A DNA stretch of 64,000 bases from Corallococcus coralloides DSM 2259 (GTDB taxonomy: Bacteria > Myxococcota > Myxococcia > Myxococcales > Myxococcaceae): positions 868,001-932,000 of the forward strand of contig NC_017030.1 in the NCBI RefSeq assembly GCF_000255295.1, in the 5' to 3' direction. Position numbers and translations under genes: made by a program. Positions within the stretch are counted from its first letter, which is position 1; each line of letters starts with the position of its first letter. Positions 1 to 64,000 of the stretch are shown one piece after another. Below the pieces are notes generated by a model. The model ran no database searches. It was given only the letters and a program-made list of their open reading frames with translations, and was not told where the DNA came from.

Positions 1-702
1 TTCGGCAATCCGGACCTGGGGGCGAAGCGGTCGCTCCAGTACAGCGTGGGCGCGGAGTGGCAGGCGCGGCCGGAGTGGTTCGTGGGCAGCGAGGTCTTCT
101 ACAACGACCTGGATGACCTCATCGTCCGCTCGAACGCGCGCGTGGTGCGAGACGGCGAATCCGTGCCGGAGAACCTGAAGAACGGCGGCGTGGGGCGCAT
201 CTATGGCTTCGAGTTGCTGGTGCGCCGGGCGCTGACGGACCGGCTGTTCGGGTGGATTTCGTACACGCTTTCCCGCAGCGAGCGCCGGGATGCGCCGGGG
301 GCGCGCTGGCGCAAGTTCGACAACGACCAGACGCACGTGCTGACGGCCATCGCCAGCTACAAGCTGCCGAAGGGCTGGGAGGTGGGCGCGCGGTTCCGCT
401 TCGCGACCGGCAACCCGACGACGCCGGTGCTGGGCTCCAAGCGCGACGACACGACGGACGTGTTCATCCCGTACTACGGGCTGGTCAATTCCCAGCGGCT
501 GCCGTCGTTCAACCAGCTGGACATCCGCGTGGACAAGACCCTCATCTTCGACACGTGGAGTCTGGACCTCTACCTGGACCTGACGAACGCGTACAACAAC
601 CAGTCGGTCGAGGGCGTTGCCTACAACTACAACTATTCCAAGCGCGAGTACTTCAAGGGCCTGCCCATCCTGCCCGTGCTCGGCTTGAAGGGAGCCTTCT
701 GA
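1..702 (+). CDS. TonB-dependent receptor, C-terminal part (5' truncated by window)
   Basis: The frame is open from base 1, so only the last 233 residues of the protein are present. They have the alternating beta-strand pattern of an outer-membrane barrel, with stretches such as GRIYGFELLVRRALTDRLFG and a final strand ending in Phe, the usual C-terminal signal for barrel assembly. A segment reading SYTLSRSERRD followed by LPSFNQLDIRVDKT is typical of the receptor barrel of TonB-dependent transporters. The lipoprotein gene downstream starts 4 bp after the stop, so the pair is likely translated together. The plug domain and TonB box lie outside the window, and the substrate is unknown. Confidence 0.85.
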   Translation, partial: FGNPDLGAKRSLQYSVGAEWQARPEWFVGSEVFYNDLDDLIVRSNARVVRDGESVPENLKNGGVGRIYGFELLVRRALTDRLFGWISYTLSRSERRDAPGARWRKFDNDQTHVLTAIASYKLPKGWEVGARFRFATGNPTTPVLGSKRDDTTDVFIPYYGLVNSQRLPSFNQLDIRVDKTLIFDTWSLDLYLDLTNAYNNQSVEGVAYNYNYSKREYFKGLPILPVLGLKGAF

Positions 703-706
703 CGCC

Positions 707-1600
707 ATGCGCACTCCCGTCCTGCTGTCTGTCATTGCGTTGCTGGGGTCGACCGCGTGCAGCGGCCCCGACTTCGACGCCCAGAGTGAGATTCGCGGTG
801 TGCGCGTGCTCGGCATCAAGGCGGAGCCGCCGGAACTGGCGTTGGAGCCGAACGCCTCCACGCTGCCGCCGCCGGTGACGTTCAGCGCGCTGGCGGTGAC
901 GCCGGACGCGCGTCCGGTGACGGTGACGTACGCGCTGTGCCGGCCGGACGTGAACCCCTATGGGGACGTGGCGTGTCCGGGGGACAGCGGGGTGCCGTTG
1001 CCGGGCGGGGTGTTGTCGTTGAGCGACCCGGCGGTGCAGGCGCTGCTCATCGAGGCGTTCCAGGCAGCCACGGGGAGCACGGGGGGAGGGCAGGGGGGCT
1101 CGTTCGACTTCAACGACCCGGTGGTGCAGCAGGTGTTGCAGACAGGGCTGCCGCTGTTCGTGGGGTACGAGGCGACGGACGGCAGCGGGACGCCGGAGGG
1201 CGTGGAGCGGGGCGTGCGGCGCATCACGTTGCGTTCGACGGACACGCCCAACCAGAACCCGGTGATGCAGGACGTGCTGTGGAACGACGCGCCGCTGTCC
1301 GGGCCGCTGCCGCTGGACGCGGAGGTGACGTTCACGCCGGTGCTGGGCGAGGGCAGCGAGGAGACCTATTCCACGGTGGACGGGGCGAGGACGGAGCAGG
1401 TCTTCTACAGCTGGTTCGCGACGGGCGAAGGCGAGGTGGGCTCGTTCCGTTCGCTGGAGCCGGTGGACGGCAAGCCCGGCGACCCGACGACGACCTACAC
1501 GACGGCCAAGACGCCCGAGCGCATCACGCTCTGGGTGGTGGCCCGAGACGGCCGCGGCGGCACGGACTGGACGACGCGCACGGTGGACGTGGGGCCCTGA
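707..1600 (+). CDS. Putative lipoprotein paired with TonB receptor
   Basis: This 297-residue protein has a lipoprotein signal peptide (MRTPVLLSVIALLGSTAC) with the lipidated Cys at residue 18. The mature part has Pro/Val/Thr-rich beta stretches and ends in an Ig/PKD-like segment (VTFTPVLG, VFYSWFATGEGE, ITLWVVARDGRGGTDW). No catalytic motif is visible. The start lies 4 bp after the receptor stop with no strong ribosome binding site, which suggests translational coupling. An accessory outer-membrane or periplasmic lipoprotein serving the receptor is the likely role, but this is inference. A copy of its last 14 codons survives as a fossil near 3061-3102. Confidence 0.8.
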   Translation: MRTPVLLSVIALLGSTACSGPDFDAQSEIRGVRVLGIKAEPPELALEPNASTLPPPVTFSALAVTPDARPVTVTYALCRPDVNPYGDVACPGDSGVPLPGGVLSLSDPAVQALLIEAFQAATGSTGGGQGGSFDFNDPVVQQVLQTGLPLFVGYEATDGSGTPEGVERGVRRITLRSTDTPNQNPVMQDVLWNDAPLSGPLPLDAEVTFTPVLGEGSEETYSTVDGARTEQVFYSWFATGEGEVGSFRSLEPVDGKPGDPTTTYTTAKTPERITLWVVARDGRGGTDWTTRTVDVGP

Positions 1601-1606
1601 GGGAGC

Positions 1607-2173
1607 TCACGGGATGTTCGTCGGGTCGCTGTCGAAGAGCGCGTCGAACAAAGTGGTCTGGGGGGGCTGGGTCGAGTCGACGACGACAGGCACCGGTGTA
1701 GCGGCCACCCCTCGGGGCAGCTCACTGACCTGGTAGCGGGCGCCCAGTTCCCGGGCGACGATGCGCGCCGTTTCCTCCATGGGGCCGGGCAGGGGCGTCA
1801 GGTGCAGCTGAGCCGCACGGCGCTTGCGCCCCTCGTATTCGAACGTGATGCCGTACACGGTGAAGACCGGGGCCAGGATGCTCATGCAGCCCACGACCGC
1901 CCAGGGGATGGGCGGCATGGGAAAGCCCATCGCGGGATAGACGATGCACCGGAAACTGCATCGTGTGGGGCCGGTTCCGTCGCCTATCGAGAAGCCCGGA
2001 AACAGCGTGCGCAGATGGTCGAGAAACCCGTGCCATTGGCCAAGGCCCTGAAGCGCTTCACCAAAGCGTTTGAAGAGGCGGGACAGTTCAGGACCGGGTT
2101 CGTCCGCGTCGGAGACCGAGGCAGGCCAGTAGTGTCTGGCGATGGCCAACAACTGCTCCGTGCTGGGAGTCAT
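1607..2173 (-). CDS. Conserved myxobacterial protein of unknown function, copy 1 (family A)
   Basis: The protein has 188 residues and no recognised domain. It is a clear paralog of the protein encoded at 3688-4257: both begin with MxPSTxxLLxxARHYWPA, share a hydrophobic central stretch (AVVGCMSILAPVFTVYGITF) followed by a basic GRKR, and end with PQTTLFDALFDSxPT and a short tail. The central hydrophobic segment could insert into a membrane or form a buried strand. It lies 18 bp downstream of a lipoprotein gene on the same strand, the order seen in the second unit. Function is unknown; the conserved gene order argues for a joint role with the lipoprotein and the Hsp70. Confidence 0.75.
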   Translation of the reverse strand: MTPSTEQLLAIARHYWPASVSDADEPGPELSRLFKRFGEALQGLGQWHGFLDHLRTLFPGFSIGDGTGPTRCSFRCIVYPAMGFPMPPIPWAVVGCMSILAPVFTVYGITFEYEGRKRRAAQLHLTPLPGPMEETARIVARELGARYQVSELPRGVAATPVPVVVDSTQPPQTTLFDALFDSDPTNIP

Positions 2174-2191
2174 CGTGCGCGGGCTCCGGCA

Positions 2192-2686
2192 TCAAAGGGT
2201 GAAATCACCAAAATGCACGGGAAGGGCTCGCTCGTGACACACGGCCGGGACCTTCGCGCCCGCGATGGACGCGGGGACGGTTGTTCGCAGCGTGGCCTTC
2301 ACTGACTCGCAGAGCATCCCCAAGGGAGATGCGATGGTGGCGGCGCTGAAGTTGGCTTGCGTGGCTTCGTTGATGCGATCCGCAGCGATGCGCTGCGCCA
2401 GCGCTGTGGAGATGGGGCCCTCGACGTTGTGAAGGGGCGTCTCAACCCCGAACCTGCACAGCACGGACTCGCTGGTGTTGGCGCGAGTCAGTCGGACGTG
2501 GATGCAGGCAGAGCGCTGACCGCCTTCTTCCCCTGGCGTTGCTTCCCTGAGCGTCACGAAGCGGATCTGCCGGGGCAGAATGCGCCCCGTGACGAACGTC
2601 CGGTCCGTGGGCCCGACGCACGCCACGCACAGGGCCAGCACTGCCGCGACTGGAAGCCACCGTCGCCGTGCTGCCTGTGCCGCCAT
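2192..2686 (-). CDS. Putative lipoprotein or exported protein, copy 1 (family B)
   Basis: This 164-residue protein starts with a basic N-terminus and a hydrophobic stretch (WLPVAAVLALCVACVGP). It reads as a signal peptide with a possible but weak lipobox ending at the second Cys. The first 85 residues are identical to those of the paralog at 4276-4770, while the remaining 79 differ at many positions, a sharp switch inside one gene. A further Cys lies in the identical part (VLCRFGVETPL) and two more in the divergent tail. It sits 3 bp after the Hsp70 fossil and 18 bp before the family A gene. Its function is unknown. Confidence 0.75.
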   Translation of the reverse strand: MAAQAARRRWLPVAAVLALCVACVGPTDRTFVTGRILPRQIRFVTLREATPGEEGGQRSACIHVRLTRANTSESVLCRFGVETPLHNVEGPISTALAQRIAADRINEATQANFSAATIASPLGMLCESVKATLRTTVPASIAGAKVPAVCHERALPVHFGDFTL

Positions 2687-2957
2687 GCTTCACCCCGTCA
2701 GCCACGCGGACGCGCGGCCCAGGCCCTCCGCCACGGAGGTGAAGGCGTCCGCCGTGCGCACGCGCTCCTCACCGAAGCGCTTCACGTACAGCTCCCGCAC
2801 CGCCGGAATCTGGGACGAACCTCCCGTCAGGAAGACCGCGTCAATCTCCCTGGCCTCCGGGTGCTTCGCCAACAGCCCTTCCGTGCACTGCGACAGTTCA
2901 TCCAACAACGTGCGGCTCGCCGTCTCGAACTCCGCCCGCGTCATCGGCTCGTGCAGG
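2448..2957. repeat. Near-identical duplicated segment, copy 1
   Basis: Read against 4532-5041 (constant offset 2084), this 510-bp stretch is identical apart from two differences that I could see, near 2743/4827 and 2892/4976. It covers the start of the family B gene and the last part of the Hsp70 gene. Both edges are abrupt: upstream the B genes diverge, and downstream this copy jumps by internal deletions. A recent duplication or gene conversion would explain it. Confidence 0.85.
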
Positions 2958-3058
2958 CGAGCAGCTTCGCCATCACGTGCTGCGGAATGGGCAGCCGCTT
3001 ATCCGTGACCCCCACCACGTCCGGCTTGCAGTCCAGGTTCCTCCGTCGCGGCGGCCCA
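2690..3058 (-). pseudogene. Hsp70 (YegD-like) fossil, C-terminal remnant with internal deletions
   Basis: The last 84 codons (MTRAEFETASRTLLDELSQC to SVAEGLGRASAWLTG) match the C-terminus of the intact Hsp70 at 4774-6030 almost perfectly. Further upstream on the minus strand the match continues only as patches. About 2958-2995 matches 5257-5301, and about 3004-3058 matches 5405-5459, with the intervening roughly 215 and 100 bases missing. The nucleotide-binding domain start is gone, so no functional chaperone can be made. An 84-residue ORF survives from an internal Met but is unlikely to be a gene in its own right. Confidence 0.8.
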
Positions 3059-3060
3059 GC

Positions 3061-3102
3061 GGCACGGACTGGGCGACGCGTACGGTGGACGTGTGGTCTT
3101 GA
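3061..3102 (+). pseudogene. Fossil of the 3' end of the TonB-associated lipoprotein gene
   Basis: This stretch encodes GTDWATRTVDVWS then a stop, matching the last codons of the lipoprotein at 707-1600 (GTDWTTRTVDVGP). It abuts the Hsp70 fossil, so the two were fused by the duplication event. It marks the left end of the second duplicated unit and shows that the copied segment began inside the lipoprotein gene. It is too short to be coding. Confidence 0.7.
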
Positions 3103-3156
3103 GAACCCGCGCGTTCATCGGGATGGTGGGGGGCGTCCTGTTCAGGAGCACCGCGG

Positions 3157-3675
3157 ATGCCACGACTGATGAGCGCGATGCGTTGCGGAGGGCTGGGCCT
3201 GGTGGGCGGGGTGCTGCTCCTGGCGGGTTGTCTGCGAGGACAGGGAGCCCGGCCCGCTGACTGGGAGGGGGACCGGAGCATCGCGTTCCCTCCGTTCTAC
3301 GTGCAATCAGCGGTGCAGTTGGGGGGCGAAGAGCAGGCGTATGTGCTGGACGGCAACCTGCTCAGGGCTGTCCAGGTCTCCATGGACGACTTCTTCCCGA
3401 AGCGGTCCAAGGACACGCCTTGCTGGGGAACGCCGGAGGCGTATCGCTACCGGGTCATCCGTCAGGGCACCGTCTTCTTCATCCTGATCCACGAGGCTCG
3501 GGATGCCTGTGGCAACACCTTCATCGGTGTGGACACAGGCGCGCGTTACGCGGTCAGCCTTGATGGTCGAATCCTGCGGCGCAGCGTGGGGGCGGAACCT
3601 GAAGCTCCACCGGCGTCTCCGGGCATTGATTCAGGAGTCCTGGAAGGCGTTGCATTGGACGGTGGCGCCCCGTAG
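3157..3675 (+). CDS. Small lipoprotein of unknown function
   Basis: This 172-residue protein has a lipoprotein signal peptide with lipobox LLAGC, the Cys at about residue 25. An AGGAG box lies about 8 bases before the ATG. The mature part contains a conserved-looking beta-rich core (AYRYRVIRQGTVFFILIHEA) and two more Cys pairs of uncertain partnership. It ends in a Pro/Gly-rich tail. It has no counterpart in the first duplicated unit, where the family A gene directly follows the long lipoprotein gene. It converges on the family A gene at 3688. No function can be assigned. Confidence 0.65.
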   Translation: MPRLMSAMRCGGLGLVGGVLLLAGCLRGQGARPADWEGDRSIAFPPFYVQSAVQLGGEEQAYVLDGNLLRAVQVSMDDFFPKRSKDTPCWGTPEAYRYRVIRQGTVFFILIHEARDACGNTFIGVDTGARYAVSLDGRILRRSVGAEPEAPPASPGIDSGVLEGVALDGGAP

Positions 3676-3687
3676 CCGGCCCTCCGC

Positions 3688-4257
3688 TTACGGGACGATG
3701 GTGGGCTCGCTGTCGAAGAGTGCGTCGAACAAGGTGGTCTGGGGTGGACGCGTCCACTCCACGGCGACGGGGACGGGGAGGGCCGCGACTTCGAGCGGGA
3801 GCGCCGTGACGTGGAAGTGGGCCTCCAGTTCCTGGGCGATGATGCGCGCGGTGTCGCTCATGGCCGCGGGCAAGGGCGGCAGGTGCAGGTGGGCCTTGCC
3901 TCGCTTGCGGCCCGCGTAGTCGAACGTGAGTCCATACACCGTGTAGACCGGTGCCAGGATGCTCATGCAGCCCACGAGGGCCCAATGCACGGGCTTCATG
4001 GGGATTCCCTTCGCGGGATAGACGGCGCAGCGCAAGGAGGCCTGGGAGGTCGTGCTGGCTTCCGCCAGGGTGCAGTCTGGCAGACGCAGGCCCAGCTGCC
4101 GCCGGAAGGCATCCCAGCGCTCGTTCTGCTGTAGCACCTGAGCCCAACGTTCTTGGCGGCGCTTGTGTTCAGGATGGGCGTCGTCCAGGGACTCTTCGTA
4201 CGTGGCAGGCCAGTAATGGCGAGCGAGGGTCAGCAGCTCATTCGTGCTGGGGGGCAT
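3688..4257 (-). CDS. Conserved myxobacterial protein of unknown function, copy 2 (family A)
   Basis: The 189-residue paralog of the protein at 1607-2173. The two share the N-terminal motif with ARHYWPA, the central hydrophobic WALVGCMSILAPVYTVYGLTF segment, the following GRKR, a HLxPLPxxMxxTARIxAxELxAxxxV helix, and the PPQTTLFDALFDSEPT tail. It is the last gene of the intact unit Hsp70-B-A, 18 bp after the B gene. There is no signal peptide and no recognised domain. The strong conservation of the hydrophobic core and acidic tail suggests a constrained fold, but I infer no activity. Confidence 0.75.
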   Translation of the reverse strand: MPPSTNELLTLARHYWPATYEESLDDAHPEHKRRQERWAQVLQQNERWDAFRRQLGLRLPDCTLAEASTTSQASLRCAVYPAKGIPMKPVHWALVGCMSILAPVYTVYGLTFDYAGRKRGKAHLHLPPLPAAMSDTARIIAQELEAHFHVTALPLEVAALPVPVAVEWTRPPQTTLFDALFDSEPTIVP

Positions 4258-4275
4258 GGCGCGATGGCTCCAGCG

Positions 4276-4770
4276 TCAGAAAGTCAGGTTGCCAAACAGC
4301 ACCGGAGGCGCCCGTTCATCGCATTGCGCCCTGAACCGGGCTCCGGCGAGGGACGCCTCGAAGGTCCTTCTCAGCTGTGCCTTCATCAACTCACAAAGCA
4401 TTCCAAGCGGTGAGTCGATGGTGGCGGAGCCGAAGACCGCCTGGGCGGCCTCATTGATACGCTCCGCTGCGATGCGCTGCGCTAGCGGCAGGGAGATGAC
4501 GCCCTCATGGGTTCGCAGCGGCGTTTCAACGCCGAACCTGCACAGCACGGACTCGCTGGTGTTGGCGCGAGTCAGTCGGACGTGGATGCAGGCAGAGCGC
4601 TGACCGCCTTCTTCCCCTGGCGTTGCTTCCCTGAGCGTCACGAAGCGGATCTGCCGGGGCAGAATGCGCCCCGTGACGAACGTCCGGTCCGTGGGCCCGA
4701 CGCACGCCACGCACAGGGCCAGCACTGCCGCGACTGGAAGCCACCGTCGCCGTGCTGCCTGTGCCGCCAT
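4276..4770 (-). CDS. Putative lipoprotein or exported protein, copy 2 (family B)
   Basis: The 164-residue paralog of 2192-2686, identical to it over the first 85 residues and divergent after PL. The N-terminal hydrophobic segment is a likely export signal, with a weak lipobox at the second Cys. The start codon lies 3 bp after the Hsp70 stop and 18 bp before the next gene, so Hsp70, B and A very probably form one transcript. The C-terminal half (SPLGMLCELMKAQLRRTFEA) contains a predicted helix. The function is unknown. A B protein exported while its neighbour Hsp70 is cytosolic would be an odd pairing. Confidence 0.75.
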   Translation of the reverse strand: MAAQAARRRWLPVAAVLALCVACVGPTDRTFVTGRILPRQIRFVTLREATPGEEGGQRSACIHVRLTRANTSESVLCRFGVETPLRTHEGVISLPLAQRIAAERINEAAQAVFGSATIDSPLGMLCELMKAQLRRTFEASLAGARFRAQCDERAPPVLFGNLTF

Positions 4771-5041
4771 GCTTCACCCCGTCAGCCACGCGGACGCGCG
4801 GCCCAGGCCCTCCGCCACGGAGGTGAACGCGTCCGCCGTGCGCACGCGCTCCTCACCGAAGCGCTTCACGTACAGCTCCCGCACCGCCGGAATCTGGGAC
4901 GAACCTCCCGTCAGGAAGACCGCGTCAATCTCCCTGGCCTCCGGGTGCTTCGCCAACAGCCCTTCCGTGCACTGTGACAGTTCATCCAACAACGTGCGGC
5001 TCGCCGTCTCGAACTCCGCCCGCGTCATCGGCTCGTGCAGG
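4532..5041. repeat. Near-identical duplicated segment, copy 2
   Basis: Partner of 2448-2957 in the same orientation, spanning the beginning of the family B gene and the C-terminal coding part of the intact Hsp70. With the copies only about 2 kb apart, recombination between them could delete or amplify the genes between. Confidence 0.85.
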
Positions 5042-6030
5042 TGGATGCGCGCGTCCTCGAAGTCGATGGTCGCCACGTCCTCGCTCGACAGCTTCACCTT
5101 CGCCGCTTCAATCGCCCGGAACAGCCGGTAGCCCAGGTTGTCCATCACCAGGTCGTAGAGCGCTTGAATCTCCGCCGGGTGGTCGCTCGTGTCGAGCATC
5201 ACCTCCAGCAGCTCCTGCGTGGACTTCTCCCGGATGAAGGACATCTCGTGCCAGTTGAGCAGCTTCGCCAGCACGTGCTGCGGAATGGGCAGCCGCTTGT
5301 GGCTGAAGCCCTTCACCTTGTACGTGGAGCCCGCTCCGAACTTCGGCAACAGCTTGTGCCGCATGATCTCCGCGTCGAAGCGGTCACCACCGATGCGCAC
5401 ACCCGTGGACCCCACCACGTCCGGCTTGCGGTCCAGGTTCCCCCGCCGCGACGGCCCCAGCCGCATCAGCGTCAGGTCCGTCGTGCCGGCGCCGAAGTCC
5501 GCCACCAGCACCAGCTCGTCCTTCTCCAGCCGCGCCTCGTACGCGAGCGCCGCCGCGATGGGCTCGATGAGGAACTGCACGTGCGTGAAGCCCGCGATCT
5601 CCGCCGCCTTGCGCAGCCTCTTCTCCGCCAGTGCGTCCGCCTCCGGGGCGGGCGTGAAGACCGCGGGCCGGCCCAGCACCACCGCGTCCGGGGCCTCGCC
5701 CAGGTGCGCCCCGGCGGACTCGCGCACGCGGCGCAGCAGGATGGCCACCAGGTCCTCGATGGTGTACGTGCGCCCCTTCACCTGCGTCGCCCGGAAGGAC
5801 GAGCTGTGCAGGAAGGACTTCACGGACTGGATGAACCGGCCGTTGTTGTCCTCCAGGTAGCGCTGGATGGCGTCCGCGCCCGTGAAGACCTCCCGCTCCT
5901 CCTCCGCGAAGAAGAGCACGGAGCGGAACAGCCGGGGCTCCGGGGTGTGGGGCTGCAGCGGCAACACGGTGCCGTCCGGCAGGGCCAGGGCGGTGTTGCT
6001 GGTTCCGAAGTCGAGTCCGCAGGCGCGCAT
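4774..6030 (-). CDS. Hsp70 family protein, YegD-like
   Basis: The start is placed at the ATG that begins MRACGLDFGTSNTALALPDG; a longer reading frame to 6111 adds 27 residues without chaperone homology. The 418-residue protein has the Hsp70 phosphate-1 loop (GLDFGTSN), the phosphate-2 motif (LVADFGAGTTDLTLMRLG) and the adenosine motif (VFLTGGSSQIPAVRELY). It is much shorter than DnaK and lacks the peptide-binding lid, as in the YegD group. Such proteins are ATPases of poorly defined function. It heads an operon with the B and A genes, 3 and 18 bp apart, and a degenerate copy of it heads the first duplicated unit. Confidence 0.85.
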   Translation of the reverse strand: MRACGLDFGTSNTALALPDGTVLPLQPHTPEPRLFRSVLFFAEEEREVFTGADAIQRYLEDNNGRFIQSVKSFLHSSSFRATQVKGRTYTIEDLVAILLRRVRESAGAHLGEAPDAVVLGRPAVFTPAPEADALAEKRLRKAAEIAGFTHVQFLIEPIAAALAYEARLEKDELVLVADFGAGTTDLTLMRLGPSRRGNLDRKPDVVGSTGVRIGGDRFDAEIMRHKLLPKFGAGSTYKVKGFSHKRLPIPQHVLAKLLNWHEMSFIREKSTQELLEVMLDTSDHPAEIQALYDLVMDNLGYRLFRAIEAAKVKLSSEDVATIDFEDARIHLHEPMTRAEFETASRTLLDELSQCTEGLLAKHPEAREIDAVFLTGGSSQIPAVRELYVKRFGEERVRTADAFTSVAEGLGRASAWLTG

Positions 6031-6189
6031 GGGGGGGCGCCCCTTATCGCCATTCTTCCGGACGCGGTAGCCCCAAAGTGAGCCCCCTCCGCAGGGCGTG
6101 CGGCCGGGCATGCGCTCGGCGTGGGATGGCTTGGCGCTCCACGGGCCGCCGCCATCTTTGCCCTGTCATCCCTTTGACAGGAGAACTCC

Positions 6190-7047
6190 ATGAAATCGCG
6201 CGCAGCATGGCTGGGAGCCGGAGCCATCGCACTGGTAGTGAGCACCACCGCCTGCCAGGACCAAGACCGTTCCCGCCAGGACACCGCGGAGAACAACACG
6301 CCCGGACAGCAGGTGGAGCAGGCCCAGCTCCAGTCGGAGAAGGCCTTCGACGACGCACGTGACGCGCAGAAGGAGGCCTCCAGCCAGCAGCGCGAGGCCG
6401 CCCGCGCCCAGGAGGACCTGCAGCGCAAGCAGCAGGAGCTCCAGGAGGCCCAGGCCAAGGCCCAGAAGGAGGCCCAGGAGGCCCAGTCCAGCCAGCAGCA
6501 GGCGCAGGCGCGCACCCAGCAGGCCCAGTCCGTGGCCCAGCAGGCCCAGGCCAGCGCCCTGGCCGCCCAGCGCCAGGCGCAGCAGAACTTCGCCACCCAG
6601 CAGCAGCAGGCCTCCAACGAGAGCGCCGCGGCGAACCAGCGCATCGCGGACCCGAGCGCCCAGCAGCAACAGGCCGCGAACCAGAACGCCGCCACGCAGC
6701 AGGCCGCCACCGCCCAGAACTCCCAGGCCCCCACCGCCCAGGCCCCGCGGCAGGAGCAGCAGATCTCCGGCGACGTGCTCAGCGCGAGCGCCCAGGAGGT
6801 GCTGGTGAGCCAGCGCGGCGAGCCGCAGCTGCGCCTGAAGGTGGGCCCCAGCACGCAGGTGCAGGTGGACGGCCGGGCCGCGAGCGCCTCGGACATCCAG
6901 GAGGGCGCGCAGGTCCGCGCCTCCTACCGCACGGACGAGAGCAGCGGCGAGCAGCAGGCCCTGCGCATCGACGCGACCTCCCGCGCGCAGCCGGCCGCGC
7001 CCGCACCGGCGGAGAGCGGCGAGTCCTCGCCCGGCGTGCCCCGGTAA
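6190..7047 (+). CDS. Gln/Ala-rich coiled-coil lipoprotein
   Basis: The 285-residue protein begins with a signal peptide ending VVSTTAC, so the lipidated Cys is at about residue 22. Residues about 40-190 are an extremely Gln/Ala/Glu-rich helix with long heptad-like runs, turning more Gln/Asn-rich toward the end, which should form an extended coiled coil or rod. The last 90 residues form a small beta domain (ISGDVLSASAQEVLVSQRGE, LRLKVGPSTQVQVDG) resembling DUF5666-type domains. AGGAGA precedes the ATG. It is probably an envelope-spanning structural lipoprotein, though this is inference. A short inverted repeat (6163-6168/6175-6180) lies at the ribosome binding site. Confidence 0.75.
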   Translation: MKSRAAWLGAGAIALVVSTTACQDQDRSRQDTAENNTPGQQVEQAQLQSEKAFDDARDAQKEASSQQREAARAQEDLQRKQQELQEAQAKAQKEAQEAQSSQQQAQARTQQAQSVAQQAQASALAAQRQAQQNFATQQQQASNESAAANQRIADPSAQQQQAANQNAATQQAATAQNSQAPTAQAPRQEQQISGDVLSASAQEVLVSQRGEPQLRLKVGPSTQVQVDGRAASASDIQEGAQVRASYRTDESSGEQQALRIDATSRAQPAAPAPAESGESSPGVPR

Positions 7048-7066
7048 CCGCCGACTCCAGACATGC

Positions 7067-7114
7067 CACGGCCCCGTGCCTTCGCGCTTCCCAACGCGAG
7101 GGGACGGGGCCGTG
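7067..7114. terminator. Bidirectional hairpin between convergent genes
   Basis: CACGGCCCCGT (7067-7077) pairs perfectly with ACGGGGCCGTG (7104-7114), and the loop contains a smaller TCGCG/CGCGA stem. It lies between the stops of the convergent coiled-coil lipoprotein and sigma factor genes. There is no clear T-run, which is common for terminators in high-GC genomes. Confidence 0.65.
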
Positions 7115-7147
7115 CCGTGTCGCAGACTTGATGAAACTTCCGCGCGC

Positions 7148-8035
7148 TTACGCGGCCAGCTCGGCCTGGTCCAGACCGGCCTCGGCCATCAGGTTCGCCA
7201 GCTCCGCCTTCAGCTTGTCCTTGGCGCGGATCTCCAGCTGGCGGGCGCGCTCGCGGGAGAAGCCGAAGTGCTCGCCCAGCTCGCTCAGGGTCATCTCCGA
7301 GTCGCTCATCACGCGCTGCTCGATGATGAAGCGCTCGCGCGGATCCAGGCGCATCAGCGCGCGCTGCACCAGGTTGCGGGTGAGGCCCGCCTGCTGACGG
7401 TCCGCGACCTCGTCCGCGTGCGAAGCGGACTCGGACTCCACGAAGTCCAGGTGCGTGGCGTCGCCGTCCTCGCCCACCGGCGCGTCCAGGGACAGGTCCC
7501 GGCCGCCCATGCGCTGCTCCATCTCACGCACTTCCGCGGGCTTCACGTTCAGCTTCTTGGCGATCTCGTCCGCGTTGACGATGTGGCCCTCGCCGGCGCC
7601 CAGCTTCTCCAGCTCGCGGCGCGTGCGGGCCAGGCTGAAGAACAGCCGGCGCTGCGCCTGCGTGGTGCCCAGCTTCACCAGGCTCCAGTTGCGGAGCACG
7701 TAGTTCTGGATGTACGCGCGGATCCACCACACCGCGTAGGAGATGAGGCGGATGCCCTTCTCCGGGTCGAACTTCTGCACCGCCTTCATCAGGCCGATGT
7801 TCGCCTCCTGGATGAGGTCGGACATCTTCAGGCCGTAGGAGCGGTACTCGTACGCCACCTTCACCACGAAGCGCAGGTTGCTCGTCACCAGGCGGTGGCC
7901 CGCGGACAGGTCGCCCGCGCGGAAGGCGCGCGACAGCGACTGCTCGTCCTGCGGGTTCAGCAGCGGGTACTGGTTGATCTCCGAGAGGTACGTGGAGAGC
8001 GAGTCGGCGGAAGAGAAGGAGTTGGAAGCCTGCAT
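7148..8035 (-). CDS. RNA polymerase sigma factor, sigma-32 (RpoH) type
   Basis: This 295-residue sigma-70 family protein has region 2 ([52 protein letters not shown]), the RpoH-box-like [15 protein letters not shown], and a region 4 helix-turn-helix ([20 protein letters not shown]). Region 1.1 is absent, as in alternative sigma factors of the heat-shock group. Myxobacteria have several RpoH-like sigmas, including developmental SigB and SigC of M. xanthus; this protein resembles that group but I cannot say which member it is. It is the only gene in its transcription unit, with a 322-bp upstream region. Confidence 0.9.
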
Positions 8036-8357
8036 GGGGGTCTCTCTCGGGGAAGAGGGCGGGTTGTGTGACCGCCGTTTGCTGCGACGGGGAGACCTTT
8101 AGCAACGCACGGGCCAATGCCAGCCGACAGGCAACCTCAATGATTCCAGGGCGTTGCGCGAAACAGCTTCAATGCTTAGGGCGGAACCCGGCACTTTTTA
8201 CAGCGCGGGGTTCCGACACTTCTTCCGGGTGCCCCGAAGGGAGGGTTGCCTGCCCTGCGACCCGGGCACAGGGCGGATCACATCCAGCAGGGATGTGGGC
8301 ACGCCCTGGCCCCCACACCAGGGGACCAGGGCGGCGGGTGTCCGGAAAATGGCGACG
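8036..8357. other. Gene-free region upstream of the sigma factor gene
   Basis: This 322-bp gap lies between the sigma factor start and the stop of the first DUF4114 gene, both on the minus strand. It must hold the sigma promoter, but I see no convincing -35/-10 pair. It contains two hairpins: 8182-8189/8208-8215 (CGGAACCC/GGGTTCCG) and the one listed at 8302-8333. No plausible small gene was found. Confidence 0.5.
8302..8333 (-). terminator. Hairpin downstream of the first DUF4114 gene
   Basis: CGCCCTGG (8302-8309) and CCAGGGCG (8326-8333) form a perfect 8-bp stem with a 16-base loop, 24 bases past the stop of the minus-strand gene at 8358. No T-run follows, so termination is only inferred. 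Confidence 0.45.
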
Positions 8358-10184
8358 TCAGGGCACGACAGGCCCGGACTCGTAGCCAATGTCCACGTTG
8401 TTGATCGTGGCCTGGCACGGACCGTTCCCGGCGGTCAGGTCCGCCTTCCAGCAGAGCTGATGGCCGCGAGTGCTGGACACGTCGAGCACGGCGTCCCGGT
8501 TCCAGTCGAACGTCACCGGATGCCAGGTGGGGGAGGGATTGGTGACGCACGTACCGGCGAGGCACACGCGGCAGTCGGTGGCCACCGAGTAGTTGATGGC
8601 GACCGGAGCGGCGCAGCTGGGGTCCTGGGCGTCGTCCTTGTGGATGTACACCTGTTGGATGGTGCAGCTGGGGGCCGCGGGGCTCAGCACGGTGGAGCGC
8701 ACGCGGCCGGCCGTGGGCGCCCAGTTGCGCAGCATGAAGACGACGTCGTTGAAGTCCCGGTCGCCTCCACCCGGCAGGTCCTCGAAGGCCAGGAGCCACC
8801 GGTCGGACGCGGGGCCCACGTTGCCCAGCACGGCGTGGGGCATGACGAGGTTGCCCGGCGCGGCGACGGTGGTGGCGGCCATGGGCAGGGTCGTGTTGCC
8901 GTAGGGCAGCGTCGCCAGGCGCTCCCGGGTCCAGTCATCCAACCACCCGCACATCTTCTGGGTGGTGCCGGCCAGGGTGCAGGCGTACCGGGACGAAGCG
9001 GGGGTGCAGGCTTCGTTGTAATCACAACCCATGTTCCGGGATACGACGGGGTTCTGGCCCATGAAGTCCTGATCCAGGTTCCACTTCGCCTTGGAGAAGA
9101 ACACGTTGAGGGGCGTCCTCAGGTGCAGCGTGCACTTGAGGTCGGCATCCCTGCGCAGGCAGGGGTAGACGGTGCCGTTGTCCGTGTTGTGGCTCGAGTC
9201 GAAGGCGGAGATGAGGAAGAAGACCACCTCCTGTCCGCCCGGGATGACGCCCAGGTCCACCGTGCGGTCATAGGTCGTGATGCCGGGATCCGGGTTGGAG
9301 GTCCGCGGACGGCCGTGGCTGTCATAGGCGGAGACGTCGTAGTCGGGGACGCCGTCGTTCAGGTCCATCACGTCCGTGACGGTGCCCAGCCCCTGGAAGG
9401 TGACCGTGTCGGAGTCGTCGTCCGTCAGCAGGAAGGCCAGGTGGCCGATGCCCATGTGGTTGTTGGACGCGTGCGCGGGCTCCAGCAGGTTGGGGATGCG
9501 CGTGAAGAGCCCGTTGTCCGAATAGCCGGTGCCGGCTGCTCCCGGCGGGCTGCTCCCGACGACGTCGACAGTGATGTTGTAGGAGGAGGAGGTGCGGCCG
9601 GGACGGGCATCCGTCAGGTCCGGGTGGGTGATGAAGGCCGAAGCGCAGGTCGCATTGAGCGCCAGGTCCGGCTGGCGGTAGCTGAAGCCACCGGACGTGA
9701 AGGTCCGGGAACAGCGGGGGCTCACGCCGATGTACGGGCGGGCCTGGGCTCCGGAGGGCGGGGCCAGGTTGTAGAGGTCCTCGTGCAGGTCCGCGACGCC
9801 GTTGCCATTGGCGTCCACCAGGTCACCCTGCGCGTTGACGTAGCCGCGTGCCCGCAGGTCGCTCATGTACAGGTAGCCCAGCGCGTGGCTCGCGCCGGCG
9901 CTTTCGTACACGAAGCTGATGGTGACGTTCTGGTCCGACGGGAACACGATGGAGTCCACCGAGGTCGGCGTCCAGAACGGGTTGACCGACCGCAGCGTCT
10001 TCTGCGGGGTGAGCGTCACCTGCTGGAGTTGGTCGAACCCCGCGGCGGTGAACGCGGGCTGCACGTCCTCATACAGGTCTCCGGGGCCGCAGGTGTCGGC
10101 CGCATGGGCCGGACGTGGCGAGGGAATGACAAACAACGCGCTCCCGGCCACGAGGGCCAGGAGACGGGAGGGATTCAGGGACAA
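8358..10184 (-). CDS. Secreted DUF4114-type protein, paralog 1
   Basis: The 608-residue protein starts at a TTG with GAGGAG 8 bases upstream. The first 28 residues are a signal peptide ending SPRPAHA. A first domain around residues 60-130 contains SIVFPSDQNVTISFVYESAG and SHALGYLYMSDL plus VDANGNGVADLHEDLYNLAP. A later domain contains LPGGGDRDFNDVVFMLRNW. The two signatures together are typical of DUF4114-containing surface or matrix proteins. Several Cys pairs lie near the C-terminus (DCRVCLAGTCV). Two paralogs follow upstream on the same strand. The role is unknown; a secreted, possibly calcium-binding, matrix component is a reasonable guess. Confidence 0.8.
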   Translation of the reverse strand: MSLNPSRLLALVAGSALFVIPSPRPAHAADTCGPGDLYEDVQPAFTAAGFDQLQQVTLTPQKTLRSVNPFWTPTSVDSIVFPSDQNVTISFVYESAGASHALGYLYMSDLRARGYVNAQGDLVDANGNGVADLHEDLYNLAPPSGAQARPYIGVSPRCSRTFTSGGFSYRQPDLALNATCASAFITHPDLTDARPGRTSSSYNITVDVVGSSPPGAAGTGYSDNGLFTRIPNLLEPAHASNNHMGIGHLAFLLTDDDSDTVTFQGLGTVTDVMDLNDGVPDYDVSAYDSHGRPRTSNPDPGITTYDRTVDLGVIPGGQEVVFFLISAFDSSHNTDNGTVYPCLRRDADLKCTLHLRTPLNVFFSKAKWNLDQDFMGQNPVVSRNMGCDYNEACTPASSRYACTLAGTTQKMCGWLDDWTRERLATLPYGNTTLPMAATTVAAPGNLVMPHAVLGNVGPASDRWLLAFEDLPGGGDRDFNDVVFMLRNWAPTAGRVRSTVLSPAAPSCTIQQVYIHKDDAQDPSCAAPVAINYSVATDCRVCLAGTCVTNPSPTWHPVTFDWNRDAVLDVSSTRGHQLCWKADLTAGNGPCQATINNVDIGYESGPVVP

Positions 10185-10273
10185 GGACAGACTCCTCGGG
10201 ATGAAGATGGCTCCCAGGGTCTATCAGAAATAACAAGGAAGGCGGTTCTGTCCGGCTGTGTCAGGCTTCACCC

Positions 10274-10603
10274 ATGAAGACGACCCGTCTCCCCCTGTTC
10301 CTGGTGCTGTCCCTGGCGGTTCCCCTCGCGGGCTGTTCGACGGCGCGGGCGACGTCGTACTCGCTGCCCATGGAGCGGGCCACGGAGTGCCGGCAGCTGT
10401 GCGAGCAGATCGACATGAAGATGAGCGCGGTGGTCATCATCATGAACTCCGCCGGCTGCGTCTGTGAGCCGAAGCCGGCGGAGGGGACGAACGCGGCGCT
10501 GACCGGTGCCGCCGCGGCGTCGGGCGGTGCCATCATCCGCGCCGCCGCGGACGCGGCGCAGCACGCGAACAACAACAACACCGCCACGACGCACAACCGC
10601 TAG
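10274..10603 (+). CDS. Small Cys-containing lipoprotein
   Basis: A 109-residue protein with a lipoprotein signal peptide (lipobox LAGC at about residues 18-21). The mature part has four more Cys in two pairs (ECRQLC and GCVC). Next comes an Ala/Gly-rich, weakly hydrophobic segment (AALTGAAAASGGAIIRAAAD) and an Asn/Thr/His tail. It is read opposite to the flanking DUF4114 genes and stops 6 bp before the end of paralog 2. It shares a divergent promoter region of 89 bp with paralog 1. It is probably an outer-membrane lipoprotein of unknown function. Confidence 0.7.
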   Translation: MKTTRLPLFLVLSLAVPLAGCSTARATSYSLPMERATECRQLCEQIDMKMSAVVIIMNSAGCVCEPKPAEGTNAALTGAAAASGGAIIRAAADAAQHANNNNTATTHNR

Positions 10604-10609
10604 CCGCTG

Positions 10610-12760
10610 TCAGGGGACCAGGGGCACGGAGGTGTAGCCCACGTCCACGAAGTGGAGGGTGGGCTGGCAGGAGGGGTCCGTCCCCTGCGTCAGCTCGGCC
10701 TTCCAGCAGAGCTGCTGGCCCGGCGTGCTGGAGACGTCCACGGTGGCCCTGCCCGAGCCCGGAGGCAGCGACAGGGGGTGCCAGGTGGGCGTGGGGTTGG
10801 GGACGCACGTGCCCGCGCTGCACACGTTGCAGTCCGTGGCCAGCGCATAGGTGATGTAGGCGGCCGCGCCGGTGCAGATCCCGTACAGGTTGTCGAACTT
10901 GTTGAAGGACACCTGGGCAATCTTGCAGCTCGCGTCGTCCGGGCTGAGCACGCGCGAGCGCACGCGGCCCTCGGTCACGGCGCGCAGCAGGAAGACGACG
11001 TCGTTGAAGTCCCGGTCGCCTCCGCCCGGCATGTCCTCGAAGCCCATCAGCCACTGGCCCGTGGTCGTGAGGACCGAGTTCAGCAGGAGGTGCGGCATGT
11101 TGCCCTGGCCCTGCGCCCAGACCCCGGCGGCGGTCCTGGGCAGGACGATGTTGCCGTAGGGCGGCATCCGCAGGCGGTCGAGGGTCTCCGAGTCCAGCCA
11201 CCCGCACAGCCGCTGCGAGGAATTGGCCACGGTGCAGGCATAGGGGGAGGACTGGGGCGCGTCCGCGTTGCACTGCTCGGTATAGGCGCAGCCCAGGTTG
11301 CGCTGCGCCACGGGCATCAGGCCCACGGGGTCCTGGTCCAGGTTCCACTTCGACTTGGAGAAGAACACGTTGATGGGCGACTTCAGGTGCAGGAGGCACT
11401 GGCCGGTGGGCGCCTTGCGCAGGCACGGGTAGACCGTCTTCTGGTCCAGGTCGTGGATCGCCTGGTACTGGGTCACCAGGAAGAAGACGAGCTCCTTGCC
11501 CGCCGGAATGGTGCCCAGGTCCACGGTGCGGTCGTTCGGGGTGACGCCTGGATCCGGATTGACGGGGCGCAGGATGCCGTGGGCGTCGTAGCGGGAGACG
11601 TCGTAGTCCGGGATGCCTTCCGCGAGGTTGCCGATGTCCGCGACGACGCCCAGCTGGTTGAAGGTCGTCTGGTCGGAGTCGTCGTCCGTCAGCAGGAACA
11701 CCAGGTGCCCCAGGCCCAGCTGGTTGTTCGTCGGGTGGGCGGGCTCCAGCAGGTTGGGGATGCGCGGATACAGGCCCAGGTCCGACCAGGCGTTGGCGCT
11801 GGGCGCGGTGCTTTCCGTGGGGGTGGCGCCGACGACGTCCACCGGCAGGAGCGGGTGCGTGCCGGGCCGGGCATCCGGAAGGGATTGCCGGACGAAGGCG
11901 CCGCTGCAGGTGGCGTTGAGCGCCAGGTCGGGCATGCTGAGGCTGACGCCCTGCGAGATGAAGCTGCGGGCGGGCAGACAGCGGCGGTTCGTGCCGATGT
12001 ACGGACGCGCCTGGGGCCCCGTGGTGGGGGCCAGGTTGTAGAGGTCCTCGTGCAGGTCCGCGATGCCGTTGCCATTGGCATCCACCAGCGTGTCATCCGA
12101 CGAGTCCTCCGGCGTGCCCTGGGTGTTCACGTAGCCGCGCGCGACGAGGTCGTCGTAGTACACGTAGCCGAGCGAATGGCTGGCGCCCGCGGACTCGTGG
12201 ACGAAGGTGAGCGCCAGGTGTTGATCGTTGAGGAACATGATGCGCTCGCTGGACAGCTGCCCCAGGTAGGGGTTCAGGCTAATCGGGCCCCCGGGCGTGA
12301 GCGCCACGTTCGTGAGCTCGTCGAAGCCCGACGCCGTGAAGTCCGGCTGGTGGTCGATGTCCAGCGACTGCGTGAAGTCGAAGTCGAACAGCGCCTGCGT
12401 GGACAGCCCGTACCCGTTGGTCACGGTGCCCAGCACCTGGGGCGGGCCGTTCGCCAGACACTGAGGCGCGGTCCACTCCAGGGTGCTGGAGCTGGCGTCC
12501 GATACCGGCGTGCCGGACGTGCCCGTGGTGGCGCTCCAGGAGAAGGTGAGCGGACTGCCCTGCGGGTCCGTGGCCTGGAGCTGGAGCTGGGACAGGTCGC
12601 CCGGGTGGACGGCGGCCGTGGACTGCGTGGCGCTGGTGAGCTGCGGCGGCAGGTAGACCGCCCTGGGCGTGAACTCCGCGTGGGCCGGACGCGGCGAGGC
12701 AATGACACACACGGCGCTCCCGGCCACCAGGGCCAGGAGCGGGAAGCGATTCAGGTGCAA
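10610..12760 (-). CDS. Secreted DUF4114-type protein, paralog 2
   Basis: The start is placed at the TTG giving MHLNRFPLLALVAGSAVCVI, which aligns with the signal peptide of paralog 1; the reading frame continues open to 13096 but that part overlaps paralog 3 and shows no homology. The 716-residue protein has a signal peptide ending SPRPAHA. It carries an extra N-terminal Ig-like segment (LQLQATDPQGSPLTFSWSAT) absent from paralog 1, then the HLALTFVHESAGASHSLGYV domain with VDANGNGIADLHEDLYNLAP. The GGGDRDFNDVVFLLRAV domain and a C-terminal Cys-rich part (DCNVCSAGTCV) follow. It very likely arose by tandem duplication with paralogs 1 and 3. Confidence 0.78.
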   Translation of the reverse strand: MHLNRFPLLALVAGSAVCVIASPRPAHAEFTPRAVYLPPQLTSATQSTAAVHPGDLSQLQLQATDPQGSPLTFSWSATTGTSGTPVSDASSSTLEWTAPQCLANGPPQVLGTVTNGYGLSTQALFDFDFTQSLDIDHQPDFTASGFDELTNVALTPGGPISLNPYLGQLSSERIMFLNDQHLALTFVHESAGASHSLGYVYYDDLVARGYVNTQGTPEDSSDDTLVDANGNGIADLHEDLYNLAPTTGPQARPYIGTNRRCLPARSFISQGVSLSMPDLALNATCSGAFVRQSLPDARPGTHPLLPVDVVGATPTESTAPSANAWSDLGLYPRIPNLLEPAHPTNNQLGLGHLVFLLTDDDSDQTTFNQLGVVADIGNLAEGIPDYDVSRYDAHGILRPVNPDPGVTPNDRTVDLGTIPAGKELVFFLVTQYQAIHDLDQKTVYPCLRKAPTGQCLLHLKSPINVFFSKSKWNLDQDPVGLMPVAQRNLGCAYTEQCNADAPQSSPYACTVANSSQRLCGWLDSETLDRLRMPPYGNIVLPRTAAGVWAQGQGNMPHLLLNSVLTTTGQWLMGFEDMPGGGDRDFNDVVFLLRAVTEGRVRSRVLSPDDASCKIAQVSFNKFDNLYGICTGAAAYITYALATDCNVCSAGTCVPNPTPTWHPLSLPPGSGRATVDVSSTPGQQLCWKAELTQGTDPSCQPTLHFVDVGYTSVPLVP

Positions 12761-12837
12761 GGACAGACCCCCTCGGGATGAAGACAGCCCCGAGGGTTTA
12801 TCAGAACCGACTGACGGGATGCGTGTGCCGGAGTGCG

Positions 12838-14943
12838 TCAGGGATTGAGTGGTGCGTACTCGTAGCCCACGTCCACGCTGAGGATGCTGCTGGTGCAGAA
12901 GCCGTTCGCGGGGGCGAGGACCGCCTTCCAGCAGGGCTGGGTGCCCGGGGTGCCGGAGACGTCGATGACGGCCTCGTCGTATCCGTGGCGCAGCGTGAGC
13001 GGGTGCCAGGTGGGCGTGGGATTGGGCAGACAGGCTCCGCCCCAGCACACGCGGCAGTCGGTGGCCACCGCGTACTGGATGGGCGCGGTGTCGCATCCCG
13101 GGAAGGAGCCGTCGTCCTTGCGCAGGCGCATCCGGGACACGGTGCAGCCCGTCTCCTCGGGGCTGGAGGGCCGGGCGGCCAGCGATGGGGAGCGCACGAC
13201 CCCCGTGGAGACCGGGCTCACCAGCTGGAGGACGACGTCGTTGTAGTCCCGGTCACCGCCGCCGTTGAGGTCCTCGAACGCGATGATCCACCGGCCCGGC
13301 GTGACGAGGGAGGGATGGGACAGGACGTGCGGCATGGGGGCCCCTGGCTCGGTGGTGACTTCGATGAGCCCGTTGGGGAAGTGGTTGTTGCCGTAGTCAG
13401 GCTCCAGGAGGCGCTCCAGGGCCTCCTCGGGGAGCCAGCCACACAGCCTCCTGCCCTGGCTCGGCAGGTAGCACCCATAGGGCTGTCCCGCGGGCGGATG
13501 GCACGCGTCGCTGTACGCACAGCCATTGGCGCGGGCCATCACCTGACGCTGACCTTCGGGGTCCTGATCCAGGTTCCACTTCGACTTGGAGAAGAACACG
13601 GAGACGGGGGACCTCAGGTGCAGGGTGCACTGGCCGTTGAGGGCCTTGCGCAGACACGGATGGACCAGGCTGTTCTCCGGGTCGTGGATCGCCTCGATGT
13701 TGACGACCAGGAAGAAGACCAGCTCCCGGCCGCCCTGGATGCGCCCCAGGTCCACCCGCCGGTCCGCCAGCGTGAGGCCCGGATCCGGGTTGGTGCTCCG
13801 CCGCAGGCCCCGCGCGTCATAGGCGGAGACGTCGTAGTCGGGGATGCCGTCCAGGCCGTAGGTGTCCGCGTCCGGGACGGCGCCCAGGTTCCGGTGGGTG
13901 GTCCGCTCCCAGTCGTCGTCGGTCAAAAGGAACACGAGCTGTCCCAGCCCCTTGTCTCCGTTCGCGGGCGCGGCCGGCTCCAGCAGGTTGGGGATGCGCG
14001 CGAAGAGCCCGCCGTCGGAGAAGCCGGGGTTGGAGGTCGTGAGGGTCGGGGGGGCGTCACGCCCGATGACGTCCGTGCTCACCGGGAAATGATTTCCAGG
14101 GCGGGCATCCGGCAGATCCGCCACCGAGGCAAAGGTGTTCGCGCAGTTCGCGTCGAGCGCCAGCTCGGGCTGGTTGAAGAGGAAGCCCCTGGAAGTGAAA
14201 GACCGGGTGCAGCGCCGGGCCGCCCCGATGTACGGACGCGCCTGGGGCCCCGTGGTGGGGGCCAGGTTGTAGAGGTCCTCGTGCAGGTCCGCGATGCCGT
14301 TGGCGTTGGCATCCACCAGCTCCCCCACGGCGTTCACGTAGCCCTTGCGCTGGAGGTCGTCGACGTAGAGGTAGCCCACGGCATGGCTGGCGATGGAGTC
14401 CTTCTGCACGAACATCACGCTCAGCTGCTGGTCCTCGGGGAACACGATGGACTCCGAGGGCGGGCGCGCCGGGTCGGGCACGGTGATGCGTCCGTCCACG
14501 AGCGTCACGCTGTCGAACTGCTCGAAGCCCTCCGCGGTGAACGCGGGCTGGCGGTTCTTCCCCAGGTCCTGCAGGACGCGGAGGTCGAACGCCGCCGTCG
14601 AGGACAGGCCCAGACCGTTGGTCACCGTGGCCTGCACGGGCGGAGTGCCTCCGGAGGCCAGGCACAGGGGCGCCGTCCAGTTCGCGCGGCTCGTGGTCGC
14701 GTTGCCCAGAGGGGTGCTCAGGCTGCCCTCGGTGACGCTCCAGGAGAACGTGAGCGGGCTGCCCTGCGGGTCCTCCGCCTGGAGGCCCAGCCGTGAGACG
14801 CCGCCCGCCTCCAGCTGCTGGGGCGTCTGGGTGAGGGTGGTGATGCGGGGTGGCTCGGCGGCGCTCGCGGGCCGCGAGAAGGAAATGACACACAGGAGGC
14901 CTCCGGCCGCATGGGCCAGGAGCCGGATGAAGTTCGGATTCAG
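12838..14943 (-). CDS. Secreted DUF4114-type protein, paralog 3 (probable CTG start)
   Basis: The first in-frame ATG, GTG or TTG start lies near 14637, well inside the homologous region. Upstream in frame the sequence reads LNPNFIRLLAHAAGG and on to ISFSRPASA, a good signal peptide aligned with the paralogs. Its first codon, CTG at 14941-14943, has GAGGGGG 5 bases upstream. A CTG start giving 701 residues is therefore my best model. The protein has an Ig-like segment (LGLQAEDPQGSPLTFSWS), the LSVMFVQKDSIASHAVGYLY domain with VDANANGIADLHEDLYNLAP, and the LNGGGDRDYNDVVLQL domain. The alternative is a start in another frame with an upstream frameshift. Confidence 0.7.
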   Translation of the reverse strand: MNPNFIRLLAHAAGGLLCVISFSRPASAAEPPRITTLTQTPQQLEAGGVSRLGLQAEDPQGSPLTFSWSVTEGSLSTPLGNATTSRANWTAPLCLASGGTPPVQATVTNGLGLSSTAAFDLRVLQDLGKNRQPAFTAEGFEQFDSVTLVDGRITVPDPARPPSESIVFPEDQQLSVMFVQKDSIASHAVGYLYVDDLQRKGYVNAVGELVDANANGIADLHEDLYNLAPTTGPQARPYIGAARRCTRSFTSRGFLFNQPELALDANCANTFASVADLPDARPGNHFPVSTDVIGRDAPPTLTTSNPGFSDGGLFARIPNLLEPAAPANGDKGLGQLVFLLTDDDWERTTHRNLGAVPDADTYGLDGIPDYDVSAYDARGLRRSTNPDPGLTLADRRVDLGRIQGGRELVFFLVVNIEAIHDPENSLVHPCLRKALNGQCTLHLRSPVSVFFSKSKWNLDQDPEGQRQVMARANGCAYSDACHPPAGQPYGCYLPSQGRRLCGWLPEEALERLLEPDYGNNHFPNGLIEVTTEPGAPMPHVLSHPSLVTPGRWIIAFEDLNGGGDRDYNDVVLQLVSPVSTGVVRSPSLAARPSSPEETGCTVSRMRLRKDDGSFPGCDTAPIQYAVATDCRVCWGGACLPNPTPTWHPLTLRHGYDEAVIDVSGTPGTQPCWKAVLAPANGFCTSSILSVDVGYEYAPLNP

Positions 14944-15016
14944 GACGTCCCCCTCGTTCAGTGACGCGACGAGGAACGTATCAGCCAGGGCTGTCCTGAC
15001 CGGAGCGGCCGGGGAT

Positions 15017-15904
15017 TCAGGTCAATGCCTTGCGCAGCCGCTTGGGGATGGCCTCCGCGTGCCAGCGCTGCACCTCGCGGGCGATCTCGGCGGACCGCTC
15101 CGCGCGCTCGTCGCGGGCCTGGGGCAGCAGCTTTCGCGCGGCCTTGCGCTGGCCGGGCGGGGCTTCCGCGGCGGCGCGCTCGAAGAGCTCCAGGCGCACG
15201 TCCGCGTCGTGCAGCTCGCCCAGGCCGTCCTGGAGCGGCACCAGGACCTCCAGCAGCGCGCCCACGGTGCGGCGGAAGGCGGGCTGGAAGATCTCCAGCT
15301 CGTAGCGCAGCTTCTTCAAGTCCTTGCGCAGGGCGTGCGCGGAGGCGGCGTCCGGCGCGTCCGCGTAACGCTCCAGGCGCTTCTCCACGCGGCGCAGGCG
15401 CTGGCGCAGGTGGCTGCGCACGCGCTTGCCGGCGAAGCGGCGGGGGTCCTCCAGCGTGTCCACCTTCTTCAACAGGCGCGGCACGGTGCGGTCCGTCCAG
15501 CGCTCCAGCTCCGCGCGCAGCTTCTTCTCCCGGGCCTTCAGGCCGGACAGGTGGGACTGACGCAGGCCGGCCAGCGCCTTGCTCGCGTCCTTCTTCCCCT
15601 TCGCGGCGGTGTCCAGCCACTTGTCCTGGACGTGCAGGTCCCTCACGTCGCCCAGCGCGTCCTGGAGGCGCTTCACATCCGCTTCCAGGCGGGTGAGCTT
15701 GCCGGTGCCCTGGAACACCTGGAGCGCGGCGCGCAGACGGCGGGTGGCCACGCGCATGTCGTGCACGCCGTCCTCGTCCAGCTCACCGTCCAGCTGGGCT
15801 TCGGGATGGCGCACGTCGGCGAGCCGGCCGGCGAGGATGCGGCGGGCGGCGTCGCCCAGCGCCGTGTCGGGGCCCAGGCCCCGGATGGGAGTGGGAGGGG
15901 GCAT
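15017..15904 (-). CDS. CHAD domain-containing protein
   Basis: The 295-residue protein is almost entirely a CHAD domain. It has the signature VHDMRVATRRLRAALQVFQ near residue 50 and repeated helices with conserved basic residues (LRKDLKKLRYELEIFQPAF at about 195-215). CHAD domains form two four-helix bundles with a positive channel that binds inorganic polyphosphate and often localise to polyphosphate granules. The start is 6 bp after the stop of an inorganic pyrophosphatase gene, so the two share a transcript, consistent with a phosphate-polymer role. The link to polyphosphate comes from the family, not from this sequence. Confidence 0.85.
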   Translation of the reverse strand: MPPPTPIRGLGPDTALGDAARRILAGRLADVRHPEAQLDGELDEDGVHDMRVATRRLRAALQVFQGTGKLTRLEADVKRLQDALGDVRDLHVQDKWLDTAAKGKKDASKALAGLRQSHLSGLKAREKKLRAELERWTDRTVPRLLKKVDTLEDPRRFAGKRVRSHLRQRLRRVEKRLERYADAPDAASAHALRKDLKKLRYELEIFQPAFRRTVGALLEVLVPLQDGLGELHDADVRLELFERAAAEAPPGQRKAARKLLPQARDERAERSAEIAREVQRWHAEAIPKRLRKALT

Positions 15905-15910
15905 GGCGGG

Positions 15911-16450
15911 TCAGTCCTCCTTGAGGGCGTATTGTTGGACCATGCGCTCCGCGGCTTCCGGGCCATCCCAACCGAGGATGCGCGCGTCCTTGTCCGCGAA
16001 GTGCACCACCGCGAGGAAGAAGTGCTCCAGCTCCTCGCGCTCGCGCTTGGACAGGTCCTGATAGGAATTGAGGTCGTCCGAGCGGGTGGCGTTCACCGGG
16101 ACGAGCAGCAGGCGGTCATTGCGCTCACGCTCGCCGTTCGTCGCGCCCTTCGGCTTCTGGTCCACCAGGAGCACGCCCAGGGGCCGGCAGGGCAGCACCA
16201 CGCCGGGCCAGGTGGGCACGTCCCAGTACACCAGCGCGTCCAGCGGGTCTCCGTCCGGGCCCTTCGTGCTGGGAATGAAGCCCCAGTCGAACGGGTAGCG
16301 GAAGCCGCGCGTCAGCGGCCGGGACAGCGTGAAGGCCTGGAGCTTCGGGTCGTATTTCAGCTTCACCGTCGAACCGCGGGGCGACTCGACGACGACGTGC
16401 AATGCATCTTGTTCGCCGCGCAGGGGCAGGCGGGTGAAGTCGTTGGCCAT
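15911..16450 (-). CDS. ppa: Inorganic pyrophosphatase (family I-like)
   Basis: The 179-residue protein hydrolyses pyrophosphate to two phosphates with divalent metals. It contains the signature DGDPLDALVYWD (about residues 65-76), where the three Asp bind the catalytic metals, preceded by YPFDWGFIPSTKGP. The N-terminal SPRGSTVKLKYDPKLQAF matches the family start. It is near the usual length for bacterial family I enzymes. It is the first gene of a pair with a CHAD protein downstream. Some related proteins annotated as pyrophosphatases act in other settings, so the housekeeping role is not certain. Confidence 0.85.
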   Translation of the reverse strand: MANDFTRLPLRGEQDALHVVVESPRGSTVKLKYDPKLQAFTLSRPLTRGFRYPFDWGFIPSTKGPDGDPLDALVYWDVPTWPGVVLPCRPLGVLLVDQKPKGATNGERERNDRLLLVPVNATRSDDLNSYQDLSKREREELEHFFLAVVHFADKDARILGWDGPEAAERMVQQYALKED

Positions 16451-16539
16451 GGACCTTCAGGCTGGGGTCGCCCTTCCATCTCCGGCAAGTGCCCCCGCAC
16501 CAGGGATTTCACTCGCCAACCTTGGGAGGCGCCGGGCGC

Positions 16540-17496
16540 CTACCAGCCTCCGGAATACAGCCGCATTCCGAGCGTCAGCAGCAGCCCGATGCCGGTAAGC
16601 GCGAGCCCGGCGATGGCCTTCTTCCGGTCGATGCGGGGCGAGTCGGGATGCCGGTTGCGCACCAGGCTCACGGTGTTGAGCACCAGCGACACGGCGTGGG
16701 CCGCGTAGCACATGGGAATCACCGAGATGACGCCCACGAACAGGCCCGAGTTCACCAGCGTGATGCCCGGGTCCTTCGCCTGCACTGCGATGGTGCGGCC
16801 CCGCAGCTCCCAACAGCCCGGGCACAGCGGCAGCGCCTCACGGCGGATGCGGTTCTCACACCGCGGGCACATGAACGCGCCGCAACGGGTGCACACCTGG
16901 GTCGCGACGATGTCGTCGTGCCGCGCGCAGAGGGCGCGAGCCGGAGCGCCGTTCGCGTCCAGGCTCTCCCCGTCATCCAGTGCCGGGGACTTCAGCCCGG
17001 CCAGGAAGTGGCCCGCGATGGCATACGCGGCGGGACCGTTGGGGATGGCGAGCGAGAGGTTGTCCTTGTCGATGCGCCGCACCTGGGGGCCCCGGCCGCG
17101 CAGGAAGTAGACCCAGGCGAGCACGGGGACGGCCACGCTCGACGCCAGCGCGACCACGCCCAGCCACTCGGGCGCGTCGGACGCCAGCAGGGAGAACGCC
17201 AGGATGAGCAGCGCGATGGCGACCACCACCGACACGACCATGATGACCTGTCCGCGCTTCCACCGGCTCCAGGCCTCTTCCGTGAAGGGAAGGGTGCCCG
17301 TCACCCGCTTCGTCATCGCGGACGCGACGATGATGGCGATGAGCAGGTTGAGGAGGGCGAGGAAGCCAATCCAGCGCGGATACCAGGTGAAGTTCACCGG
17401 CTTGAAGACCACGCCCTGCCGCTCACCCGTCACGATGCAGATGGGTGGCAGGTCGAACTCGTTCAGCTCCCCGGGAGGAATGTCGACGTGATGCAT
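16540..17496 (-). CDS. Membrane protein with B-box-like zinc finger
   Basis: The 318-residue protein has hydrophobic segments at about 43-61, 82-104, 112-133, 240-262 and 298-315. Between the third and fourth lies a cysteine/histidine cluster (CARHDD, then CTRCGAFMCPRC, then PLCPGC, residues about 190-229) of the B-box type found in many bacterial membrane proteins. The N-terminal soluble part (LPPICIVTGERQGVVFKPVNFTW) has one Cys. No enzymatic motif is present. It stands alone, read away from the pyrophosphatase pair. A membrane-anchored zinc-binding scaffold is the most that can be said. Confidence 0.7.
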   Translation of the reverse strand: MHHVDIPPGELNEFDLPPICIVTGERQGVVFKPVNFTWYPRWIGFLALLNLLIAIIVASAMTKRVTGTLPFTEEAWSRWKRGQVIMVVSVVVAIALLILAFSLLASDAPEWLGVVALASSVAVPVLAWVYFLRGRGPQVRRIDKDNLSLAIPNGPAAYAIAGHFLAGLKSPALDDGESLDANGAPARALCARHDDIVATQVCTRCGAFMCPRCENRIRREALPLCPGCWELRGRTIAVQAKDPGITLVNSGLFVGVISVIPMCYAAHAVSLVLNTVSLVRNRHPDSPRIDRKKAIAGLALTGIGLLLTLGMRLYSGGW

Positions 17497-17553
17497 CGCG
17501 AGGACTTGTAGTCCACCGCGTGCAACGCATTCCAGTCACCGTCCTGCGGAAGC

Positions 17554-18054
17554 TCAGTGCAGGGGCCGGCCCAGGGGCAGCTCCGGCTGACGGCGCGCCA
17601 CCAGCTTCCGTGTGGCGCGCGCCGCGGCCAGTCCTCCCAACGTGTACCAGGCCACGGTGAGCAGCGACGTGGACGGGCGGGCCTGTGACGGCTTGCGGCC
17701 CAATCCCAGCTTCGGCGGCAGCACCACCGCACCCAGGCCGGCGAGCAGGCCCAGCGTGGCGCCGCGCAGGTACGGCCGCTTGGGGCGTCCCAGTGCCACG
17801 AGCGAGAAGAACAGCCCGTTGGACAGCAGGTCCCCCGCCAATGTCTGGCGATGCAGCTGGCGCCCCTTCGCGGGCTCGCCGCCAAAGAAGCGGATGCCCT
17901 TCTCCAGGGAGCGCATGCCCAGGACATCCATGCGCGGCGGGTGCTTCAACACGCGCCGGGCGCTCTCGTGCACCAGCGTGAGCGCGGCGGCGCCCACGAG
18001 GCCAGGACCCAGGGCTCGGAACACGATGCGGGGCGGAGCGGCAGGTTCGATCAT
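17554..18054 (-). CDS. Hypothetical membrane-associated protein
   Basis: The start is placed at the Met of MIEPAAPPRIVFRALGPGLV; an upstream Met 14 codons earlier adds nothing recognisable. The 166-residue protein has several moderately hydrophobic Gly/Ala/Leu-rich segments (LGPGLVGAAALTLVHESA, GDLLSNGLFFSLVALG, GATLGLLAGLGAVVLPP, VAWYTLGGLAAARAT) that could be short membrane helices, separated by basic loops. No known domain was recognised. Confidence 0.6.
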   Translation of the reverse strand: MIEPAAPPRIVFRALGPGLVGAAALTLVHESARRVLKHPPRMDVLGMRSLEKGIRFFGGEPAKGRQLHRQTLAGDLLSNGLFFSLVALGRPKRPYLRGATLGLLAGLGAVVLPPKLGLGRKPSQARPSTSLLTVAWYTLGGLAAARATRKLVARRQPELPLGRPLH

Positions 18055-18138
18055 GCCTTCCAAGCTAGGCACCGCGCGCACGGGATTCCCGCCCACGGGC
18101 GCCTGCCCGCCTGCCTGACGTGCGGTTGTGCCCGCGCG

Positions 18139-19605
18139 TCAGGAGCTGCAGCTCACCACCAGGTGCCGGCCCCACGCGGGCGGCGAGGCCGCGTAGGCCT
18201 CCTGGCCGGGGTGTTCGTCGAAGGGCGCGGACACCAGCGCGAGCACGCGGTCCACCTCCGCGAAGTCCCCCTCCTGCGCCCGCGCGATGGCCTGCTGCGC
18301 CACCCAGTTGCGCAGGACGTACTTCGGGTTGACGCGGTCCAGGCTCGCGTGGCGTTCGGCGTCCACGCTCCCTTCCGCCTCCAGCCGCGCCCGGTAGCGC
18401 TCGGCCCACCCGTCGAAGCCCTCCGGCGGGAGGAAGTGGTCGCGAAGCGCGTCGTTGCGCGCACCCGGGCTGGAGTCGAACCGGTTCAGCGCGCGGAAGA
18501 AGCGCGTGTAGTCCACGTGAGAGCTGGCCATCAGCGCGAACAGGTCCTCCAGCAGCGAGCGGTCCTCGTCGCGGGCCTCCTTCAGGCCCAGCTTCTCGCG
18601 CATGCGCGCAAGGAAGTGCCGCGCGAACGTGGGCTGGAAGAGGGTCAGCGTGGCGCGCGCCTCGTCCTCGGTGATGAGTGTGAGCAGCGCCTCTCCCAGG
18701 CAGGCCAGGTTCCACAGCGCCACGCGCGGCTGCTGGTCGAACGCGTAGCGGCCCTGGTGGTCGGAGTGGTTGCAGACGAAGCCAGGGTCGAAGTCGTCCA
18801 GGAACCCATAGGGGCCGTAGTCCAGCGTGAGCCCCAGGATGGACATGTTGTCGGTGTTCATCACGCCGTGCGCGAAGCCCACCGCCTGCCAGCGCGCCAC
18901 GAGCTCCGCGGTGCGCTCCACCACCTCCGCGAAGAAGCGCGCGTGGCGGCCCTCCTGGCCCGCGAGGTGCGGGAAGTGCGCGGCGATGACGTGGTCCGCG
19001 AGCGTGGCCACGTGGCCGGGCTGCTCGGTGTGGTGGAAGTACTCGAAGGTGCCGAAGCGCACGTGCGACGGGGCCAGACGCACCAGCATGGCGCCGGTCT
19101 CCACCTCCTCGCGGTACACCGGCGTGCGGCTGCCCAGGATGCACAGGGCCCGCGTGGTGGGGATGCCCAGCGCGTGCAGGGCCTCTCCGGCCAGGTACTC
19201 GCGCACGGTGGAGCGCAGCACCGCGCGCCCGTCACCGCCGCGCGAGAAGGGCGTGGGCCCGCCGCCCTTCAGGTGCAGGTCCCACTTGCCGCCATCCGGA
19301 GCGCGCACCTCGCCGAGGAGCAGCGCGCGGCCGTCTCCCAGACGCGGCACGTACACGCCGAACTGGTGCCCCGCGTACACCATGGCCAGGGGCTCCATGC
19401 CGGGCAGCGGCGTGGCCCCGCCGAACACGCGCGCGAACTCCGGGCGCGCGGCCTCCTCCGCGTCCAATCCCAGCAGCCGCAGGGCCGCCGGGTTCACGCT
19501 CACCACCTGCGCGTCCGGGAAGGGCACGGGGGCCACCCGGGCGGCGAACCCGGGGGGCAGGCGGGCGTAGCTGTTGTCGAAGACGAGCTGTTCGAGCGAG
19601 GCCAT
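18139..19605 (-). CDS. selO: Protein adenylyltransferase SelO (YdiU family)
   Basis: This 488-residue pseudokinase-fold enzyme transfers AMP from ATP to Ser, Thr or Tyr of target proteins and is linked to redox homeostasis. Family hallmarks are all visible: FDNSYARLPPGFAARVAPVP near the N-terminus, GGNTP-like GGGPTPFSRGGDGRAVLRST, REYLAGEALHALGIPTTRAL, VMNTDNMSILGLTLDYGPYG and GNWNP-like VNPKYVLRNWVAQQAI. It ends VVSCSS, the position where eukaryotic SelO carries selenocysteine, here Cys. The start at 19605 fits the family better than a Met four codons upstream. It lies 18 bp after a GST gene, which itself overlaps an SDR gene. Confidence 0.93.
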   Translation of the reverse strand: MASLEQLVFDNSYARLPPGFAARVAPVPFPDAQVVSVNPAALRLLGLDAEEAARPEFARVFGGATPLPGMEPLAMVYAGHQFGVYVPRLGDGRALLLGEVRAPDGGKWDLHLKGGGPTPFSRGGDGRAVLRSTVREYLAGEALHALGIPTTRALCILGSRTPVYREEVETGAMLVRLAPSHVRFGTFEYFHHTEQPGHVATLADHVIAAHFPHLAGQEGRHARFFAEVVERTAELVARWQAVGFAHGVMNTDNMSILGLTLDYGPYGFLDDFDPGFVCNHSDHQGRYAFDQQPRVALWNLACLGEALLTLITEDEARATLTLFQPTFARHFLARMREKLGLKEARDEDRSLLEDLFALMASSHVDYTRFFRALNRFDSSPGARNDALRDHFLPPEGFDGWAERYRARLEAEGSVDAERHASLDRVNPKYVLRNWVAQQAIARAQEGDFAEVDRVLALVSAPFDEHPGQEAYAASPPAWGRHLVVSCSS

Positions 19606-19623
19606 GGTTGGAAACAACAGACG

Positions 19624-20241
19624 TCAGGGGATCTGCATGCCCCGCTGGACGGCGGGACGGCTGCCCACGCGGTGCAGGTACTGGATGATGTTGGGCAGGT
19701 TGCTGAAGAGCTCCGGGAAGAAGTCCCGCGAGCCCTTCAGCCACGGGTACGTGGCGATGTCCGCGATGGAGTACGTGGTGGCCAGGTAGTCCCGCGACGA
19801 CAGCTGCTGCTCCACCACGCCCAGGATGCGCTTCGCCTCCGTCTGGAAGCGGTCGATGGCGTAGGGAATCTTCGTGGAGTTGAAGCGCCCGAAGTGGTTG
19901 AGCTGGCCGAGGATGGGGCCGATGCCGCTCATCTGGAACATCAGCCACTGCGTCACTTCCGCCTTGCCGCGCGGATCCGCGGGCAGCAGCGCGCCCGTCT
20001 TCTCCGCCAGGTACAGCAGGATGGCGCCGGACTCGAAGAGCGCGAACGGCCGGCCCCCAGGCGCGTCGTGGTCCACGATGGCCGGAATCTTGTTGTTGGG
20101 ATTGATGGCCAGGAACTCGGGCTTGAACTGCTCGCCCTTGGAGATGTCCACCGAGTGCGTCTTGTACGGGATGCCCAGCTCCTCCAGGGCGATGGACACC
20201 TTGCGGCCGTTGGGGGTCTTGAACGTGTACAGGTCGATCAT
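19624..20241 (-). CDS. Glutathione S-transferase, YfcG-like
   Basis: The start is the ATG of MIDLYTFKTPNGRKVSIALE, which overlaps the SDR stop by 4 bp (ATGA); a longer frame adds 31 non-homologous residues. The 205-residue protein has the thioredoxin-fold N-terminal domain with TPNGRKV in the YfcG-type position, NPNNKIPAIVDHD (cis-Pro) and FESGAILLYLAEK (glutathione gamma-Glu site), then the helical C-terminal domain (YSIADIATYPWL). YfcG-like enzymes are disulfide-bond oxidoreductases rather than classical conjugating transferases. Its place in an operon with SelO suggests a redox function. Confidence 0.88.
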   Translation of the reverse strand: MIDLYTFKTPNGRKVSIALEELGIPYKTHSVDISKGEQFKPEFLAINPNNKIPAIVDHDAPGGRPFALFESGAILLYLAEKTGALLPADPRGKAEVTQWLMFQMSGIGPILGQLNHFGRFNSTKIPYAIDRFQTEAKRILGVVEQQLSSRDYLATTYSIADIATYPWLKGSRDFFPELFSNLPNIIQYLHRVGSRPAVQRGMQIP

Positions 20242-21113
20242 GCCTTCACTCCCGTGAGCTCTTCGCTCACCTGCCAGAGCCGCTCCGCGAGCGCTTCGTC
20301 CCGGGCGGCGGACGACGGCTTCGCCTTGCGGCATTTGATGAAGTATTCGCCGCTGACGCCCGCCACCTCCGGTGACGACGCCAGGTAGATGGACGTCCGC
20401 GCGCCCTTTTCGGGGGAGAGCATGAAGGGCCCGGCCAGCTTGATGAGGTGCTTGAAGAAGCCCTCGCTGTTGTGCCCGAAGCCCGTGCGCACCGCGCCGG
20501 GGTGCAGCGCGTTCGCGGTGACCTGCGTGCCGGCCAGCCGCTTCGTCAGTCCGCGCGAGAAGAGGATGTTGGAGAGCTTGGCGTTGCCGTAGACGCGGAT
20601 GCCGTCGTAGCGGCGCTTCTCCGTCTGCGGGTCGTCCAGGAAGTGGGAGTACGCCAGCCGGTGCCCTTCGGAGGACACGTTGAGGATGCGCGCGGGGCCG
20701 CTCGCCACCAGCAGGTCGCGCAGCAGGTGCGTGAGGAGGAAGTGGGACAGGTGGTTCGTGGCGAACGTGGCTTCGTAGCCGTCCACCGTCACCTGCCGCC
20801 GGTCGATGATGAGGCCCGCGTTGTTGATGAGCACGTCCAGCCGCGAGTGACGGTCGCGGAACGCCTTCGCCAGGTCGCGCACGGACTGGAGGGAGGACAG
20901 GTCCGCGAGCAGCGGCTCCACCTGGGCTCCGGGGGCGGCCTCGCGCACCGCGGCGACCGTGGCCGCCGTGCGGGCCTCATCCCTGCCGGACAGCACCAGC
21001 GTGGCCCCCCGCCGCGCCAGCGCCTTGGCCGTCTCCTGTCCAATGCCACCGGTGGCCCCCGTGATGAGGCACACCTTGCCGTCGAGACGGTCTTCGGGAA
21101 GCCCTGCCGCCAT
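20238..21113 (-). CDS. Short-chain dehydrogenase/reductase
   Basis: The 291-residue protein is an NAD(P)-dependent oxidoreductase. It has the nucleotide-binding TGATGGIG near residue 20, the NNAG motif (VLINNAGLIIDRR), a catalytic-region YGNAKLSN (Tyr-x3-Lys), and LHPGAVRTGFG after it. The segment FATNHLSHFLLTHLLRDLL is typical of the retinol-dehydrogenase-like and WWOX-like SDR branch. The substrate cannot be read from sequence. It is the first gene of the SDR-GST-SelO operon and overlaps the GST start by 4 bp. Confidence 0.9.
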   Translation of the reverse strand: MAAGLPEDRLDGKVCLITGATGGIGQETAKALARRGATLVLSGRDEARTAATVAAVREAAPGAQVEPLLADLSSLQSVRDLAKAFRDRHSRLDVLINNAGLIIDRRQVTVDGYEATFATNHLSHFLLTHLLRDLLVASGPARILNVSSEGHRLAYSHFLDDPQTEKRRYDGIRVYGNAKLSNILFSRGLTKRLAGTQVTANALHPGAVRTGFGHNSEGFFKHLIKLAGPFMLSPEKGARTSIYLASSPEVAGVSGEYFIKCRKAKPSSAARDEALAERLWQVSEELTGVKA

Positions 21114-21214
21114 GGGACGCGTCCTCCTGGAATCCGGGGACGCGTTCTATACGCTCCCCGCCGTCCCCGCGCAGGAGAACCTGCCAGGGAGGCGGGAGGT
21201 GTGTGGCGTCAGCG

Positions 21215-21778
21215 TCAGGTGGTGGCCTGGCTGATGTCCTCGGCCTGACGGCCCCGGCGGTTGCCGCCCTTGGGGGGCATGGTGACGCCCGCGCGCACGT
21301 CACCGTTGAGGTGGCTCTCCAGGAACCAGAGGTCCTCCTCGGTCTCGCCCAGGGTCTGGGTGAGGATGTCCGCGGTGACGGGGTCGTTCGCCTCTTCGGA
21401 CTTGTTGATGCCGTCGCGGAGGCTGGCGGCGTAGCGGCCCACGCGCTCCACGAGCGCGCGGATGTGGGCCTCTCCGTCCACGGCCTGCAGGTCGTATTCG
21501 GGCAGCTGGCTGTTGTTGGTGGCCAGGCGGATGGTGCCCTGGGCGTAGCCGCCCAACGCGCCCGCACGCTCGGCGTACGAGTCCGCGTGCTTGCGCGCGT
21601 GCTTGGCCACTTCGTCGAAGAGCAGGTGGCGGCTGTAGAAGTGCGTGCCCCGGATGTTCCAGTGCGCCTGCTTCACCTGCCAGTGCAGGTCGATGGCGTT
21701 GGCGAGCAGCGTGTTGAGCATGTCGATGAGCTCTTCGCGCGCGTCCTGGGGAAGGTTCACGTGGCTGGTCGTGTACAT
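21215..21778 (-). CDS. dps: Dps family DNA-binding ferritin-like protein
   Basis: This 187-residue four-helix-bundle protein has the Dps ferroxidase residues in LHWQVKQAHWNIRGTHFYSR and HLLFDEVAKHARKHADSYAE, followed by ERAGALGGYAQGTI. Dps forms 12-mers that oxidise and store iron and shield DNA under stress. The C-terminal tail (PPKGGNRRGRQAEDIS) is basic and could contact DNA. The gene stands alone on the minus strand. Confidence 0.92.
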   Translation of the reverse strand: MYTTSHVNLPQDAREELIDMLNTLLANAIDLHWQVKQAHWNIRGTHFYSRHLLFDEVAKHARKHADSYAERAGALGGYAQGTIRLATNNSQLPEYDLQAVDGEAHIRALVERVGRYAASLRDGINKSEEANDPVTADILTQTLGETEEDLWFLESHLNGDVRAGVTMPPKGGNRRGRQAEDISQATT

Positions 21779-21898
21779 GGTCCTGATCCCTCGCTGGTGG
21801 GTTGCGCGCGGCAGGCCGTCGGCATGACGTCGCGGCGCTTCCCACAGGGTGGGGATGGGGCGGGCCCTTGGCCACGGCGCGGCATGTGTCGCCTGGCT

Positions 21899-21930
21899 GC
21901 CCGGCCGGCTCGGAGGGCGGGCGGCCGGGC
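21899..21930 (-). terminator. Hairpin downstream of the amine oxidase gene
   Basis: GCCCGGCCG (21899-21907) pairs perfectly with CGGCCGGGC (21922-21930), 11 bases past the minus-strand stop at 21942. No T-run follows. Confidence 0.5.
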
Positions 21931-21941
21931 GTCGCTGATGA

Positions 21942-23312
21942 TCAGCCCACGTCGGGGGCGGTCAGCCGGGCGGCGACCTCCGTGGCGGCGCGCTCGCCGG
22001 ACTCCACCGCGCCGTCCAGGTAGCCGCAGCCTTCGATGGCCGTCTCGGTGCCCGCCCAGTGCAAGCGGCCGAACGGCGCCCGTAGCGCGTCCCCAATGGC
22101 GGTGAGGGTGCCGGGGCGGGGCAGGCCCGTGTAGCAGCCGGCGCTGAACGGCTCCTGCTTCCAGTCCAGCGCGGCGATGGCCACGGGTGACAGGGCCTGG
22201 GGGCCGAAGAAGCGCGCGAAGTCCGCGAGCGCCGCGCGGTGGAGGTCTTCAGCGGGGCGGCCGGTCCACGCGCGCGCGGTGTCGCCCAGGAAGAAGCCCA
22301 CGAGCGCGGGGTGGCGGCCATGGGGGCCGCAGTCGTCGAAGCACAGGCGCACCGGGCCCACGTCGCTGACAGCCTCGCCGGACAGGCCCGCTTCGCGCCA
22401 GAAGGGCGTGGCGTAGGTGGCCACGACCTTGATGACGCTGCCCATGGGGATGTCCGCGTGCGCGCGGCGGCGGCCCGGCGGCAGGTCCGCGCCGAAGTCG
22501 ATGCGCTCCGCGAGCGCGGGCGGCGTGGCCACCACCGCGTAGCGTGCGCGGAAGGTCCGGCCGTCCTCCGTGGTGGCGGTGACGCCGCGCGCGTCCTGGA
22601 GCACGGCCTTCACGGGCGCGGAGAGGACGACGCGGCCCTGGGGCAGTCCTTCCGCCAGCCGCCGTGAGAGGGATTGCGCGCCGTCCACGAAGCGCTCCGC
22701 CTGGGCGCCGCCCTCGATTTCGGTGAGCGGCATGAGGCCGCCGTTGGAGTGCACGTAGGAGAGGAAGCTCAGGAAGGAGAGCTCGGAAGGCTCCGCCGCG
22801 AACACCGCGCGGGTGGCGATGTCCAGCGCGGCGCGGGCGCCCCAGGTGGGCACGTGGCGCTGCTTCCAGTCCTCCACGGTGAGGGCGTCCCACTCGGCGG
22901 CCTTTGGCGCGGCGGCGGGCTTCTCACGGGGGACGCGCTTCGCCAGCCCATCCAGCTTCCAGATGATGCGCTGCAAATCCAGGAGCGACAGGAGGGGCAG
23001 GGATGGGACCTTGCCCTGGTACGTGCGGCGCTCGCCGCGCACCTCCAGCACCTTGGTGCCCTGGTGGTGCTGGTGGAAGCGCTGGAGGCCCAGGCTGTCC
23101 GCGAGCTTGAGCACGTGGCGCTGCCGGGGGCCCACCCACTGGCCGCCCAGGTCCACGAGCCCGCCGCCCAACTCGCGGGTGAGGGTGCGGCCACCCACGC
23201 GGTCGCGGGCCTCCAGCACGGCGACGGTGGCGCCGGTGCGAGCGATGTCCCGGGCCGCGGTGAGTCCCGCGACGCCCGCGCCGATGACGACCACGTCCGC
23301 GCTTTCACCCAT
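21942..23312 (-). CDS. FAD-dependent flavin monoamine oxidase family protein
   Basis: The 456-residue oxidoreductase has an N-terminal dinucleotide-binding motif (VVVIGAGVAGLTAARDIA), the FAD-contact RVGGRTLTRELGGGLVDLGGQWVGP, and the C-terminal GCYTGLPRPG, LHWAGTETAIEGCGYLDGAVESGERAA signature of the monoamine oxidase/putrescine oxidase group. It should oxidise an amine with oxygen; the substrate is unknown. It could equally be a protoporphyrinogen oxidase-like enzyme, but the GTETA-x-GYLDGA ending favours amine oxidase. It is divergently oriented from the 23392 gene, 79 bp apart. Confidence 0.88.
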   Translation of the reverse strand: MGESADVVVIGAGVAGLTAARDIARTGATVAVLEARDRVGGRTLTRELGGGLVDLGGQWVGPRQRHVLKLADSLGLQRFHQHHQGTKVLEVRGERRTYQGKVPSLPLLSLLDLQRIIWKLDGLAKRVPREKPAAAPKAAEWDALTVEDWKQRHVPTWGARAALDIATRAVFAAEPSELSFLSFLSYVHSNGGLMPLTEIEGGAQAERFVDGAQSLSRRLAEGLPQGRVVLSAPVKAVLQDARGVTATTEDGRTFRARYAVVATPPALAERIDFGADLPPGRRRAHADIPMGSVIKVVATYATPFWREAGLSGEAVSDVGPVRLCFDDCGPHGRHPALVGFFLGDTARAWTGRPAEDLHRAALADFARFFGPQALSPVAIAALDWKQEPFSAGCYTGLPRPGTLTAIGDALRAPFGRLHWAGTETAIEGCGYLDGAVESGERAATEVAARLTAPDVG

Positions 23313-23391
23313 GGTGTGGCGGACTCTATGCCGGAAGCGGTGGGTGGCTAGGATGCGCGCGGGACGTCAGCAGGGAAGGGTGGAGGACCGG

Positions 23392-23883
23392 ATGTTCGCG
23401 TTGGAAATGGTGGAGAAGGTGCGGCAGGTGTCGCCGGGCGCGGCGAACGCGCTGACGACGTTGGCGGTGAAGAACATCGTCCCCCTGGCGAAGGCCATGG
23501 GCTACCGCGTGGACGAGGTGACGGACGCGCGCGTGAAGGCGACGGTGCCGCTGGACCGCAAGACGAAGAACCACGTGGGCAGCGTGTACCTGGGCGCCCA
23601 GGTGACGGTGATGGAGCTGACGATGGGCGTGATGCTCTTCCGCCGCTTCCCGCCGAGCCAGTACAAGATGCTGGTCAACCGCATGGAGGTCGCCTTCCAC
23701 GCGAAGGCGAAGACGGCGGTGAGCGCGGTGTGCGAGCCGGGGGAGGAGCTGCTTCAGAAGCTCGCGTCGGAGCTGCGCGCGACGGGTGACAAGGCGGAGG
23801 CGTGGATCCCCGTGCGCCTCCTGGGCACGGACGGCCAGTGCGTCGCCGAATCGCGCTTCCTGGCCGTCTTCAAGCGCGGGTAG
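23392..23883 (+). CDS. Hot-dog fold protein, DUF4442 type
   Basis: The start at ATG 23392 has GGAGG 5 bases upstream; the open frame running back to 22813 is antisense to the oxidase. The 163-residue protein looks like a DUF4442/hot-dog thioesterase-like protein. It has the conserved NHVGSVYLGAQVTVMELTMG helix region and later strands (NRMEVAFHAKAKTAVSAVC, VRLLGTDGQCVAESRFLAVF). Such proteins are related to acyl-CoA thioesterases but many have no defined activity. Confidence 0.75.
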   Translation: MFALEMVEKVRQVSPGAANALTTLAVKNIVPLAKAMGYRVDEVTDARVKATVPLDRKTKNHVGSVYLGAQVTVMELTMGVMLFRRFPPSQYKMLVNRMEVAFHAKAKTAVSAVCEPGEELLQKLASELRATGDKAEAWIPVRLLGTDGQCVAESRFLAVFKRG

Positions 23884-23886
23884 GGC

Positions 23887-24750
23887 CTACTCCAGCGCGG
23901 CGGGGAACGCGGGCAGCGCGGCGAAGTCCTCGGGCACGTGCTCGCGGATGATCCGGGCGTTGCTGTCCTTCGCCAGCGCCTCCACGCGCTTCATGGACTC
24001 CAGCGTCTGTTCGCGGCTGGCGTTGTAGACCGGCACCAGCTGCCGCTCGCGGGACTCACGCAGCGGCCACAGGTCGCCGGTCAGCAGGACGGCGCCGGAC
24101 TTCGCCGTCTTCACCAGCAGCACGGTGTGGCCGGGCGTGTGCCCGGGCGCCTGGTGGATGGAGACGGTGCCGTCGCCGAACACGTCGTAGGGGGCATCGC
24201 CCTCGATGCGCACGGTCTTCGCGTGCTCCAGGGCGCTGTAGTGCGGGACCTCTCCTCGCCGGTGGGCTTGTTCGGAGAAGGCGCCGTCGCGCTCTTCCGC
24301 ATCCACGAGCCACGTCGAGCCCGCGAACAGGTTGGCGTTCCCCGCGTGGTCGAAGTGCAGATGGGAGAACGACACGAACTCGATGTCCGCCGGTGAGAGC
24401 CCCAGCTCGCCGAGCGAAGCCGTGAGCTTCTTCTTCACCTCGAAGTGCACGGGCTGGCCCTGCGGGCGCATGCCGTCCGGCATGTCCGCGATGCTCTCGG
24501 ACAGGCCGCTGTCCCAGAGCAGGTCACCCTTCGGGTGGCGGATGAGGTAGCACGGGACGACGGTCTCGGCGGGCACGCCCTTCATCGAACCGTCATCCGC
24601 CATGAAGCCGGAGTCGCCGAGCTCCACGCGGCCGCAGTGGATGGCGTAGAGCTTCACGCAGGTCGCGGCCGGCGATGTCCGCGAAGCGGGGGCAGTGCTG
24701 GCGCAGGCGGTGAGCGCGAGACAGGCGGACCACAGGCGAAGGGTCTTCAT
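23887..24750 (-). CDS. Exported metallo-beta-lactamase fold hydrolase, lactonase-like
   Basis: The start is placed at the ATG giving MKTLRLWSACLALTACASTA, a lipoprotein-type signal peptide with Cys at about residue 16. The 287-residue protein has the zinc-binding HLHFDHAGN motif, followed by HQAPGHTPGH and LTGDLW. The overall layout, with YAIHCGRVELGDSGF before the motif and CYLIRHPKGDLLWDSG, matches the N-acyl homoserine lactonase branch of the superfamily. It should hydrolyse a lactone or ester outside the cytoplasm. It follows the lipase gene by 10 bp and is probably cotranscribed with it. Confidence 0.82.
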   Translation of the reverse strand: MKTLRLWSACLALTACASTAPASRTSPAATCVKLYAIHCGRVELGDSGFMADDGSMKGVPAETVVPCYLIRHPKGDLLWDSGLSESIADMPDGMRPQGQPVHFEVKKKLTASLGELGLSPADIEFVSFSHLHFDHAGNANLFAGSTWLVDAEERDGAFSEQAHRRGEVPHYSALEHAKTVRIEGDAPYDVFGDGTVSIHQAPGHTPGHTVLLVKTAKSGAVLLTGDLWPLRESRERQLVPVYNASREQTLESMKRVEALAKDSNARIIREHVPEDFAALPAFPAALE

Positions 24751-24760
24751 GGGACGCAAG

Positions 24761-25903
24761 CTAGCGCGTCGGTTCCTCTTCCAGGAGGAAGTCGCCAATG
24801 GTCTTCCACATCGCCTCGAACTGGGGGCGGCGGAAGCCGGAGCCGGAGATGAGCCAGTCCACGTGCGGGGGCTGGTGCGCCGGCTGGTCGAAGTGGCCAA
24901 TGGCATCCAGGTGGTCCGCGCGCACCGCCGTCAGCACGCGGCCGTACACCTGCGAGCGCGTGGGCACGATGCCGTCACACGCGGTGGGGCCGGGCATCGC
25001 GCCGTAGGCCTGCACCAGCGCCGCCGTCTGCGCGGGCGTGTGCAGGGGCAGCTGCGTGAGCGGCATCCGCTGCGTCTGGCCGTACACGAACGCGTAGATG
25101 GTGTGCGTGAGCTGCGCGTACGGATCCAGGCCCGCGGCAAGGCGCGTGCGCAGCGACGGCGGCCGGGCCTGTGTCACCACGGAGCCGTAGCGCACGCCGG
25201 GCCGGTCATGCGTGCCGCCGTTGAACAGGTCGATGCCCTCCGGCGTGAGCTGAGGGATGAGCGAAGTGTCACGGCCCACGTCCCACAGGAACTTCGTCAC
25301 CGCGTCGCGCCGCTCGCTGGAGAAGTCGCCCAACAGCTGGTCGAAGAGCTGATCCAGCAGCGTGGCCTTCCACCCCAGCTGATCATCCGCCCGCGACATC
25401 AGGTGCCCGAAGCGGAACACCACGCTGAGGGGCAGCCGGCCGAAGCGCAGCACGTACATGGTGAACAGCGACAGCAGCTTCAGCAGCTGCTGTCCGAAGA
25501 GGCCCAGGAAGAACGTGGCCAGCGGCGTGCCCGCGTGGGGCGCGGACAGCGTCACCACGGAGCGCACTCGGCGTGCGAAGGGCTCCAGCTCCAGCGCGTC
25601 CGACACCTGCGCGCCGGGGGAGACGAACAGGCGGGCGTCCAGGCCTCCGGTGGAGTGGCCCACCAGGTGGATGGGGCCGTCGTCTCCAGAGGCCGTCTCG
25701 CTCACGGCCTTGAGCAGGTCCGCGGTGCGCTGGCGGATGGAAGCCGTGGGATGGGAGACGATCGTCACCACCTCCGCGTCGACTCCCCGGCGGGCGAGGT
25801 CCTGCTTCAGGAACTCGTACGCGTGGCCGAAGTAGAGGAGCTCGCCCAGGTTGGTGAAGCCGAAGAATCCGGGGACGAGGTAGACGTGGTGCTTCACGGA
25901 CAT
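24761..25903 (-). CDS. Alpha/beta hydrolase, triacylglycerol lipase-like
   Basis: The start chosen is the ATG of MSVKHHVYLVPGFFGFTNLG; upstream extension to 26098 overlaps the promoter of the peptidase gene. The 380-residue protein has the oxyanion-side VPGFFGF, the nucleophile elbow HLVGHSTGGLDARL (Ser at about residue 107) and a likely catalytic His near the C-terminus (DHLDAIGHFDQPA). No signal peptide is seen, so it may act in the cytoplasm or be exported non-classically. The next gene, 10 bp away, encodes an exported lactonase-like protein. Confidence 0.8.
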   Translation of the reverse strand: MSVKHHVYLVPGFFGFTNLGELLYFGHAYEFLKQDLARRGVDAEVVTIVSHPTASIRQRTADLLKAVSETASGDDGPIHLVGHSTGGLDARLFVSPGAQVSDALELEPFARRVRSVVTLSAPHAGTPLATFFLGLFGQQLLKLLSLFTMYVLRFGRLPLSVVFRFGHLMSRADDQLGWKATLLDQLFDQLLGDFSSERRDAVTKFLWDVGRDTSLIPQLTPEGIDLFNGGTHDRPGVRYGSVVTQARPPSLRTRLAAGLDPYAQLTHTIYAFVYGQTQRMPLTQLPLHTPAQTAALVQAYGAMPGPTACDGIVPTRSQVYGRVLTAVRADHLDAIGHFDQPAHQPPHVDWLISGSGFRRPQFEAMWKTIGDFLLEEEPTR

Positions 25904-26033
25904 GGGTCGCCCAGCATACCCCACGCTCCCGGGATGGGCTTGGAATACCCGGCGTCCCACGCGGTTGACGCCCGCCCGGTTGCATTGACAAAACGGCCGC
26001 CCGTTTCCCCCTACCCACGAAGGAAGACTCTCC

Positions 26034-28112
26034 GTGTACCGCACACTGCTCGCCCTTGGCCTGCTGTCATCCCTCCCCGCCGCGGCGGAAGAGGGCATGT
26101 GGACCTACGACGCCTTTCCCGCCGCCCAGGTGAAGAAGGCCTACGGCTTCGAGCCGACCCAGGCGTGGCTGGACAAGGTGCGCCTGGGCTCCGTGCGGCT
26201 CGCGGGCGGCTGCTCCGCCAGCTTCGTGTCGCCGGACGGCCTGGTGATGACGAACCACCACTGTGTGCGCAGCTGCATCGAGGAGCTGACGACCGCGAAG
26301 GACGACCTCTTGGCGAAGGGCTTCCAGGCGAAGTCAGCGAAGGAGGAGCGGCGCTGTCCCAAGGTGGAAGCCAACCAGCTGGTGGAGATGACGGACGTCA
26401 CCGAGCGGATGAACACGGCGACGAAGGGCCTGTCCGGCGCGGCCTTCAACACCGCGCTCAAGAAGGAGATGGCCGCGGTGGAGGGCGCGTGCACCACCGG
26501 CGCGGACGTGCGGTGCGACGTGGTGACGCTCTACAACGGCGGCAAGTACCAGCTCTACAAGTACCGCCGCTTCCAGGACGTGCGGCTCGTGTTCGCGCCG
26601 GAGTTCTCCATGGCGGCGTTCGGCGGGGACGCGGACAACTTCAACTTCCCGCGCTACGGCTATGACGTGTCCTTCGTGCGCGTGTGGAAGGACGACGCGC
26701 CGGCCAAGAGCCCGGACTACCTGCCGTGGGCGAAGGAGGGCGCGAAGGAGGGGGACCTGGTCTTCGTCTCCGGCCACCCGGGCGGCACGGAGCGCAAGAG
26801 CACGGTGGCGGAGCTGGAGTTCCAGCGCGACGTGGCGCTGCCCCAGACGCTGCTCCAGCTGTCGGAGATGCGCGGCGCGCTGCGCGAGTTCACCAGCGCG
26901 TCGCCGGAGCGCTTCCGCGTGGCGCGCTCCAGCCTGCGTGGCGTGGAGAATGGCTTGAAGGCGCTGAAGGGCCGTCAGGAGACGCTGGCGGACCCCGCGG
27001 TCCTCGCGCGCAAGCGGCAGGAGGAGGCGGAGCTGAAGAAGCGCATCGACGCGAACCCCCAGGCCAAGGCGCTGACGCAGGGCATGTGGGACGAGACGGC
27101 GCAGGCGCTGGACGTGTGGCGCCGGATGATGAACGACTACCGGATGAAGGGCGCGGGGGATGCGTTCCGCTCCGACCTGTTCTCCTACGCCCAGGCGCTG
27201 GTGCGCGCGGCGGATGAGCTGCCCAAGGCGAACGCGGAGCGCCTGCGCGAGTACACGGACGGCCAGCTGCCGGCGCTCAAGCAGCGGCTGCTGCGGGAGG
27301 CGCCCATCCCGGCGGAGCTGGAGACGCTGACGCTGACGTTCGGCTTCAACAAGCTGCGCGAGACGCTGGGCGCGGATGATCCGTTCGTGCGCCTGGTGCT
27401 GGAGAAGGAGGCCCCGGCGGACCTGGCGAAGGCGCTGGTGCGTGGCTCCAAGCTGGGCGACGTGAAGGTGCGTCAGGCGCTGCTGGAGGGAGGCAAGGCG
27501 GCGGTGGACGCGTCGAAGGATCCGATGATCGTCCTGGCGCGCAAGGTGGACGCGGAGACGCGCGCGTCGCGCAAGCGCTACGAGGATACGGTGGAGGCGG
27601 TGCTCAAGCGCAACGGCGAGCGGCTGGCGAAGGCGTACCTGCTGGTGAACGGCACGGCGGGCGCTCCCGATGCGACGTTCACGCTGCGGCTCAACTACGG
27701 GCAGGTGAAGGGCTGGGATGACAACGGCAAGGCCGTGCCGGCGCTGACGACGTTCGGCGGTGCCTACGGGCGCGACACGGGCAAGGAGCCCTTCAAGCTG
27801 CCGGCGCCGTGGGTGAAGGCGAAGGGGAAGGTGCCGGACGCGACGCCTCTGGACATGGCGACGACGAACGACATCATCGGCGGCAACTCCGGCTCGCCGG
27901 TGGTGAACCGGGACGGGCAGGTGGTGGGGCTCATCTTCGACGGCAACCTGCCGTCGCTGGGCGGGCGCTACCTCTACGTGCCGGAGACGAACCGCGCGGT
28001 GGCGGTGCACGGCGACGGCATCATGGCCGCGCTGGAGCACGTCTACGGTGCCACCCGCGTGGTCAATGAGCTGAAGGGCGCGCAGGCTACGTCCGCGGCT
28101 CCGGCTCGCTGA
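26034..28112 (+). CDS. S46 family peptidase (dipeptidyl-peptidase 7/11-like)
   Basis: Starting at GTG, the 692-residue protein has a signal peptide (MYRTLLALGLLSSLPAAA). It carries the S46 family hallmarks GMWTYDAFP, SFVSPDGLVMTNHHCVRSC (catalytic His near residue 76), FGGDADNFNFPRYGYDVSFV, VFVSGHPGGT and, near 621, IIGGNSGSPVVNRDGQVVG with the catalytic Ser. Members remove dipeptides from the N-terminus of peptides in the periplasm, with chymotrypsin-like catalysis. Length agrees with the family, and it is likely secreted or periplasmic, a feeding enzyme for a predatory bacterium. Confidence 0.93.
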   Translation: MYRTLLALGLLSSLPAAAEEGMWTYDAFPAAQVKKAYGFEPTQAWLDKVRLGSVRLAGGCSASFVSPDGLVMTNHHCVRSCIEELTTAKDDLLAKGFQAKSAKEERRCPKVEANQLVEMTDVTERMNTATKGLSGAAFNTALKKEMAAVEGACTTGADVRCDVVTLYNGGKYQLYKYRRFQDVRLVFAPEFSMAAFGGDADNFNFPRYGYDVSFVRVWKDDAPAKSPDYLPWAKEGAKEGDLVFVSGHPGGTERKSTVAELEFQRDVALPQTLLQLSEMRGALREFTSASPERFRVARSSLRGVENGLKALKGRQETLADPAVLARKRQEEAELKKRIDANPQAKALTQGMWDETAQALDVWRRMMNDYRMKGAGDAFRSDLFSYAQALVRAADELPKANAERLREYTDGQLPALKQRLLREAPIPAELETLTLTFGFNKLRETLGADDPFVRLVLEKEAPADLAKALVRGSKLGDVKVRQALLEGGKAAVDASKDPMIVLARKVDAETRASRKRYEDTVEAVLKRNGERLAKAYLLVNGTAGAPDATFTLRLNYGQVKGWDDNGKAVPALTTFGGAYGRDTGKEPFKLPAPWVKAKGKVPDATPLDMATTNDIIGGNSGSPVVNRDGQVVGLIFDGNLPSLGGRYLYVPETNRAVAVHGDGIMAALEHVYGATRVVNELKGAQATSAAPAR

Positions 28113-28130
28113 AGTAGGGACGTCCGAGGG

Positions 28131-28156
28131 GGCGGGGGGACATCAGTCCCTCCGCC
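28131..28156 (+). terminator. Strong hairpin after the S46 peptidase gene
   Basis: GGCGGGGGGAC (28131-28141) pairs with GTCCCTCCGCC (28146-28156), 11 bp with one G-T pair and an ATCA loop, 18 bases past the stop. No T-run follows, but position and stability favour a terminator. Confidence 0.6.
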
Positions 28157-28207
28157 TCTGGCAACATTGCGCGAATCGGTTGCCTAGGGAGCGTCAAACG
28201 CGACGAA

Positions 28208-28849
28208 CTATTGTCGACGCTTGCGCGGCAGCCGGCGAGGATTACGCACCAGAAACCTGTGGTGGGGATGGGCTGCTTGGTACCAAACGATGGTTTCTAA
28301 TGCGTGTGCCCGGAAGTTAGGGCTGTTCCAGAGCTTGATCATCTCACTCCGGTGCAGTCTGTACCTCGTATCCTCACGATGCTTCGCGGCAAACGCTCGC
28401 CCCAGATATGGATTGAGCTTGGGCCAAGCATTGGTCTTGTCGTTCAGATGGCCGTGCGGTACCGAGGGGTATGAGTCAGCATCATTCTTGGTAAAGCACC
28501 ATCGGTTACGAAGCTCGGGCGGAATGAGCTGCAGCGGAAGATTTTCATCAGGTGAGGGTGAGCCTGAACCAGTTTTCTGTGATTCAGCTCCTGTGGCTTC
28601 TTCATGGGCAGCGTGTGGCTTGGCATTCTCGCTTTGTTCCTCTGAACGTAGAGAGTCGGCTGTGCGTTCCAGGTTCCCGCGAGGATCATTACCTGCTTGG
28701 CCGCCATCACTAGGCTCGTTCCCCAACAGCCAGTGGAGAACTTCATAACGCTCTTCGTATTCGTGCAGACCGATCAGACCGTAATCGAACTCCCAGTTGG
28801 TAAGGAACCAGAACGTGTCTGCGCCTTCATCAGTCAATGTGTCCTGCAT
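28208..28849 (-). CDS. Orphan protein of unknown function, atypical base composition
   Basis: The 213-residue protein shows no domain I recognise. It has an acidic N-terminal part (TFWFLTNWEFDYGLIGLHEY), a long disordered hydrophilic middle rich in Ser, Glu, Gln and Asn, and a more ordered C-terminal half (LIPPELRNRWCFTKNDADSY, PSVPHGHLNDKTNAWPKLNP, LKLWNS-like) ending in a very basic RNPRRLPRKRRQ tail. The gene is clearly lower in GC than its neighbours and uses AT-ending codons, which suggests recent transfer. Histidines are frequent. It could be an effector, a small toxin-related protein or a phage remnant; nothing in the sequence decides. Confidence 0.6.
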   Translation of the reverse strand: MQDTLTDEGADTFWFLTNWEFDYGLIGLHEYEERYEVLHWLLGNEPSDGGQAGNDPRGNLERTADSLRSEEQSENAKPHAAHEEATGAESQKTGSGSPSPDENLPLQLIPPELRNRWCFTKNDADSYPSVPHGHLNDKTNAWPKLNPYLGRAFAAKHREDTRYRLHRSEMIKLWNSPNFRAHALETIVWYQAAHPHHRFLVRNPRRLPRKRRQ

Positions 28850-28946
28850 TCTCTAGCTTCCCCTTGTCCTTGGACTTCTTCACAACGCCGTCATCCTGGC
28901 TAAGAGCTTCCACCCTCGGTTTCGTTAATGACTTTCGATGGCCCAC

Positions 28947-29780
28947 CTAACAGTGGAGCCGCGACAGCAGGCCTTCGGCCTCCAGCGCGGCGCGCACGGA
29001 GGGGATGTGGCCCCGGTGTTCCTTGAAGCGCTGGAGGAACAGCCGCACCATGAACCGCGGCGGCGGCGTGCCCCACCTGTCGGGCTCCAGCGAGTCCAGG
29101 AAGGGGAGGACGTCGTGCACGCCGAGCAGCGGGCGGTGCGGCAGTCGCTCCGCGCGCTCGCGGTTCGCGGGAGCCTGCTCGTTCACCTTCCGCGTGTAGC
29201 GCTCGCGCAGGAAGCGGTTGAGGGTGGCGTGGCCCTCCGGTGCATCAAGGAGCGTGCGCAGCAACTGCGCCATTTCCCCCCGTTCCATCTGGTGCGTCTT
29301 GCGGTGCTGCTCGGAGCGCCGCCAGTAGCGATTGCGCCACGCCTTCTCGATGGGGTCCTCGAATGCGGTCGTGTGCTCCACGTGGCCCAGCGCGTGCTCG
29401 CCGATGACGCCCCTGGGCAGCAGGCTGCGCACGTGGCTCAGGCGATCCTCCCGGCGCAGCTCGCGCGTGCGAGCGGTGGCCCAGCGGATGAACGGCATCA
29501 CCTTGTCGCCGTCGCGCCGCCACCGCACCTCCATGCTGATCGCCTTGCGCTCCCACGGCGCGAAGGAGGGCAGGTCGTCCTCCACGTCCCCGGCCTTCAT
29601 CCACACCGTCAGCTCCTGGCGGGCCTCCTGGCGGGCCGAGCGGTGGATGCGCGCCTTCGCGGCGCGCGCGGCCTCCCGGTTCTTCGACGGCAGCAGCGAG
29701 CGCGCCATCTGCCGGACCTTCTCGTCTGAGTGGATCATCGCCCGCACGACCTCCGTGGCCGCCGTGGACGGGGCGCGCAC
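28947..29780 (-). CDS. Hypothetical protein, Arg-rich helical
   Basis: The 277-residue protein is rich in Arg, Lys and Glu helices without a recognised domain. Segments are AAKARIHRSARQEARQELTV, MEVRWRRDGDKVMPFIRWAT, GVIGEHALGHVEHTTAFEDP and PPPRFMVRLFLQRFKEHRGH. A shorter start at the internal Met of MIHSDEKVRQ, 14 codons in, is equally possible. Base composition and third-position GC match the rest of the chromosome, unlike the gene just upstream in the window. It stands alone. Confidence 0.6.
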   Translation of the reverse strand: MRAPSTAATEVVRAMIHSDEKVRQMARSLLPSKNREAARAAKARIHRSARQEARQELTVWMKAGDVEDDLPSFAPWERKAISMEVRWRRDGDKVMPFIRWATARTRELRREDRLSHVRSLLPRGVIGEHALGHVEHTTAFEDPIEKAWRNRYWRRSEQHRKTHQMERGEMAQLLRTLLDAPEGHATLNRFLRERYTRKVNEQAPANRERAERLPHRPLLGVHDVLPFLDSLEPDRWGTPPPRFMVRLFLQRFKEHRGHIPSVRAALEAEGLLSRLHC

Positions 29781-30043
29781 CCGTCACCTGACTCGCATTG
29801 GACGTCTCCCACCGCGACGCGTCGGGTGCAGGACAACGGCGGTCCAGAACCTGCCGGGTGCTTGGTGCGTCGCGTCAGGAAATCGCTACCGTGGGGATGC
29901 GGACCTGGATCCGCCTCTGTCTTCGCACGGTTGCGTTCCCCGGAACGTCGCCGTCCGGGCGCCTTCCCGGGGTGGTTGGGAGCCGGCGCCCGACGTGCGG
30001 TAGCATCTCGGTCGTCTCATGCCGGGGGGAGGGAGGATGCACG

Positions 30044-30655
30044 ATGGTGGTGGAGGCCCCGGAGCCCCGGACGATGTCGGCCATCATGTTCACGGACATG
30101 GAGGCCCCCGCAGGTCAACGCTGGCGAGATGAGTCGCTACAACAAGCGCTGCATGAGGAGCACGGCCAACTGGTGCGCGGACTGCTCGCACGCCACGGTG
30201 GCCGCGAGGTGAAGCGGATGGAGGAGGGCGGCTTCCTCCTGGAGTTCGAGTCGGGTCCGCCCGCGGTGGCCTTCGCGCTGGAGTGGCGCGCCGCCGTGGA
30301 TGCCCGCAACCGCGCTGTCCCCACCGAGCGGCGCATGTCCGTCCGCGCGGGCGCGCACCTGGGCATGGTGGTGCACCGCGACGGCGACGTGTTCGGCGAG
30401 GGCGTCAACCTGGCGGCCCGCATCGAGTCCCTGGCGCGTCCAGGCACCGTCTACGTCAGCGAGACGGTGGCCGCGCAGCTGGAGGGACGGCTGAAGGCGC
30501 CTCCCGTGAAGCTGGGCCGCAACGAATTGAAGAACATCCGGCTGCCGGTGGCGGTGTTCCGCATCGACTCGCCGGCGGAGGGCCGCGACGGACGGGCGCT
30601 CCTGTCACGCGTGCGTTCACTGCTGGGCCGTAAGCGCGCGCGCGCGGACGGTTGA
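30044..30655 (+). CDS. Class III adenylate/guanylate cyclase domain protein, probably degenerate
   Basis: GGGAGG 7 bases before ATG 30044 fixes the start. The 203-residue protein is a single cyclase homology domain. It begins IMFTDMEAPAG, with the first metal Asp, and later has HRDGDVFGEGVNLAARIESL and GTVYVSETVAAQLEGRL. Where active cyclases have the second metal-binding Asp in GDGFL, this protein reads EEGGFL, so one catalytic metal ligand appears lost. The short length leaves no sensor domain. It may be a nucleotide-binding or regulatory relic rather than a cAMP producer. Confidence 0.75.
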   Translation: MVVEAPEPRTMSAIMFTDMEAPAGQRWRDESLQQALHEEHGQLVRGLLARHGGREVKRMEEGGFLLEFESGPPAVAFALEWRAAVDARNRAVPTERRMSVRAGAHLGMVVHRDGDVFGEGVNLAARIESLARPGTVYVSETVAAQLEGRLKAPPVKLGRNELKNIRLPVAVFRIDSPAEGRDGRALLSRVRSLLGRKRARADG

Positions 30656-30693
30656 AGCTGACGGCCGGACGCGCGGCGGTATGGTGCCGCGCC

Positions 30694-31344
30694 ATGTCCG
30701 AGCTCACCCTGGTCGTTGGTTCCAAGAACTACTCCTCGTGGTCGCTGCGCCCCTACCTGGCCCTGGCCCACACCGGCCAGCCGTTCCGGGAGGTGCTGGT
30801 GCCGTTGGACACGCCGGAGACGGCGGCACTCATCGCGCTGCATTCGCCCAGCGGCCGGGTGCCGGTGCTCAAGCACGGCGACACGGTGGTGTGGGATTCG
30901 CTGTCCATCTGCGAGTACCTGGCGGAGGCCTTCCCGGAAGCGAAGCTGTGGCCGGAGGACCGCGCGATGCGCGCGATGGCGCGCTCGGTGACGTCGGAGA
31001 TGCACTCGGGCTTCACGGCGCTGCGCACGAACCTCCCCATGGACCTGCTGGCGCGCAAGACGGTGCCGGGAGTGGACGCGCCGGGCGTGCACGCGGACAT
31101 CGCGCGCATCCAGGCGCTGTGGGCGGGCTGCCGCGAGCGCTACGGAAAGGGCGGGCCCTTCCTCTTCGGCGCCTTCTCCATCGCGGACGCGTTCTTCGCG
31201 CCCGTCGTCACCCGCTTCGTCACCTACGGCGTCCCGTTCCGCCCGGAGAACGCCGCGTACCGCGACGCGGTGCTGGGCCTGCCCGCGATGCTCAAGTGGA
31301 CGGAGGCCGCCCAGGGCGAGCCGCCGCTCGCGCGCTACCGCTAG
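30694..31344 (+). CDS. Glutathione S-transferase
   Basis: The start at 30694 gives MSELTLVVGSKNYSSWSLRP; 14 codons of upstream frame are not homologous. The 216-residue protein has a GST N-terminal thioredoxin-like domain (NYSSWSLRPYLALAHTGQPF with a Ser at the catalytic position, HSPSGRVPVLKHGDTVVWDS, SICEYLAEAFPE) and the all-helical C-terminal domain (FGAFSIADAFFAPVVTRF). Some GSTs of this type act in maleylacetoacetate-like isomerisations or in detoxification; the substrate is not known. Confidence 0.88.
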   Translation: MSELTLVVGSKNYSSWSLRPYLALAHTGQPFREVLVPLDTPETAALIALHSPSGRVPVLKHGDTVVWDSLSICEYLAEAFPEAKLWPEDRAMRAMARSVTSEMHSGFTALRTNLPMDLLARKTVPGVDAPGVHADIARIQALWAGCRERYGKGGPFLFGAFSIADAFFAPVVTRFVTYGVPFRPENAAYRDAVLGLPAMLKWTEAAQGEPPLARYR

Positions 31345-31345
31345 C

Positions 31346-31954
31346 TCACAGCCCCAGCGACTTCAGCTGCGCGTCGAACGCAGGGGCATCCGTGAAGACG
31401 AACCCGCGCAGTCCCAGCGCGCGGGCCGCGTCCACGAACTCAGGCAGGTCGTCGAAGAAGACGGCCTCTTGCGGCGCGCAGCCCGCCTTCTGGAGCGCGA
31501 GCTGGTAGATGGCCGGCTCCGGCTTCACGTGCCCCACCTCGCAGCTCATGACCAGCGCGTCGAAGCGCTGGAGCACGGGCAGGAGCGGCTTCAGCCAGGC
31601 CACGTGCAGCGCGTTGGTGTTGGACACCAGCACCAACTTCACGCGGCCCGCGAGCCCCTCCACGCGCGGCAGCACCGCGTCGTGTACCTGGAAGTGGCTG
31701 CTCCAGAGGGGCGCGAACTCCTCCATGGGCAGCTCCACGCCCAGCGCGCCGCAGACGTCCTGGCGGATGCCCTCCGCGTCCAGCAGGCCCCGGTTCGCCG
31801 CCGTCCAGCCCGCCCCGGTGAGCCTTCTGGCGGCCTCCCGCGGCTCCAACCCCGCCCTCGCCGCGAGCCTCGCGAAGAGCAGGGAGTTGTCGTGGAACAC
31901 CAGCACGTTGCCCAGGTCCAGCAGCACGGCCTTCACGGCGGGGACGGCGGACAC
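31346..31954 (-). CDS. HAD-superfamily hydrolase
   Basis: The 202-residue protein carries HAD motif I (VLLDLGNVLVFHDN, nucleophile Asp), motif II (KLVLVSNTNALHV), motif III/IV (CEVGHVKPEPAIYQLALQKA with the conserved Lys-Pro, then VFFDDLPEFVDAARALG). The DLGNV form of motif I is seen in the YihX-like phosphatases. It probably hydrolyses a small phosphorylated metabolite. It converges on the GST gene, 1 bp apart, and shares its orientation with the chemoreceptor gene 14 bp upstream. Confidence 0.88.
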   Translation of the reverse strand: MSAVPAVKAVLLDLGNVLVFHDNSLLFARLAARAGLEPREAARRLTGAGWTAANRGLLDAEGIRQDVCGALGVELPMEEFAPLWSSHFQVHDAVLPRVEGLAGRVKLVLVSNTNALHVAWLKPLLPVLQRFDALVMSCEVGHVKPEPAIYQLALQKAGCAPQEAVFFDDLPEFVDAARALGLRGFVFTDAPAFDAQLKSLGL

Positions 31955-31968
31955 GAATGGCTCCCGTT

Positions 31969-33876
31969 TCAGATGCGGTAGGCGCGCGCGACGCCTTCCA
32001 TCTGGCTGGCGACTTCCTGCAGCCGCTTCGCCGCGCCGGTGGTGGACTTCAGGCTGGTCTGCGTCTCCGTCATCATGGAGGACAGGTCCGTGACCGCGCT
32101 GAAAATCTGGGCGATGCCGGCGTTCTGCTGGTTCACCGCCCCGGCGATCTGCCGCGCCGCCGCGGCGTTGTCCTGGACGATGGTGGCCAGCTCCTTCAGG
32201 TGCTCGCCGCTGGTGCGCACCTGCTCCAGCCCTTCCGCGACGCTGGAGTGGCTCTGCTCCGTCATCTTCGCCGTGGAGATGATGGCGTGGCCCAGGTCCC
32301 CCAGGATGTCGCGCACCTTCTCCGTGGCCTGGATGGACTGGTCCGCCAGGTTGCGGATTTCGCGCGCCACCACGCTGAAGCCCTTGCCGTGCTCGCCGGA
32401 GCGCACGGCTTCAATGGCCGCGTTGAGCGCGAGCATGTTGGACTGGTCCGCCAGGTCCTTCACCGTCTGGGTGATGCCGCCAATCTGCTGCGTGCGCTCG
32501 TTGAGCTGCACGATGCGCATGGCCATCTCCCCGGACTGCTCGTGCAGCCCCTGGAAGCCGCCCAGGCTGTCGCGGATGGCGACCTCGCCCGCGCGGCCCA
32601 CCTCCTCAGCGCGCGACGCCACGCCCAGCACCGTCTCCGCCTTCTCCGCGGCCAGGAGCGACGTCTGCTTGATTTCCTGCGCCGTCACCTGCGTCTCCTG
32701 GAGCGCGGCGGCCTGGCGGGCCACGTTGCGCTCCTGGACCTCCGAGGCGAGGTTCAGCTCCGCCACGGTCTCGCTGAGGACGTGCGTGCCCTCCTGGAGG
32801 CTGGTGGCCGTCTCGCGCAGGTTCTTCATCATCTGCGCGAAGGCCTGCGTGAGCTCGCCCACCTCGTCCCGCCCCGCCTTCACCTCCATCTCCTGCGTGA
32901 GGTCGCCCTCCTTCACGACGCGGCGGACCACCTCCCCGAGCGCGCGCAGCGGCCGGGTGATGCCGCGCGCCAGCACCCACGAGCCCAGGCCCACCGCCGC
33001 CACGAAGAGGGCGGCCAGCCCCAGCACCAGCCGGCGCATCCCGTTGAGGGGCGCGTAGGCCTCCGCGGGGTCCACCTGGGCGATGAACCTCCACCCGTCC
33101 CCCACGTCGCGCACCTCCGCGCCGTTCACCGCGACCACGGACACGCGGCCCGCGTTGTCGTGCGCGCCCGGGCGCGTGTCGAACAGCGTCCGGCCGTCCG
33201 CGCCCTGGACCTCCAGCGAGAAGCTGGTGTGGCCGCGGAGCTGGGCGCGGGTGAGCGCGGGCTTCACCAGCTCGCCCACCTGGCCCCAGTCGAACGCGGC
33301 GAGCAGCACGCCCAGCCGCTGGCCGCGCTCGTCCATCACCGGCACCGCCAGCGGCAGCACGTGCACGCTGTAGATGGGGTCCTCCGCCTCCACGCCCTCG
33401 GCGGTGGTGGCCCCGGCCTGTGCCTTCTGGAACCACGGCGCCTTGCGCACCGCCTCCGCGGTCCCGGCGTAGGCCTCGCGCAGCGCGGGCGTGCTGGCGG
33501 AGACCGCCACGCCGTCGTCACTGAAGAGCACGATGCCGTTGAGGGTGAGATAGCGCCGCTGGAGCAGCGACAGCATCGCGTCGCTCGCGGCGGGGTCCTT
33601 CGTGCGCAGCGCCTGGCGCAGGACGGGGTCCTCCGCCCAGCTGTGGGCGCTCGACTCGCGCTCCGCCAGGGTGGACTCCAGCAGGTCCTTGAACCCTTCG
33701 GCCTCCATGCGCAGGGAGGTGTTGATCTGCGCCTCCGTCTGCTGGCGCATCAGCTTGTCCTGCATGCCGGTCAGCGCCAGCAGCGGCACGCACGACACCA
33801 GGGTCATGTACAGCAGCAGCCGCCCACGCAGCGTCAGGGACGGCAGTTTGAAAGAAGGCATGGCACGCCGGCGCAA
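31969..33876 (-). CDS. Methyl-accepting chemotaxis protein
   Basis: The 635-residue receptor has a first transmembrane helix (LLLYMTLVSCVPLLALTGM, about residues 20-40), a periplasmic Cache-like sensor, a second helix (LVLGLAALFVAAVGLGSWVL at about 295-315), a HAMP domain and a long signalling coiled coil. The hairpin tip SNMLALNAAIEAVRSGEHGK, with GFSVVAREIRNLADQS, is the CheA/CheW contact region. An internal Met at codon 6 is an alternative start; neither start has a strong Shine-Dalgarno. The gene is not next to che genes, so which chemosensory pathway it uses is unknown. Confidence 0.92.
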   Translation of the reverse strand: MRRRAMPSFKLPSLTLRGRLLLYMTLVSCVPLLALTGMQDKLMRQQTEAQINTSLRMEAEGFKDLLESTLAERESSAHSWAEDPVLRQALRTKDPAASDAMLSLLQRRYLTLNGIVLFSDDGVAVSASTPALREAYAGTAEAVRKAPWFQKAQAGATTAEGVEAEDPIYSVHVLPLAVPVMDERGQRLGVLLAAFDWGQVGELVKPALTRAQLRGHTSFSLEVQGADGRTLFDTRPGAHDNAGRVSVVAVNGAEVRDVGDGWRFIAQVDPAEAYAPLNGMRRLVLGLAALFVAAVGLGSWVLARGITRPLRALGEVVRRVVKEGDLTQEMEVKAGRDEVGELTQAFAQMMKNLRETATSLQEGTHVLSETVAELNLASEVQERNVARQAAALQETQVTAQEIKQTSLLAAEKAETVLGVASRAEEVGRAGEVAIRDSLGGFQGLHEQSGEMAMRIVQLNERTQQIGGITQTVKDLADQSNMLALNAAIEAVRSGEHGKGFSVVAREIRNLADQSIQATEKVRDILGDLGHAIISTAKMTEQSHSSVAEGLEQVRTSGEHLKELATIVQDNAAAARQIAGAVNQQNAGIAQIFSAVTDLSSMMTETQTSLKSTTGAAKRLQEVASQMEGVARAYRI

Positions 33877-33938
33877 AGGAGAGGACCCGGATTCCTATAC
33901 CAGAACCCGGGCCCCAAACCCCCTGGCCGACTGGCCGC

Positions 33939-34376
33939 CTACAGCACTGGCACCCGGTCAGGCAGGTCCCTCGCGGGCAGGTTGGAGTAGTCCGCGTCCA
34001 GGTCCAGCCGCACCCGCTGCTTCACGCGCGTGCTCAAGAGCCCCCGGAGCAGGCCCAGGAACCCCGGCGGCGCCGCGATGACCACCTGGTCGAACGCGTG
34101 CGTGTCCACGCCCTTGTCCAGGCGGGCGGACAGCTCCCGCGCGAAGCGCTGGTGCTCCAGCTGCCGCCGGCCGTCCGGCTCGTTCTCCGGCACCGGGCCA
34201 TGCAGCGTGCCCGCATTGGGGTTGTCCGCCTGGTTGAACAGGTCGACGGGCTTGGCTCGGCTCTCGTCATGTTGGAACTGCTCGATGAGGTCCCACTTCT
34301 CCGCCTTCATGTCCGTGGCGAAGAGTCGGGCGCGACTCGCGTTGGCCACCAGGATCCAGAGCCTCTTGTCCGCCAT
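33939..34376 (-). CDS. Host attachment family protein
   Basis: The start at ATG 34376 has AAGGAGG 7 bases upstream; a reading frame stretching upstream to 36566 is antisense to the kinase and is rejected. The 145-residue protein contains KRLWILVANASRARLFATDM and later LEHQRFARELSARLDKGVDT, VVIAAPPGFLGLLRG, matching the Pfam 'host attachment' family, first described in plant-associated bacteria. The fold resembles eRF1 domains. The true role is unclear, and the name is historical. Confidence 0.83.
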   Translation of the reverse strand: MADKRLWILVANASRARLFATDMKAEKWDLIEQFQHDESRAKPVDLFNQADNPNAGTLHGPVPENEPDGRRQLEHQRFARELSARLDKGVDTHAFDQVVIAAPPGFLGLLRGLLSTRVKQRVRLDLDADYSNLPARDLPDRVPVL

Positions 34377-34796
34377 CTTCACGCCTCCTTGTCTCTTGAG
34401 GGATGCGGACCCCCACCGGCCCCGGCAAGCTTCCCCCACCAAGCCGACTCCCCGCCGCGCGGTGGCCAGGCGACCTGCCCTTCGCCCCCTTCGCGCAACC
34501 GGAACACGAACGGGAACACTCTGCGTGCCCCCCGGTGCCTGACGACCTCCGCCCACGTTGACCCGCCGCATCCAAGCGGCGACCATCGTGCGCTGGGGGA
34601 TTTGGACGGGAGTGGGCTGTATGGAGAAGTATTTCAATGTCCGTGGACTGAAGGTGCGCGGTCGCCGCACATGCCACCTGTCCATCCGGTACACGGCGGG
34701 TGAATCGTCACGTGCCGAAAGTTTTTCCGTTTCACGCGCGATAGATGCCCTCCCCTGGGTTGCAGGGTCGCCCCGGCATGGAAACCTGATCCCCCC
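34377..34796. other. Divergent intergenic region, no gene seen
   Basis: This 420-bp gap separates the starts of the host-attachment gene (minus) and the Ser/Thr kinase gene (plus), so both promoters should lie here. GC falls in the middle, around 34600-34750, where AT-richer stretches such as AAGTATTTCAATGT and GAAAGTTTTTCCGTTT could belong to promoters. No consensus -35/-10 pair or inverted repeat stands out. A short open frame at 34558-34854 has no homology features and is not called. Confidence 0.5.
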
Positions 34797-36326
34797 ATGG
34801 GCACCGACGACCTCCTCGCTCACACAGTCCTGTCCGAATCGGGTGACGCCGTGACCGACGGTGGCGGAGCTCCGGTCGTGATGTCGCCGGCCGGACAGGA
34901 GGCCCAGGAAGGCGCGGTGCTGGGCAACTACCAGCTGGAGAAGCTCCTGGGCGAAGGGTCCATGGGCCGCGTGTTCCAGGCGCGGCACGTGCGGCTGGGG
35001 CGCCAGGTGGCGCTCAAGGTCCTCAAGCCGGAGCACGCGCGGGACAGCTCGTTCGTGCAGCGCTTCTTCCAGGAGGCGCGCACCGTCAATCAGATCAACC
35101 ACGAGCACATCGTGGAGGTCTTCGACTTCGTGGACGAGTCGCCCGACGGGCACGTCTACTGCGTGATGGAGCTCTTGCGCGGGCAGAGCCTGGCGGCGCT
35201 CCTGAAGGAGGAGGGGCTGACGCTGGAGCGCGTGCAGCGCATGGGCGTGCAGGTGTGCGCGGCGCTGGGCGCGGCCCACCAGGTGGGCGTGGTGCACCGG
35301 GACATCAAGCCGGACAACCTCTTCATCACGCAGCGCTCCGGGCAGCAGGACTTCGTGAAGGTGTTGGACTTCGGCGTGGCGAAGCTCATCACCACTCAGA
35401 CGGGCGTGAGCCTCACCGGCACGCTGGACGGGACCATCATCGGCACGCCGGCGTACATGGCGCCGGAGCAGGCCGCGGGGCTGCCGGTGGACGCGCGCGC
35501 GGACATCTACGCGGTGGGCAACATCCTCTACGAGATGCTCTCCGGCCACCCGCCATTCCAGGCGCCGGCCTTCGGGCAGCTGGTGGTGCAGATCATCACC
35601 CAGCAGCCGCCGCCGCTGCCGTCGCACCTGCCTTCGGGCGAGCGCGTGCCGCCGGAGCTGGCGCAGCTGGTGATGCGCTGCCTGGCGAAGGAGCCGGAAG
35701 GACGTCCCCAGCAGCTGGCGGAGGTCACCACGGCGCTGCTCCTGATGCCCACCGCGCCGGCCGCTGAGCCGCGCACCGAAGCGCTGGTGGTGGAGGAGGC
35801 GGAGCGGCCCACCCTGCGCATGCGCGTGCCGGGCCTCCTGCGCTCCCGGCGGCTCCAGGTGTCCGTGGGGCTGGCGGCGCTCGCGCTGGTGTCCGGCATC
35901 ACCACGTGGAACGGGCTGCACTCGATGCGCGCCTCCCATGCCGAACAGGCTCCGGCGGTGGCGTCCGCCACGGAAGCGGCCGCGCAGGGGACACCGGCGG
36001 CGGGCGCGGCGGACGCGGTGACGCTCACGGTGAACTCGTCGCCGCCGGGCGCGAAGGTGGTGCGCGTGGACACCGGCGAGGAGCTGGGCGTCACGCCGCT
36101 GACGAAGGCGCTGAGCCGGCAGGCGGTGCCGCCGCAGCTGCGCGTGGAGCTCGCGGGCTACGTTCCGTTGGAGCGGGCGGTGGAGCTGAAGCAGGATGCC
36201 GCCGCCGCGGAGCTGTCCGTGCCGCTGGTGAAGGCGAGCGCGGGGCCGCGCCGAGCCCCCGCGCGTGCGCCGGGCCGCAAGGGAGGAAGCCGGGATGCGG
36301 TCATTGATCCGTTCGCGGCGCAGTGA
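34797..36326 (+). CDS. Ser/Thr protein kinase with PEGA-like C-terminal domain
   Basis: The 509-residue protein has a Hanks-type kinase domain. It shows the glycine loop LGEGSMGRVF (about 51-60), the ATP-binding Lys in VALKVLKPEH (about 74), the catalytic loop VVHRDIKPDNLFI (about 165-177), DFG in KVLDFGVAKL (about 191) and the APE motif. A single transmembrane helix follows at about residues 355-375 (LQVSVGLAALALVSGITTW). The C-terminal part, TLTVNSSPPGAKVVRVDTGE, resembles a PEGA surface-protein repeat. All catalytic residues are present. The last 32 bp overlap the next gene. Confidence 0.93.
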   Translation: MGTDDLLAHTVLSESGDAVTDGGGAPVVMSPAGQEAQEGAVLGNYQLEKLLGEGSMGRVFQARHVRLGRQVALKVLKPEHARDSSFVQRFFQEARTVNQINHEHIVEVFDFVDESPDGHVYCVMELLRGQSLAALLKEEGLTLERVQRMGVQVCAALGAAHQVGVVHRDIKPDNLFITQRSGQQDFVKVLDFGVAKLITTQTGVSLTGTLDGTIIGTPAYMAPEQAAGLPVDARADIYAVGNILYEMLSGHPPFQAPAFGQLVVQIITQQPPPLPSHLPSGERVPPELAQLVMRCLAKEPEGRPQQLAEVTTALLLMPTAPAAEPRTEALVVEEAERPTLRMRVPGLLRSRRLQVSVGLAALALVSGITTWNGLHSMRASHAEQAPAVASATEAAAQGTPAAGAADAVTLTVNSSPPGAKVVRVDTGEELGVTPLTKALSRQAVPPQLRVELAGYVPLERAVELKQDAAAAELSVPLVKASAGPRRAPARAPGRKGGSRDAVIDPFAAQ

Positions 36327-37017
36327 GCCCAAGGCGTTGAGCCTGGCGCTCGCGCTCGCGCTGGGGACGCCGGTCCCGGCGGTGGCGGCGGAGGCGACGG
36401 TCACCTCCGTGGACGACCAGGCGCGGGAGAAGTTCTCCGAGGGCAACCTGGCGTACGACCTGGGCGAGTTCGACCGGGCGCTCAAGGCCTTCAGCGAGGC
36501 GTACCGCATCAAGCCGCTGCCCGCGTTCCTCTTCAACATCGCGCAGTGCCACCGGCAGCTGAACAACCCGTCGCGCGCGTCCTTCTTCTACCGGCGCTAC
36601 CTGTCGCTGTCGCAGGGGGAGCCGGCCAACGCGGACGTGGTGCGCGAGCTCATCGCGGAGATGGACACCAAGGCGCGCGTCCAGGAGGAGCAGCGCCGGG
36701 AGCGCGAGCGCTTCGCCAGGGACCGTGAGCTCCAGAAGGCGCGGGAGCAGGCCGCGCTGGCGGAGGCGCGCGCCAACGAGGCGAGGCTCGCCGCGAATCC
36801 GTCCGCCGCGCCGGAGAAGAACGGGGCCTCCCAGGCCCTGGCCATGCAGGTGCCGGACGCGTCCGTGAAGACGGAGGCGGGCGCCTCCAAGCCGTGGACG
36901 CGCCGCTGGTACGTCTGGGCGGGCGCGGGCGCGGTGGCGCTGCTCGCGGGAGGCGCGGTGTGGGCCGCCACGGCGCCGAATCCCCGGGACACGACGCTCG
37001 GCACCGTGGGGCGGTAG
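36295..37017 (+). CDS. TPR-containing exported protein
   Basis: The start chosen is the ATG at 36295 with GGGAGG 9 bases upstream; the gene overlaps the kinase by 32 bp, so the two are likely cotranslated. The 240-residue protein has a signal-peptide-like N-terminus (ALSLALALALGTPVPAVAAE) and a tetratricopeptide-like repeat (FSEGNLAYDLGEFDRALKAF, FLFNIAQCHRQLNNPSRASF). A charged coiled coil follows, and there is a C-terminal transmembrane segment (WYVWAGAGAVALLAGGAVWA). It could be a scaffold or substrate of the upstream kinase, which is inference from overlap only. Confidence 0.78.
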   Translation: MRSLIRSRRSEPKALSLALALALGTPVPAVAAEATVTSVDDQAREKFSEGNLAYDLGEFDRALKAFSEAYRIKPLPAFLFNIAQCHRQLNNPSRASFFYRRYLSLSQGEPANADVVRELIAEMDTKARVQEEQRRERERFARDRELQKAREQAALAEARANEARLAANPSAAPEKNGASQALAMQVPDASVKTEAGASKPWTRRWYVWAGAGAVALLAGGAVWAATAPNPRDTTLGTVGR

Positions 37018-37060
37018 GCGGCTTCACGGCACAGCCGCAACGCTTGCGACACGCTCGGCG

Positions 37061-37082
37061 GCACGGGCGAGGCAGCCCGTGC
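37061..37082. terminator. Hairpin between convergent TPR and FHA genes
   Basis: GCACGGGC (37061-37068) and GCCCGTGC (37075-37082) form a perfect 8-bp stem with a 6-base loop, between the two gene ends. Without a T-run its role as a terminator is tentative. Confidence 0.4.
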
Positions 37083-37141
37083 GGGCCTCCGCGCGGCGGT
37101 TCTCGCAGGCCGCCTCGCGGCGAGGAAGCCCGCGCGGGCCT

Positions 37142-37681
37142 TCAGCGCTGCGGCGGTGGCGGTGCGGCGGCCTGCGCCAGCACCTGCGCGGCGATGCGGC
37201 CGATGCGCGCGTGGAACGATGGAGCGTCGTGGAAGGTGAGGCGCACGTCGCCCACCTTCAGCTCGTCGCCCGTGCGCAGGAGGCGCGGCTGCTCCGCCTC
37301 CAGCGCTTCGCCGTTCACCGTCACGGGCCGGGACTGCGCCAGCCGCTCCACCTTCCAGCCGCCGTCCGGCGTGGGGTGCAGGGCGAACTGCTCGCGCGAC
37401 ACCGTGGCGTCGTTGACCACGAAGGTGTTGTGCGACGCGCGCCCCAGCTTCAGGGGGCCGCGGTCCGCCACCCCCATCAGCTCGAAGCACAGCGCGTCGC
37501 CCGCGGGCAGGCAGTCGCGCAGGTCCATCATGGGCAGCCGCGTGGCCGCCACGTTCTGCTCCTCGGGGACGTTCCACGCGCCCGCCTCCCACACCAGCCA
37601 CGCGTGCGGGTACTTGGCGTTGAACTTCTCCTGGAGTGCCATGTGCTGCCGGATGAGCAGCGAGAGCAACAGGGCTCGCAT
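37142..37681 (-). CDS. FHA domain protein
   Basis: The start at 37681 (MRALLLSLLIRQHMALQEKF) replaces a longer frame whose added 53 residues show no homology. The 179-residue protein carries a forkhead-associated domain in its C-terminal half. Visible motifs are GPLKLGRASHNTFVVNDATV, SREQFALHPTPDGG, and WKVERLAQSRPVTVNGEAL with a final strand LKVGDVRLTF. FHA domains bind phosphothreonine, so partners are probably Ser/Thr kinases such as those nearby. It converges on the TPR gene, with a hairpin (37061-37068/37075-37082) between them. Confidence 0.83.
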   Translation of the reverse strand: MRALLLSLLIRQHMALQEKFNAKYPHAWLVWEAGAWNVPEEQNVAATRLPMMDLRDCLPAGDALCFELMGVADRGPLKLGRASHNTFVVNDATVSREQFALHPTPDGGWKVERLAQSRPVTVNGEALEAEQPRLLRTGDELKVGDVRLTFHDAPSFHARIGRIAAQVLAQAAAPPPPQR

Positions 37682-37770
37682 GGCCCAGTCATAACCCCAT
37701 CCGCCGCTTTCGCGTCGCCCTTGCGGCTTTCCAGGTGTCCACGAGTGGGCGAAAGGGCCGGCCCGAAAGG

Positions 37771-38625
37771 CTACAACCGTGCAACGACAGCCCTGGCCAT
37801 CCGCTCCGCCGCGCCCGCGTCCATGGGCAGGAAGAGGCACGGCTCCGTCACCTCCACCTCCTGCAGCCGGGTGCGCCCTTCGTTGTCCGTGGCCACGTCC
37901 ACGCGCGCGTACAACAGCCGCGCGCCTCCGGACGCCTCCATCACCTCGTGCGCCAGCCGCGCTTCCGCCGCGTTGTCCGGCGTGAAGCCGTGCGGCTCCG
38001 CGAAGCCCCGGGGCGCGGTGGTCAGCGTGGGAGGGCGGCGCACCGCGTGGCTGAAGACGCCGTTGAAGAAGATGTACGAGCGCTCGCCCTCCGTCTCGAA
38101 GGCGCGCAGGTAGGGCTGCACCATCACGTCGCCCTCCTTCGCCAGCTCCGCCACCTTCACGCTCGCGTCATCCCACTGCTCGCGCCGGACGATGAAGACC
38201 TTGAGCCCGCCCGCCGCCACCGCGGGCTTGAGCACGACCGCGTCCCAGCCGCGCTCGCGCGCCGTCGCCGCCACGTCCAGCGTCCCGCCGGGCGGCACCC
38301 AGACGGTGGGCGTCAAGGGCAGGCCGCGCGCCTCCAGCGTCTTCAAGTAGCCCTTGTGCGTGTTCCACCGGAGCACGTCCGCGGGGTTGAACAGCCGCGT
38401 GACGCTCCCCACGCGGTCCGCCCAGGCGACGAACTCCTCGCGGCGCAGGTGGCTGTCCCAGGCGTTGCGCACCACCGCCGCGCGGACGCGGCTCCAATCC
38501 ACGGTGGGGTCATCCCAGATGACCGGCCGCGCCTCCAGGCCCAGCGCCTGCAGCGCGGGCACCAGCGGCGCGTCCAGCGGGTTCATCTGCGGCAGTCCGG
38601 CGTAGGTGATGACGGCGATGTCCAA
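37771..38625 (-). CDS. ATP-grasp superfamily protein
   Basis: The 284-residue protein resembles the glutathione-synthetase/RimK type of ATP-grasp enzymes. Its N-terminal Rossmann-like lobe (DIAVITYAGLPQMNPLDAPL, VIWDDPTVDWS, AVVRNAWDSH) precedes the grasp region: TRLFNPADVLRWNTHKGYLK, AVVLKPAVAAGGLKVFIVRR, VMVQPYLRAFETEGERSYIF and, near the end, LLYARVDVATDNEG, RLQEVEVTEPCLFLPMDAGA, with Mg2+-binding Glu residues. It probably ligates a carboxylate to an amine or thiol using ATP. Its substrate is unknown. Confidence 0.83.
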   Translation of the reverse strand: MDIAVITYAGLPQMNPLDAPLVPALQALGLEARPVIWDDPTVDWSRVRAAVVRNAWDSHLRREEFVAWADRVGSVTRLFNPADVLRWNTHKGYLKTLEARGLPLTPTVWVPPGGTLDVAATARERGWDAVVLKPAVAAGGLKVFIVRREQWDDASVKVAELAKEGDVMVQPYLRAFETEGERSYIFFNGVFSHAVRRPPTLTTAPRGFAEPHGFTPDNAAEARLAHEVMEASGGARLLYARVDVATDNEGRTRLQEVEVTEPCLFLPMDAGAAERMARAVVARL

Positions 38626-38704
38626 GGCGGCGGGCTCCAGGCGACGTTGAAACGCGCCGCGTTCTAACGCGCTCCCGTGCCCCGCGCAGCCCCACGCCCC
38701 TGGG

Positions 38705-40312
38705 TCACGCCAGGCGCGCGAGCCCCGGCTTCCCCACGGCCGCCGTCTCCACGGTCTCCTGCGTCAGTTGCTCCGCCAGCGTCTTCGCCTCGCGCGCCAC
38801 CCGCCCCAGCTCGCCCTGGCCGTGAGGGAAGGGGGCCGCGGGGCCCTCCAGCGCCAGCAGCTGCTGCCGCAGCGCCGCGCCGTTGGGGGTGCGCTTCGCC
38901 GGGTCCTTCTGCAGCAGCTGCATGACGATGAGGTCCAGGGCCAGCGGCACCGCGGGGTTGAGCTGCGAGGGCGGGACGACCTCCTGGTCCACCGCCGCGC
39001 GCAGCAGCACCTCTTCCGAGTGGCCGCTCAGCGCGCGCCGGCCGGTGAGGGCCTCGTGCAGCGTGAGTCCCAGGGCGAAGAGGTCCGCACGCCCGTCGAT
39101 GTCCTGGCCCATGGCCTGCTCCGGCGCCATGTAGCCCAGCTTGCCGCGCACGCTGCCCGCCACCGTGAGGTTGGCGCGCACCGCGTCCCGCGCGATGCCG
39201 AAGTCCGACAGCTTCACCTCGCCAATGCGCGACACCAGGATGTTGGGCGGGTTCAGGTCGCGGTGGACCAGCCGCAGGGGCACGCCGTCCGCGCTGGTGC
39301 GCCGGTGCAGGTAGTCCAGCGCGGACGCCAGCTCCGCGGCCAGGAACGTCGCGGCGGACAGGGGCAGGGGCCGGCGGTTCTGCGGCTTGAGCAGCGCGCT
39401 CAGGGGCAGCCCGTCCACGTACTCCATGGCCAGGAAGTAGGTGCCGCCGTGGCGGCCCAGGTCGAACACCTGGACGATGTTGGGGTGGTAGAGCGACGAG
39501 CACAGCTCCGCCTCGCGCCGGAACATGGTCACGAACGCCGCGTCGTCCGCGTACGACGGCAGGATGCGCTTCAGGGCCACCTGCTTCTCGAAGCCGCCCT
39601 CCGGCGAGTACGTGGCCCGGTACACCTCCGCCATGCCGCCCGCGCCCACGCGCTCATGCAGCACGTACTTGCCCATGACCTCCTGTTCGCGCAGCGCCGC
39701 GAGCGCGCTCCGCGTGCGCTCCAGGAAGTGCCGCGCCAGCGTCGCCGTCAGCGCGCCCGTGGCCACGAAGAAGAACGCGCGCACGCAGATGAACAGCGGC
39801 GCCAGTGTAACGAGCGGCTCCTCCGGCAACAGCGGCCGCACGAAGCCGAAGTAGAGCGCCAGGTACTCCGCCGCCACCAGCGCGCCCGCGGCCAGCCCCA
39901 GGCGCGGGTTGCTGCGCAGGCCCGCCAGCGTCACCAGCGTGCCCCAGATGACCAGCGTGGGCGCGGTGAGCGCGTAGACCGGACCCTTGAAGTGCAGGTC
40001 GAACGCCAGCACCACCGCGGGGATGCTCACTTCAATGAAGACGTTCAGCCACGGGATGGCCGGGTGGAACGCGCCGGAGCGCAACACCCACCACATGCAG
40101 CCGTAGTAGCCCGACAGCACCGTGGACAGCCCCATCAGCGCGAGCGTCAGGTCCCAGCCCATCGCGGGCCCCAGCGCCGCGGCCACCACCACGCAGATGG
40201 CGGACAGGATGCTCATGAAGCGCGCCACTGACAGCTCGCGGGCCTGCGCGTCCCGTCGCAGGTGCGCGTCCAGGAAGCGCGACACGGTGCTGGATGGATT
40301 CCGGGTGATCAT
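38705..40312 (-). CDS. Membrane Ser/Thr protein kinase with multi-pass N-terminus
   Basis: The 535-residue protein has about six hydrophobic helices in residues 30-205 (for example SILSAICVVVAAALGPAMGW and LFICVRAFFFVATGALTATL). A kinase domain follows: VGAGGMAEVYRATY, VALKRILPSYADD, MEYVDGLPLSALL, LVHRDLNPPNILVS, VKLSDFGIARD, GYMAPEQAMGQDIDGRADLF. The catalytic loop reads HRDLNPPN, with Asn where the Lys of HRDxKxxN normally stands; several myxobacterial kinases share such loops, so activity is still possible. The membrane part could sense a signal. It stands alone. Confidence 0.9.
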   Translation of the reverse strand: MITRNPSSTVSRFLDAHLRRDAQARELSVARFMSILSAICVVVAAALGPAMGWDLTLALMGLSTVLSGYYGCMWWVLRSGAFHPAIPWLNVFIEVSIPAVVLAFDLHFKGPVYALTAPTLVIWGTLVTLAGLRSNPRLGLAAGALVAAEYLALYFGFVRPLLPEEPLVTLAPLFICVRAFFFVATGALTATLARHFLERTRSALAALREQEVMGKYVLHERVGAGGMAEVYRATYSPEGGFEKQVALKRILPSYADDAAFVTMFRREAELCSSLYHPNIVQVFDLGRHGGTYFLAMEYVDGLPLSALLKPQNRRPLPLSAATFLAAELASALDYLHRRTSADGVPLRLVHRDLNPPNILVSRIGEVKLSDFGIARDAVRANLTVAGSVRGKLGYMAPEQAMGQDIDGRADLFALGLTLHEALTGRRALSGHSEEVLLRAAVDQEVVPPSQLNPAVPLALDLIVMQLLQKDPAKRTPNGAALRQQLLALEGPAAPFPHGQGELGRVAREAKTLAEQLTQETVETAAVGKPGLARLA

Positions 40313-40528
40313 GTCCCCCCCACTCTAGAACGTGGCAGGACGCGTCATCCGCCTGCTCCCCCACACGTTGGGTGTGCTCCTACCATACCTGCCGCTACAC
40401 GGAAGACCCTTGGAGCCCCACGAAGTGGACTTCAGGGGTCAGGTATCGCTGAAATGTTGCACCCCCGTTCCATGCCGCATGCGAGGCACGGGGGGCTTTC
40501 CTCGTCGCACCTGTTCCTTCTTCAGGCA

Positions 40529-40546
40529 CTGCCTTCGGGCAGGAGG
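40529..40546 (+). promoter_or_regulatory. UUCG hairpin overlapping the ribosome binding site
   Basis: CTGCC (40529-40533), the exceptionally stable loop TTCG and GGCAG (40538-40542) form a hairpin whose right arm runs into the Shine-Dalgarno AGGAGG (40541-40546) of the giant lipoprotein gene. This may limit or time initiation. It could also be chance. Confidence 0.35.
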
Positions 40547-40550
40547 CTTC

Positions 40551-43500
40551 ATGCGCAGCTCCCCCCGTCTATTGCTGGCCGCCCTGGGCGCGGTCCTTCT
40601 ATTGGGCAGTGCCTGCAGTTCAGATCCAGAGGTCAATGCGGTCTGCGGTGACGGAAAGAAGGAAGGCGCCGAGCAGTGCGATGACGGCAACACCCGAGGG
40701 GGAGACGGGTGCGAAGCGAACTGCACCCTGCCGGGGGCGAAGTGCGGTGACGGCGTCAAGGCACCCACGGAGGCGTGCGACGACGGCAACACCACGGGAG
40801 GCGACGGGTGCGAGGCGGACTGTACCGTCACCACCCAGCAGACGGTCCAGTGTTGGGCCACGCCTCCCGCGCCGCTCGCGAACGGCGCCACCTGTGAGGT
40901 GACGAAGGCGGGCACGGCGGGCAAGCTCTTCACGGGCATCGTCCTCAAGGATGGCCAGACGCTGGTGGGCGGCCAGGTGCTGGTGGACGCGCAGGGCGTC
41001 ATCACCTGCTCCGAGTGCGACTGCTCGAAGGCGGCGGGCGCCGCGGAGGCCACGGTGGTGACGTGCCCCACGGGCGTCATCTCCCCGGGCCTCATCAACC
41101 CGCACGACCACCTCACCTTCCCGGGCTCGCCCCTGGCCAGCACCAGCGTGGAGCGCTACGAGCACCGCCACGACTGGCGCGAGGGCAAGAACAGCCACAC
41201 CAAGCTGGAGAACAGGTCCAACTCGAAGGCGGACGCGATCCGCTGGTCGGAGCTGCGCCAGGTGATGGCGGGCACCACCGCCATCGCGGGCGCGGGCGGG
41301 CAGGCGGGACTCCTGCGCAACATGGACACGGGCGGCAGCGCGGGCATCGCGAACCAGGAGGGCCTGGGGATGCCGTACGCGGACTCGGACACCTTCCCGC
41401 TGGGTGACAGCACCGGCAACACCCTGGCGGACAGCTGCTCCTACTCCTCGTTCCCGTCCTCGGCGACCATCACCGGGCGCACGTCCGCGTACCTGCCGCA
41501 CATCGCGGAGGGCATCGCGGCCACGGCTCAGAACGAGTTCCGCTGCCTGTCCACGGGCGGCGGCAACGTCCTGTTCCCGCGCTCGGCCATCATCCACGGC
41601 GTGGGCCTGACCGCCCGGGAGATTTCAGAGATGGCGGCGCACGGCACCGGCCTCGTCTGGTCGCCGCGCTCCAACATCTCGCTGTACGGCGACACGGCGA
41701 TGGTGACGGCCTACAAGCGGCTGGGCGTGTCCATCTCCCTGGGCACGGACTGGATCCGCTCCGGCTCCATGAACCTCCTGCGCGAGCTGGCGTGCGCGGA
41801 CCACCTCAACACCACGCGCTACGCCAAGACCTTCACGGACGAGGACCTGTGGCGCATGGTGACGGCCAACGCCGCGGACGCGGTGGAGGTCTCCTCGCGC
41901 CTGGGCCGCATCGCCCCGGGCAAGATGGCGGACCTGGCCATCTTCCGCGTGGGCGCGAACGCGGCCTCGCCGTTCCGCGCGGTCATCACCGCGCAGCCGG
42001 CGGACGTGGTGCTGACGGTGCGCGGCGGCAAGCCGCTCTACGGCGACCAGGCGCTGGTGGACGGCCTCAAGGGCACGGACGCGTGCGACGCGCTGGACGT
42101 GTGCGGCACCCAGAAGGCCGCGTGCGTGAAGTCGGAGATTGGCCAGACGCTGGCGGAGTTCCAGGGCTCCGCGGACACCCGGAACCTCTACCCGCTGTTC
42201 GCGTGCGGCACGCCGGCGAACGAGCCCACCTGCGAGCCTTCGCGCAGCGCGGTGAACACCAGCTTCCCGGTGGCCGCCGTCAACGGCTCCACCGTCTACA
42301 CGGGCGTGGCGAGCGCGGCGGACGCGGACGCGGACGGCATCGAGGACTCCGCCGACAACTGCCCCACCATCTTCAACCCCGTGCGCCCCATGGACAACGA
42401 GCGGCAGCTGGACACGGATGGCGACGGCGTGGGTGACGCGTGCGACCCGTGCCCCCTGGAGGCCGGCACCACCGCGTGCCAGGCCTTCCGCGGCGAGGAC
42501 GACGACCACGACGGCGTGGCCACCTGGAAGGACAACTGCCCCTTCGTGGCCAACGCGGACCAGAAGGACACGGACGGCGACGGCAAGGGCGACATGTGCG
42601 ACGGCTGCCCGAATGACGCGGCCTCGTGCTCGGTCGCCGACCCGTCCGACTTCGACTACGACGGCGTCGCCGCCCCTGGCGACAACTGCCCGCTCGTGGC
42701 CAACCCGGACCAGAAGGACACGGACGGCGACGGCGTGGGTGATGCGTGCGACTCGTGCCCGGGGACCATCCTCGCCGGCGGCGTGTGCGCCACCAGCGTC
42801 TACGACGTGAAGGCGACGCCCCGCTTCGGCAACCTGTCGCTGGTGAACGGGAAGGTGGCGGTGGACGACGTGGTGGTGACCGCGGTGGATGCGAAGGCGG
42901 ACCGCGGCTACTGGGTGCAGGTGGCGAACTACCCGGCCGGCAAGGGCGCGGAGGACTCCGGCCTCTTCATCTACAGCCTCAAGTCCGACGTCGCGGTGGG
43001 CGACAACATCCGCGTGGAGGGCACGCTGAAGGAGTACTTCGGCCTGCTGGAGGTGATTGACGGCAAGGTGACGAAGCACAGCGCGGCCAACCCGCTGCCG
43101 GCCCCGGCGGTGGTGCGCACGGAGGACATCCGCACCAACGGCCCGAAGGCGAAGGCGCTGGAGGGCGCGCTGGTGGAGGTCCGCAACGTCTTCAACACCC
43201 GCCTGGAGAACGACAAGCGCGAGTTCATCGTGGACGAGAACAAGGCCGGCGACCCGGCGTCCTCGGGCCTGATGGTGGATGACCAGGCCTTCTCCTATGC
43301 CCCGCAGGTGCTGGGCACGGAGTACACCACGCTGCGCGGCGTGCTCACGTTCACCTTCAGCGACCACAAGCTGCTGCCCCGGAGCGCGGCGGACATGGTC
43401 ATCCCGCTGCCGCCCCTGCCGGCGCTGACGGGCTTCACGTCCGGCGGCTTCGTGCGCGTGGGCGGCACCCAGGCGATTCCGCAGCGCCTCACCGTGACGA

Positions 43501-45158
43501 TGGCGAAGGCCTACCCGGTGGACGTCACCGTGACCATCGGCTCCAGCGACGCGGCGGCCCTGTCCGCGGCGGGCGGGCAGGTGGTGATTCCGGCCGGCCA
43601 GACGAGCGCCACGGTGGCGCTGGAGGCGAAGGCGGTGGCGGCCTCGGTGACCCTCACCGCGACGCTGGGCACGTCCTCCCAGACGACCGCGCTGCGCGTG
43701 CTGGGTGAGACCGAAGCGGCCAGCATCACGGACCTCACCCCTGCGACGGTGGGCGTGGCGCCGGGCGGCACGGCGCGCTTCACCGTGACGTTCGACCGGC
43801 CGGTGCCGGCCGGCACCCCGCTGGACCTGGAGGTGACGCCCGCGAGCTTCGGCTCCATCACGGCCCGGGCCGTGACGACGGACGCGCTGACGGCCACCTT
43901 CGACCTGACCGTGGACGAGGCCAGCACCGGCTCCGGCACGGTGACGCTGGGCACGCTGAGCGCCACGGTGAACGTCATCACGAACATGCCTCGGCTGGTG
44001 TCGCTCACCCCGTCCACCGCCACGGTGAACGCGGGCGCGGCCCAGGTGTTCACGGTGACGCTGGAGTACGCTCCGACGGAGCCCGTGCAGGTGCTGCTGG
44101 CGCTGACCTCGCCGGCCACGCCCTTCGGCACGCTGGCCGCCACGTCGGTGACGGTGGGCGCGGGCGCGACGACGGCGACGGTGACGTTCACCGCCGCCGC
44201 GGAAGGGGAGGGGACGGGCAGGGTGTCCGCTTCGCTCAACGGCATCACGCACTCCGCGGAGCTGACCGTGCTGCCTCCTCCCGCGAAGCTCGCCAGCGTC
44301 ACGCCGGACACGGTGACGGTGACGGTGGGCACGACGCAGACGTTCACCGTCACGCTGGACCGCAAGGCCCCCGCGGGCGGCGCGGCCGTGGAGGTGGCGT
44401 TCAGGCCCGCGGAGCTGGGCTCGCTGGCGGACTCGACGGTGACGGTGCCGGAAGGTCAGACGACCGCGACCTTCGTCTTCACCGCCACGGAGGCCACGGG
44501 CGAAGGCCAGCTCACCGCGTCCTACCGGGGCGTGACGAAGGAGGCGGCCGTGACGGTGGCCCCGCCCCAGGGCCACGTCGTCATCAGCGAGTTCTGCGGC
44601 GGCACCTCCGAGAACGCGTCGGACGAGTTCATCGAGCTCTACAACCCCACGAACGTGGAGGTCGACATGAGCGGCTGGAAGATCCAGTACCGGGCCGCGG
44701 GCGCGACCTCCAAGTACGGTCAGTCCGCCGAGCTGCCCCAGGGCGCGAAGATCAAGGCGCACGGCTACTACCTGCTGGTCGGCAGCGCCTACTCCCTCGC
44801 GGTGGAGAAGGACGCGTCGTATTCGTTCAACACGTCCGCCAGCACGTCGGGCGGCGGCCACGTCCGCTTGGGCACGGCCGCCATCGGGCAGGAGGACAAC
44901 GACGCGAATGCCATCGACACCCTGGGCTACGGCACGGGCGCGGCTCCTGAAGGCGGCCACGCCGCGCCGGCGCACCCCGCGTCCGGCGGCAGCCTGGAGC
45001 GCAAGGCCCGGGCGTCCTCCACCTCCGCCACCATGGGCGTGGGCGGCGCGGACGAGTTCGCCGGCAACGGCCAGGACACGGACGACAACGCGGCGGACTT
45101 CGTGCAGCGCACGACGCGCCAGCCGCAGAACTCGTCGAGCCCCACCGAGACGCCGTAG
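40551..45158 (+). CDS. Giant lipoprotein with amidohydrolase, TSP3 and lamin-tail domains
   Basis: The start at ATG 40551 follows AGGAGG by 4 bases. The 1535-residue protein is a lipoprotein (lipobox LGSAC, Cys at about residue 21). Next come two Cys-rich DUF4215-type repeats with [12 protein letters not shown] and [12 protein letters not shown]. An amidohydrolase domain of TRZ/ATZ-deaminase type follows at about 110-520. It has metal ligands in HDH (185-187), His in LPHIAEG (317), His in IIHGVG (349) and Asp in GTDW (400). Then come thrombospondin type 3 calcium repeats (about 591-750), an OB-like domain, beta-sandwich repeats, and a lamin-tail domain (about 1342-1480). An intact enzyme tethered outside is implied; the substrate is unknown. 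Confidence 0.88.
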
Positions 45159-45171
45159 TCCCTGCATCCCT

Positions 45172-45198
45172 CCCCGCTCCCCTCACCCGGGAGCGGGG
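45172..45198 (+). terminator. Hairpin after the giant lipoprotein gene
   Basis: CCCCGCTCCC (45172-45181) and GGGAGCGGGG (45189-45198) form a perfect 10-bp stem 13 bases past the stop. Confidence 0.7.
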
Positions 45199-45218
45199 AC
45201 GAAAGCCTCCCTGAAATG

Positions 45219-45254
45219 AAAAACGCCCGGCCCCTCGCATGGGGGACCGGGCGT
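45219..45254 (-). terminator. Rho-independent terminator of the TetR gene
   Basis: ACGCCCGG (45223-45230) pairs with CCGGGCGT (45247-45254). On the minus strand the stem is followed by a run of T, the classic terminator form, 40 bases past the TetR stop. On the plus strand it may back up the hairpin at 45172-45198. Confidence 0.8.
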
Positions 45255-45293
45255 CTGTTCTTCCGGGCCGCCCGGCCCGGTGGGTTCAGCGCA

Positions 45294-45938
45294 TCAGCCC
45301 AGGGGGCCGCGCACGTGGAGGCCGCCGGAGAGGATTTGATCCAACGACGCCATCAGCGGGTCGTAGTTCACCATGCCGCGGTACAGGTTGTGGTGCAGCA
45401 GGATGCCCAGGTAGCCGCCCATCATCGTGTGGGCCATGTGCAGCGGGTCCACCTCCTGGCGGAACTCATTGCGCTTCTGGCCGAAGCGGATCATCCCCGC
45501 CAGCACCGCCACGTAGAGGGAGATCTTCTCGCGCAGCGCCTCCGCCACGCGGTCGTTGGACTCCGCGGACTCGGCGGACAGCATCCCGAAGAAGATGCCG
45601 TATTCGCGGTGGTAGCGCAGGAACTGGGACGTGCGCGACACCACGAACACCAGCTGCTCCCGGCCGGACAGGATGCGGCGCTCGGCGAGCAGCGGCGCGA
45701 ACTCCATCAGGTAGCGCTGGTGCAATTCCTCGATGGCCGCCAGGAGCAGGTCTTCCTTGGTGGGGAAGTGCCAGTAGAGCGCGCCCGGTGTCATCCGGAT
45801 GGCTTTCGCCAGGTCCGACATCGTCGTCGACAGGTAGCCCCGCCGAGCGAACAACGTGATGGCGGCCTCCAGGATTTCGACCCGCGTTCGCGCGGCCCGT
45901 TCCTGTTTGATTTCGCGCTTCGCTGGTTCCTTGCTCAT
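45294..45938 (-). CDS. TetR/AcrR family transcriptional regulator
   Basis: The 214-residue protein has a TetR N-terminal DNA-binding domain (ILEAAITLFARRGYLSTTMS, DLAKAIRMTPGALYWHFPTK, EDLLLAAIEE) with the recognition helix MTPGALYWHF, and a helical ligand-binding domain. The gene lies 19 bp downstream of the metallophosphoesterase gene on the same strand. Its target and inducer are unknown. A self-binding operator could lie in that short gap, but no clear palindrome was seen. Confidence 0.88.
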   Translation of the reverse strand: MSKEPAKREIKQERAARTRVEILEAAITLFARRGYLSTTMSDLAKAIRMTPGALYWHFPTKEDLLLAAIEELHQRYLMEFAPLLAERRILSGREQLVFVVSRTSQFLRYHREYGIFFGMLSAESAESNDRVAEALREKISLYVAVLAGMIRFGQKRNEFRQEVDPLHMAHTMMGGYLGILLHHNLYRGMVNYDPLMASLDQILSGGLHVRGPLG

Positions 45939-45957
45939 TTCCGGGTAAATCTACACC

Positions 45958-47214
45958 TCACGCCAGGAGCGTCACCTTAACGATTTCAGACGGCGCGGCG
46001 ACGCGCAGGGGCGGGCCCCAGAAACCGGTGCCTCGGCTGACATAGAGGTGGTTGTCGCCGTCCTGAAAGAGACCGGCGTCGTGTTTCCAAATTGCTGAGA
46101 CGGCGAGGGTGAACGGAAAGAACTGTCCGCCGTGAGTGTGTCCGGACAGTTGCAAGCCCATTCCCGCCTTCGCCGCCACATCCCAATTGGATGGTTGGTG
46201 CGCGAGCAGCACCGCGGCGCGGTCTGGATTCCGGCCCTGGATGGCGGCGTCCAGGTTGTAACCCTTGGGGCCGTTACGCATGGACCAGTCGTCCACGCCC
46301 ACCATGTCGAACGCGCCGCCCGCGTCTCCAATCGTCACGTGACGGTTGCGCAACACGGTGATGCCCAGGCCGGTGAGCGCGTCCGCCCAACTGCTGGCGT
46401 TCCAGTAGTACTCGTGGTTGCCGGTGATGAAGTGCGTGCCCGCGCGCGCCTGGAGGTTCTGGAGCGCGGCGACGGAGTGGCGCAGGTCCGCCACCGTGCC
46501 GTCCACCAGGTCGCCGGTGATGGCGACCAGGTCCGGCTTGAGCGCGTTGGCCCTCCGCACCAGCTCGTCCATGAAGCGCCGCTGGATGATGGGGCCCACG
46601 TGGATGTCGCTCATGTGGACGATGGTGAAGCCATCCAGCGCCTTGGGAAGGCCGGGCAGCCGCACCGCGACCTCGTTGACCACGGGCGGATGGAAGGCGC
46701 TCCACATGCCGTAGCCGGTGAGGCCCCCCGCCGCGAGCACCGCGCCGCCCGCGGTGGCCCGCGAGAGGAACAACCGGCGCGCTTCATCCACCGGGGGCAC
46801 GGCGGGAGGCGGGGGCGGCACCGTGACGGCCAGGTCCGCCAGCGACGGCGGCGTGGCGGGGTCCGGCGCGGGCGTGGCGAGCGGCGCGGCGACGCCCCGG
46901 TGCCCGCGCGTGCGCGCCACGAGCCATCTCACCGCGCCCAGCAGCGCCAGGGAGAGCAGCAGGTAGACGGCGACGCCCATCCACGTCCACGCGAACACGG
47001 CGACGATGAACGCGGAGGGGATGATGCGCGTCACCACCCAGGACAGGAGCAGCGGCACGCACAGCGCCGTCAGCAGCACCTTGCCGGCGGTGCGCCAGGC
47101 GCGGTTCGTGGACGTGTCGCGGAAGAGGCGCCGGTACAGGTAGACGTGGACGTAGACCGACGCGACGCTGACGAGGAGGATGAACAGGATGATGCGCAAC
47201 GGGCTTTCCACCAT
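45958..47214 (-). CDS. Membrane-bound metallophosphoesterase, YkuE/YaeI-like
   Basis: The start at ATG 47214 gives MVESPLRIILFILLVSVASV; a longer frame adds 55 residues of no homology. The 418-residue protein has about four transmembrane helices in residues 5-110. A Pro-rich linker and another hydrophobic helix follow (LSRATAGGAVLAAGGLTGYG, resembling a Tat-like segment). The calcineurin-like domain reads VHMSDIHVGPI, AITGDLVDGTVADL, FITGNHEYYWNASS and LSGHTHGGQFFPF. All metal ligands are present. YaeI/YkuE enzymes act on phosphodiesters or lipid precursors; here the substrate is unknown. Confidence 0.88.
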   Translation of the reverse strand: MVESPLRIILFILLVSVASVYVHVYLYRRLFRDTSTNRAWRTAGKVLLTALCVPLLLSWVVTRIIPSAFIVAVFAWTWMGVAVYLLLSLALLGAVRWLVARTRGHRGVAAPLATPAPDPATPPSLADLAVTVPPPPPAVPPVDEARRLFLSRATAGGAVLAAGGLTGYGMWSAFHPPVVNEVAVRLPGLPKALDGFTIVHMSDIHVGPIIQRRFMDELVRRANALKPDLVAITGDLVDGTVADLRHSVAALQNLQARAGTHFITGNHEYYWNASSWADALTGLGITVLRNRHVTIGDAGGAFDMVGVDDWSMRNGPKGYNLDAAIQGRNPDRAAVLLAHQPSNWDVAAKAGMGLQLSGHTHGGQFFPFTLAVSAIWKHDAGLFQDGDNHLYVSRGTGFWGPPLRVAAPSEIVKVTLLA

Positions 47215-47317
47215 GGGAGGCCCATCCTCGCGCGCACGCGCCACGGCGCAACCGGCATGCGCGTGAAGAAGCGTGAAGCGGGCTTCCGAGCCTGGGAGCC
47301 CCGTGTCCGGCGCCTGG

Positions 47318-47917
47318 CTACTTCCGGTGGGTGCCCAGCGCGGCGCCGATCTGCTGCCACTCCTGGGCGTAGGTGCCACGGGAGAAGGCGCGCAGGTCGT
47401 CGCCGGTCACCGTGCCGCGGGAGAGCGCCGTGTCGAGCGCCTTCACGATGGCGTTCTTGTGTGGCTGCTCCACGTACGGGTTGTCCTCGCGGAAGACCTC
47501 GCCGAAGAGCGTCTCCAGGCGGCCGTCCTGCTTCAGCCGCTCCACGATGCGGTTCTGCGACACGGGCGCGTCCGCGTGCGCGTGCAGCATGGCGGAGGCG
47601 ATGCCGCTCTGCGCGTCCGCGTCCGGGAACTCCGCCAGCAGCCCCAGCTCCATGTCCGCCTGGGCGATGGACTCCGCGTCCGCCGGAGAGACCGGGGCCT
47701 TCACGGCCTGCGTCTGCGCGGGCGTGGGGCGCGTGGGGGCGGGGCGCGCGGGCTCGAAGTCGCTGCGGCCCTGGAAGGAGCGCACGTTGGCGTTGGCGGG
47801 CGTCCGGCCTTGGGCTCCCGGCTTGCTGTCACGCGTGGCGTCGCTCCGCTCGGACCGCTCGAACTCAGAGCGCTTCGGGGGAATGGACGGGCGATTGCCA
47901 CCATCGACGCGAGACAT
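47318..47917 (-). CDS. Hypothetical protein, disordered N-terminus
   Basis: The start is placed at the Met of MSRVDGGNRPSIPPKRSEFE; a Met 19 codons upstream is less likely. The 199-residue protein has a long low-complexity N-terminal half rich in Pro, Arg, Ser and Ala, and a helical C-terminal half (SIAQADMELGLLAEFPDADA, RIVERLKQDGRLETLFGEVF). No signal peptide or known domain is visible. Confidence 0.6.
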   Translation of the reverse strand: MSRVDGGNRPSIPPKRSEFERSERSDATRDSKPGAQGRTPANANVRSFQGRSDFEPARPAPTRPTPAQTQAVKAPVSPADAESIAQADMELGLLAEFPDADAQSGIASAMLHAHADAPVSQNRIVERLKQDGRLETLFGEVFREDNPYVEQPHKNAIVKALDTALSRGTVTGDDLRAFSRGTYAQEWQQIGAALGTHRK

Positions 47918-48174
47918 GAGGGGACTCCAAGCGCGGGGGAAGGCCCGTTGCGGTACTCGCTCCGGGTTGCGCACCTACATCCGTTATCGGTCCGTCCTTC
48001 CCCCGGGTTGCGTAACCCCCCAGTCCACAGGCCCCGCACGGCCGCCCGCCTGCCGCGTCAGAGCCCCCTCCCAATCCTGGATCATCCGGCCTTGGCCGCC
48101 TTCCCTCCGGGCCAACCCCTTGATTCCAGGGGGCTTTCGTCCAGGACGGAAATCCGGCGCTTCGCCGCGATGCG

Positions 48175-49227
48175 TCACCCAGCGGTCGAGAAGATTTCTT
48201 CGAGGCCGGCCGGGAGGCTGGTCTGCCACGCGGGGTAATTATGGCCCCCGCTGTAGGGCCGGTACGTGGCGCGGTGCCCGGCCGCCTGGAGGATGGGCAG
48301 GAGGCGCTGGTTGCCGTCCTGGAGGCCCTCGAAGCGGCCGCAGTCCATCCAGACATTGAGGGGCGGCTGGCCGGTGCGCCGGGCCAGGTCGAAGACGACC
48401 ATGTCGGTGCCTTCGATGGAGAAGGCGCCGGACTGGGACAGGACGCGGCCGAAGACGTGCGGCAGGCGCTGGGCCGCGTAGAGCGCCATCAGGCCGCCCA
48501 GCGACGAGCCCAGCACCGCGTGCGCGCCCGGCGTGCGCTGCTCATCCACCAGCGACAGGTGCTCACGGGCCAGGGGAAGCACGCGCTGGTGCAGGAAGGC
48601 CACGGTGGCCTCGCTGCACGCGTACTCGGCGGTGCGGGCCGGGCCGCCGTTGGCCACGAAGGCCATGGCCACGGGGCGCATGCGGCCCGCGGCGATCAGG
48701 TTGTCCACCACCACGGGCAGCTGGACGCGCTGGAGGTAGTCGTCGCCGTCCAGCACCACCATGAGCGGCACGGGGCCCTTCACGGGCGGCGCGTAGAGGG
48801 CCACCCCGCGCTTCCTGCCCACGGCCCACTCGTGCGTCGCCAGCGGGTGGCGCGTCACGCGGCCCTTCGGCACGTTCCGGATGCGCTTGCCCAGCGGCGT
48901 CGCTTCGCCCTTCGGCATCCAGAAGCAGTGGTTGAAGTCGCCGAAGCCGTTGTCGGAGCGGCGCGGGTTGAAGGCGTCGCGCACGCGGCGGCCCTTCGCG
49001 TCCTGGAGCGCGTACTCGACGTAGGCGTCCTCGGGCAGCGCCAGCGAGCGCGCCCACAGGCCCTTGCCCACGCGCTCCAGCGGCAGGGGCGTGCCGCGCC
49101 AGTCCTGGAAGTCTCCCTGGAGGAAGACCTGTCGGGGGCCCTTCCACACGAAGGTGGCGGTGTCTCCGTCGATGAGCGGCGTGCCCTCTTTGCGCGCGCG
49201 GGCTTCCAGCGTCCGGGTGTCATCCAT
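48175..49227 (-). CDS. Esterase with N-terminal E-set domain, Fes-like
   Basis: The 350-residue protein has an N-terminal carbohydrate-binding-like or E-set domain (TFVWKGPRQVFLQGDFQDWR, FNPRRSDNGFGDFNHCF) and a C-terminal alpha/beta-hydrolase domain. This has LMVVLDGDDYLQRVQLPVVV, the nucleophile elbow AVLGSSLGGLMALYAAQRL (Ser at about residue 215) and HNYPAWQTSLPAGL with the catalytic His. The architecture is that of the enterochelin esterase (Fes/IroE) group. A siderophore esterase is possible, but related proteins include other feruloyl or glycolipid esterases. It sits 18 bp downstream of an epimerase gene. Confidence 0.85.
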   Translation of the reverse strand: MDDTRTLEARARKEGTPLIDGDTATFVWKGPRQVFLQGDFQDWRGTPLPLERVGKGLWARSLALPEDAYVEYALQDAKGRRVRDAFNPRRSDNGFGDFNHCFWMPKGEATPLGKRIRNVPKGRVTRHPLATHEWAVGRKRGVALYAPPVKGPVPLMVVLDGDDYLQRVQLPVVVDNLIAAGRMRPVAMAFVANGGPARTAEYACSEATVAFLHQRVLPLAREHLSLVDEQRTPGAHAVLGSSLGGLMALYAAQRLPHVFGRVLSQSGAFSIEGTDMVVFDLARRTGQPPLNVWMDCGRFEGLQDGNQRLLPILQAAGHRATYRPYSGGHNYPAWQTSLPAGLEEIFSTAG

Positions 49228-49245
49228 GCGTGGCGCGCAATGTAG

Positions 49246-50154
49246 TCACGGGGACAGCAGGTCGCGCAGCGCTCCGGTCAGGTCGGGGTGGCGGAACTGG
49301 AAGCCCGCCTCCAGCGCGCGCCGGGGCATCACCCGCTGGCCCTCCAGCGCCACGCGCGCCATCTCCCCGAAGCGCGCCTTGAGGACGATGCCCGGCACCG
49401 ACAGCGCCGCGGGCCGCTCCAGCACCGCGCCCAGCGTGTGCGCGAAGGTCGCGTTGGTGACGGGCTCCGGCGACGTGGCGTTCACCGGGCCGGACAGCGT
49501 GGGGTGCTCCAGCGCGAAGCGCATCAGCTGGAAGAGGTCTTCTCTGTGCACCCAGCTGACGTACTGCTGGCCGTTGCCCACCTTCGCGCCCGCGCCCATG
49601 CGGAACACCGGCAGCATCCGGTGCAGCACGCCGCCCGCCGGGTGCAGCACCACGCCGATGCGCAGGCGCACCGTGCGGATGCCCGCCTCCTCCGCGCGCA
49701 GGGCCTCCGCCTCCCAGCCCTGGCACACATGGGCGAGGAAGTCGTCGCCGGGCGCATCCTCCTCCGTCAGCGTCTGCCCCGCCCGGGCGCCGCCGTAGAA
49801 GCCCACCGCCGACGCGCAGACGAAGTGCCGCACGCTGCCCGCCTGCTTCATGGCCTCCACCAGCACGCGCGTGCCCTCCACGCGGCTCTGGTGGATGCGG
49901 TGCTTCGCCTCATGCGTCCAACGTTGGTCCACCGGCTCTCCGGCCAGGTGCACCACGCCCTCCGCGCCCGCGAGCGCGTCCGGGGACAGCGGCGTGCTCC
50001 CGTCGAAGTAGGAGCCCGTGACCCCGGCGGGCAGCCGGCCGAGCGCGTGTTCAACGTTCCGGCTGAGCACGTGCACCGTGTGGCCGGCCTCCAACAAACC
50101 TTGGACAAGGCCTGGACCGAGGAAGCCGGTGGCGCCCGTGCAGGTCACCCTCAA
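49246..50154 (-). CDS. TIGR01777 family epimerase/oxidoreductase
   Basis: The 302-residue SDR-extended protein has TGATGFLGPGLVQGLLEAGH at the N-terminus (NAD(P)-binding), VHLAGEPVDQRWTHEAKHRI and FVCASAVGFYGGARAG in the middle, and a C-terminal DUF1731-type ending (GEMARVALEGQRVMPRRALE). Homologs include YfcH and SDR39U1. The catalytic reaction is undefined. The start overlaps the stop of the upstream redoxin gene by 4 bp, so the two are translationally coupled. Confidence 0.87.
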   Translation of the reverse strand: MRVTCTGATGFLGPGLVQGLLEAGHTVHVLSRNVEHALGRLPAGVTGSYFDGSTPLSPDALAGAEGVVHLAGEPVDQRWTHEAKHRIHQSRVEGTRVLVEAMKQAGSVRHFVCASAVGFYGGARAGQTLTEEDAPGDDFLAHVCQGWEAEALRAEEAGIRTVRLRIGVVLHPAGGVLHRMLPVFRMGAGAKVGNGQQYVSWVHREDLFQLMRFALEHPTLSGPVNATSPEPVTNATFAHTLGAVLERPAALSVPGIVLKARFGEMARVALEGQRVMPRRALEAGFQFRHPDLTGALRDLLSP

Positions 50155-50714
50155 GGGTGGGCCTCCTTCTCTCGTTCAGCGGTCAGGTCCTGGCCCACCA
50201 GCTCACTCAGGGCGGTGAAGAAGCGGGCCTGCTCCTCCGGCTTCATGCGCCCGGAGTGGCGGTAGACCGCCGTGCCCTCCGCGTCCAGCAGCATCACCGT
50301 GGACGTCTTGGTGGGCAGCTTCAAGGGCGGCTGGCCCAGGGTGCCCTTCAGGTCCACCAGGATGGGCACGCCGGCCTTCTTCTCCTCGTCACGCACGTAC
50401 GACAGGGCAATCTCCCGCGCGGGAAAGAAGTCGTATTTCTCCAGATTGGCCACCGCGACCACGAACGCGCTCTGCAGCAAGCCGCGCTCGCGTCCCCGGG
50501 TGAACAGCTCCGCCTTCAGGGGGGCGTTGAGTGTCGTGGAGTCCTTGTCCTCGTAGAAGAGGATGACGGGTTTCCCACGCCAGCGGGCCAGCTGAACTCG
50601 CTCTCCACTGGAGGTGCTTAACGTCGCGTCCACGGGCTCCGGAGCCGGGGCGGCGCCACCCGCGCTTCCCGCCGCCAGGGTCACCGTCAACGCGCCTGCG
50701 ATCCACGCCTTCAT
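50151..50714 (-). CDS. Exported thioredoxin-like protein
   Basis: The start at ATG 50714 gives a signal peptide (MKAWIAGALTVTLAAGSAGG); 22 further upstream codons of the frame overlap the crtE promoter. The 187-residue protein has a thioredoxin-like core (RWRGKPVILFYEDKDSTTLN, AFVVAVANLEKYDFFPAREI, VPILVDLKGTLGQPPLKLPT, TSTVMLLDAEGTAVYRHSGR). The usual CxxC motif is absent. It is read away from the crtE operon, with a short divergent control region. Function unknown. Confidence 0.75.
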   Translation of the reverse strand: MKAWIAGALTVTLAAGSAGGAAPAPEPVDATLSTSSGERVQLARWRGKPVILFYEDKDSTTLNAPLKAELFTRGRERGLLQSAFVVAVANLEKYDFFPAREIALSYVRDEEKKAGVPILVDLKGTLGQPPLKLPTKTSTVMLLDAEGTAVYRHSGRMKPEEQARFFTALSELVGQDLTAEREKEAHP

Positions 50715-50732
50715 GGGGGAGTCTCCGTGTAC

Positions 50733-50750
50733 AAGGTTTTTGCAAACCTT
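50733..50750. promoter_or_regulatory. Palindrome upstream of the crtE promoter, candidate CarA/CarH operator
   Basis: AAGGTTT (50733-50739), TTGC, AAACCTT (50744-50750) is a perfect palindrome with 7-bp arms. It ends 10 bases before the -35 box, placing it about -64 to -47 relative to a likely start. In M. xanthus CarA and CarH bind palindromic operators just upstream of and overlapping the -35 of the carB promoter, so this is a good candidate. A second short palindrome ACCTCTAGGT (50786-50795) overlaps the presumed -10. Confidence 0.6.
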
Positions 50751-50760
50751 AGACATAGCC

Positions 50761-50790
50761 TTGACAATCTCTGGACGCAAACGCTACCTC
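50761..50790 (+). promoter_or_regulatory. Sigma-70-type promoter of the carotenoid operon
   Basis: TTGACA at 50761-50766 matches the -35 consensus. The -10 is weaker: TACCTC at 50785-50790 with an 18-bp spacer, or CTACCT one base earlier. This lies 48 bp or more before the crtE start and resembles the TTGACA-bearing carB promoter of M. xanthus, read by the housekeeping sigma and repressed in the dark. Confidence 0.6.
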
Positions 50791-50837
50791 TAGGTGAGAA
50801 GGCTGCTGCCGTGCTCCCGACTTCGGAGATCCGCTGT

Positions 50838-51926
50838 ATGGCCACCCTGCTTCCCAACGTGCAGCAGACCTCCGCCGGAGCAGCACACCCTGAACACGCC
50901 TGGCTGCAGCTCGTGCAGGCTCAGGTGGAGGCCGCGCTCGCCCAGCTGTTCGAGCTGCCGGACGAGCAGGCCCTGGACGCACGTTGGACGCACGCGGCGG
51001 CGCAGGCGCGGGCCTATGCGCTGCGGCCGGCGAAGCGGCTGAGGCCGGCGCTGGTGCTGGCGGGGCATGGGCTGGCGCGCGGGAGCACCGCGGTGCCGCC
51101 GGGGCTGTGGCGCTTCGCCGCGGGGCTGGAGCTCCTGCACACGTTCCTGCTCATCCATGACGACGTGGCGGATCAGGCGGAGCTGCGCCGGGGCGGGCCG
51201 GTGCTGCACCGGATGCTGGCCCCGGGCCGGCCGGGCGAGGACCTGGCGGTGGTGATGGGGGACCACCTCTTCGCGCGCTCGCTGGAGGCGATGCTGGAGT
51301 CGGGGCTGCCGGGCGCATTGAGCGTGGCGCGCTACTACCTGGGCGTGTGCCGGCACACGGCGGCGGGGCAGTACCTGGACCTGGACCTGGCGCGCGTGCC
51401 GCTGGCGGAGATGTCGCTCTTCCAGACGCTGCGCGTGGCGCACCTCAAGACGGCGCGCTACGGCTTCTGCGCCCCGCTGGTATGCGGTGCGATGCTGGGC
51501 GGCGCGGACGCGGGGCTGCTGGAGGGCCTGGAGCGCGTGGGGCGCTCGGTGGGGCTGGCGTACCAGCTGCGAGACGACCTCATCGGTCTGTTCGGCGACG
51601 CGGCCGTGGCGGGCAAGGCGTCCGACGGCGACTTCATGCAGGCCAAGCGCACCTTCCCGGTGGTGGCCGCGTACGTGCGTGCCACGCCCGAGGGCCGCGA
51701 GGAGTTGGAGCAGCTGTGGGCGCTGCCGGTGGAGTGCAAGGACGACGCGGCGCTCGCCCGTGCGCGGGAGCTGGTGGAGCACTTCGGCGGCCGTGCGGCG
51801 TGTGAGCGCGCGGTGGAGCGCGCGTCGCGTTCGGCGCGGCGGAGCCTGCAGGCGTTGCCCAATCCCCATGGCCTGAGGGACCTGCTGGATTCCCTCATCA
51901 CCCGGCTGTCGCGTCGCGCTTCCTGA
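50838..51926 (+). CDS. crtE: Geranylgeranyl diphosphate synthase
   Basis: The start is ATG 50838 with GGAG about 10 bases upstream; 37 upstream codons in frame lie in the promoter region. The 362-residue prenyltransferase condenses isopentenyl diphosphate units to GGPP. The first aspartate-rich motif is LLIHDDVADQAELRRGGPVLH, and the second reads LAYQLRDDLIGLFGD, of the DDxxG type. KAKR-like LRPAKRLRPALVLAG occurs near residue 60. It is the first gene of the carotenoid operon, read from a TTGACA promoter. Confidence 0.93.
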   Translation: MATLLPNVQQTSAGAAHPEHAWLQLVQAQVEAALAQLFELPDEQALDARWTHAAAQARAYALRPAKRLRPALVLAGHGLARGSTAVPPGLWRFAAGLELLHTFLLIHDDVADQAELRRGGPVLHRMLAPGRPGEDLAVVMGDHLFARSLEAMLESGLPGALSVARYYLGVCRHTAAGQYLDLDLARVPLAEMSLFQTLRVAHLKTARYGFCAPLVCGAMLGGADAGLLEGLERVGRSVGLAYQLRDDLIGLFGDAAVAGKASDGDFMQAKRTFPVVAAYVRATPEGREELEQLWALPVECKDDAALARARELVEHFGGRAACERAVERASRSARRSLQALPNPHGLRDLLDSLITRLSRRAS

Positions 51927-51936
51927 GGACACCGTC

Positions 51937-53478
51937 ATGAGCGCACAAGGTAAGCGGGTGGTGGTGGTGGGCGCGGGCGTGGGCGGACTGGCCGCGGCGG
52001 CGAGGCTCGCGCGGCAGGGCTTCGACGTCCAGGTCTTCGAGAAGACGCACGGCCCGGGAGGCCGGTGCAACCAGCTCCAGGTGGATGGGTTCACCTGGGA
52101 CGTGGGCCCCACCATCGTGCTGATGCCGGAGGTGTTCGAGGAGACCTTCCGCGCGCTGGGCCGCCGCATCGAGGACTACCTCACGCTGGTGCGGTGCGAC
52201 CCGAACTACCGGGTGCACTTCCGCGACGGCTCGGATGTCACCTTCACGTCCGAGCTGTGCACCATGGGCCGCGAGCTGGAGCGCGTGGAGCCGGGCAGCT
52301 TCCAGCGCTACCTGGCCTTCATGGCGCAGGGCCGTGAGCAGTACCGCATCAGCCTGGACCACTTCGTGGGCCGCAACTTCAACGGCGTGAGCGACTACTT
52401 CTCCCCCGGGGTGCTGGCGAAGATCTTCAAGGCCCGCGCGCACCGCCGCATGTACGCGGACGTCAGCCGCTACTTCCAGGACGACCGCCTGCGCGCGGCG
52501 ATGACGTTCCAGACCATGTACCTGGGTGTGTCTCCCTTTGAGTCGCCCGCGGTGTATGGCCTGTTGCCCTTCACGGAGCTGGGCGTGGGCATCTGGTTCC
52601 CGAAGGGAGGCCTGTATGCCATTCCGCTCGCGCTGGAGCGGCTGGCGCGCGAGGAGGGCGTGACGCTGCACTACGGCCAGTCGGTGGAGCGCATCCTCAC
52701 CGAAGGCGGGCGCACCACGGGCGTGCGGCTCGCGGGCGGCGAGGTGGTGTCCGCGGATGCCGTCCTGTGCAACGCGGACCTGCCGTACGCGTACGAGAAG
52801 CTCTTGGATCCGAAGGACGCGCCGTTCAAGCGAGGGGAGAAGCTGCGCTTCACCTCCAGCGGCTACATGCTCTACCTGGGCATGAAGAAGAAGGTGCCGG
52901 GCCTCTTGCATCACAACGTGATGTTCGGCCGGGACTACGCGGGCTCGTTCGACGACATCTTCCAGCGCTTCCGCGTGCCGGAGGACCCCAGCTTCTACAT
53001 CAACGTGCCCACGCGTACGGACCCCTCGCTGGCGCCGGAGGGGAAGGACTCCCTCTACGTGCTGGTACCCGTGCCGCACCAGCACCCGGGGATGGACTGG
53101 AAGGTGGAGGGCCCCAAGGTGCGCGCGAAGGTGTTCCAGCGCCTGGCGGAGCTGGGGTACCCAGACTTGGAAGCGGACATCGAAGTGGAGCGCGTCTTCA
53201 CCCCGGATGACTGGGCGGGCACGTACAACCTGGCGCGCGGCAGCGCGTTCGGGCTGGCGCAGAACTTCTTCCAGATTGGCCCTTTTCGTCCGGCCAACGT
53301 GGACCCCCACGTGAAGAACCTCTTCTTCGTGGGCGCCTCCACGCAGCCGGGCACGGGCCTGCCCACGGTGCTCATCTCCGCGCGGCTCGTCACCGAGCGG
53401 CTGACGGCGTGGGCGCAGAAGCAGGGCGTGGCGCTGTCGCCTCGCGCGGGCGTCCCGGCGGTGGAGGTGGCGGCATGA
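51937..53478 (+). CDS. crtI: Phytoene desaturase (CrtI type)
   Basis: The 513-residue FAD enzyme introduces double bonds into phytoene. The N-terminal VVVVGAGVGGLAAAARLARQ binds FAD, followed by the substrate-side EKTHGPGGRCNQLQVDGFTW and DVGPTIVLMP. The C-terminal signature VKNLFFVGASTQPGTGLPTV is that of bacterial-type carotenoid desaturases. M. xanthus has two CrtI forms; the operon one (CrtIb) completes desaturation begun by a separate CrtIa. The stop overlaps the crtB start by 4 bp. Confidence 0.93.
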   Translation: MSAQGKRVVVVGAGVGGLAAAARLARQGFDVQVFEKTHGPGGRCNQLQVDGFTWDVGPTIVLMPEVFEETFRALGRRIEDYLTLVRCDPNYRVHFRDGSDVTFTSELCTMGRELERVEPGSFQRYLAFMAQGREQYRISLDHFVGRNFNGVSDYFSPGVLAKIFKARAHRRMYADVSRYFQDDRLRAAMTFQTMYLGVSPFESPAVYGLLPFTELGVGIWFPKGGLYAIPLALERLAREEGVTLHYGQSVERILTEGGRTTGVRLAGGEVVSADAVLCNADLPYAYEKLLDPKDAPFKRGEKLRFTSSGYMLYLGMKKKVPGLLHHNVMFGRDYAGSFDDIFQRFRVPEDPSFYINVPTRTDPSLAPEGKDSLYVLVPVPHQHPGMDWKVEGPKVRAKVFQRLAELGYPDLEADIEVERVFTPDDWAGTYNLARGSAFGLAQNFFQIGPFRPANVDPHVKNLFFVGASTQPGTGLPTVLISARLVTERLTAWAQKQGVALSPRAGVPAVEVAA

Positions 53479-54509
53479 GCGCGACCGCTTCTCCAGAGCT
53501 CATCGCTCAAGGCTACCGGCGCGCGCGGGTCGTCACGCGCCACCACGCCAAGAGCTTCTTCTTCGCGTCGTACCTCCTCTTCGGACAACGGCGGAAGGCG
53601 GCCTTCGCGCTGTATGCCTTCTGCCGGCGGTTGGATGATCTGGTGGACGCGGGCGAGAGCGCGCTGCCGGGTGAAGCGCCCATGGACCTGGCGACGCGCC
53701 TGGCCCGGGCTCGCGAGCGCGTGGCGGAGGTGTACCTGCCGCTGCCGGAATTGGCCTCGAAGGAGCTGGGCCCTCCGTCCGCACGCCAGCCCTCCGCGGA
53801 GGCGCCGTCGCCTTGGGACCCGAGCGAGTTCGCGGCGCTGCGCCACACCATCCACCACTACCGGATTCCCGAGCAGCCCTTTCAGGACCTCATCTCCGGC
53901 ATGGAGATGGACCTGACGAAGGTGCGCTACGACACATGGGAGGAATTGGACCTGTACTGCTACCGGGTTGCAGGCGTGGTCGGGTTGATGCTGACGCCGG
54001 TGCTGGGCTGCGAGGACGCTCGCGCGGTGGAGCCGGCGGCGGACCTGGGTCGGGCGATGCAGCTCACCAACATCCTGCGCGACGTGCGCGAGGACCTGGA
54101 GCGCGGCCGGGTGTACCTGCCCTCGGAGGAGCTGCGTGCCTTTGGCATCACCGAGGACGACCTGCGCGCGGGGCGGGTGGACGCGAAGTGGCGCGACTTC
54201 ATGCGCTTTCAAATCCAGCGCGCGCGGGCGTACTACGCGCGGGCGGCGGCGGGCGTGCGCTACCTCACCGGCTTTGGCAGCCAGCGCATGGTGCGGCTGA
54301 TGGGCGCCATCTACGGCGACATCCTGCGCGACATCGAAGCGCGGGGTTACGACGTGTTCAGCGGCCGGGCCCACACGACGACGGGCCGCAAGCTGGAGCT
54401 GACGGCGACCGTGTTCCTGCGCCCCCGGGCCGCGCTGCCGGAGGCGCCCCTGGCCCTGCCGTCCGCGCCGGTGCCGCTGTTGCCCACGGGCACGGGAGGC
54501 TCGCGATGA
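53475..54509 (+). CDS. crtB: Phytoene synthase
   Basis: The start at ATG 53475 overlaps the crtI stop (ATGA). The 344-residue head-to-head prenyl synthase joins two GGPP to form phytoene. Both metal-binding motifs are present: YAFCRRLDDLVDAGE near residue 40 and GRAMQLTNILRDVREDLERG near 195. RYYARAAAG-like RARAYYARAAAGVRYL follows. The middle (EMDLTKVRYDTWEELDLYCY, RVAGVVGLMLTPVLG) also fits the trans-isoprenyl synthase fold. The C-terminal 40 residues are Pro/Ala-rich. Overlap with the next gene is again 4 bp. Confidence 0.94.
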   Translation: MSATASPELIAQGYRRARVVTRHHAKSFFFASYLLFGQRRKAAFALYAFCRRLDDLVDAGESALPGEAPMDLATRLARARERVAEVYLPLPELASKELGPPSARQPSAEAPSPWDPSEFAALRHTIHHYRIPEQPFQDLISGMEMDLTKVRYDTWEELDLYCYRVAGVVGLMLTPVLGCEDARAVEPAADLGRAMQLTNILRDVREDLERGRVYLPSEELRAFGITEDDLRAGRVDAKWRDFMRFQIQRARAYYARAAAGVRYLTGFGSQRMVRLMGAIYGDILRDIEARGYDVFSGRAHTTTGRKLELTATVFLRPRAALPEAPLALPSAPVPLLPTGTGGSR

Positions 54510-55957
54510 AGGCCTCGCGCGTGGCGGTGATTGGCGGCGGCATTGGTGGGCTGACGGCCGCGGGCCTGCTGGCGAAGGAGGGCCACGCGGTGACGCTGTT
54601 CGAAGGCGGCCCGTCCCTGGGCGGCAAGGCGCAGGCGGTGTCGGTGGAGGGGCTCACGCTGGACACGGGCCCCACGCTGCTCACGTTGCCGGCGCTGGTG
54701 CGCGGAACGTTCGAGCAGCTGGGCGCGGTGGACCTGCTGCCGCCGTTCACGGAGCTGGAGCCGCAGTGCACCTACCACTTCACGGACGGGTGCGGCTTCA
54801 CGGCGTACAAGGACCTGGAGCGCATGGCGGACAGCGCCGCGGAGCTGCGGCCCATCGAGCGCAAGGGCGTGCACTCCTTCTACGCGGAGGCCGCGGCCAT
54901 CTGGCGCGCGGCGGGCGAGCCCTACCTGGAAGCCCCCTTCGAGGGCATGGCCGGCTTCATGGCACGCGTGGCCCGCCGGGGCATCGGCGCGATGCTGGCG
55001 GGGATGAAGCTGGACACGCTGCACGCGCTGGCGGCGAAGCACTTCCAGACGCACCACCTGCGGCAGTACGTGGGGCGCTTCGCCACCTACGCGGGCGGAT
55101 CGCCGTATGCGTCCAGCGCGGCGTTCGCGCTCATCCCGCACATCGAACATGCGTATGGCGTGCACCACGTGCGCGGCGGCATCGGCGCGCTGGTGGAGGC
55201 GCTGGGGCAGGCGGTGCGGCGGCTGGGCGTGACGGTGCACCTGGACACGCGCGCGCGCTTCGAGCGCATCACCGAAGGCTACCGCGTGGAGCCGGTCGCG
55301 GAGGTGTTCGACAGCGTGGTGGTGAACGCGGATCCGCTGGCGTCGCTGCGCCGGGAGTCGGAGCCGCTGTCGCTGTCCGGCTTCGTGCTGCTCCTGGAGG
55401 TGGAGGGGCGCACGGCGGTTCCGCACCACGCGGTGATGTTCGGCGGGGACTACCGGAAGGAGTTCGACGAGCTCTTCGCGGGCCAGCTCGCCACGGACCC
55501 CACGGTGTATGTCTGCAACCCGTCCGCCACGGATCCGAGCATGGCGCCGCCGGGCCGCACGGGGCTGTTCGTGATGGTGAACGCGCCGGCCATGCCGCTG
55601 GAGGAGGGCAGGGCGGATCAGGCCCGGCGTGAGTGGGAGGCCAGCGCGGAGCGCGTGCGTGAGCAGATGTTCGAGAAGCTCGCCCGGCACTACCCGGCGT
55701 TGAAGGGGCGCGTGCGCGTGGTGGGGCAGCGCTCGCCGGTGGACCTGGCGGCGCGCGGGGCCCCGGGAGGTTCCATCTATGGCTTCCTGCCGCATGGCCG
55801 CTTTGGGCCGTTCCGCAGGCCGCGCATCCGGGGCGGCACGCCGGGGTTGTTCTTCGCGGGCGGCGGCACGCATCCGGGCGGCGGGGTGCCGCTGGTGATG
55901 CTGTCGGGCCGGTTCGCGGCCCAGATGGCGTCCGCGCACCTGCGGGAGGTCGCATGA
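54506..55957 (+). CDS. crtD: Carotenoid dehydrogenase (CrtI family, CrtD-like)
   Basis: The 483-residue paralog of the crtI product begins KASRVAVIGGGIGGLTAAGL and has SLGGKAQAVSVEGLTLDTGP and, near the end, GLFFAGGGTHPGGGVPLVML, the variant ending typical of CrtD and not of phytoene desaturase. In M. xanthus the corresponding gene (orf4, crtD/crtId) follows crtB in the same position. It probably desaturates the 3,4 bond after hydration by CrtC. The start at 54506 overlaps the crtB stop, and its stop overlaps crtC. Confidence 0.87.
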   Translation: MKASRVAVIGGGIGGLTAAGLLAKEGHAVTLFEGGPSLGGKAQAVSVEGLTLDTGPTLLTLPALVRGTFEQLGAVDLLPPFTELEPQCTYHFTDGCGFTAYKDLERMADSAAELRPIERKGVHSFYAEAAAIWRAAGEPYLEAPFEGMAGFMARVARRGIGAMLAGMKLDTLHALAAKHFQTHHLRQYVGRFATYAGGSPYASSAAFALIPHIEHAYGVHHVRGGIGALVEALGQAVRRLGVTVHLDTRARFERITEGYRVEPVAEVFDSVVVNADPLASLRRESEPLSLSGFVLLLEVEGRTAVPHHAVMFGGDYRKEFDELFAGQLATDPTVYVCNPSATDPSMAPPGRTGLFVMVNAPAMPLEEGRADQARREWEASAERVREQMFEKLARHYPALKGRVRVVGQRSPVDLAARGAPGGSIYGFLPHGRFGPFRRPRIRGGTPGLFFAGGGTHPGGGVPLVMLSGRFAAQMASAHLREVA

Positions 55958-56913
55958 AGTCCGTCCTCGCCCAGCACCTCCTGGCCGACGCGGCGGAGTC
56001 GTGCGCGCTGCCCGCGCTGCCGGACATGGCGGGGGCGTATCGCTGGTTCTACGCGGACGTGAGCGCCGGGCCGTACAGCGCGGTGTGCATCTTCATGCTG
56101 GGGTCGTTGTTCTCGCCGCGTTACTCCGTCGCGGCGCGGCGGGGCGGACATCCGCTGGCGTACAGCGCGGTGAACTTCGCGCTCTACCACCAGGGTGTGC
56201 GCAAGTTGTGGGTGCTGAGCGAGTACCCGCGCGTGGAGTTGCAGGGGCCGGGACGGCTGCGCATCGGCCGCTCCACGTTGACGCACGCGGTGGATGGCAC
56301 GGTGCGCATGGAGGTGGATGACGGGACGGCGCCGTGGGGCCGTCCGGTGCGCGCGAGCCTGACGTTGCGGCCGCTGACGGGGCAGGGCACGGAGGTACAG
56401 CTCATGCCGGGCCTGCCGCACTACTGGCAGGCATTGGCGCCCCGGTCGGAGGCCCGGCTGGAGGTGTCCACGCTGGGCGTGACGGCCGAGGGGCTGGGCT
56501 ACCACGACACGAACCACGGCCAGGAGTTGCTGGGCGCGCGGCTGTCCGGCTGGCACTGGGCGCGCACGCACCACGCGAACCATACGGTGGTGGACTACCA
56601 CCTGCCGGACGGCGTGGCGCCGGTGCGCATGGTGGCGGGGTCGAATGGAGTGGTGTGCGAGCGCGGCCCGAATCCCGAGGCACGTCCCACGAACCTGACG
56701 GGCTGGGGGCTGCGCGTCCCCTCGAAGCTGCACACGGGCAACGAGGTGGTGGGCGCGCCGCGCCTGCTGGAGTCGTCGCCCTTCTACGCGCGGCTGGAGT
56801 CGAGGCGGGACACGCTGGACACGATGGGCGAGGTGGCGGACTTCCGCCGCTTCCATTCCCCGTTCATCCGCTGGATGGCGCACTTCCGCACGCGCATGGG
56901 GAGGGCGGCATGA
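55954..56913 (+). CDS. crtC: Carotenoid 1,2-hydratase
   Basis: The 319-residue protein is of the hydroxyneurosporene synthase type, which adds water at the 1,2 double bond of an acyclic carotenoid end. It has YRWFYADVSAGPYSAVCIFM near residue 28, then LGSLFSPRYSVAARRGGHPL and, later, GLGYHDTNHGQELLGARLSG and WHWARTHHANHTVVDYHLPD, the conserved Trp/His-rich core. It has no signal peptide. Hydroxylated, later esterified carotenoids are the known M. xanthus products. It ends in an ATGA junction with the inserted 107-codon frame described next. Confidence 0.9.
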   Translation: MKSVLAQHLLADAAESCALPALPDMAGAYRWFYADVSAGPYSAVCIFMLGSLFSPRYSVAARRGGHPLAYSAVNFALYHQGVRKLWVLSEYPRVELQGPGRLRIGRSTLTHAVDGTVRMEVDDGTAPWGRPVRASLTLRPLTGQGTEVQLMPGLPHYWQALAPRSEARLEVSTLGVTAEGLGYHDTNHGQELLGARLSGWHWARTHHANHTVVDYHLPDGVAPVRMVAGSNGVVCERGPNPEARPTNLTGWGLRVPSKLHTGNEVVGAPRLLESSPFYARLESRRDTLDTMGEVADFRRFHSPFIRWMAHFRTRMGRAA

Positions 56914-56978
56914 GCGCGCTCAGGCTGGCAGGACCCTGTTGGATGCCTTCAGGCCCCCGGCCATCTCCGCACTTCACC

Positions 56979-57005
56979 AAACCTGTCCGACAGTCGGACC
57001 GGTTC
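56979..57005. repeat. Palindromic repeat, copy 1 (imperfect)
   Basis: Left arm AAACCTGTCCGAC (56979-56991), centre A (56992), right arm GTCGGACCGGTTC (56993-57005). Two positions differ from copy 2, breaking the right arm. It is in frame with the 107-codon reading frame. Confidence 0.85.
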
Positions 57006-57071
57006 CCGCTGCTCGCATGGAGCAGCAACCGCCTGGCCACGGCAAGCACCGGGTCGGGGCCAGGGGGCGCC

Positions 57072-57098
57072 AAACCTGTCCGACAGTCGGACAGGTTT
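57072..57098. repeat. Palindromic repeat, copy 2 (perfect)
   Basis: AAACCTGTCCGAC (57072-57084), centre A, GTCGGACAGGTTT (57086-57098): 13-bp perfect arms around one base. It lies 93 bp, exactly 31 codons, from copy 1, flanked by a short similar sequence on both sides. It resembles dispersed palindromic (REP-like) elements of myxobacterial genomes, which is inference. Confidence 0.85.
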
Positions 57099-57229
57099 CT
57101 GCTGCGCGTCGCCCGCGGGGGGGCCGCGCAGGATTCTCATTTCCCAGCCATGTGGGCGGAGTCCATGCCCGAGGGCGTGGAACGGCATTCGCATGCGGCT
57201 CCGTTCCGTGAGCGCGGAGGGCGGACGCC

Positions 57230-58348
57230 ATGAACGCGCTCGGCCTCTTCACGCTCGGATGGACGGTGATGGCCGGTGGCTTCAGCGCGGTGGCGCTGGC
57301 GCGGCTGTATCGCCGTGCACCCGTGACGGCTGGGGGGCCGCTGCCGTCCGTGCTGCTCCTGCGCCCCGTGGACGCGCCCACGCCGCTGGAGCTGGAGAAC
57401 CTGTCGCTCCCCATCGACTACGCGGGACCGCTGGAGCAGGTGGTGCTGTCGCCGTACCGGCCGCGCCTGGCCGAAGGCGTGCGCTGGCTTCCGAGCGATC
57501 CGGTATGCCCCAATCGCAAGGTGGGCCACCTGCTCTACGCGCTGGAGACGCTCGATGTTCGCGGGCGGGTGGTGCTCGCGGTGGACGCGGACGTGGCGGT
57601 GACGGGCGCGCTGGTGGAGGGCCTGGCCTCTCCCCTCGCAGCCGGCGCTGCCTTGAGCACCGCCGCTCCCACCCCCGTTGGCGCGGTGGACGCGGCGGGG
57701 CGCGCGATGGCGGGACTGCTCCGCTACACGCACCACAGCTTCCGCGCGCTGCACGCGATGAGCGCGGGCGCGCAGGCCGTGTGCGGCAAGGCGCTCGGGT
57801 TGTCACCGCGCGCGGCGGAGGAGCTGGCCGGACTGTCGGACCACATTGGCGAGGACCTGGAGCTGGCGAAGCGGCTGTACGCGCAGGGCCTGGACGTGGC
57901 GCTGAGCCCCGCGCCCGCGTGGGTGCCTGTCGCCAACGGGACGTCCTGGCGCGTGCCGCTGGAGCGCTTCACGCGCTGGATGCAGGTGCTCGCGAGCCAC
58001 CGGCCGGGTCTGTATCCCACCGTGCCGCTGCTCTTCACGCCCACCGTGCCGCTGCTGCTCCTGGCCGCGTGGCTCCATGAGGTCCCCGTATGGCTCGCGG
58101 TGGCGGCGCTCGTCGCCGTGCGCACATTGCTGTCACTTCGCCTCGCCGTTTTGAGCCGCGTGCCCTCGGAAGTGGACCAGGGCCACGCGCTGACGGATTG
58201 GCTACAGGGTGAGTTGCTGCTGCTCGCGGCCTTCGCGGCCTCGCTGACGCGGCAGGGAAGGGTGACCTGGCGCGGCCATACCTACGCGCTGGAAGCTGGG
58301 GGACGCATGGTGCGGGTGGCGTCGCAGTGGAGTGGAGGCCCGGGATGA
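57230..58348 (+). CDS. Glycosyltransferase, GT2/GT21-like, in the crt operon
   Basis: The 372-residue protein corresponds by position to orf6 of the M. xanthus carotenoid operon. It has an N-terminal helix (LGLFTLGWTVMAGGFSAVAL), a GT-A domain with VVLAVDADVAVTGALVEGLA (DxD-like DAD near residue 120), a cytosolic catalytic part, and C-terminal membrane segments (LFTPTVPLLLLAAWLHEV, LAVAALVAVRTLLSLRLA). The closest recognisable group is the ceramide-glucosyltransferase/HpnI type. It probably adds a sugar to the hydroxylated carotenoid end, which is inference from context. Confidence 0.8.
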   Translation: MNALGLFTLGWTVMAGGFSAVALARLYRRAPVTAGGPLPSVLLLRPVDAPTPLELENLSLPIDYAGPLEQVVLSPYRPRLAEGVRWLPSDPVCPNRKVGHLLYALETLDVRGRVVLAVDADVAVTGALVEGLASPLAAGAALSTAAPTPVGAVDAAGRAMAGLLRYTHHSFRALHAMSAGAQAVCGKALGLSPRAAEELAGLSDHIGEDLELAKRLYAQGLDVALSPAPAWVPVANGTSWRVPLERFTRWMQVLASHRPGLYPTVPLLFTPTVPLLLLAAWLHEVPVWLAVAALVAVRTLLSLRLAVLSRVPSEVDQGHALTDWLQGELLLLAAFAASLTRQGRVTWRGHTYALEAGGRMVRVASQWSGGPG

Positions 58349-58728
58349 CCTACGCGCGCTTCCTGGGGCTCTTCGTCGTCCTGCCCATCCTGTTCCTGCT
58401 CGTGCGCTACCGCCGCACGCTGTCGTGGCGCGGGCTGGCGCCCATGGGCTTGCTGCTCATCATCGTCTACGCGGCCACGTCGCCGTGGGACAACATGGCC
58501 GTGAAGTGGGGCCTGTGGGGCTTCGACCCGGAGCGCATCTGGGGAGTGAAGCTGGGCTACCTGCCGCTGGAGGAGTACCTCTTCTTCGGCCTCCAGACGC
58601 TGCTCGTGGGCCTGTGGGCGCGCGACCGGCTGGAGCGCGTGCTGGCGAAGAAGCCTCACGCCGTGCCTCCAGAACAGAAGACCGTCCGCGCGGAGCGGGC
58701 CCTGGAGCCTTCCGAGGTGGCGCCATGA
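58345..58728 (+). CDS. crtYc: Lycopene cyclase, CrtYc subunit
   Basis: The start at ATG 58345 overlaps the glycosyltransferase stop. The 127-residue membrane protein has three hydrophobic stretches (FLGLFVVLPILFLLV, LAPMGLLLIIVYAAT, LEEYLFFGLQTLLVGLW) and the family motif SPWDNMAVKWGLWGF and LGYLPLEEYLFF. Together with CrtYd it forms a heterodimeric cyclase, as in M. xanthus and some actinobacteria. The pair would introduce a beta-ionone ring at one end. Confidence 0.88.
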   Translation: MTYARFLGLFVVLPILFLLVRYRRTLSWRGLAPMGLLLIIVYAATSPWDNMAVKWGLWGFDPERIWGVKLGYLPLEEYLFFGLQTLLVGLWARDRLERVLAKKPHAVPPEQKTVRAERALEPSEVAP

Positions 58729-59072
58729 TGGAGACGCGCTGGGCGTACCTCATCCACCTGCTGGCTTGGACGCTGCCGGTGATTGCCATTCAACTGGCGG
58801 CGCTCGTGATGCACTACAAGGCCCGCTCGGGAGAGGTGCTGCGCGCGGTGCTTCCCCCGGCGTTCGTCATCGGCGTGTACCTGTCCATCGCGGACCACCT
58901 GGCCATCTCCACCGGCATCTGGAACTTCGGAGAGGGACGCCACGTGGGCGTGTACGTGGGCGCCGTGCCGCTGGAGGAGATCCTCTTCTTCATCATCACG
59001 AGCGTGCTGGTGTCGCTGGGGCTCGCGCTGTTCACGGCGCTCCTGCGGCTCCGGGAGGCGCGGGCGTCTTGA
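58725..59072 (+). CDS. crtYd: Lycopene cyclase, CrtYd subunit
   Basis: The start at ATG 58725 overlaps the crtYc stop by 4 bp. The 115-residue membrane protein has about three helices and the YcYd signature SIADHLAISTGIWNFGEGRH and VPLEEILFFIITSVL, parallel to the PLEE motif of CrtYc. It is the second half of the split lycopene cyclase. A second ATG one codon later is an alternative start. Confidence 0.87.
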   Translation: MMETRWAYLIHLLAWTLPVIAIQLAALVMHYKARSGEVLRAVLPPAFVIGVYLSIADHLAISTGIWNFGEGRHVGVYVGAVPLEEILFFIITSVLVSLGLALFTALLRLREARAS

Positions 59073-59746
59073 TTCGCGCGGCCAAGGGTGGGCCCTTCGG
59101 GTGGGCGGTGGACCGGTACATCGGGTGGAAGGTCCGCTCGACGTTCCGGGGCCTGTGGGTGCGGGGCGCGCTGCCCGCCGACGGCGTGGGCCGGCTCGTC
59201 TACCTGAACCACTCCAACTGGTGGGACGGCTTCGTGCTGCACCAGCTCTGCCAGGCGGCGAACTGGGACGGGTACTGCCTCATGGACGAGGACAACCTGC
59301 GCCGCTACCCCTTCCACACGAAGATGGGGGCCTTCAGCATCCGCAAACAGGACGCGATGTCGTCCCTGTCCTCGCTGCGGTACGCGAAGGAGTTGCTGCG
59401 CAAGCCGCGCGCGGCCGTGTGTGTCTTTCCGGAAGGGGAGCACCGGCCCTTCGGCGTCCACCCGCTGAAGCTGGAGCGCGGCGTGGAGCTGCTGGCCCGC
59501 GCGGCGAAGGCGGAGTGCGTGCCCATCGCCATCCGCTACGCCTTCTTCGAGCACGAGCGGCCGGACGTGTTGCTGGAGGTGGGCGACGTCCACGAGGCCG
59601 GGCCGCTGGAGCGCTTCCAGAGCGGGTTGGAAGCGGTGGTGCGGCGGGTGTCCGAGGCCACGAGCCTGGAGGGCTTCACACAGAGGGTGTCGGGGGCGAA
59701 AGGCGTGGCGGAGCGCTGGGACCGCGCGCGAGGCTTGGGCCCATGA
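59069..59746 (+). CDS. 1-acylglycerol-3-phosphate acyltransferase-like protein (PlsC type)
   Basis: The best start is TTG 59069, which overlaps the crtYd stop (TTGA) in the same way as the ATGA junctions; GGAGG lies about 10 bases upstream. The 225-residue protein has the acyltransferase motifs LNHSNWWDGF (H-x4-D, near residue 45) and VFPEGEHRPFG (near 130), like orf9 of M. xanthus. It may esterify the hydroxyl or sugar of the carotenoid with a fatty acid, matching known esters, though this is inference. It is followed directly by carA. Confidence 0.82.
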   Translation: MIRAAKGGPFGWAVDRYIGWKVRSTFRGLWVRGALPADGVGRLVYLNHSNWWDGFVLHQLCQAANWDGYCLMDEDNLRRYPFHTKMGAFSIRKQDAMSSLSSLRYAKELLRKPRAAVCVFPEGEHRPFGVHPLKLERGVELLARAAKAECVPIAIRYAFFEHERPDVLLEVGDVHEAGPLERFQSGLEAVVRRVSEATSLEGFTQRVSGAKGVAERWDRARGLGP

Positions 59747-60603
59747 GCCTGCGCATCCGCACCATCGCCCGGCTCACCGGCATCCGCGAGGCCACGTTGC
59801 GAGCCTGGGAGCGCCGCCATGGCTTCCCCCGTCCGGAACGCAGCGAGAACAACTACCGCGTCTATTCACGCGACGAGGTGGAGGCCGTCCGCCGGGTGGC
59901 GAAGCTGATGGAGGAGGGCCTCTCGGTGAGCGAGGCCATCGCCCAGGTGCGCGACGAGCCCCGGACGGTCATCCCGCCGGAAGCGCGGCACCTGGAGCGC
60001 TTCTGGGCGGCGGTGATGGTGCTGGATTCGGAAGGAGCGGACGCGGCGCTGTCCGCGGTCCAGGTGGGGCTGGGCGCGACCACGTATTGCGACACCATCC
60101 TCATTCCGTTGCTGCGCGAGATGGCCTCGCGCCTGGACGTGGCGCGCGAGCACATGGCATCCGCGCTGGTGCGGCACCGGCTGCGCATGCTGCTGGCGGG
60201 GATGGAGCGCGTGGGGGACGGGCCCCGGGGACTCCTGGCGTGTCCGGAGAGGGACCACCACGAGGGTGGGCTGCTCGCGCTGGGCGTGCACTTGAAGGCG
60301 CGGGGCTGGCGGGTGACGCTGCTGGGGGCGGACACGCCCTCGGAGGCGTTGCAGGGGGCGTGTATGCAGGTGCGCCCGGACCTGGTGGCGCTGTCGTTCA
60401 TCCGCCGCCGGGATGCGGACGACTTCGTCGCGGTGTTGTCCGAAGCGATGCATGCGTGCGCGCCCGCGCCGGTGGTGGTAGGCGGGCCCGGGGCGAGGGA
60501 GCACCTGAAGATGCTGTTCACCCTGGGCGCGCAGTACGCGGAGTCCGCGGAGGAGCTCATCGCCGTCTGGCAGCAGGCGCGAAACGCGCAGAACCGACCG
60601 TGA
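59743..60603 (+). CDS. carA: CarA, MerR-type repressor with B12-binding domain
   Basis: The start at ATG 59743 overlaps the acyltransferase stop. The 286-residue protein has an N-terminal MerR helix-turn-helix (IARLTGIREATLRAWERRHG, then YRVYSRDEVEAV) and a C-terminal cobalamin-binding domain. The DxHxxG motif is intact as DHHEGG at about residues 171-176, followed by GWRVTLLGADTP and VVVGGPG. In M. xanthus CarA represses the operon in the dark independently of B12 and is antagonised by CarS. Here the same is expected. Confidence 0.9.
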   Translation: MSLRIRTIARLTGIREATLRAWERRHGFPRPERSENNYRVYSRDEVEAVRRVAKLMEEGLSVSEAIAQVRDEPRTVIPPEARHLERFWAAVMVLDSEGADAALSAVQVGLGATTYCDTILIPLLREMASRLDVAREHMASALVRHRLRMLLAGMERVGDGPRGLLACPERDHHEGGLLALGVHLKARGWRVTLLGADTPSEALQGACMQVRPDLVALSFIRRRDADDFVAVLSEAMHACAPAPVVVGGPGAREHLKMLFTLGAQYAESAEELIAVWQQARNAQNRP

Positions 60604-60615
60604 AGCACCCACACC

Positions 60616-61518
60616 ATGGCTGAGCGCACCTATCGCATCCACATCGCCGCGGAGCTGTCGGGAGTCCGGGTGGAGCTCATCCGGGCCTGGGAGCGCCGCT
60701 ACGGGGTGCTCGAGCCGGAGCGCACGCCCGCGGGCTACCGCGTCTACACCGACCGCGACGTGGCCCTGCTCAAGCGGCTCAAGGCGCTGACGGACGAGGG
60801 CGTGGCCATCAGCGAGGCGGCGAAGCTGGTGCCCCAGCTGCGCGCGGAGCTGGACGCGGTGTCTTCCCCGCCCGCTGAGCACCCCGAGGCACGGATTGGC
60901 ACGCAGCCGGAGACGTGGCGCGCGGCGGTGCTGGCAGCGGCCGAGGCGTATGACCAGCCCCGCGTGGCGCGCGTGCTGGACGAGGTGCTGACGGCGCTAC
61001 CGCCCTTGAAGGCCTTCGAGGACGTGCTGGTGCCGGTGCAGCGCGAGGTGGGCGATCGCTGGCATGCGGGCACCCTCACGGTGGCGCAGGAGCACCTGGT
61101 GACGCAGGTGGTGCGCGAGCGGCTGGTGAGCCTGCTGCACGGTGCACCCCGGGGCGGACGCAAGCACGCGGTGCTGGCGTGCTTCCCGGAGGAGGAGCAC
61201 GAGATTGGCCTGCTGGGCGCGGCGCTGAGGCTGCGCCACGCGGGCATGCGCGTGACGCTATTGGGGCAGCGCGTCCCGGCGGAAGGGCTGGGCGAGACGG
61301 TGGCGCGCGCAAAGCCAGACGTGGTGGGCCTGTCGGCGGTGACGAACCGGGGCGCCACGGTGTTCGAGGACGTGCTGACGCGCATCCAGGCCGCGCTGCC
61401 CAAGGGTCTGCCCCTCTGGGTGGGAGGCCCCGTAGCCCAGGCGCACGCGGATGTCTGCGAACGCCTGGGCGTGAGGTTCTTCGCTCACGAGGACGACTGG
61501 ACGCGGATGGCGGGCTGA
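60616..61518 (+). CDS. carH: CarH, B12-dependent photoreceptor repressor
   Basis: The 300-residue paralog of CarA has a MerR-type DNA-binding domain (LIRAWERRYGVLEPERTPAG, YRVYTDRDVALL) and a B12-binding region. GDRWHAGTLTVAQEHLVTQV holds the Trp and Glu-His seen over the cofactor in CarH, and EEHEIG (about residues 192-197) carries the lower-axial His of the ExHxxG form. With adenosylcobalamin it forms a tetramer in the dark and is dissociated by light, releasing the crt promoter. It starts 12 bp after carA, not overlapping. Confidence 0.9.
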   Translation: MAERTYRIHIAAELSGVRVELIRAWERRYGVLEPERTPAGYRVYTDRDVALLKRLKALTDEGVAISEAAKLVPQLRAELDAVSSPPAEHPEARIGTQPETWRAAVLAAAEAYDQPRVARVLDEVLTALPPLKAFEDVLVPVQREVGDRWHAGTLTVAQEHLVTQVVRERLVSLLHGAPRGGRKHAVLACFPEEEHEIGLLGAALRLRHAGMRVTLLGQRVPAEGLGETVARAKPDVVGLSAVTNRGATVFEDVLTRIQAALPKGLPLWVGGPVAQAHADVCERLGVRFFAHEDDWTRMAG

Positions 61519-61533
61519 GCGCCACCCCTGGCG

Positions 61534-62010
61534 TCACTCCCGGCAGAGCGGGGGCAGTGAGCGGGCCAGACCCACCGCCGAGTCCACCTGCCCGAGCGCC
61601 GTGGTGAAGGCCTGCTGCGCGGCCCCGGGGTTCCCCGCCAGCAGCGAGTTGGTGGCATCGCGCAGGCTGCTGATGCCGGAGGTGACCGTGGCGAGCGGCG
61701 CGCGGAGGTCCGTCATCAGCGCGGAGGGCGCCATCAGCGCCAACGCCGCTTCGGCCTGGGTGACGGCCAGGAGCGCGGAGGTGTTCTGCTGGGTGGCCGC
61801 GAGGAGGGTGAAGAGGTTCAGCGTCGACAGGGCATTCGCGGTGGTGGTCGCCGCGGCCTGCGCCGCGTTCACCGCGTGGGTGACGGCCGTGATGGCCACG
61901 GCCTCCGTGGAGTCGGTGTTCACGCACTGCTGGGACTGCGCGGAGGCCGGCACGACGTAGAGGGCCATGGTCAGGACGGCGGCGGACAGCCAGTTCGTAC
62001 GGGTCGTCAT
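61534..62010 (-). CDS. Exported Ala-rich helical protein of unknown function
   Basis: The start at ATG 62010 gives a signal peptide (MTTRTNWLSAAVLTMALYVV PASAQ) in a 158-residue protein. The mature part is Ala/Thr/Leu-rich and helical (AITAVTHAVNAAQAAATTTA, LAATQQNTSALLAVTQAEAA) with one Cys near each end. No domain is recognised. It converges on carH, 15 bp apart, with a small inverted repeat CGCCA/TGGCG (61520-61524/61529-61533) in between. Confidence 0.65.
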   Translation of the reverse strand: MTTRTNWLSAAVLTMALYVVPASAQSQQCVNTDSTEAVAITAVTHAVNAAQAAATTTANALSTLNLFTLLAATQQNTSALLAVTQAEAALALMAPSALMTDLRAPLATVTSGISSLRDATNSLLAGNPGAAQQAFTTALGQVDSAVGLARSLPPLCRE

Positions 62011-62407
62011 GGATTGGGCTTTCACGCGATGGCGGACACCGCCCCTCCTCCGGCGACAGCGGGACGGGTTCCACCGGCCCGCGGGCAAGTGGGGGTTGAG
62101 TGGTTGTGAAGAATTGCAGCCGGAGGGTAAGGAATAACTGGGCCTGACCCTCGCGTCCGTCAATCAATGGCAGACCTCGGGACGAGAGGCTGTGCTCCCC
62201 GCGACGCCCATTTTCTCAATGAGCGAGGGCCCCTGCCGCCTTCGCATGCGCGTCGATGAAGTGTCCGTCATCCGACTCCACCTGATCCGCATAGGCTGAG
62301 ATGAACTCAGTGACGGCTTCATCGAAGTGGTCCTTGGTACGCCGAGCGCTTCAACTCCTGCACTGCATGCGGGAATGCTGGGAGGCCGAGACGCAAGGGG
62401 CCTGCCC
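62011..62407. other. Intergenic region with a gene fossil
   Basis: This 397-bp gap lies between the exported protein start and the DUF2019 stop. Apart from the promoter expected upstream of 62010 it holds the DUF2252 remnant at 62216-62350. The remaining sequence shows no further gene or clear repeat. Base composition is less GC-rich than average. Confidence 0.5.
62216..62350 (-). pseudogene. C-terminal remnant of a DUF2252 protein
   Basis: On the minus strand this encodes RRTKDHFDEAVTEFISAYAD, QVESDDGHFIDAH and ends at a stop. This matches the C-terminus of DUF2252 proteins, with their (S/K)DxFDxAixxFAxxYADQxExD pattern. Upstream an in-frame stop at 62351-62353 and no start codon show that it is a fragment. 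It points to past rearrangement in this toxin-bearing end of the window. Confidence 0.6.
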
Positions 62408-62758
62408 CTATTCCGGGTCCAGGGCCCAGGTGCCCTCCGCCCAGCGTTTCAAGGTCTGCTCTGCCTTGAAAGGCACGAGTCCTTCGCCCCCGGCCGCCTC
62501 CATCAAGACCTCGCGTGCCGCCTGCGTCCGGTAGCGAAGCAGGTAGGCCGCGGCCATGACTCGCACATCCATCCTTGGGTGACTGAAAAGCACCGTGAGC
62601 GCTTCGCGGCCTGCATCCCCATGCGCCCGGAGTTGCTCAAAAGCGGAGATGTACTTCCTCGCGCGTCGGTTTCCGGTCTTTGCGTCGCCCTGCCAGATTG
62701 CGTCGGTCTGGGCGGCAACGTTCTCCGCGAACTGCCCGACAAGTGTATCGAACCTCAC
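62408..62758 (-). CDS. DUF2019 protein, probable immunity protein 2
   Basis: The start is placed at GTG 62758, giving a 116-residue protein that begins MRFDTLVGQFAENVAAQTDA; an open frame reaching 62980 overlaps the other DUF2019 gene. The protein has the DUF2019 pattern: a first helix FAENVAAQTDAIWQGDAKTG, then FEQLRAHGDAGREALTVLFS, HPRMDVRVMAAAYLLRYRTQ and a HEAT-like tail ending LKRWAEGTW. The paralog next door shares this layout. DUF2019 genes often sit downstream of polymorphic toxins, which suggests immunity, though no direct evidence exists here. Confidence 0.75.
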   Translation of the reverse strand: MRFDTLVGQFAENVAAQTDAIWQGDAKTGNRRARKYISAFEQLRAHGDAGREALTVLFSHPRMDVRVMAAAYLLRYRTQAAREVLMEAAGGEGLVPFKAEQTLKRWAEGTWALDPE

Positions 62759-62829
62759 TCCGCCCCCTTTTCTGCTGCCCCCAACTGCGCGGGAACGTCC
62801 TCGCAATCGACCTATCAATTGGAACGGCT

Positions 62830-63204
62830 CTATTCTTCCGGAGGAAGCGTTCCGTCCTTCCACGCGCGCAGGGTCATCGCCGCACTCACACTCAGCATTG
62901 TTGGCGGCGGCTCCGCCAACAGGGCAAGCGCACGTTCTGCCTCGCTGGGAGCGAAGCCCAGGGCGGCCGTCGCGGCCCAATACCGCGTCCCTGACTCCGG
63001 ATCAGTCAACAATACCAGCAGGCATTTTTCCGCATCGGGTCCACGGGTACGCAGCTCTTTCCTGACGGCTGCCGCGAGAAGGTAGTCCTTGTTTGCAGCC
63101 CGAGTGTCGCGCGCATTCAATAAGCGCCCGTGCCTGGCTGAAACCTCGCGAAAACGCGCAATCAGATCCTCTGTTCGCAGCACCTTGAGGTCATGTGCTT
63201 TCAT
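62830..63204 (-). CDS. DUF2019 protein, probable immunity protein 1
   Basis: The 124-residue protein (MKAHDLKVLRTEDLIARFRE) overlaps the toxin stop by 4 bp (ATGA), so it is translated with the toxin. It has the DUF2019/HEAT-like layout LLAAAVRKELRTRGPDAEKC, TDPESGTRYWAATAALGFAP, LAEPPPTMLSVSAAMTLRAW. Its tight coupling to the toxin-like gene is the best evidence for an immunity role. A second DUF2019 gene follows 71 bp downstream. Confidence 0.8.
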   Translation of the reverse strand: MKAHDLKVLRTEDLIARFREVSARHGRLLNARDTRAANKDYLLAAAVRKELRTRGPDAEKCLLVLLTDPESGTRYWAATAALGFAPSEAERALALLAEPPPTMLSVSAAMTLRAWKDGTLPPEE

Positions 63205-64000
63205 TGAATGGCTCCGAAATCCTTCAAGGTTTGCAATCCAAATGCGCGCTGCTGCTCATAGGGTTGCAGCCGAAGCCACTCCCGGACGATCTGGCCTCCA
63301 GAGACAGCCTGTCTGGACGAGTAGTATGAGCTGACCAGCTTGTGGATTTGCTCATCGATTGCGATGACATTCTCGGTGTTGTGGATGGCCTCCGGGCCGA
63401 AGCGCTGCACGTTTCCGGGCGTCTGCTCGACGATGTGGTGCCATTGGTTCCCGCTGCCCGCTGGCCCCATTGCTTTCTTGAAGCCGCTGAAGGACTTCCA
63501 CGCCTTCAATCGGGACGTTGTCGTGCTTGCCGGCGTACCGCGCGATGACATGGCCACGGCGCTCGGCGCGAGGCCGACCGTGAATCCGTCCGCGGCCACG
63601 GCGACGGATTCGACGCTGCCCACTGCTGCGTAGACCACGCCTGCTTCCGCTTCTGCGCGTACGGCGGCCTGGGCCGCCCCTGGCAGGCCCGGGAGCTTCG
63701 CCCCAAGCGTCGCCCCCGTGCTTCCGATGGCCGCCGTCGCCAGCATCACGAAGGCCCGCGCCGCCTGCCGGCCCATCACCTTCCCGAAGCGCTCCCCCGC
63801 CCCGCGCAGTTCGTCGAACGTCAGCGCCGCATCCGACTCGGCCATCAGGTGCCGGAAGCCCTGGGTGAGTGCCCAGAACGTGTCGATGCCCACGTAGCCG
63901 ATGAGCGCCGCCGTGAGCACCGCCGCCACGCCCTTTGTCGCGGGCTCTGGCACGGTCCAGAGCAGCGCATACGTGGCCGCCGTCCATAGCGCGGCCTGCA
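63201..64000 (-). CDS. SitA-like polymorphic toxin, C-terminal part (5' end outside window)
   Basis: The frame is open to the end of the window, so at least 265 residues of the C-terminal part are seen. The first part is hydrophobic Ala-rich (ALWTAATYALLWTVPEPATK, VAAVLTAALIGYVGIDTFWA), followed by LTFDELRGAGERFGKVMGRQ, resembling the SitA5-type toxins of M. xanthus. The final about 90 residues hold a likely HNH/AHH nuclease fold: SGNQWHHIVEQ, with the tandem His, NTENVIAIDEQIHKLVSSYY and QIVREWLRLQPYEQQRAFGL. SitA toxins pass between siblings by outer-membrane exchange. The neighbour overlapping its stop is DUF2019, a likely immunity gene. Confidence 0.78.
   Translation of the reverse strand, partial: QAALWTAATYALLWTVPEPATKGVAAVLTAALIGYVGIDTFWALTQGFRHLMAESDAALTFDELRGAGERFGKVMGRQAARAFVMLATAAIGSTGATLGAKLPGLPGAAQAAVRAEAEAGVVYAAVGSVESVAVAADGFTVGLAPSAVAMSSRGTPASTTTSRLKAWKSFSGFKKAMGPAGSGNQWHHIVEQTPGNVQRFGPEAIHNTENVIAIDEQIHKLVSSYYSSRQAVSGGQIVREWLRLQPYEQQRAFGLQTLKDFGAIQ

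Follow-up and report, generated by a model that had tools for sequence, protein, structure and literature searches.

The closest described counterparts of the enzyme domain reported here are the TRZ/ATZ enzymes (4gbd, 4f0r, 4dzh, TrzN/AtzA, guanine deaminase), which are cytosolic. The domain lies in a protein encoded in the window, the 64,000-nucleotide stretch of Corallococcus coralloides DSM 2259 that was analysed, and it has a common fold with these enzymes over about 350-365 residues, with their metal and catalytic residues aligning. However, identity is about 16-21% in the structural matches listed, and the window protein differs from these enzymes in its predicted export, its 12 conserved cysteines and its fusion to surface modules. 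The extracellular nucleases ExeM and NucH resemble it at residues 775-878 (an NCBIfam ExeM/NucH match far below cut-off) and in the lamin tail domain (LTD), which also matches ExeM-type models below cut-off, but unlike ExeM/NucH no nuclease domain was found in the window protein by Pfam or NCBIfam. MtsC, a MYXO-CTERM protein of cell-cell cohesion, has TSP3 repeats in common with it (NCBIfam match 77.8 bits, cut-off 350), whereas the lipobox-like N-terminus and the enzyme domain of the window protein are presumably lacking in MtsC. Lastly, MXAN_0886 of Myxococcus xanthus, an apparent orthologue by gene order, is named as a vesicle-enriched 'metal dependent amidohydrolase' in Berleman et al. 2014 (PMC4158809); the accessible part of that paper gives the name and the enrichment and does not describe the fusion, family or function.

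The gene in the window is an uninterrupted frame (40551-45158, plus strand) whose translation is 1535 residues long and runs from a predicted lipoprotein-type signal through two Cys-rich repeats, a TRZ/ATZ-type amidohydrolase, TSP3 repeats, an OB-fold region and further repeats to a lamin tail. We lean towards reading it as a hydrolase anchored in the outer membrane or outer-membrane vesicles whose most likely reaction is the deamination of a nitrogen heterocycle that prey or matrix supplies. The features are the following, with the evidence for each in brackets:

40551..45158, plus: whole gene of the predicted amidohydrolase-TSP3-OB-LTD lipoprotein, 1535 aa (sequence, Pfam, conservation)
40551..40616, plus: predicted signal peptide with lipobox-like LGSA/C, Cys22 putatively acylated (sequence)
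40641..40823, plus: two Cys-rich acidic repeats, myxo_disulf_rpt / DUF4215 (Pfam, NCBIfam)
40842..42170, plus: amidohydrolase domain, residues 98-540 (AlphaFold model, structural matches, profile alignment)
41103..41111, plus: HxH metal ligands H185 and H187 (alignments)
41499..41510, plus: HxxE, with H317 and catalytic E320 (alignments)
41595..41597, plus: H349, beta 6 (alignments; Gln in 2 of 131 domains)
41748..41750, plus: D400, beta 8, GTDW (alignments)
42312..42761, plus: thrombospondin type 3 repeats, calcium-binding type (Pfam, family scan)
42765..43454, plus: conserved module of residues 739-968, OB fold over the first half (model pLDDT 92.4; Foldseek and VIA matches)
43458..44510, plus: repeat region, perhaps Ig-like beta sandwiches (sequence; sub-cut-off Pfam matches only)
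44562..44933, plus: lamin tail domain (Pfam; present in 31 of 36 proteins)
45294..45938, minus: TetR-family regulator, convergent (neighbour frame comparison)
45958..47379, minus: metallophosphoesterase, synteny marker with M. xanthus (neighbour frame comparison)

The order of Cys-rich repeats, enzyme, TSP3 repeats and lamin tail given in the original prediction was borne out by Pfam matches above the curated cut-offs for DUF4215 (best stretch 64-91), Amidohydro_1 (344-494), TSP_3 (best stretch 621-671; 49.7 bits against a cut-off of 25) and LTD (1338-1461; 58.5 bits against 34.3), and in NCBIfam the myxobacterial Cys-rich repeat, myxo_disulf_rpt, passes its own cut-off. The Amidohydro_1 match takes in the C-terminal half of the enzyme only, and the N-terminal half that Pfam missed is covered by a profile alignment with 4f0r (profile positions 31-398). 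Residues 98-540 were modelled with AlphaFold (pLDDT 90.0, pTM 0.92); the model and its structural matches show the amidohydrolase barrel fold of the TRZ/ATZ group, and its best match in VIA is 4gbd (Z 34.1, 360 residues, 2.6 A, 19% identity). H185/H187, H317/E320, H349 and D400 align with metal and catalytic residues in both profile and family alignments, and we take the HxH, HxxE, H and D elements to lie at beta 1, 5, 6 and 8 of the barrel. Judged by its residues, the domain is supported as a catalytically complete TRZ/ATZ-type amidohydrolase, as had been proposed. H185, H187, H317 and D400 would bind the metal, E320 and H349 would serve as acid/base, and water may be activated as in the adenosine, guanine and triazine deaminases/hydrolases; this mechanism is borrowed from the family, while the conservation of the residues is observed.

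The structural matches of the enzyme model are led by deaminases. MTA/SAH and adenosine deaminases gave Z values of 32.6-34.1, with the uncharacterised amidohydrolases 3hpa and 3lnp and TM0936 almost level (Z 32.4-32.5). None of the named deaminase functions (8-oxoguanine, guanine, MTA/SAH and related) reached its NCBIfam cut-off, the best score being 60.6 bits against 532, so no named function applies; an attempt to read a substrate from the curated families likewise gave only matches far below cut-off. The PHAPYT stretch of 4f0r, a motif type that presumably has a role in the substrate pocket, had no counterpart seen in the domain, where the aligned stretch is TFPLGDS at low alignment confidence. 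It is possible, though less probable than deamination, that the protein is an active exported hydrolase of another kind that cleaves an amide, lactone, halide or similar bond; a signal molecule or an antibiotic made by a competitor could be the target. The structural matches include atrazine chlorohydrolase, imidazolonepropionase and formiminoglutamate hydrolase, which share the fold, and the failure to reach the curated deaminase models agrees with such a role, but the top Z values belong to adenosine/MTA deaminases, though only at 19-21% identity and in a near-tie with uncharacterised proteins. Under the deaminase reading, the enzyme would most likely remove an amino group hydrolytically from a small nitrogen heterocycle that comes from the matrix or from lysed prey.

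The HxH, HxxE, H and D residues are all kept in 127 of 131 distinct domains. These 131 remained after removal of same-gene duplicates from a set of 146 drawn from two collections, and the sets consist of best-scoring matches plus chosen deeper ones rather than a random draw. Gln replaces His349 in two copies (L035 and L087); a deep copy, L195, departs from the set at two positions, perhaps through misalignment. These exceptions would suit a domain that has lost catalysis and now serves a surface protein structurally or by binding a ligand, but the six residues stay intact in the 127 domains despite wide divergence, and a purely structural role is unlikely because the metal site is conserved to this extent.

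Relatives with the same layout are widespread in the Myxococcota. The enzyme domain was matched strongly in 118 of 193 Myxococcota genomes, and a TSP3 motif lies downstream of the enzyme in 114 of the 131 distinct domains. All 15 congeners searched carry the fusion, at 71-83% identity, and TSP_3 was matched in 36 of 36 full-length proteins scanned (the window protein plus 35 hand-picked from 80 named loci), LTD in 31, so that homologues share the fusion. That annotation or assembly has wrongly joined two adjacent genes, as the half-length Pfam match to the enzyme and the two frames of one congener (G006) might suggest, is extremely improbable given a single frame in 14 of the 15 congeners and in further families and TSP3 repeats in every protein scanned. 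At E 1e-20, 14 listed genomes belonging to the same family lack the enzyme, and several of these are 99-100% complete; the enzyme is thus dispensable. In a tree of 68 of the 146 domains the fused domains cluster together, all of them falling within a single branch (SH-aLRT 99 by a quick method) once L197 is counted as fused; this domain had been labelled standalone by length though it carries two TSP3 motifs, and was relabelled on the existing tree.

Alignment A1 omits one domain cut by a contig end (L055) and nine close congeners from 41 domains, fragments and duplicates (L019, L062, L063) having been excluded beforehand; alignment A2 comprises the 36 scanned proteins, each with no more than 260 residues kept ahead of the domain on the N-terminal side. 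Each of the 12 cysteines is conserved in 26 or 27 of 27 aligned fused domains, and the same 12 are kept in 99 of the 114 domains with a downstream TSP3 motif, whereas the cytosolic paralogue L058 has none at these positions and L061 has one. The presence of 12 cysteines in the fused domains and their absence from the cytosolic paralogue fits disulphides formed outside the cytoplasm; up to six, going by their co-conservation, would hold the enzyme domain there. The N-terminus LLLGSAC agrees with a loose lipobox pattern, but deviates at -3 from the strict pattern L-[AST]-[GA]-C given in the accessible part of PMC3222651. Lipobox-like N-termini were found by pattern search in 55 of the 80 named loci, several with stricter boxes. 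The same source reports, in that part, that in M. xanthus Lys at +2 tends to mark inner-membrane lipoproteins and Ala at +7 matrix ones, and the predicted mature start CSSDPEV has neither. Export would proceed through the lipoprotein-type signal with anchoring via Cys22, and the enzyme's site of action is very probably extracellular.

Calcium-stabilised TSP3 repeats may act as a stalk, with the OB, repeat and LTD modules positioning the enzyme at the surface of the matrix or of vesicles. The region behind the TSP3 repeats had been described as beta-sandwich repeats, and this has to be corrected for residues 739-968, since the model (pLDDT 92.4) and its Foldseek and VIA matches place an OB fold in the first half, which the VIA matches mainly cover. 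Residues 970-1320 gave only sub-threshold matches to Pfam, and their stretch (43458..44510) is perhaps made of Ig-like beta sandwiches. The idea of an interchangeable chassis carrying different enzymes found no support in the two other proteins of the genome in which the C-terminal module recurs (open frames 1665 and 631 aa long): by Pfam they had LTD, Ig/fn3-like and accessory beta domains only, and no catalytic domain. Further LTD-bearing frames are present in the genome.

The gene order enzyme-TetR-metallophosphoesterase-RCC1 in the M. xanthus genome AM003 fits MXAN_0886 to MXAN_0889, and by gene order and annotation MXAN_0886 (DK1622) is the probable M. xanthus orthologue. The accessible part of PMC4158809 reports a more than 65-fold excess of MXAN_0886 in outer-membrane vesicles and lists MXAN_0889 as vesicle-specific. 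The outer membrane and shed vesicles are thus the predicted location, the vesicles having been reported by others for the syntenic gene, and the proposed surface placement is well supported by this enrichment, the cysteine pattern and the lipobox-like N-terminus. In the literature searched, no mention of MXAN_0886 was found beyond PMC4158809, although newer locus tags may hide others, and it is not named in the main text of PMC9548883 or PMC5857379; nothing was found there on MXAN_0882 to 0885, 0887 or 0888. Nor was there, among the entries listed from that literature, with subscription papers mostly outside it, a recognisable family description of an amidohydrolase fused to lamin tail or thrombospondin modules, of an amidohydrolase lipoprotein in M. 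xanthus, or of a myxobacterial extracellular deaminase.

A broader proposal, which we put forward tentatively, is that the disulphide-held, extracytoplasmic amidohydrolases spread across the Myxococcota form a single fused lineage that performs a dedicated small-molecule reaction outside the cell, on vesicles and matrix, such as nucleobase deamination or the disarming of a prey or kin signal, with the OB and lamin-tail modules tethering the enzyme to extracellular DNA or matrix at the site of prey lysis. If true, a predatory phylum would carry out nucleoside-deaminase-like chemistry extracellularly. The probable M. xanthus counterpart is known from the accessible part of the vesicle study to be concentrated in vesicles, no characterisation of it was found in the literature searched, and it offers a single gene, in a strain that is tractable in the laboratory, on which function is directly testable.

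A defence function was considered, but neither the window protein nor its paralogue nor any of four plasmid relatives gave a match in PADLOC. Neighbouring frames at the 80 named loci were compared by blastp alone, and none of the 23 clusters with the widest sharing was recognised as a metabolic neighbour, a comparison in which a partner could be overlooked. As for an operon partner, these clusters included kinase-like, TetR and metallophosphoesterase frames (29, 19 and 15 further loci, respectively). Many of the other neighbour clusters consist of frames antisense to GC-rich genes.

The genome of C. coralloides is one contig of 10,080,619 bases, and the gene under study lies in the window as follows.

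40551-45158, + strand: whole gene, a stop-free frame of 1535 residues

The first 22 residues read as a lipoprotein-type signal in the sequence. Behind it, in order, come two Cys-rich acidic repeats, the amidohydrolase, the TSP3 repeats, a beta module that is conserved, a stretch of repeats and the lamin tail domain. Pfam or NCBIfam places the Cys-rich, TSP3 and lamin tail parts, and Pfam covers only the C-terminal half of the amidohydrolase domain (residues 98-540). Just upstream the window encodes two Ser/Thr kinases together with an FHA protein (38705-40312, - strand; 34797-36326, + strand; 37142-37840, - strand), and the M. xanthus copy likewise has a kinase and an FHA gene upstream.

The original prediction described the amidohydrolase domain as catalytically complete, and both the fold and the residues bear this out. 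From alignment A1, with 32 homologous domains, AlphaFold built a model with a pLDDT of 90.0 and a pTM of 0.92. Its top VIA matches were methylthioadenosine/adenosine deaminases (Z 32.6-34.1), and 4gbd aligned with it at 2.6 A over 360 residues with 19% identity. Near-ties followed with the uncharacterised 3hpa and 3lnp (Z 32.5) and TM0936 (Z 32.4), then isocytosine deaminase (31.4), TrzN and AtzA (30-31), guanine deaminases (27-29) and imidazolonepropionases (26-27); the top Foldseek ranks were the same groups. When the domain was aligned by profile to PDB sequences, H185 and H187 fell on the HxH motif, and H317/E320 on HxxE (clear against AtzA); H349 matched the conserved His that comes next, and D400 the Asp. 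All six residues are kept in 127 of the 131 distinct domains. The four exceptions are two with Gln at H349, L195, which differs at two positions, perhaps through misalignment, and one domain truncated by a contig end. The Gln copies are L035, which the tree places with Archangium, and L087 from Archangium violaceum. The substitution suggests that the activity of one A. violaceum copy may be changing or being lost; the second copy in that species, L088, is not in the list of exceptions.

By fold and catalytic residues the enzyme domain belongs to the TRZ/ATZ group. As to a deaminase function, the nearest folds are methylthioadenosine/adenosine deaminases, but no curated deaminase model was reached. 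The highest curated NCBIfam model, 8-oxoguanine deaminase, scored 60.6 bits, where the cut-off is 532; no named function fits, with all scores far under the curated cut-offs, and four standalone homologues scored similarly low. As a hint only, the domain showed nothing corresponding to the PHAPYT stretch of 4f0r; the aligned stretch is TFPLGDS, in a weak part of the alignment. On present evidence the domain falls in none of the named deaminase families, and the chemistry of the exported hydrolase is inferred at the family level. With such structural neighbours and a predatory vesicle setting, the most economical guess for the substrate would be a nitrogen heterocycle from lysed prey, about evenly balanced against other hydrolyses.

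The enzyme domain has twelve cysteines, each kept in 26 or 27 of 27 fused domains (those with TSP3 repeats downstream). All twelve occur in 99 of 114 TSP3-bearing domains and at least ten in 113 of 114. In the standalone lipoprotein-like forms 1 to 6 of the twelve are present, although L057, one of these forms, has 12 cysteines in total. The aligned domain of the paralogues L058 and L061 contains two cysteines, with none and one, respectively, at the twelve positions. A simple pattern detected a lipobox-like N-terminus in 55 of 80 named loci; its misses include 5'-cut frames and the M. xanthus copy, whose signal is LLFHAGC. The C. coralloides lipobox-like sequence misses the strict rule given in PMC3222651 at -3. 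In that paper, +2 Lys tends to mark inner-membrane and +7 Ala matrix lipoproteins of M. xanthus, and the mature N-terminus CSSDPEV has neither.

Downstream of the homologue in M. xanthus AM003 (L074), Pfam identifies first a TetR regulator, then a metallophosphoesterase and, three genes on, an RCC1 repeat protein (L074:12720-13299). TetR and metallophosphoesterase genes also lie 3' of the gene in the window. Berleman et al. 2014 (PMC4158809) report that vesicles are enriched in MXAN_0886, a 'metal dependent amidohydrolase' (>65-fold excess over membranes), and that MXAN_0889, which has RCC1 repeats, is vesicle-specific. Provided that the RCC1 gene is MXAN_0889, counting one gene each back from it makes the homologue MXAN_0886, which is thus the probable counterpart by gene order and annotation; two proteins of the vesicles would then be encoded close together. 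PMC3222651 lists a further M. xanthus amidohydrolase, MXAN0075, in the extracellular matrix. The predicted location outside the cytoplasm is supported by the twelve co-conserved cysteines, the lipoprotein-type signal and the published vesicle enrichment of the counterpart assigned by gene order. Export is well supported, and so is an intact catalytic site.

The fusion itself, also part of the original prediction, is shared by homologues. It was found in 15 of 15 congeners searched, and 36 full-length proteins gave Pfam matches to TSP_3 (36), Amidohydro_1 (35), LTD (31) and DUF4215 (21). By a simple pattern, a TSP3 motif lies downstream in 114 of 131 distinct domains; 3 of the 17 negatives carry all 12 cysteines and are probably also fused. 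In one congener (G006:C1:2946317-2950824; L019, L062), whose genome is a single contig, the gene is present as two overlapping frames, and this split is a frameshift or sequencing error. Among 193 Myxococcota genomes drawn evenly, 125 had enzyme-domain matches at E <= 1e-20 and 68 had none. For 7 of the 125 the best match lies only between 1e-20 and 1e-22 and could belong to another amidohydrolase; without these the strong matches number 118 of 193, a count that pools fused and standalone copies. At the same threshold the domain is absent from 14 listed genomes of the same family, several 99-100% complete, and is therefore widespread but dispensable.

In a quick 68-row tree rooted on plasmid rows, the fused proteins formed a single branch (SH-aLRT 99) when L197, labelled standalone in the tree although it carries TSP3 motifs, was afterwards counted as fused. 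Branching next were seven proteins from this phylum that are shorter and lack TSP3; six have a lipobox-like pattern. The outermost rows were forms without evident signal, including L058 from the same genome and plasmid proteins of Proteobacteria.

In the C-terminal half, residues 739-968 gave a confident fold (pLDDT 92.4). Its first half takes the OB fold, matching OB-containing proteins such as MCM, Ten1, RPA and AsnRS at VIA Z 9.9-12.1, with weak Foldseek E-values for the region (1e-3 to 3e-2). Within residues 970-1320 no Pfam match rose above its cut-off. Two further lipoprotein-like proteins in the genome have the same C-terminal lamin-tail module, with 48-56% identity. Pfam finds no catalytic domain in either, so the module is not enzyme-specific.

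These data suggest a model in which an outer-membrane and vesicle lipoprotein would present a metal hydrolase outside the cell, with disulphides and calcium repeats stabilising it and the terminal modules placing it on matrix or vesicle. Its probable counterpart in M. xanthus had already appeared in a proteome list (Berleman et al. 2014, PMC4158809); the literature searched gave no description of a phylum-wide fused, cysteine-rich, exported lineage or of its separation from the cytosolic branch.

The paralogue L058 (L058:6531-8489, - strand; about 2.759 Mb on G000:C1, the C. coralloides contig) has the same catalytic residues, 0 of the 12 cysteines and no signal peptide apparent by eye. A distant relative without evident signal (L211 6965-8518) on plasmid pCB3060_4 of Rhizobium sp. 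CB3060 adjoins PADLOC matches to PD-T7-1 and RmrT (8546-9955 and 9980-10819), and AbiH and a DEAD/DEAH helicase are also close by. Of the other plasmid relatives, L213 has S8 peptidase genes in its vicinity and L212 has HNH and Fic genes, and it is possible that the plasmid forms are an amidohydrolase component of defence islands.
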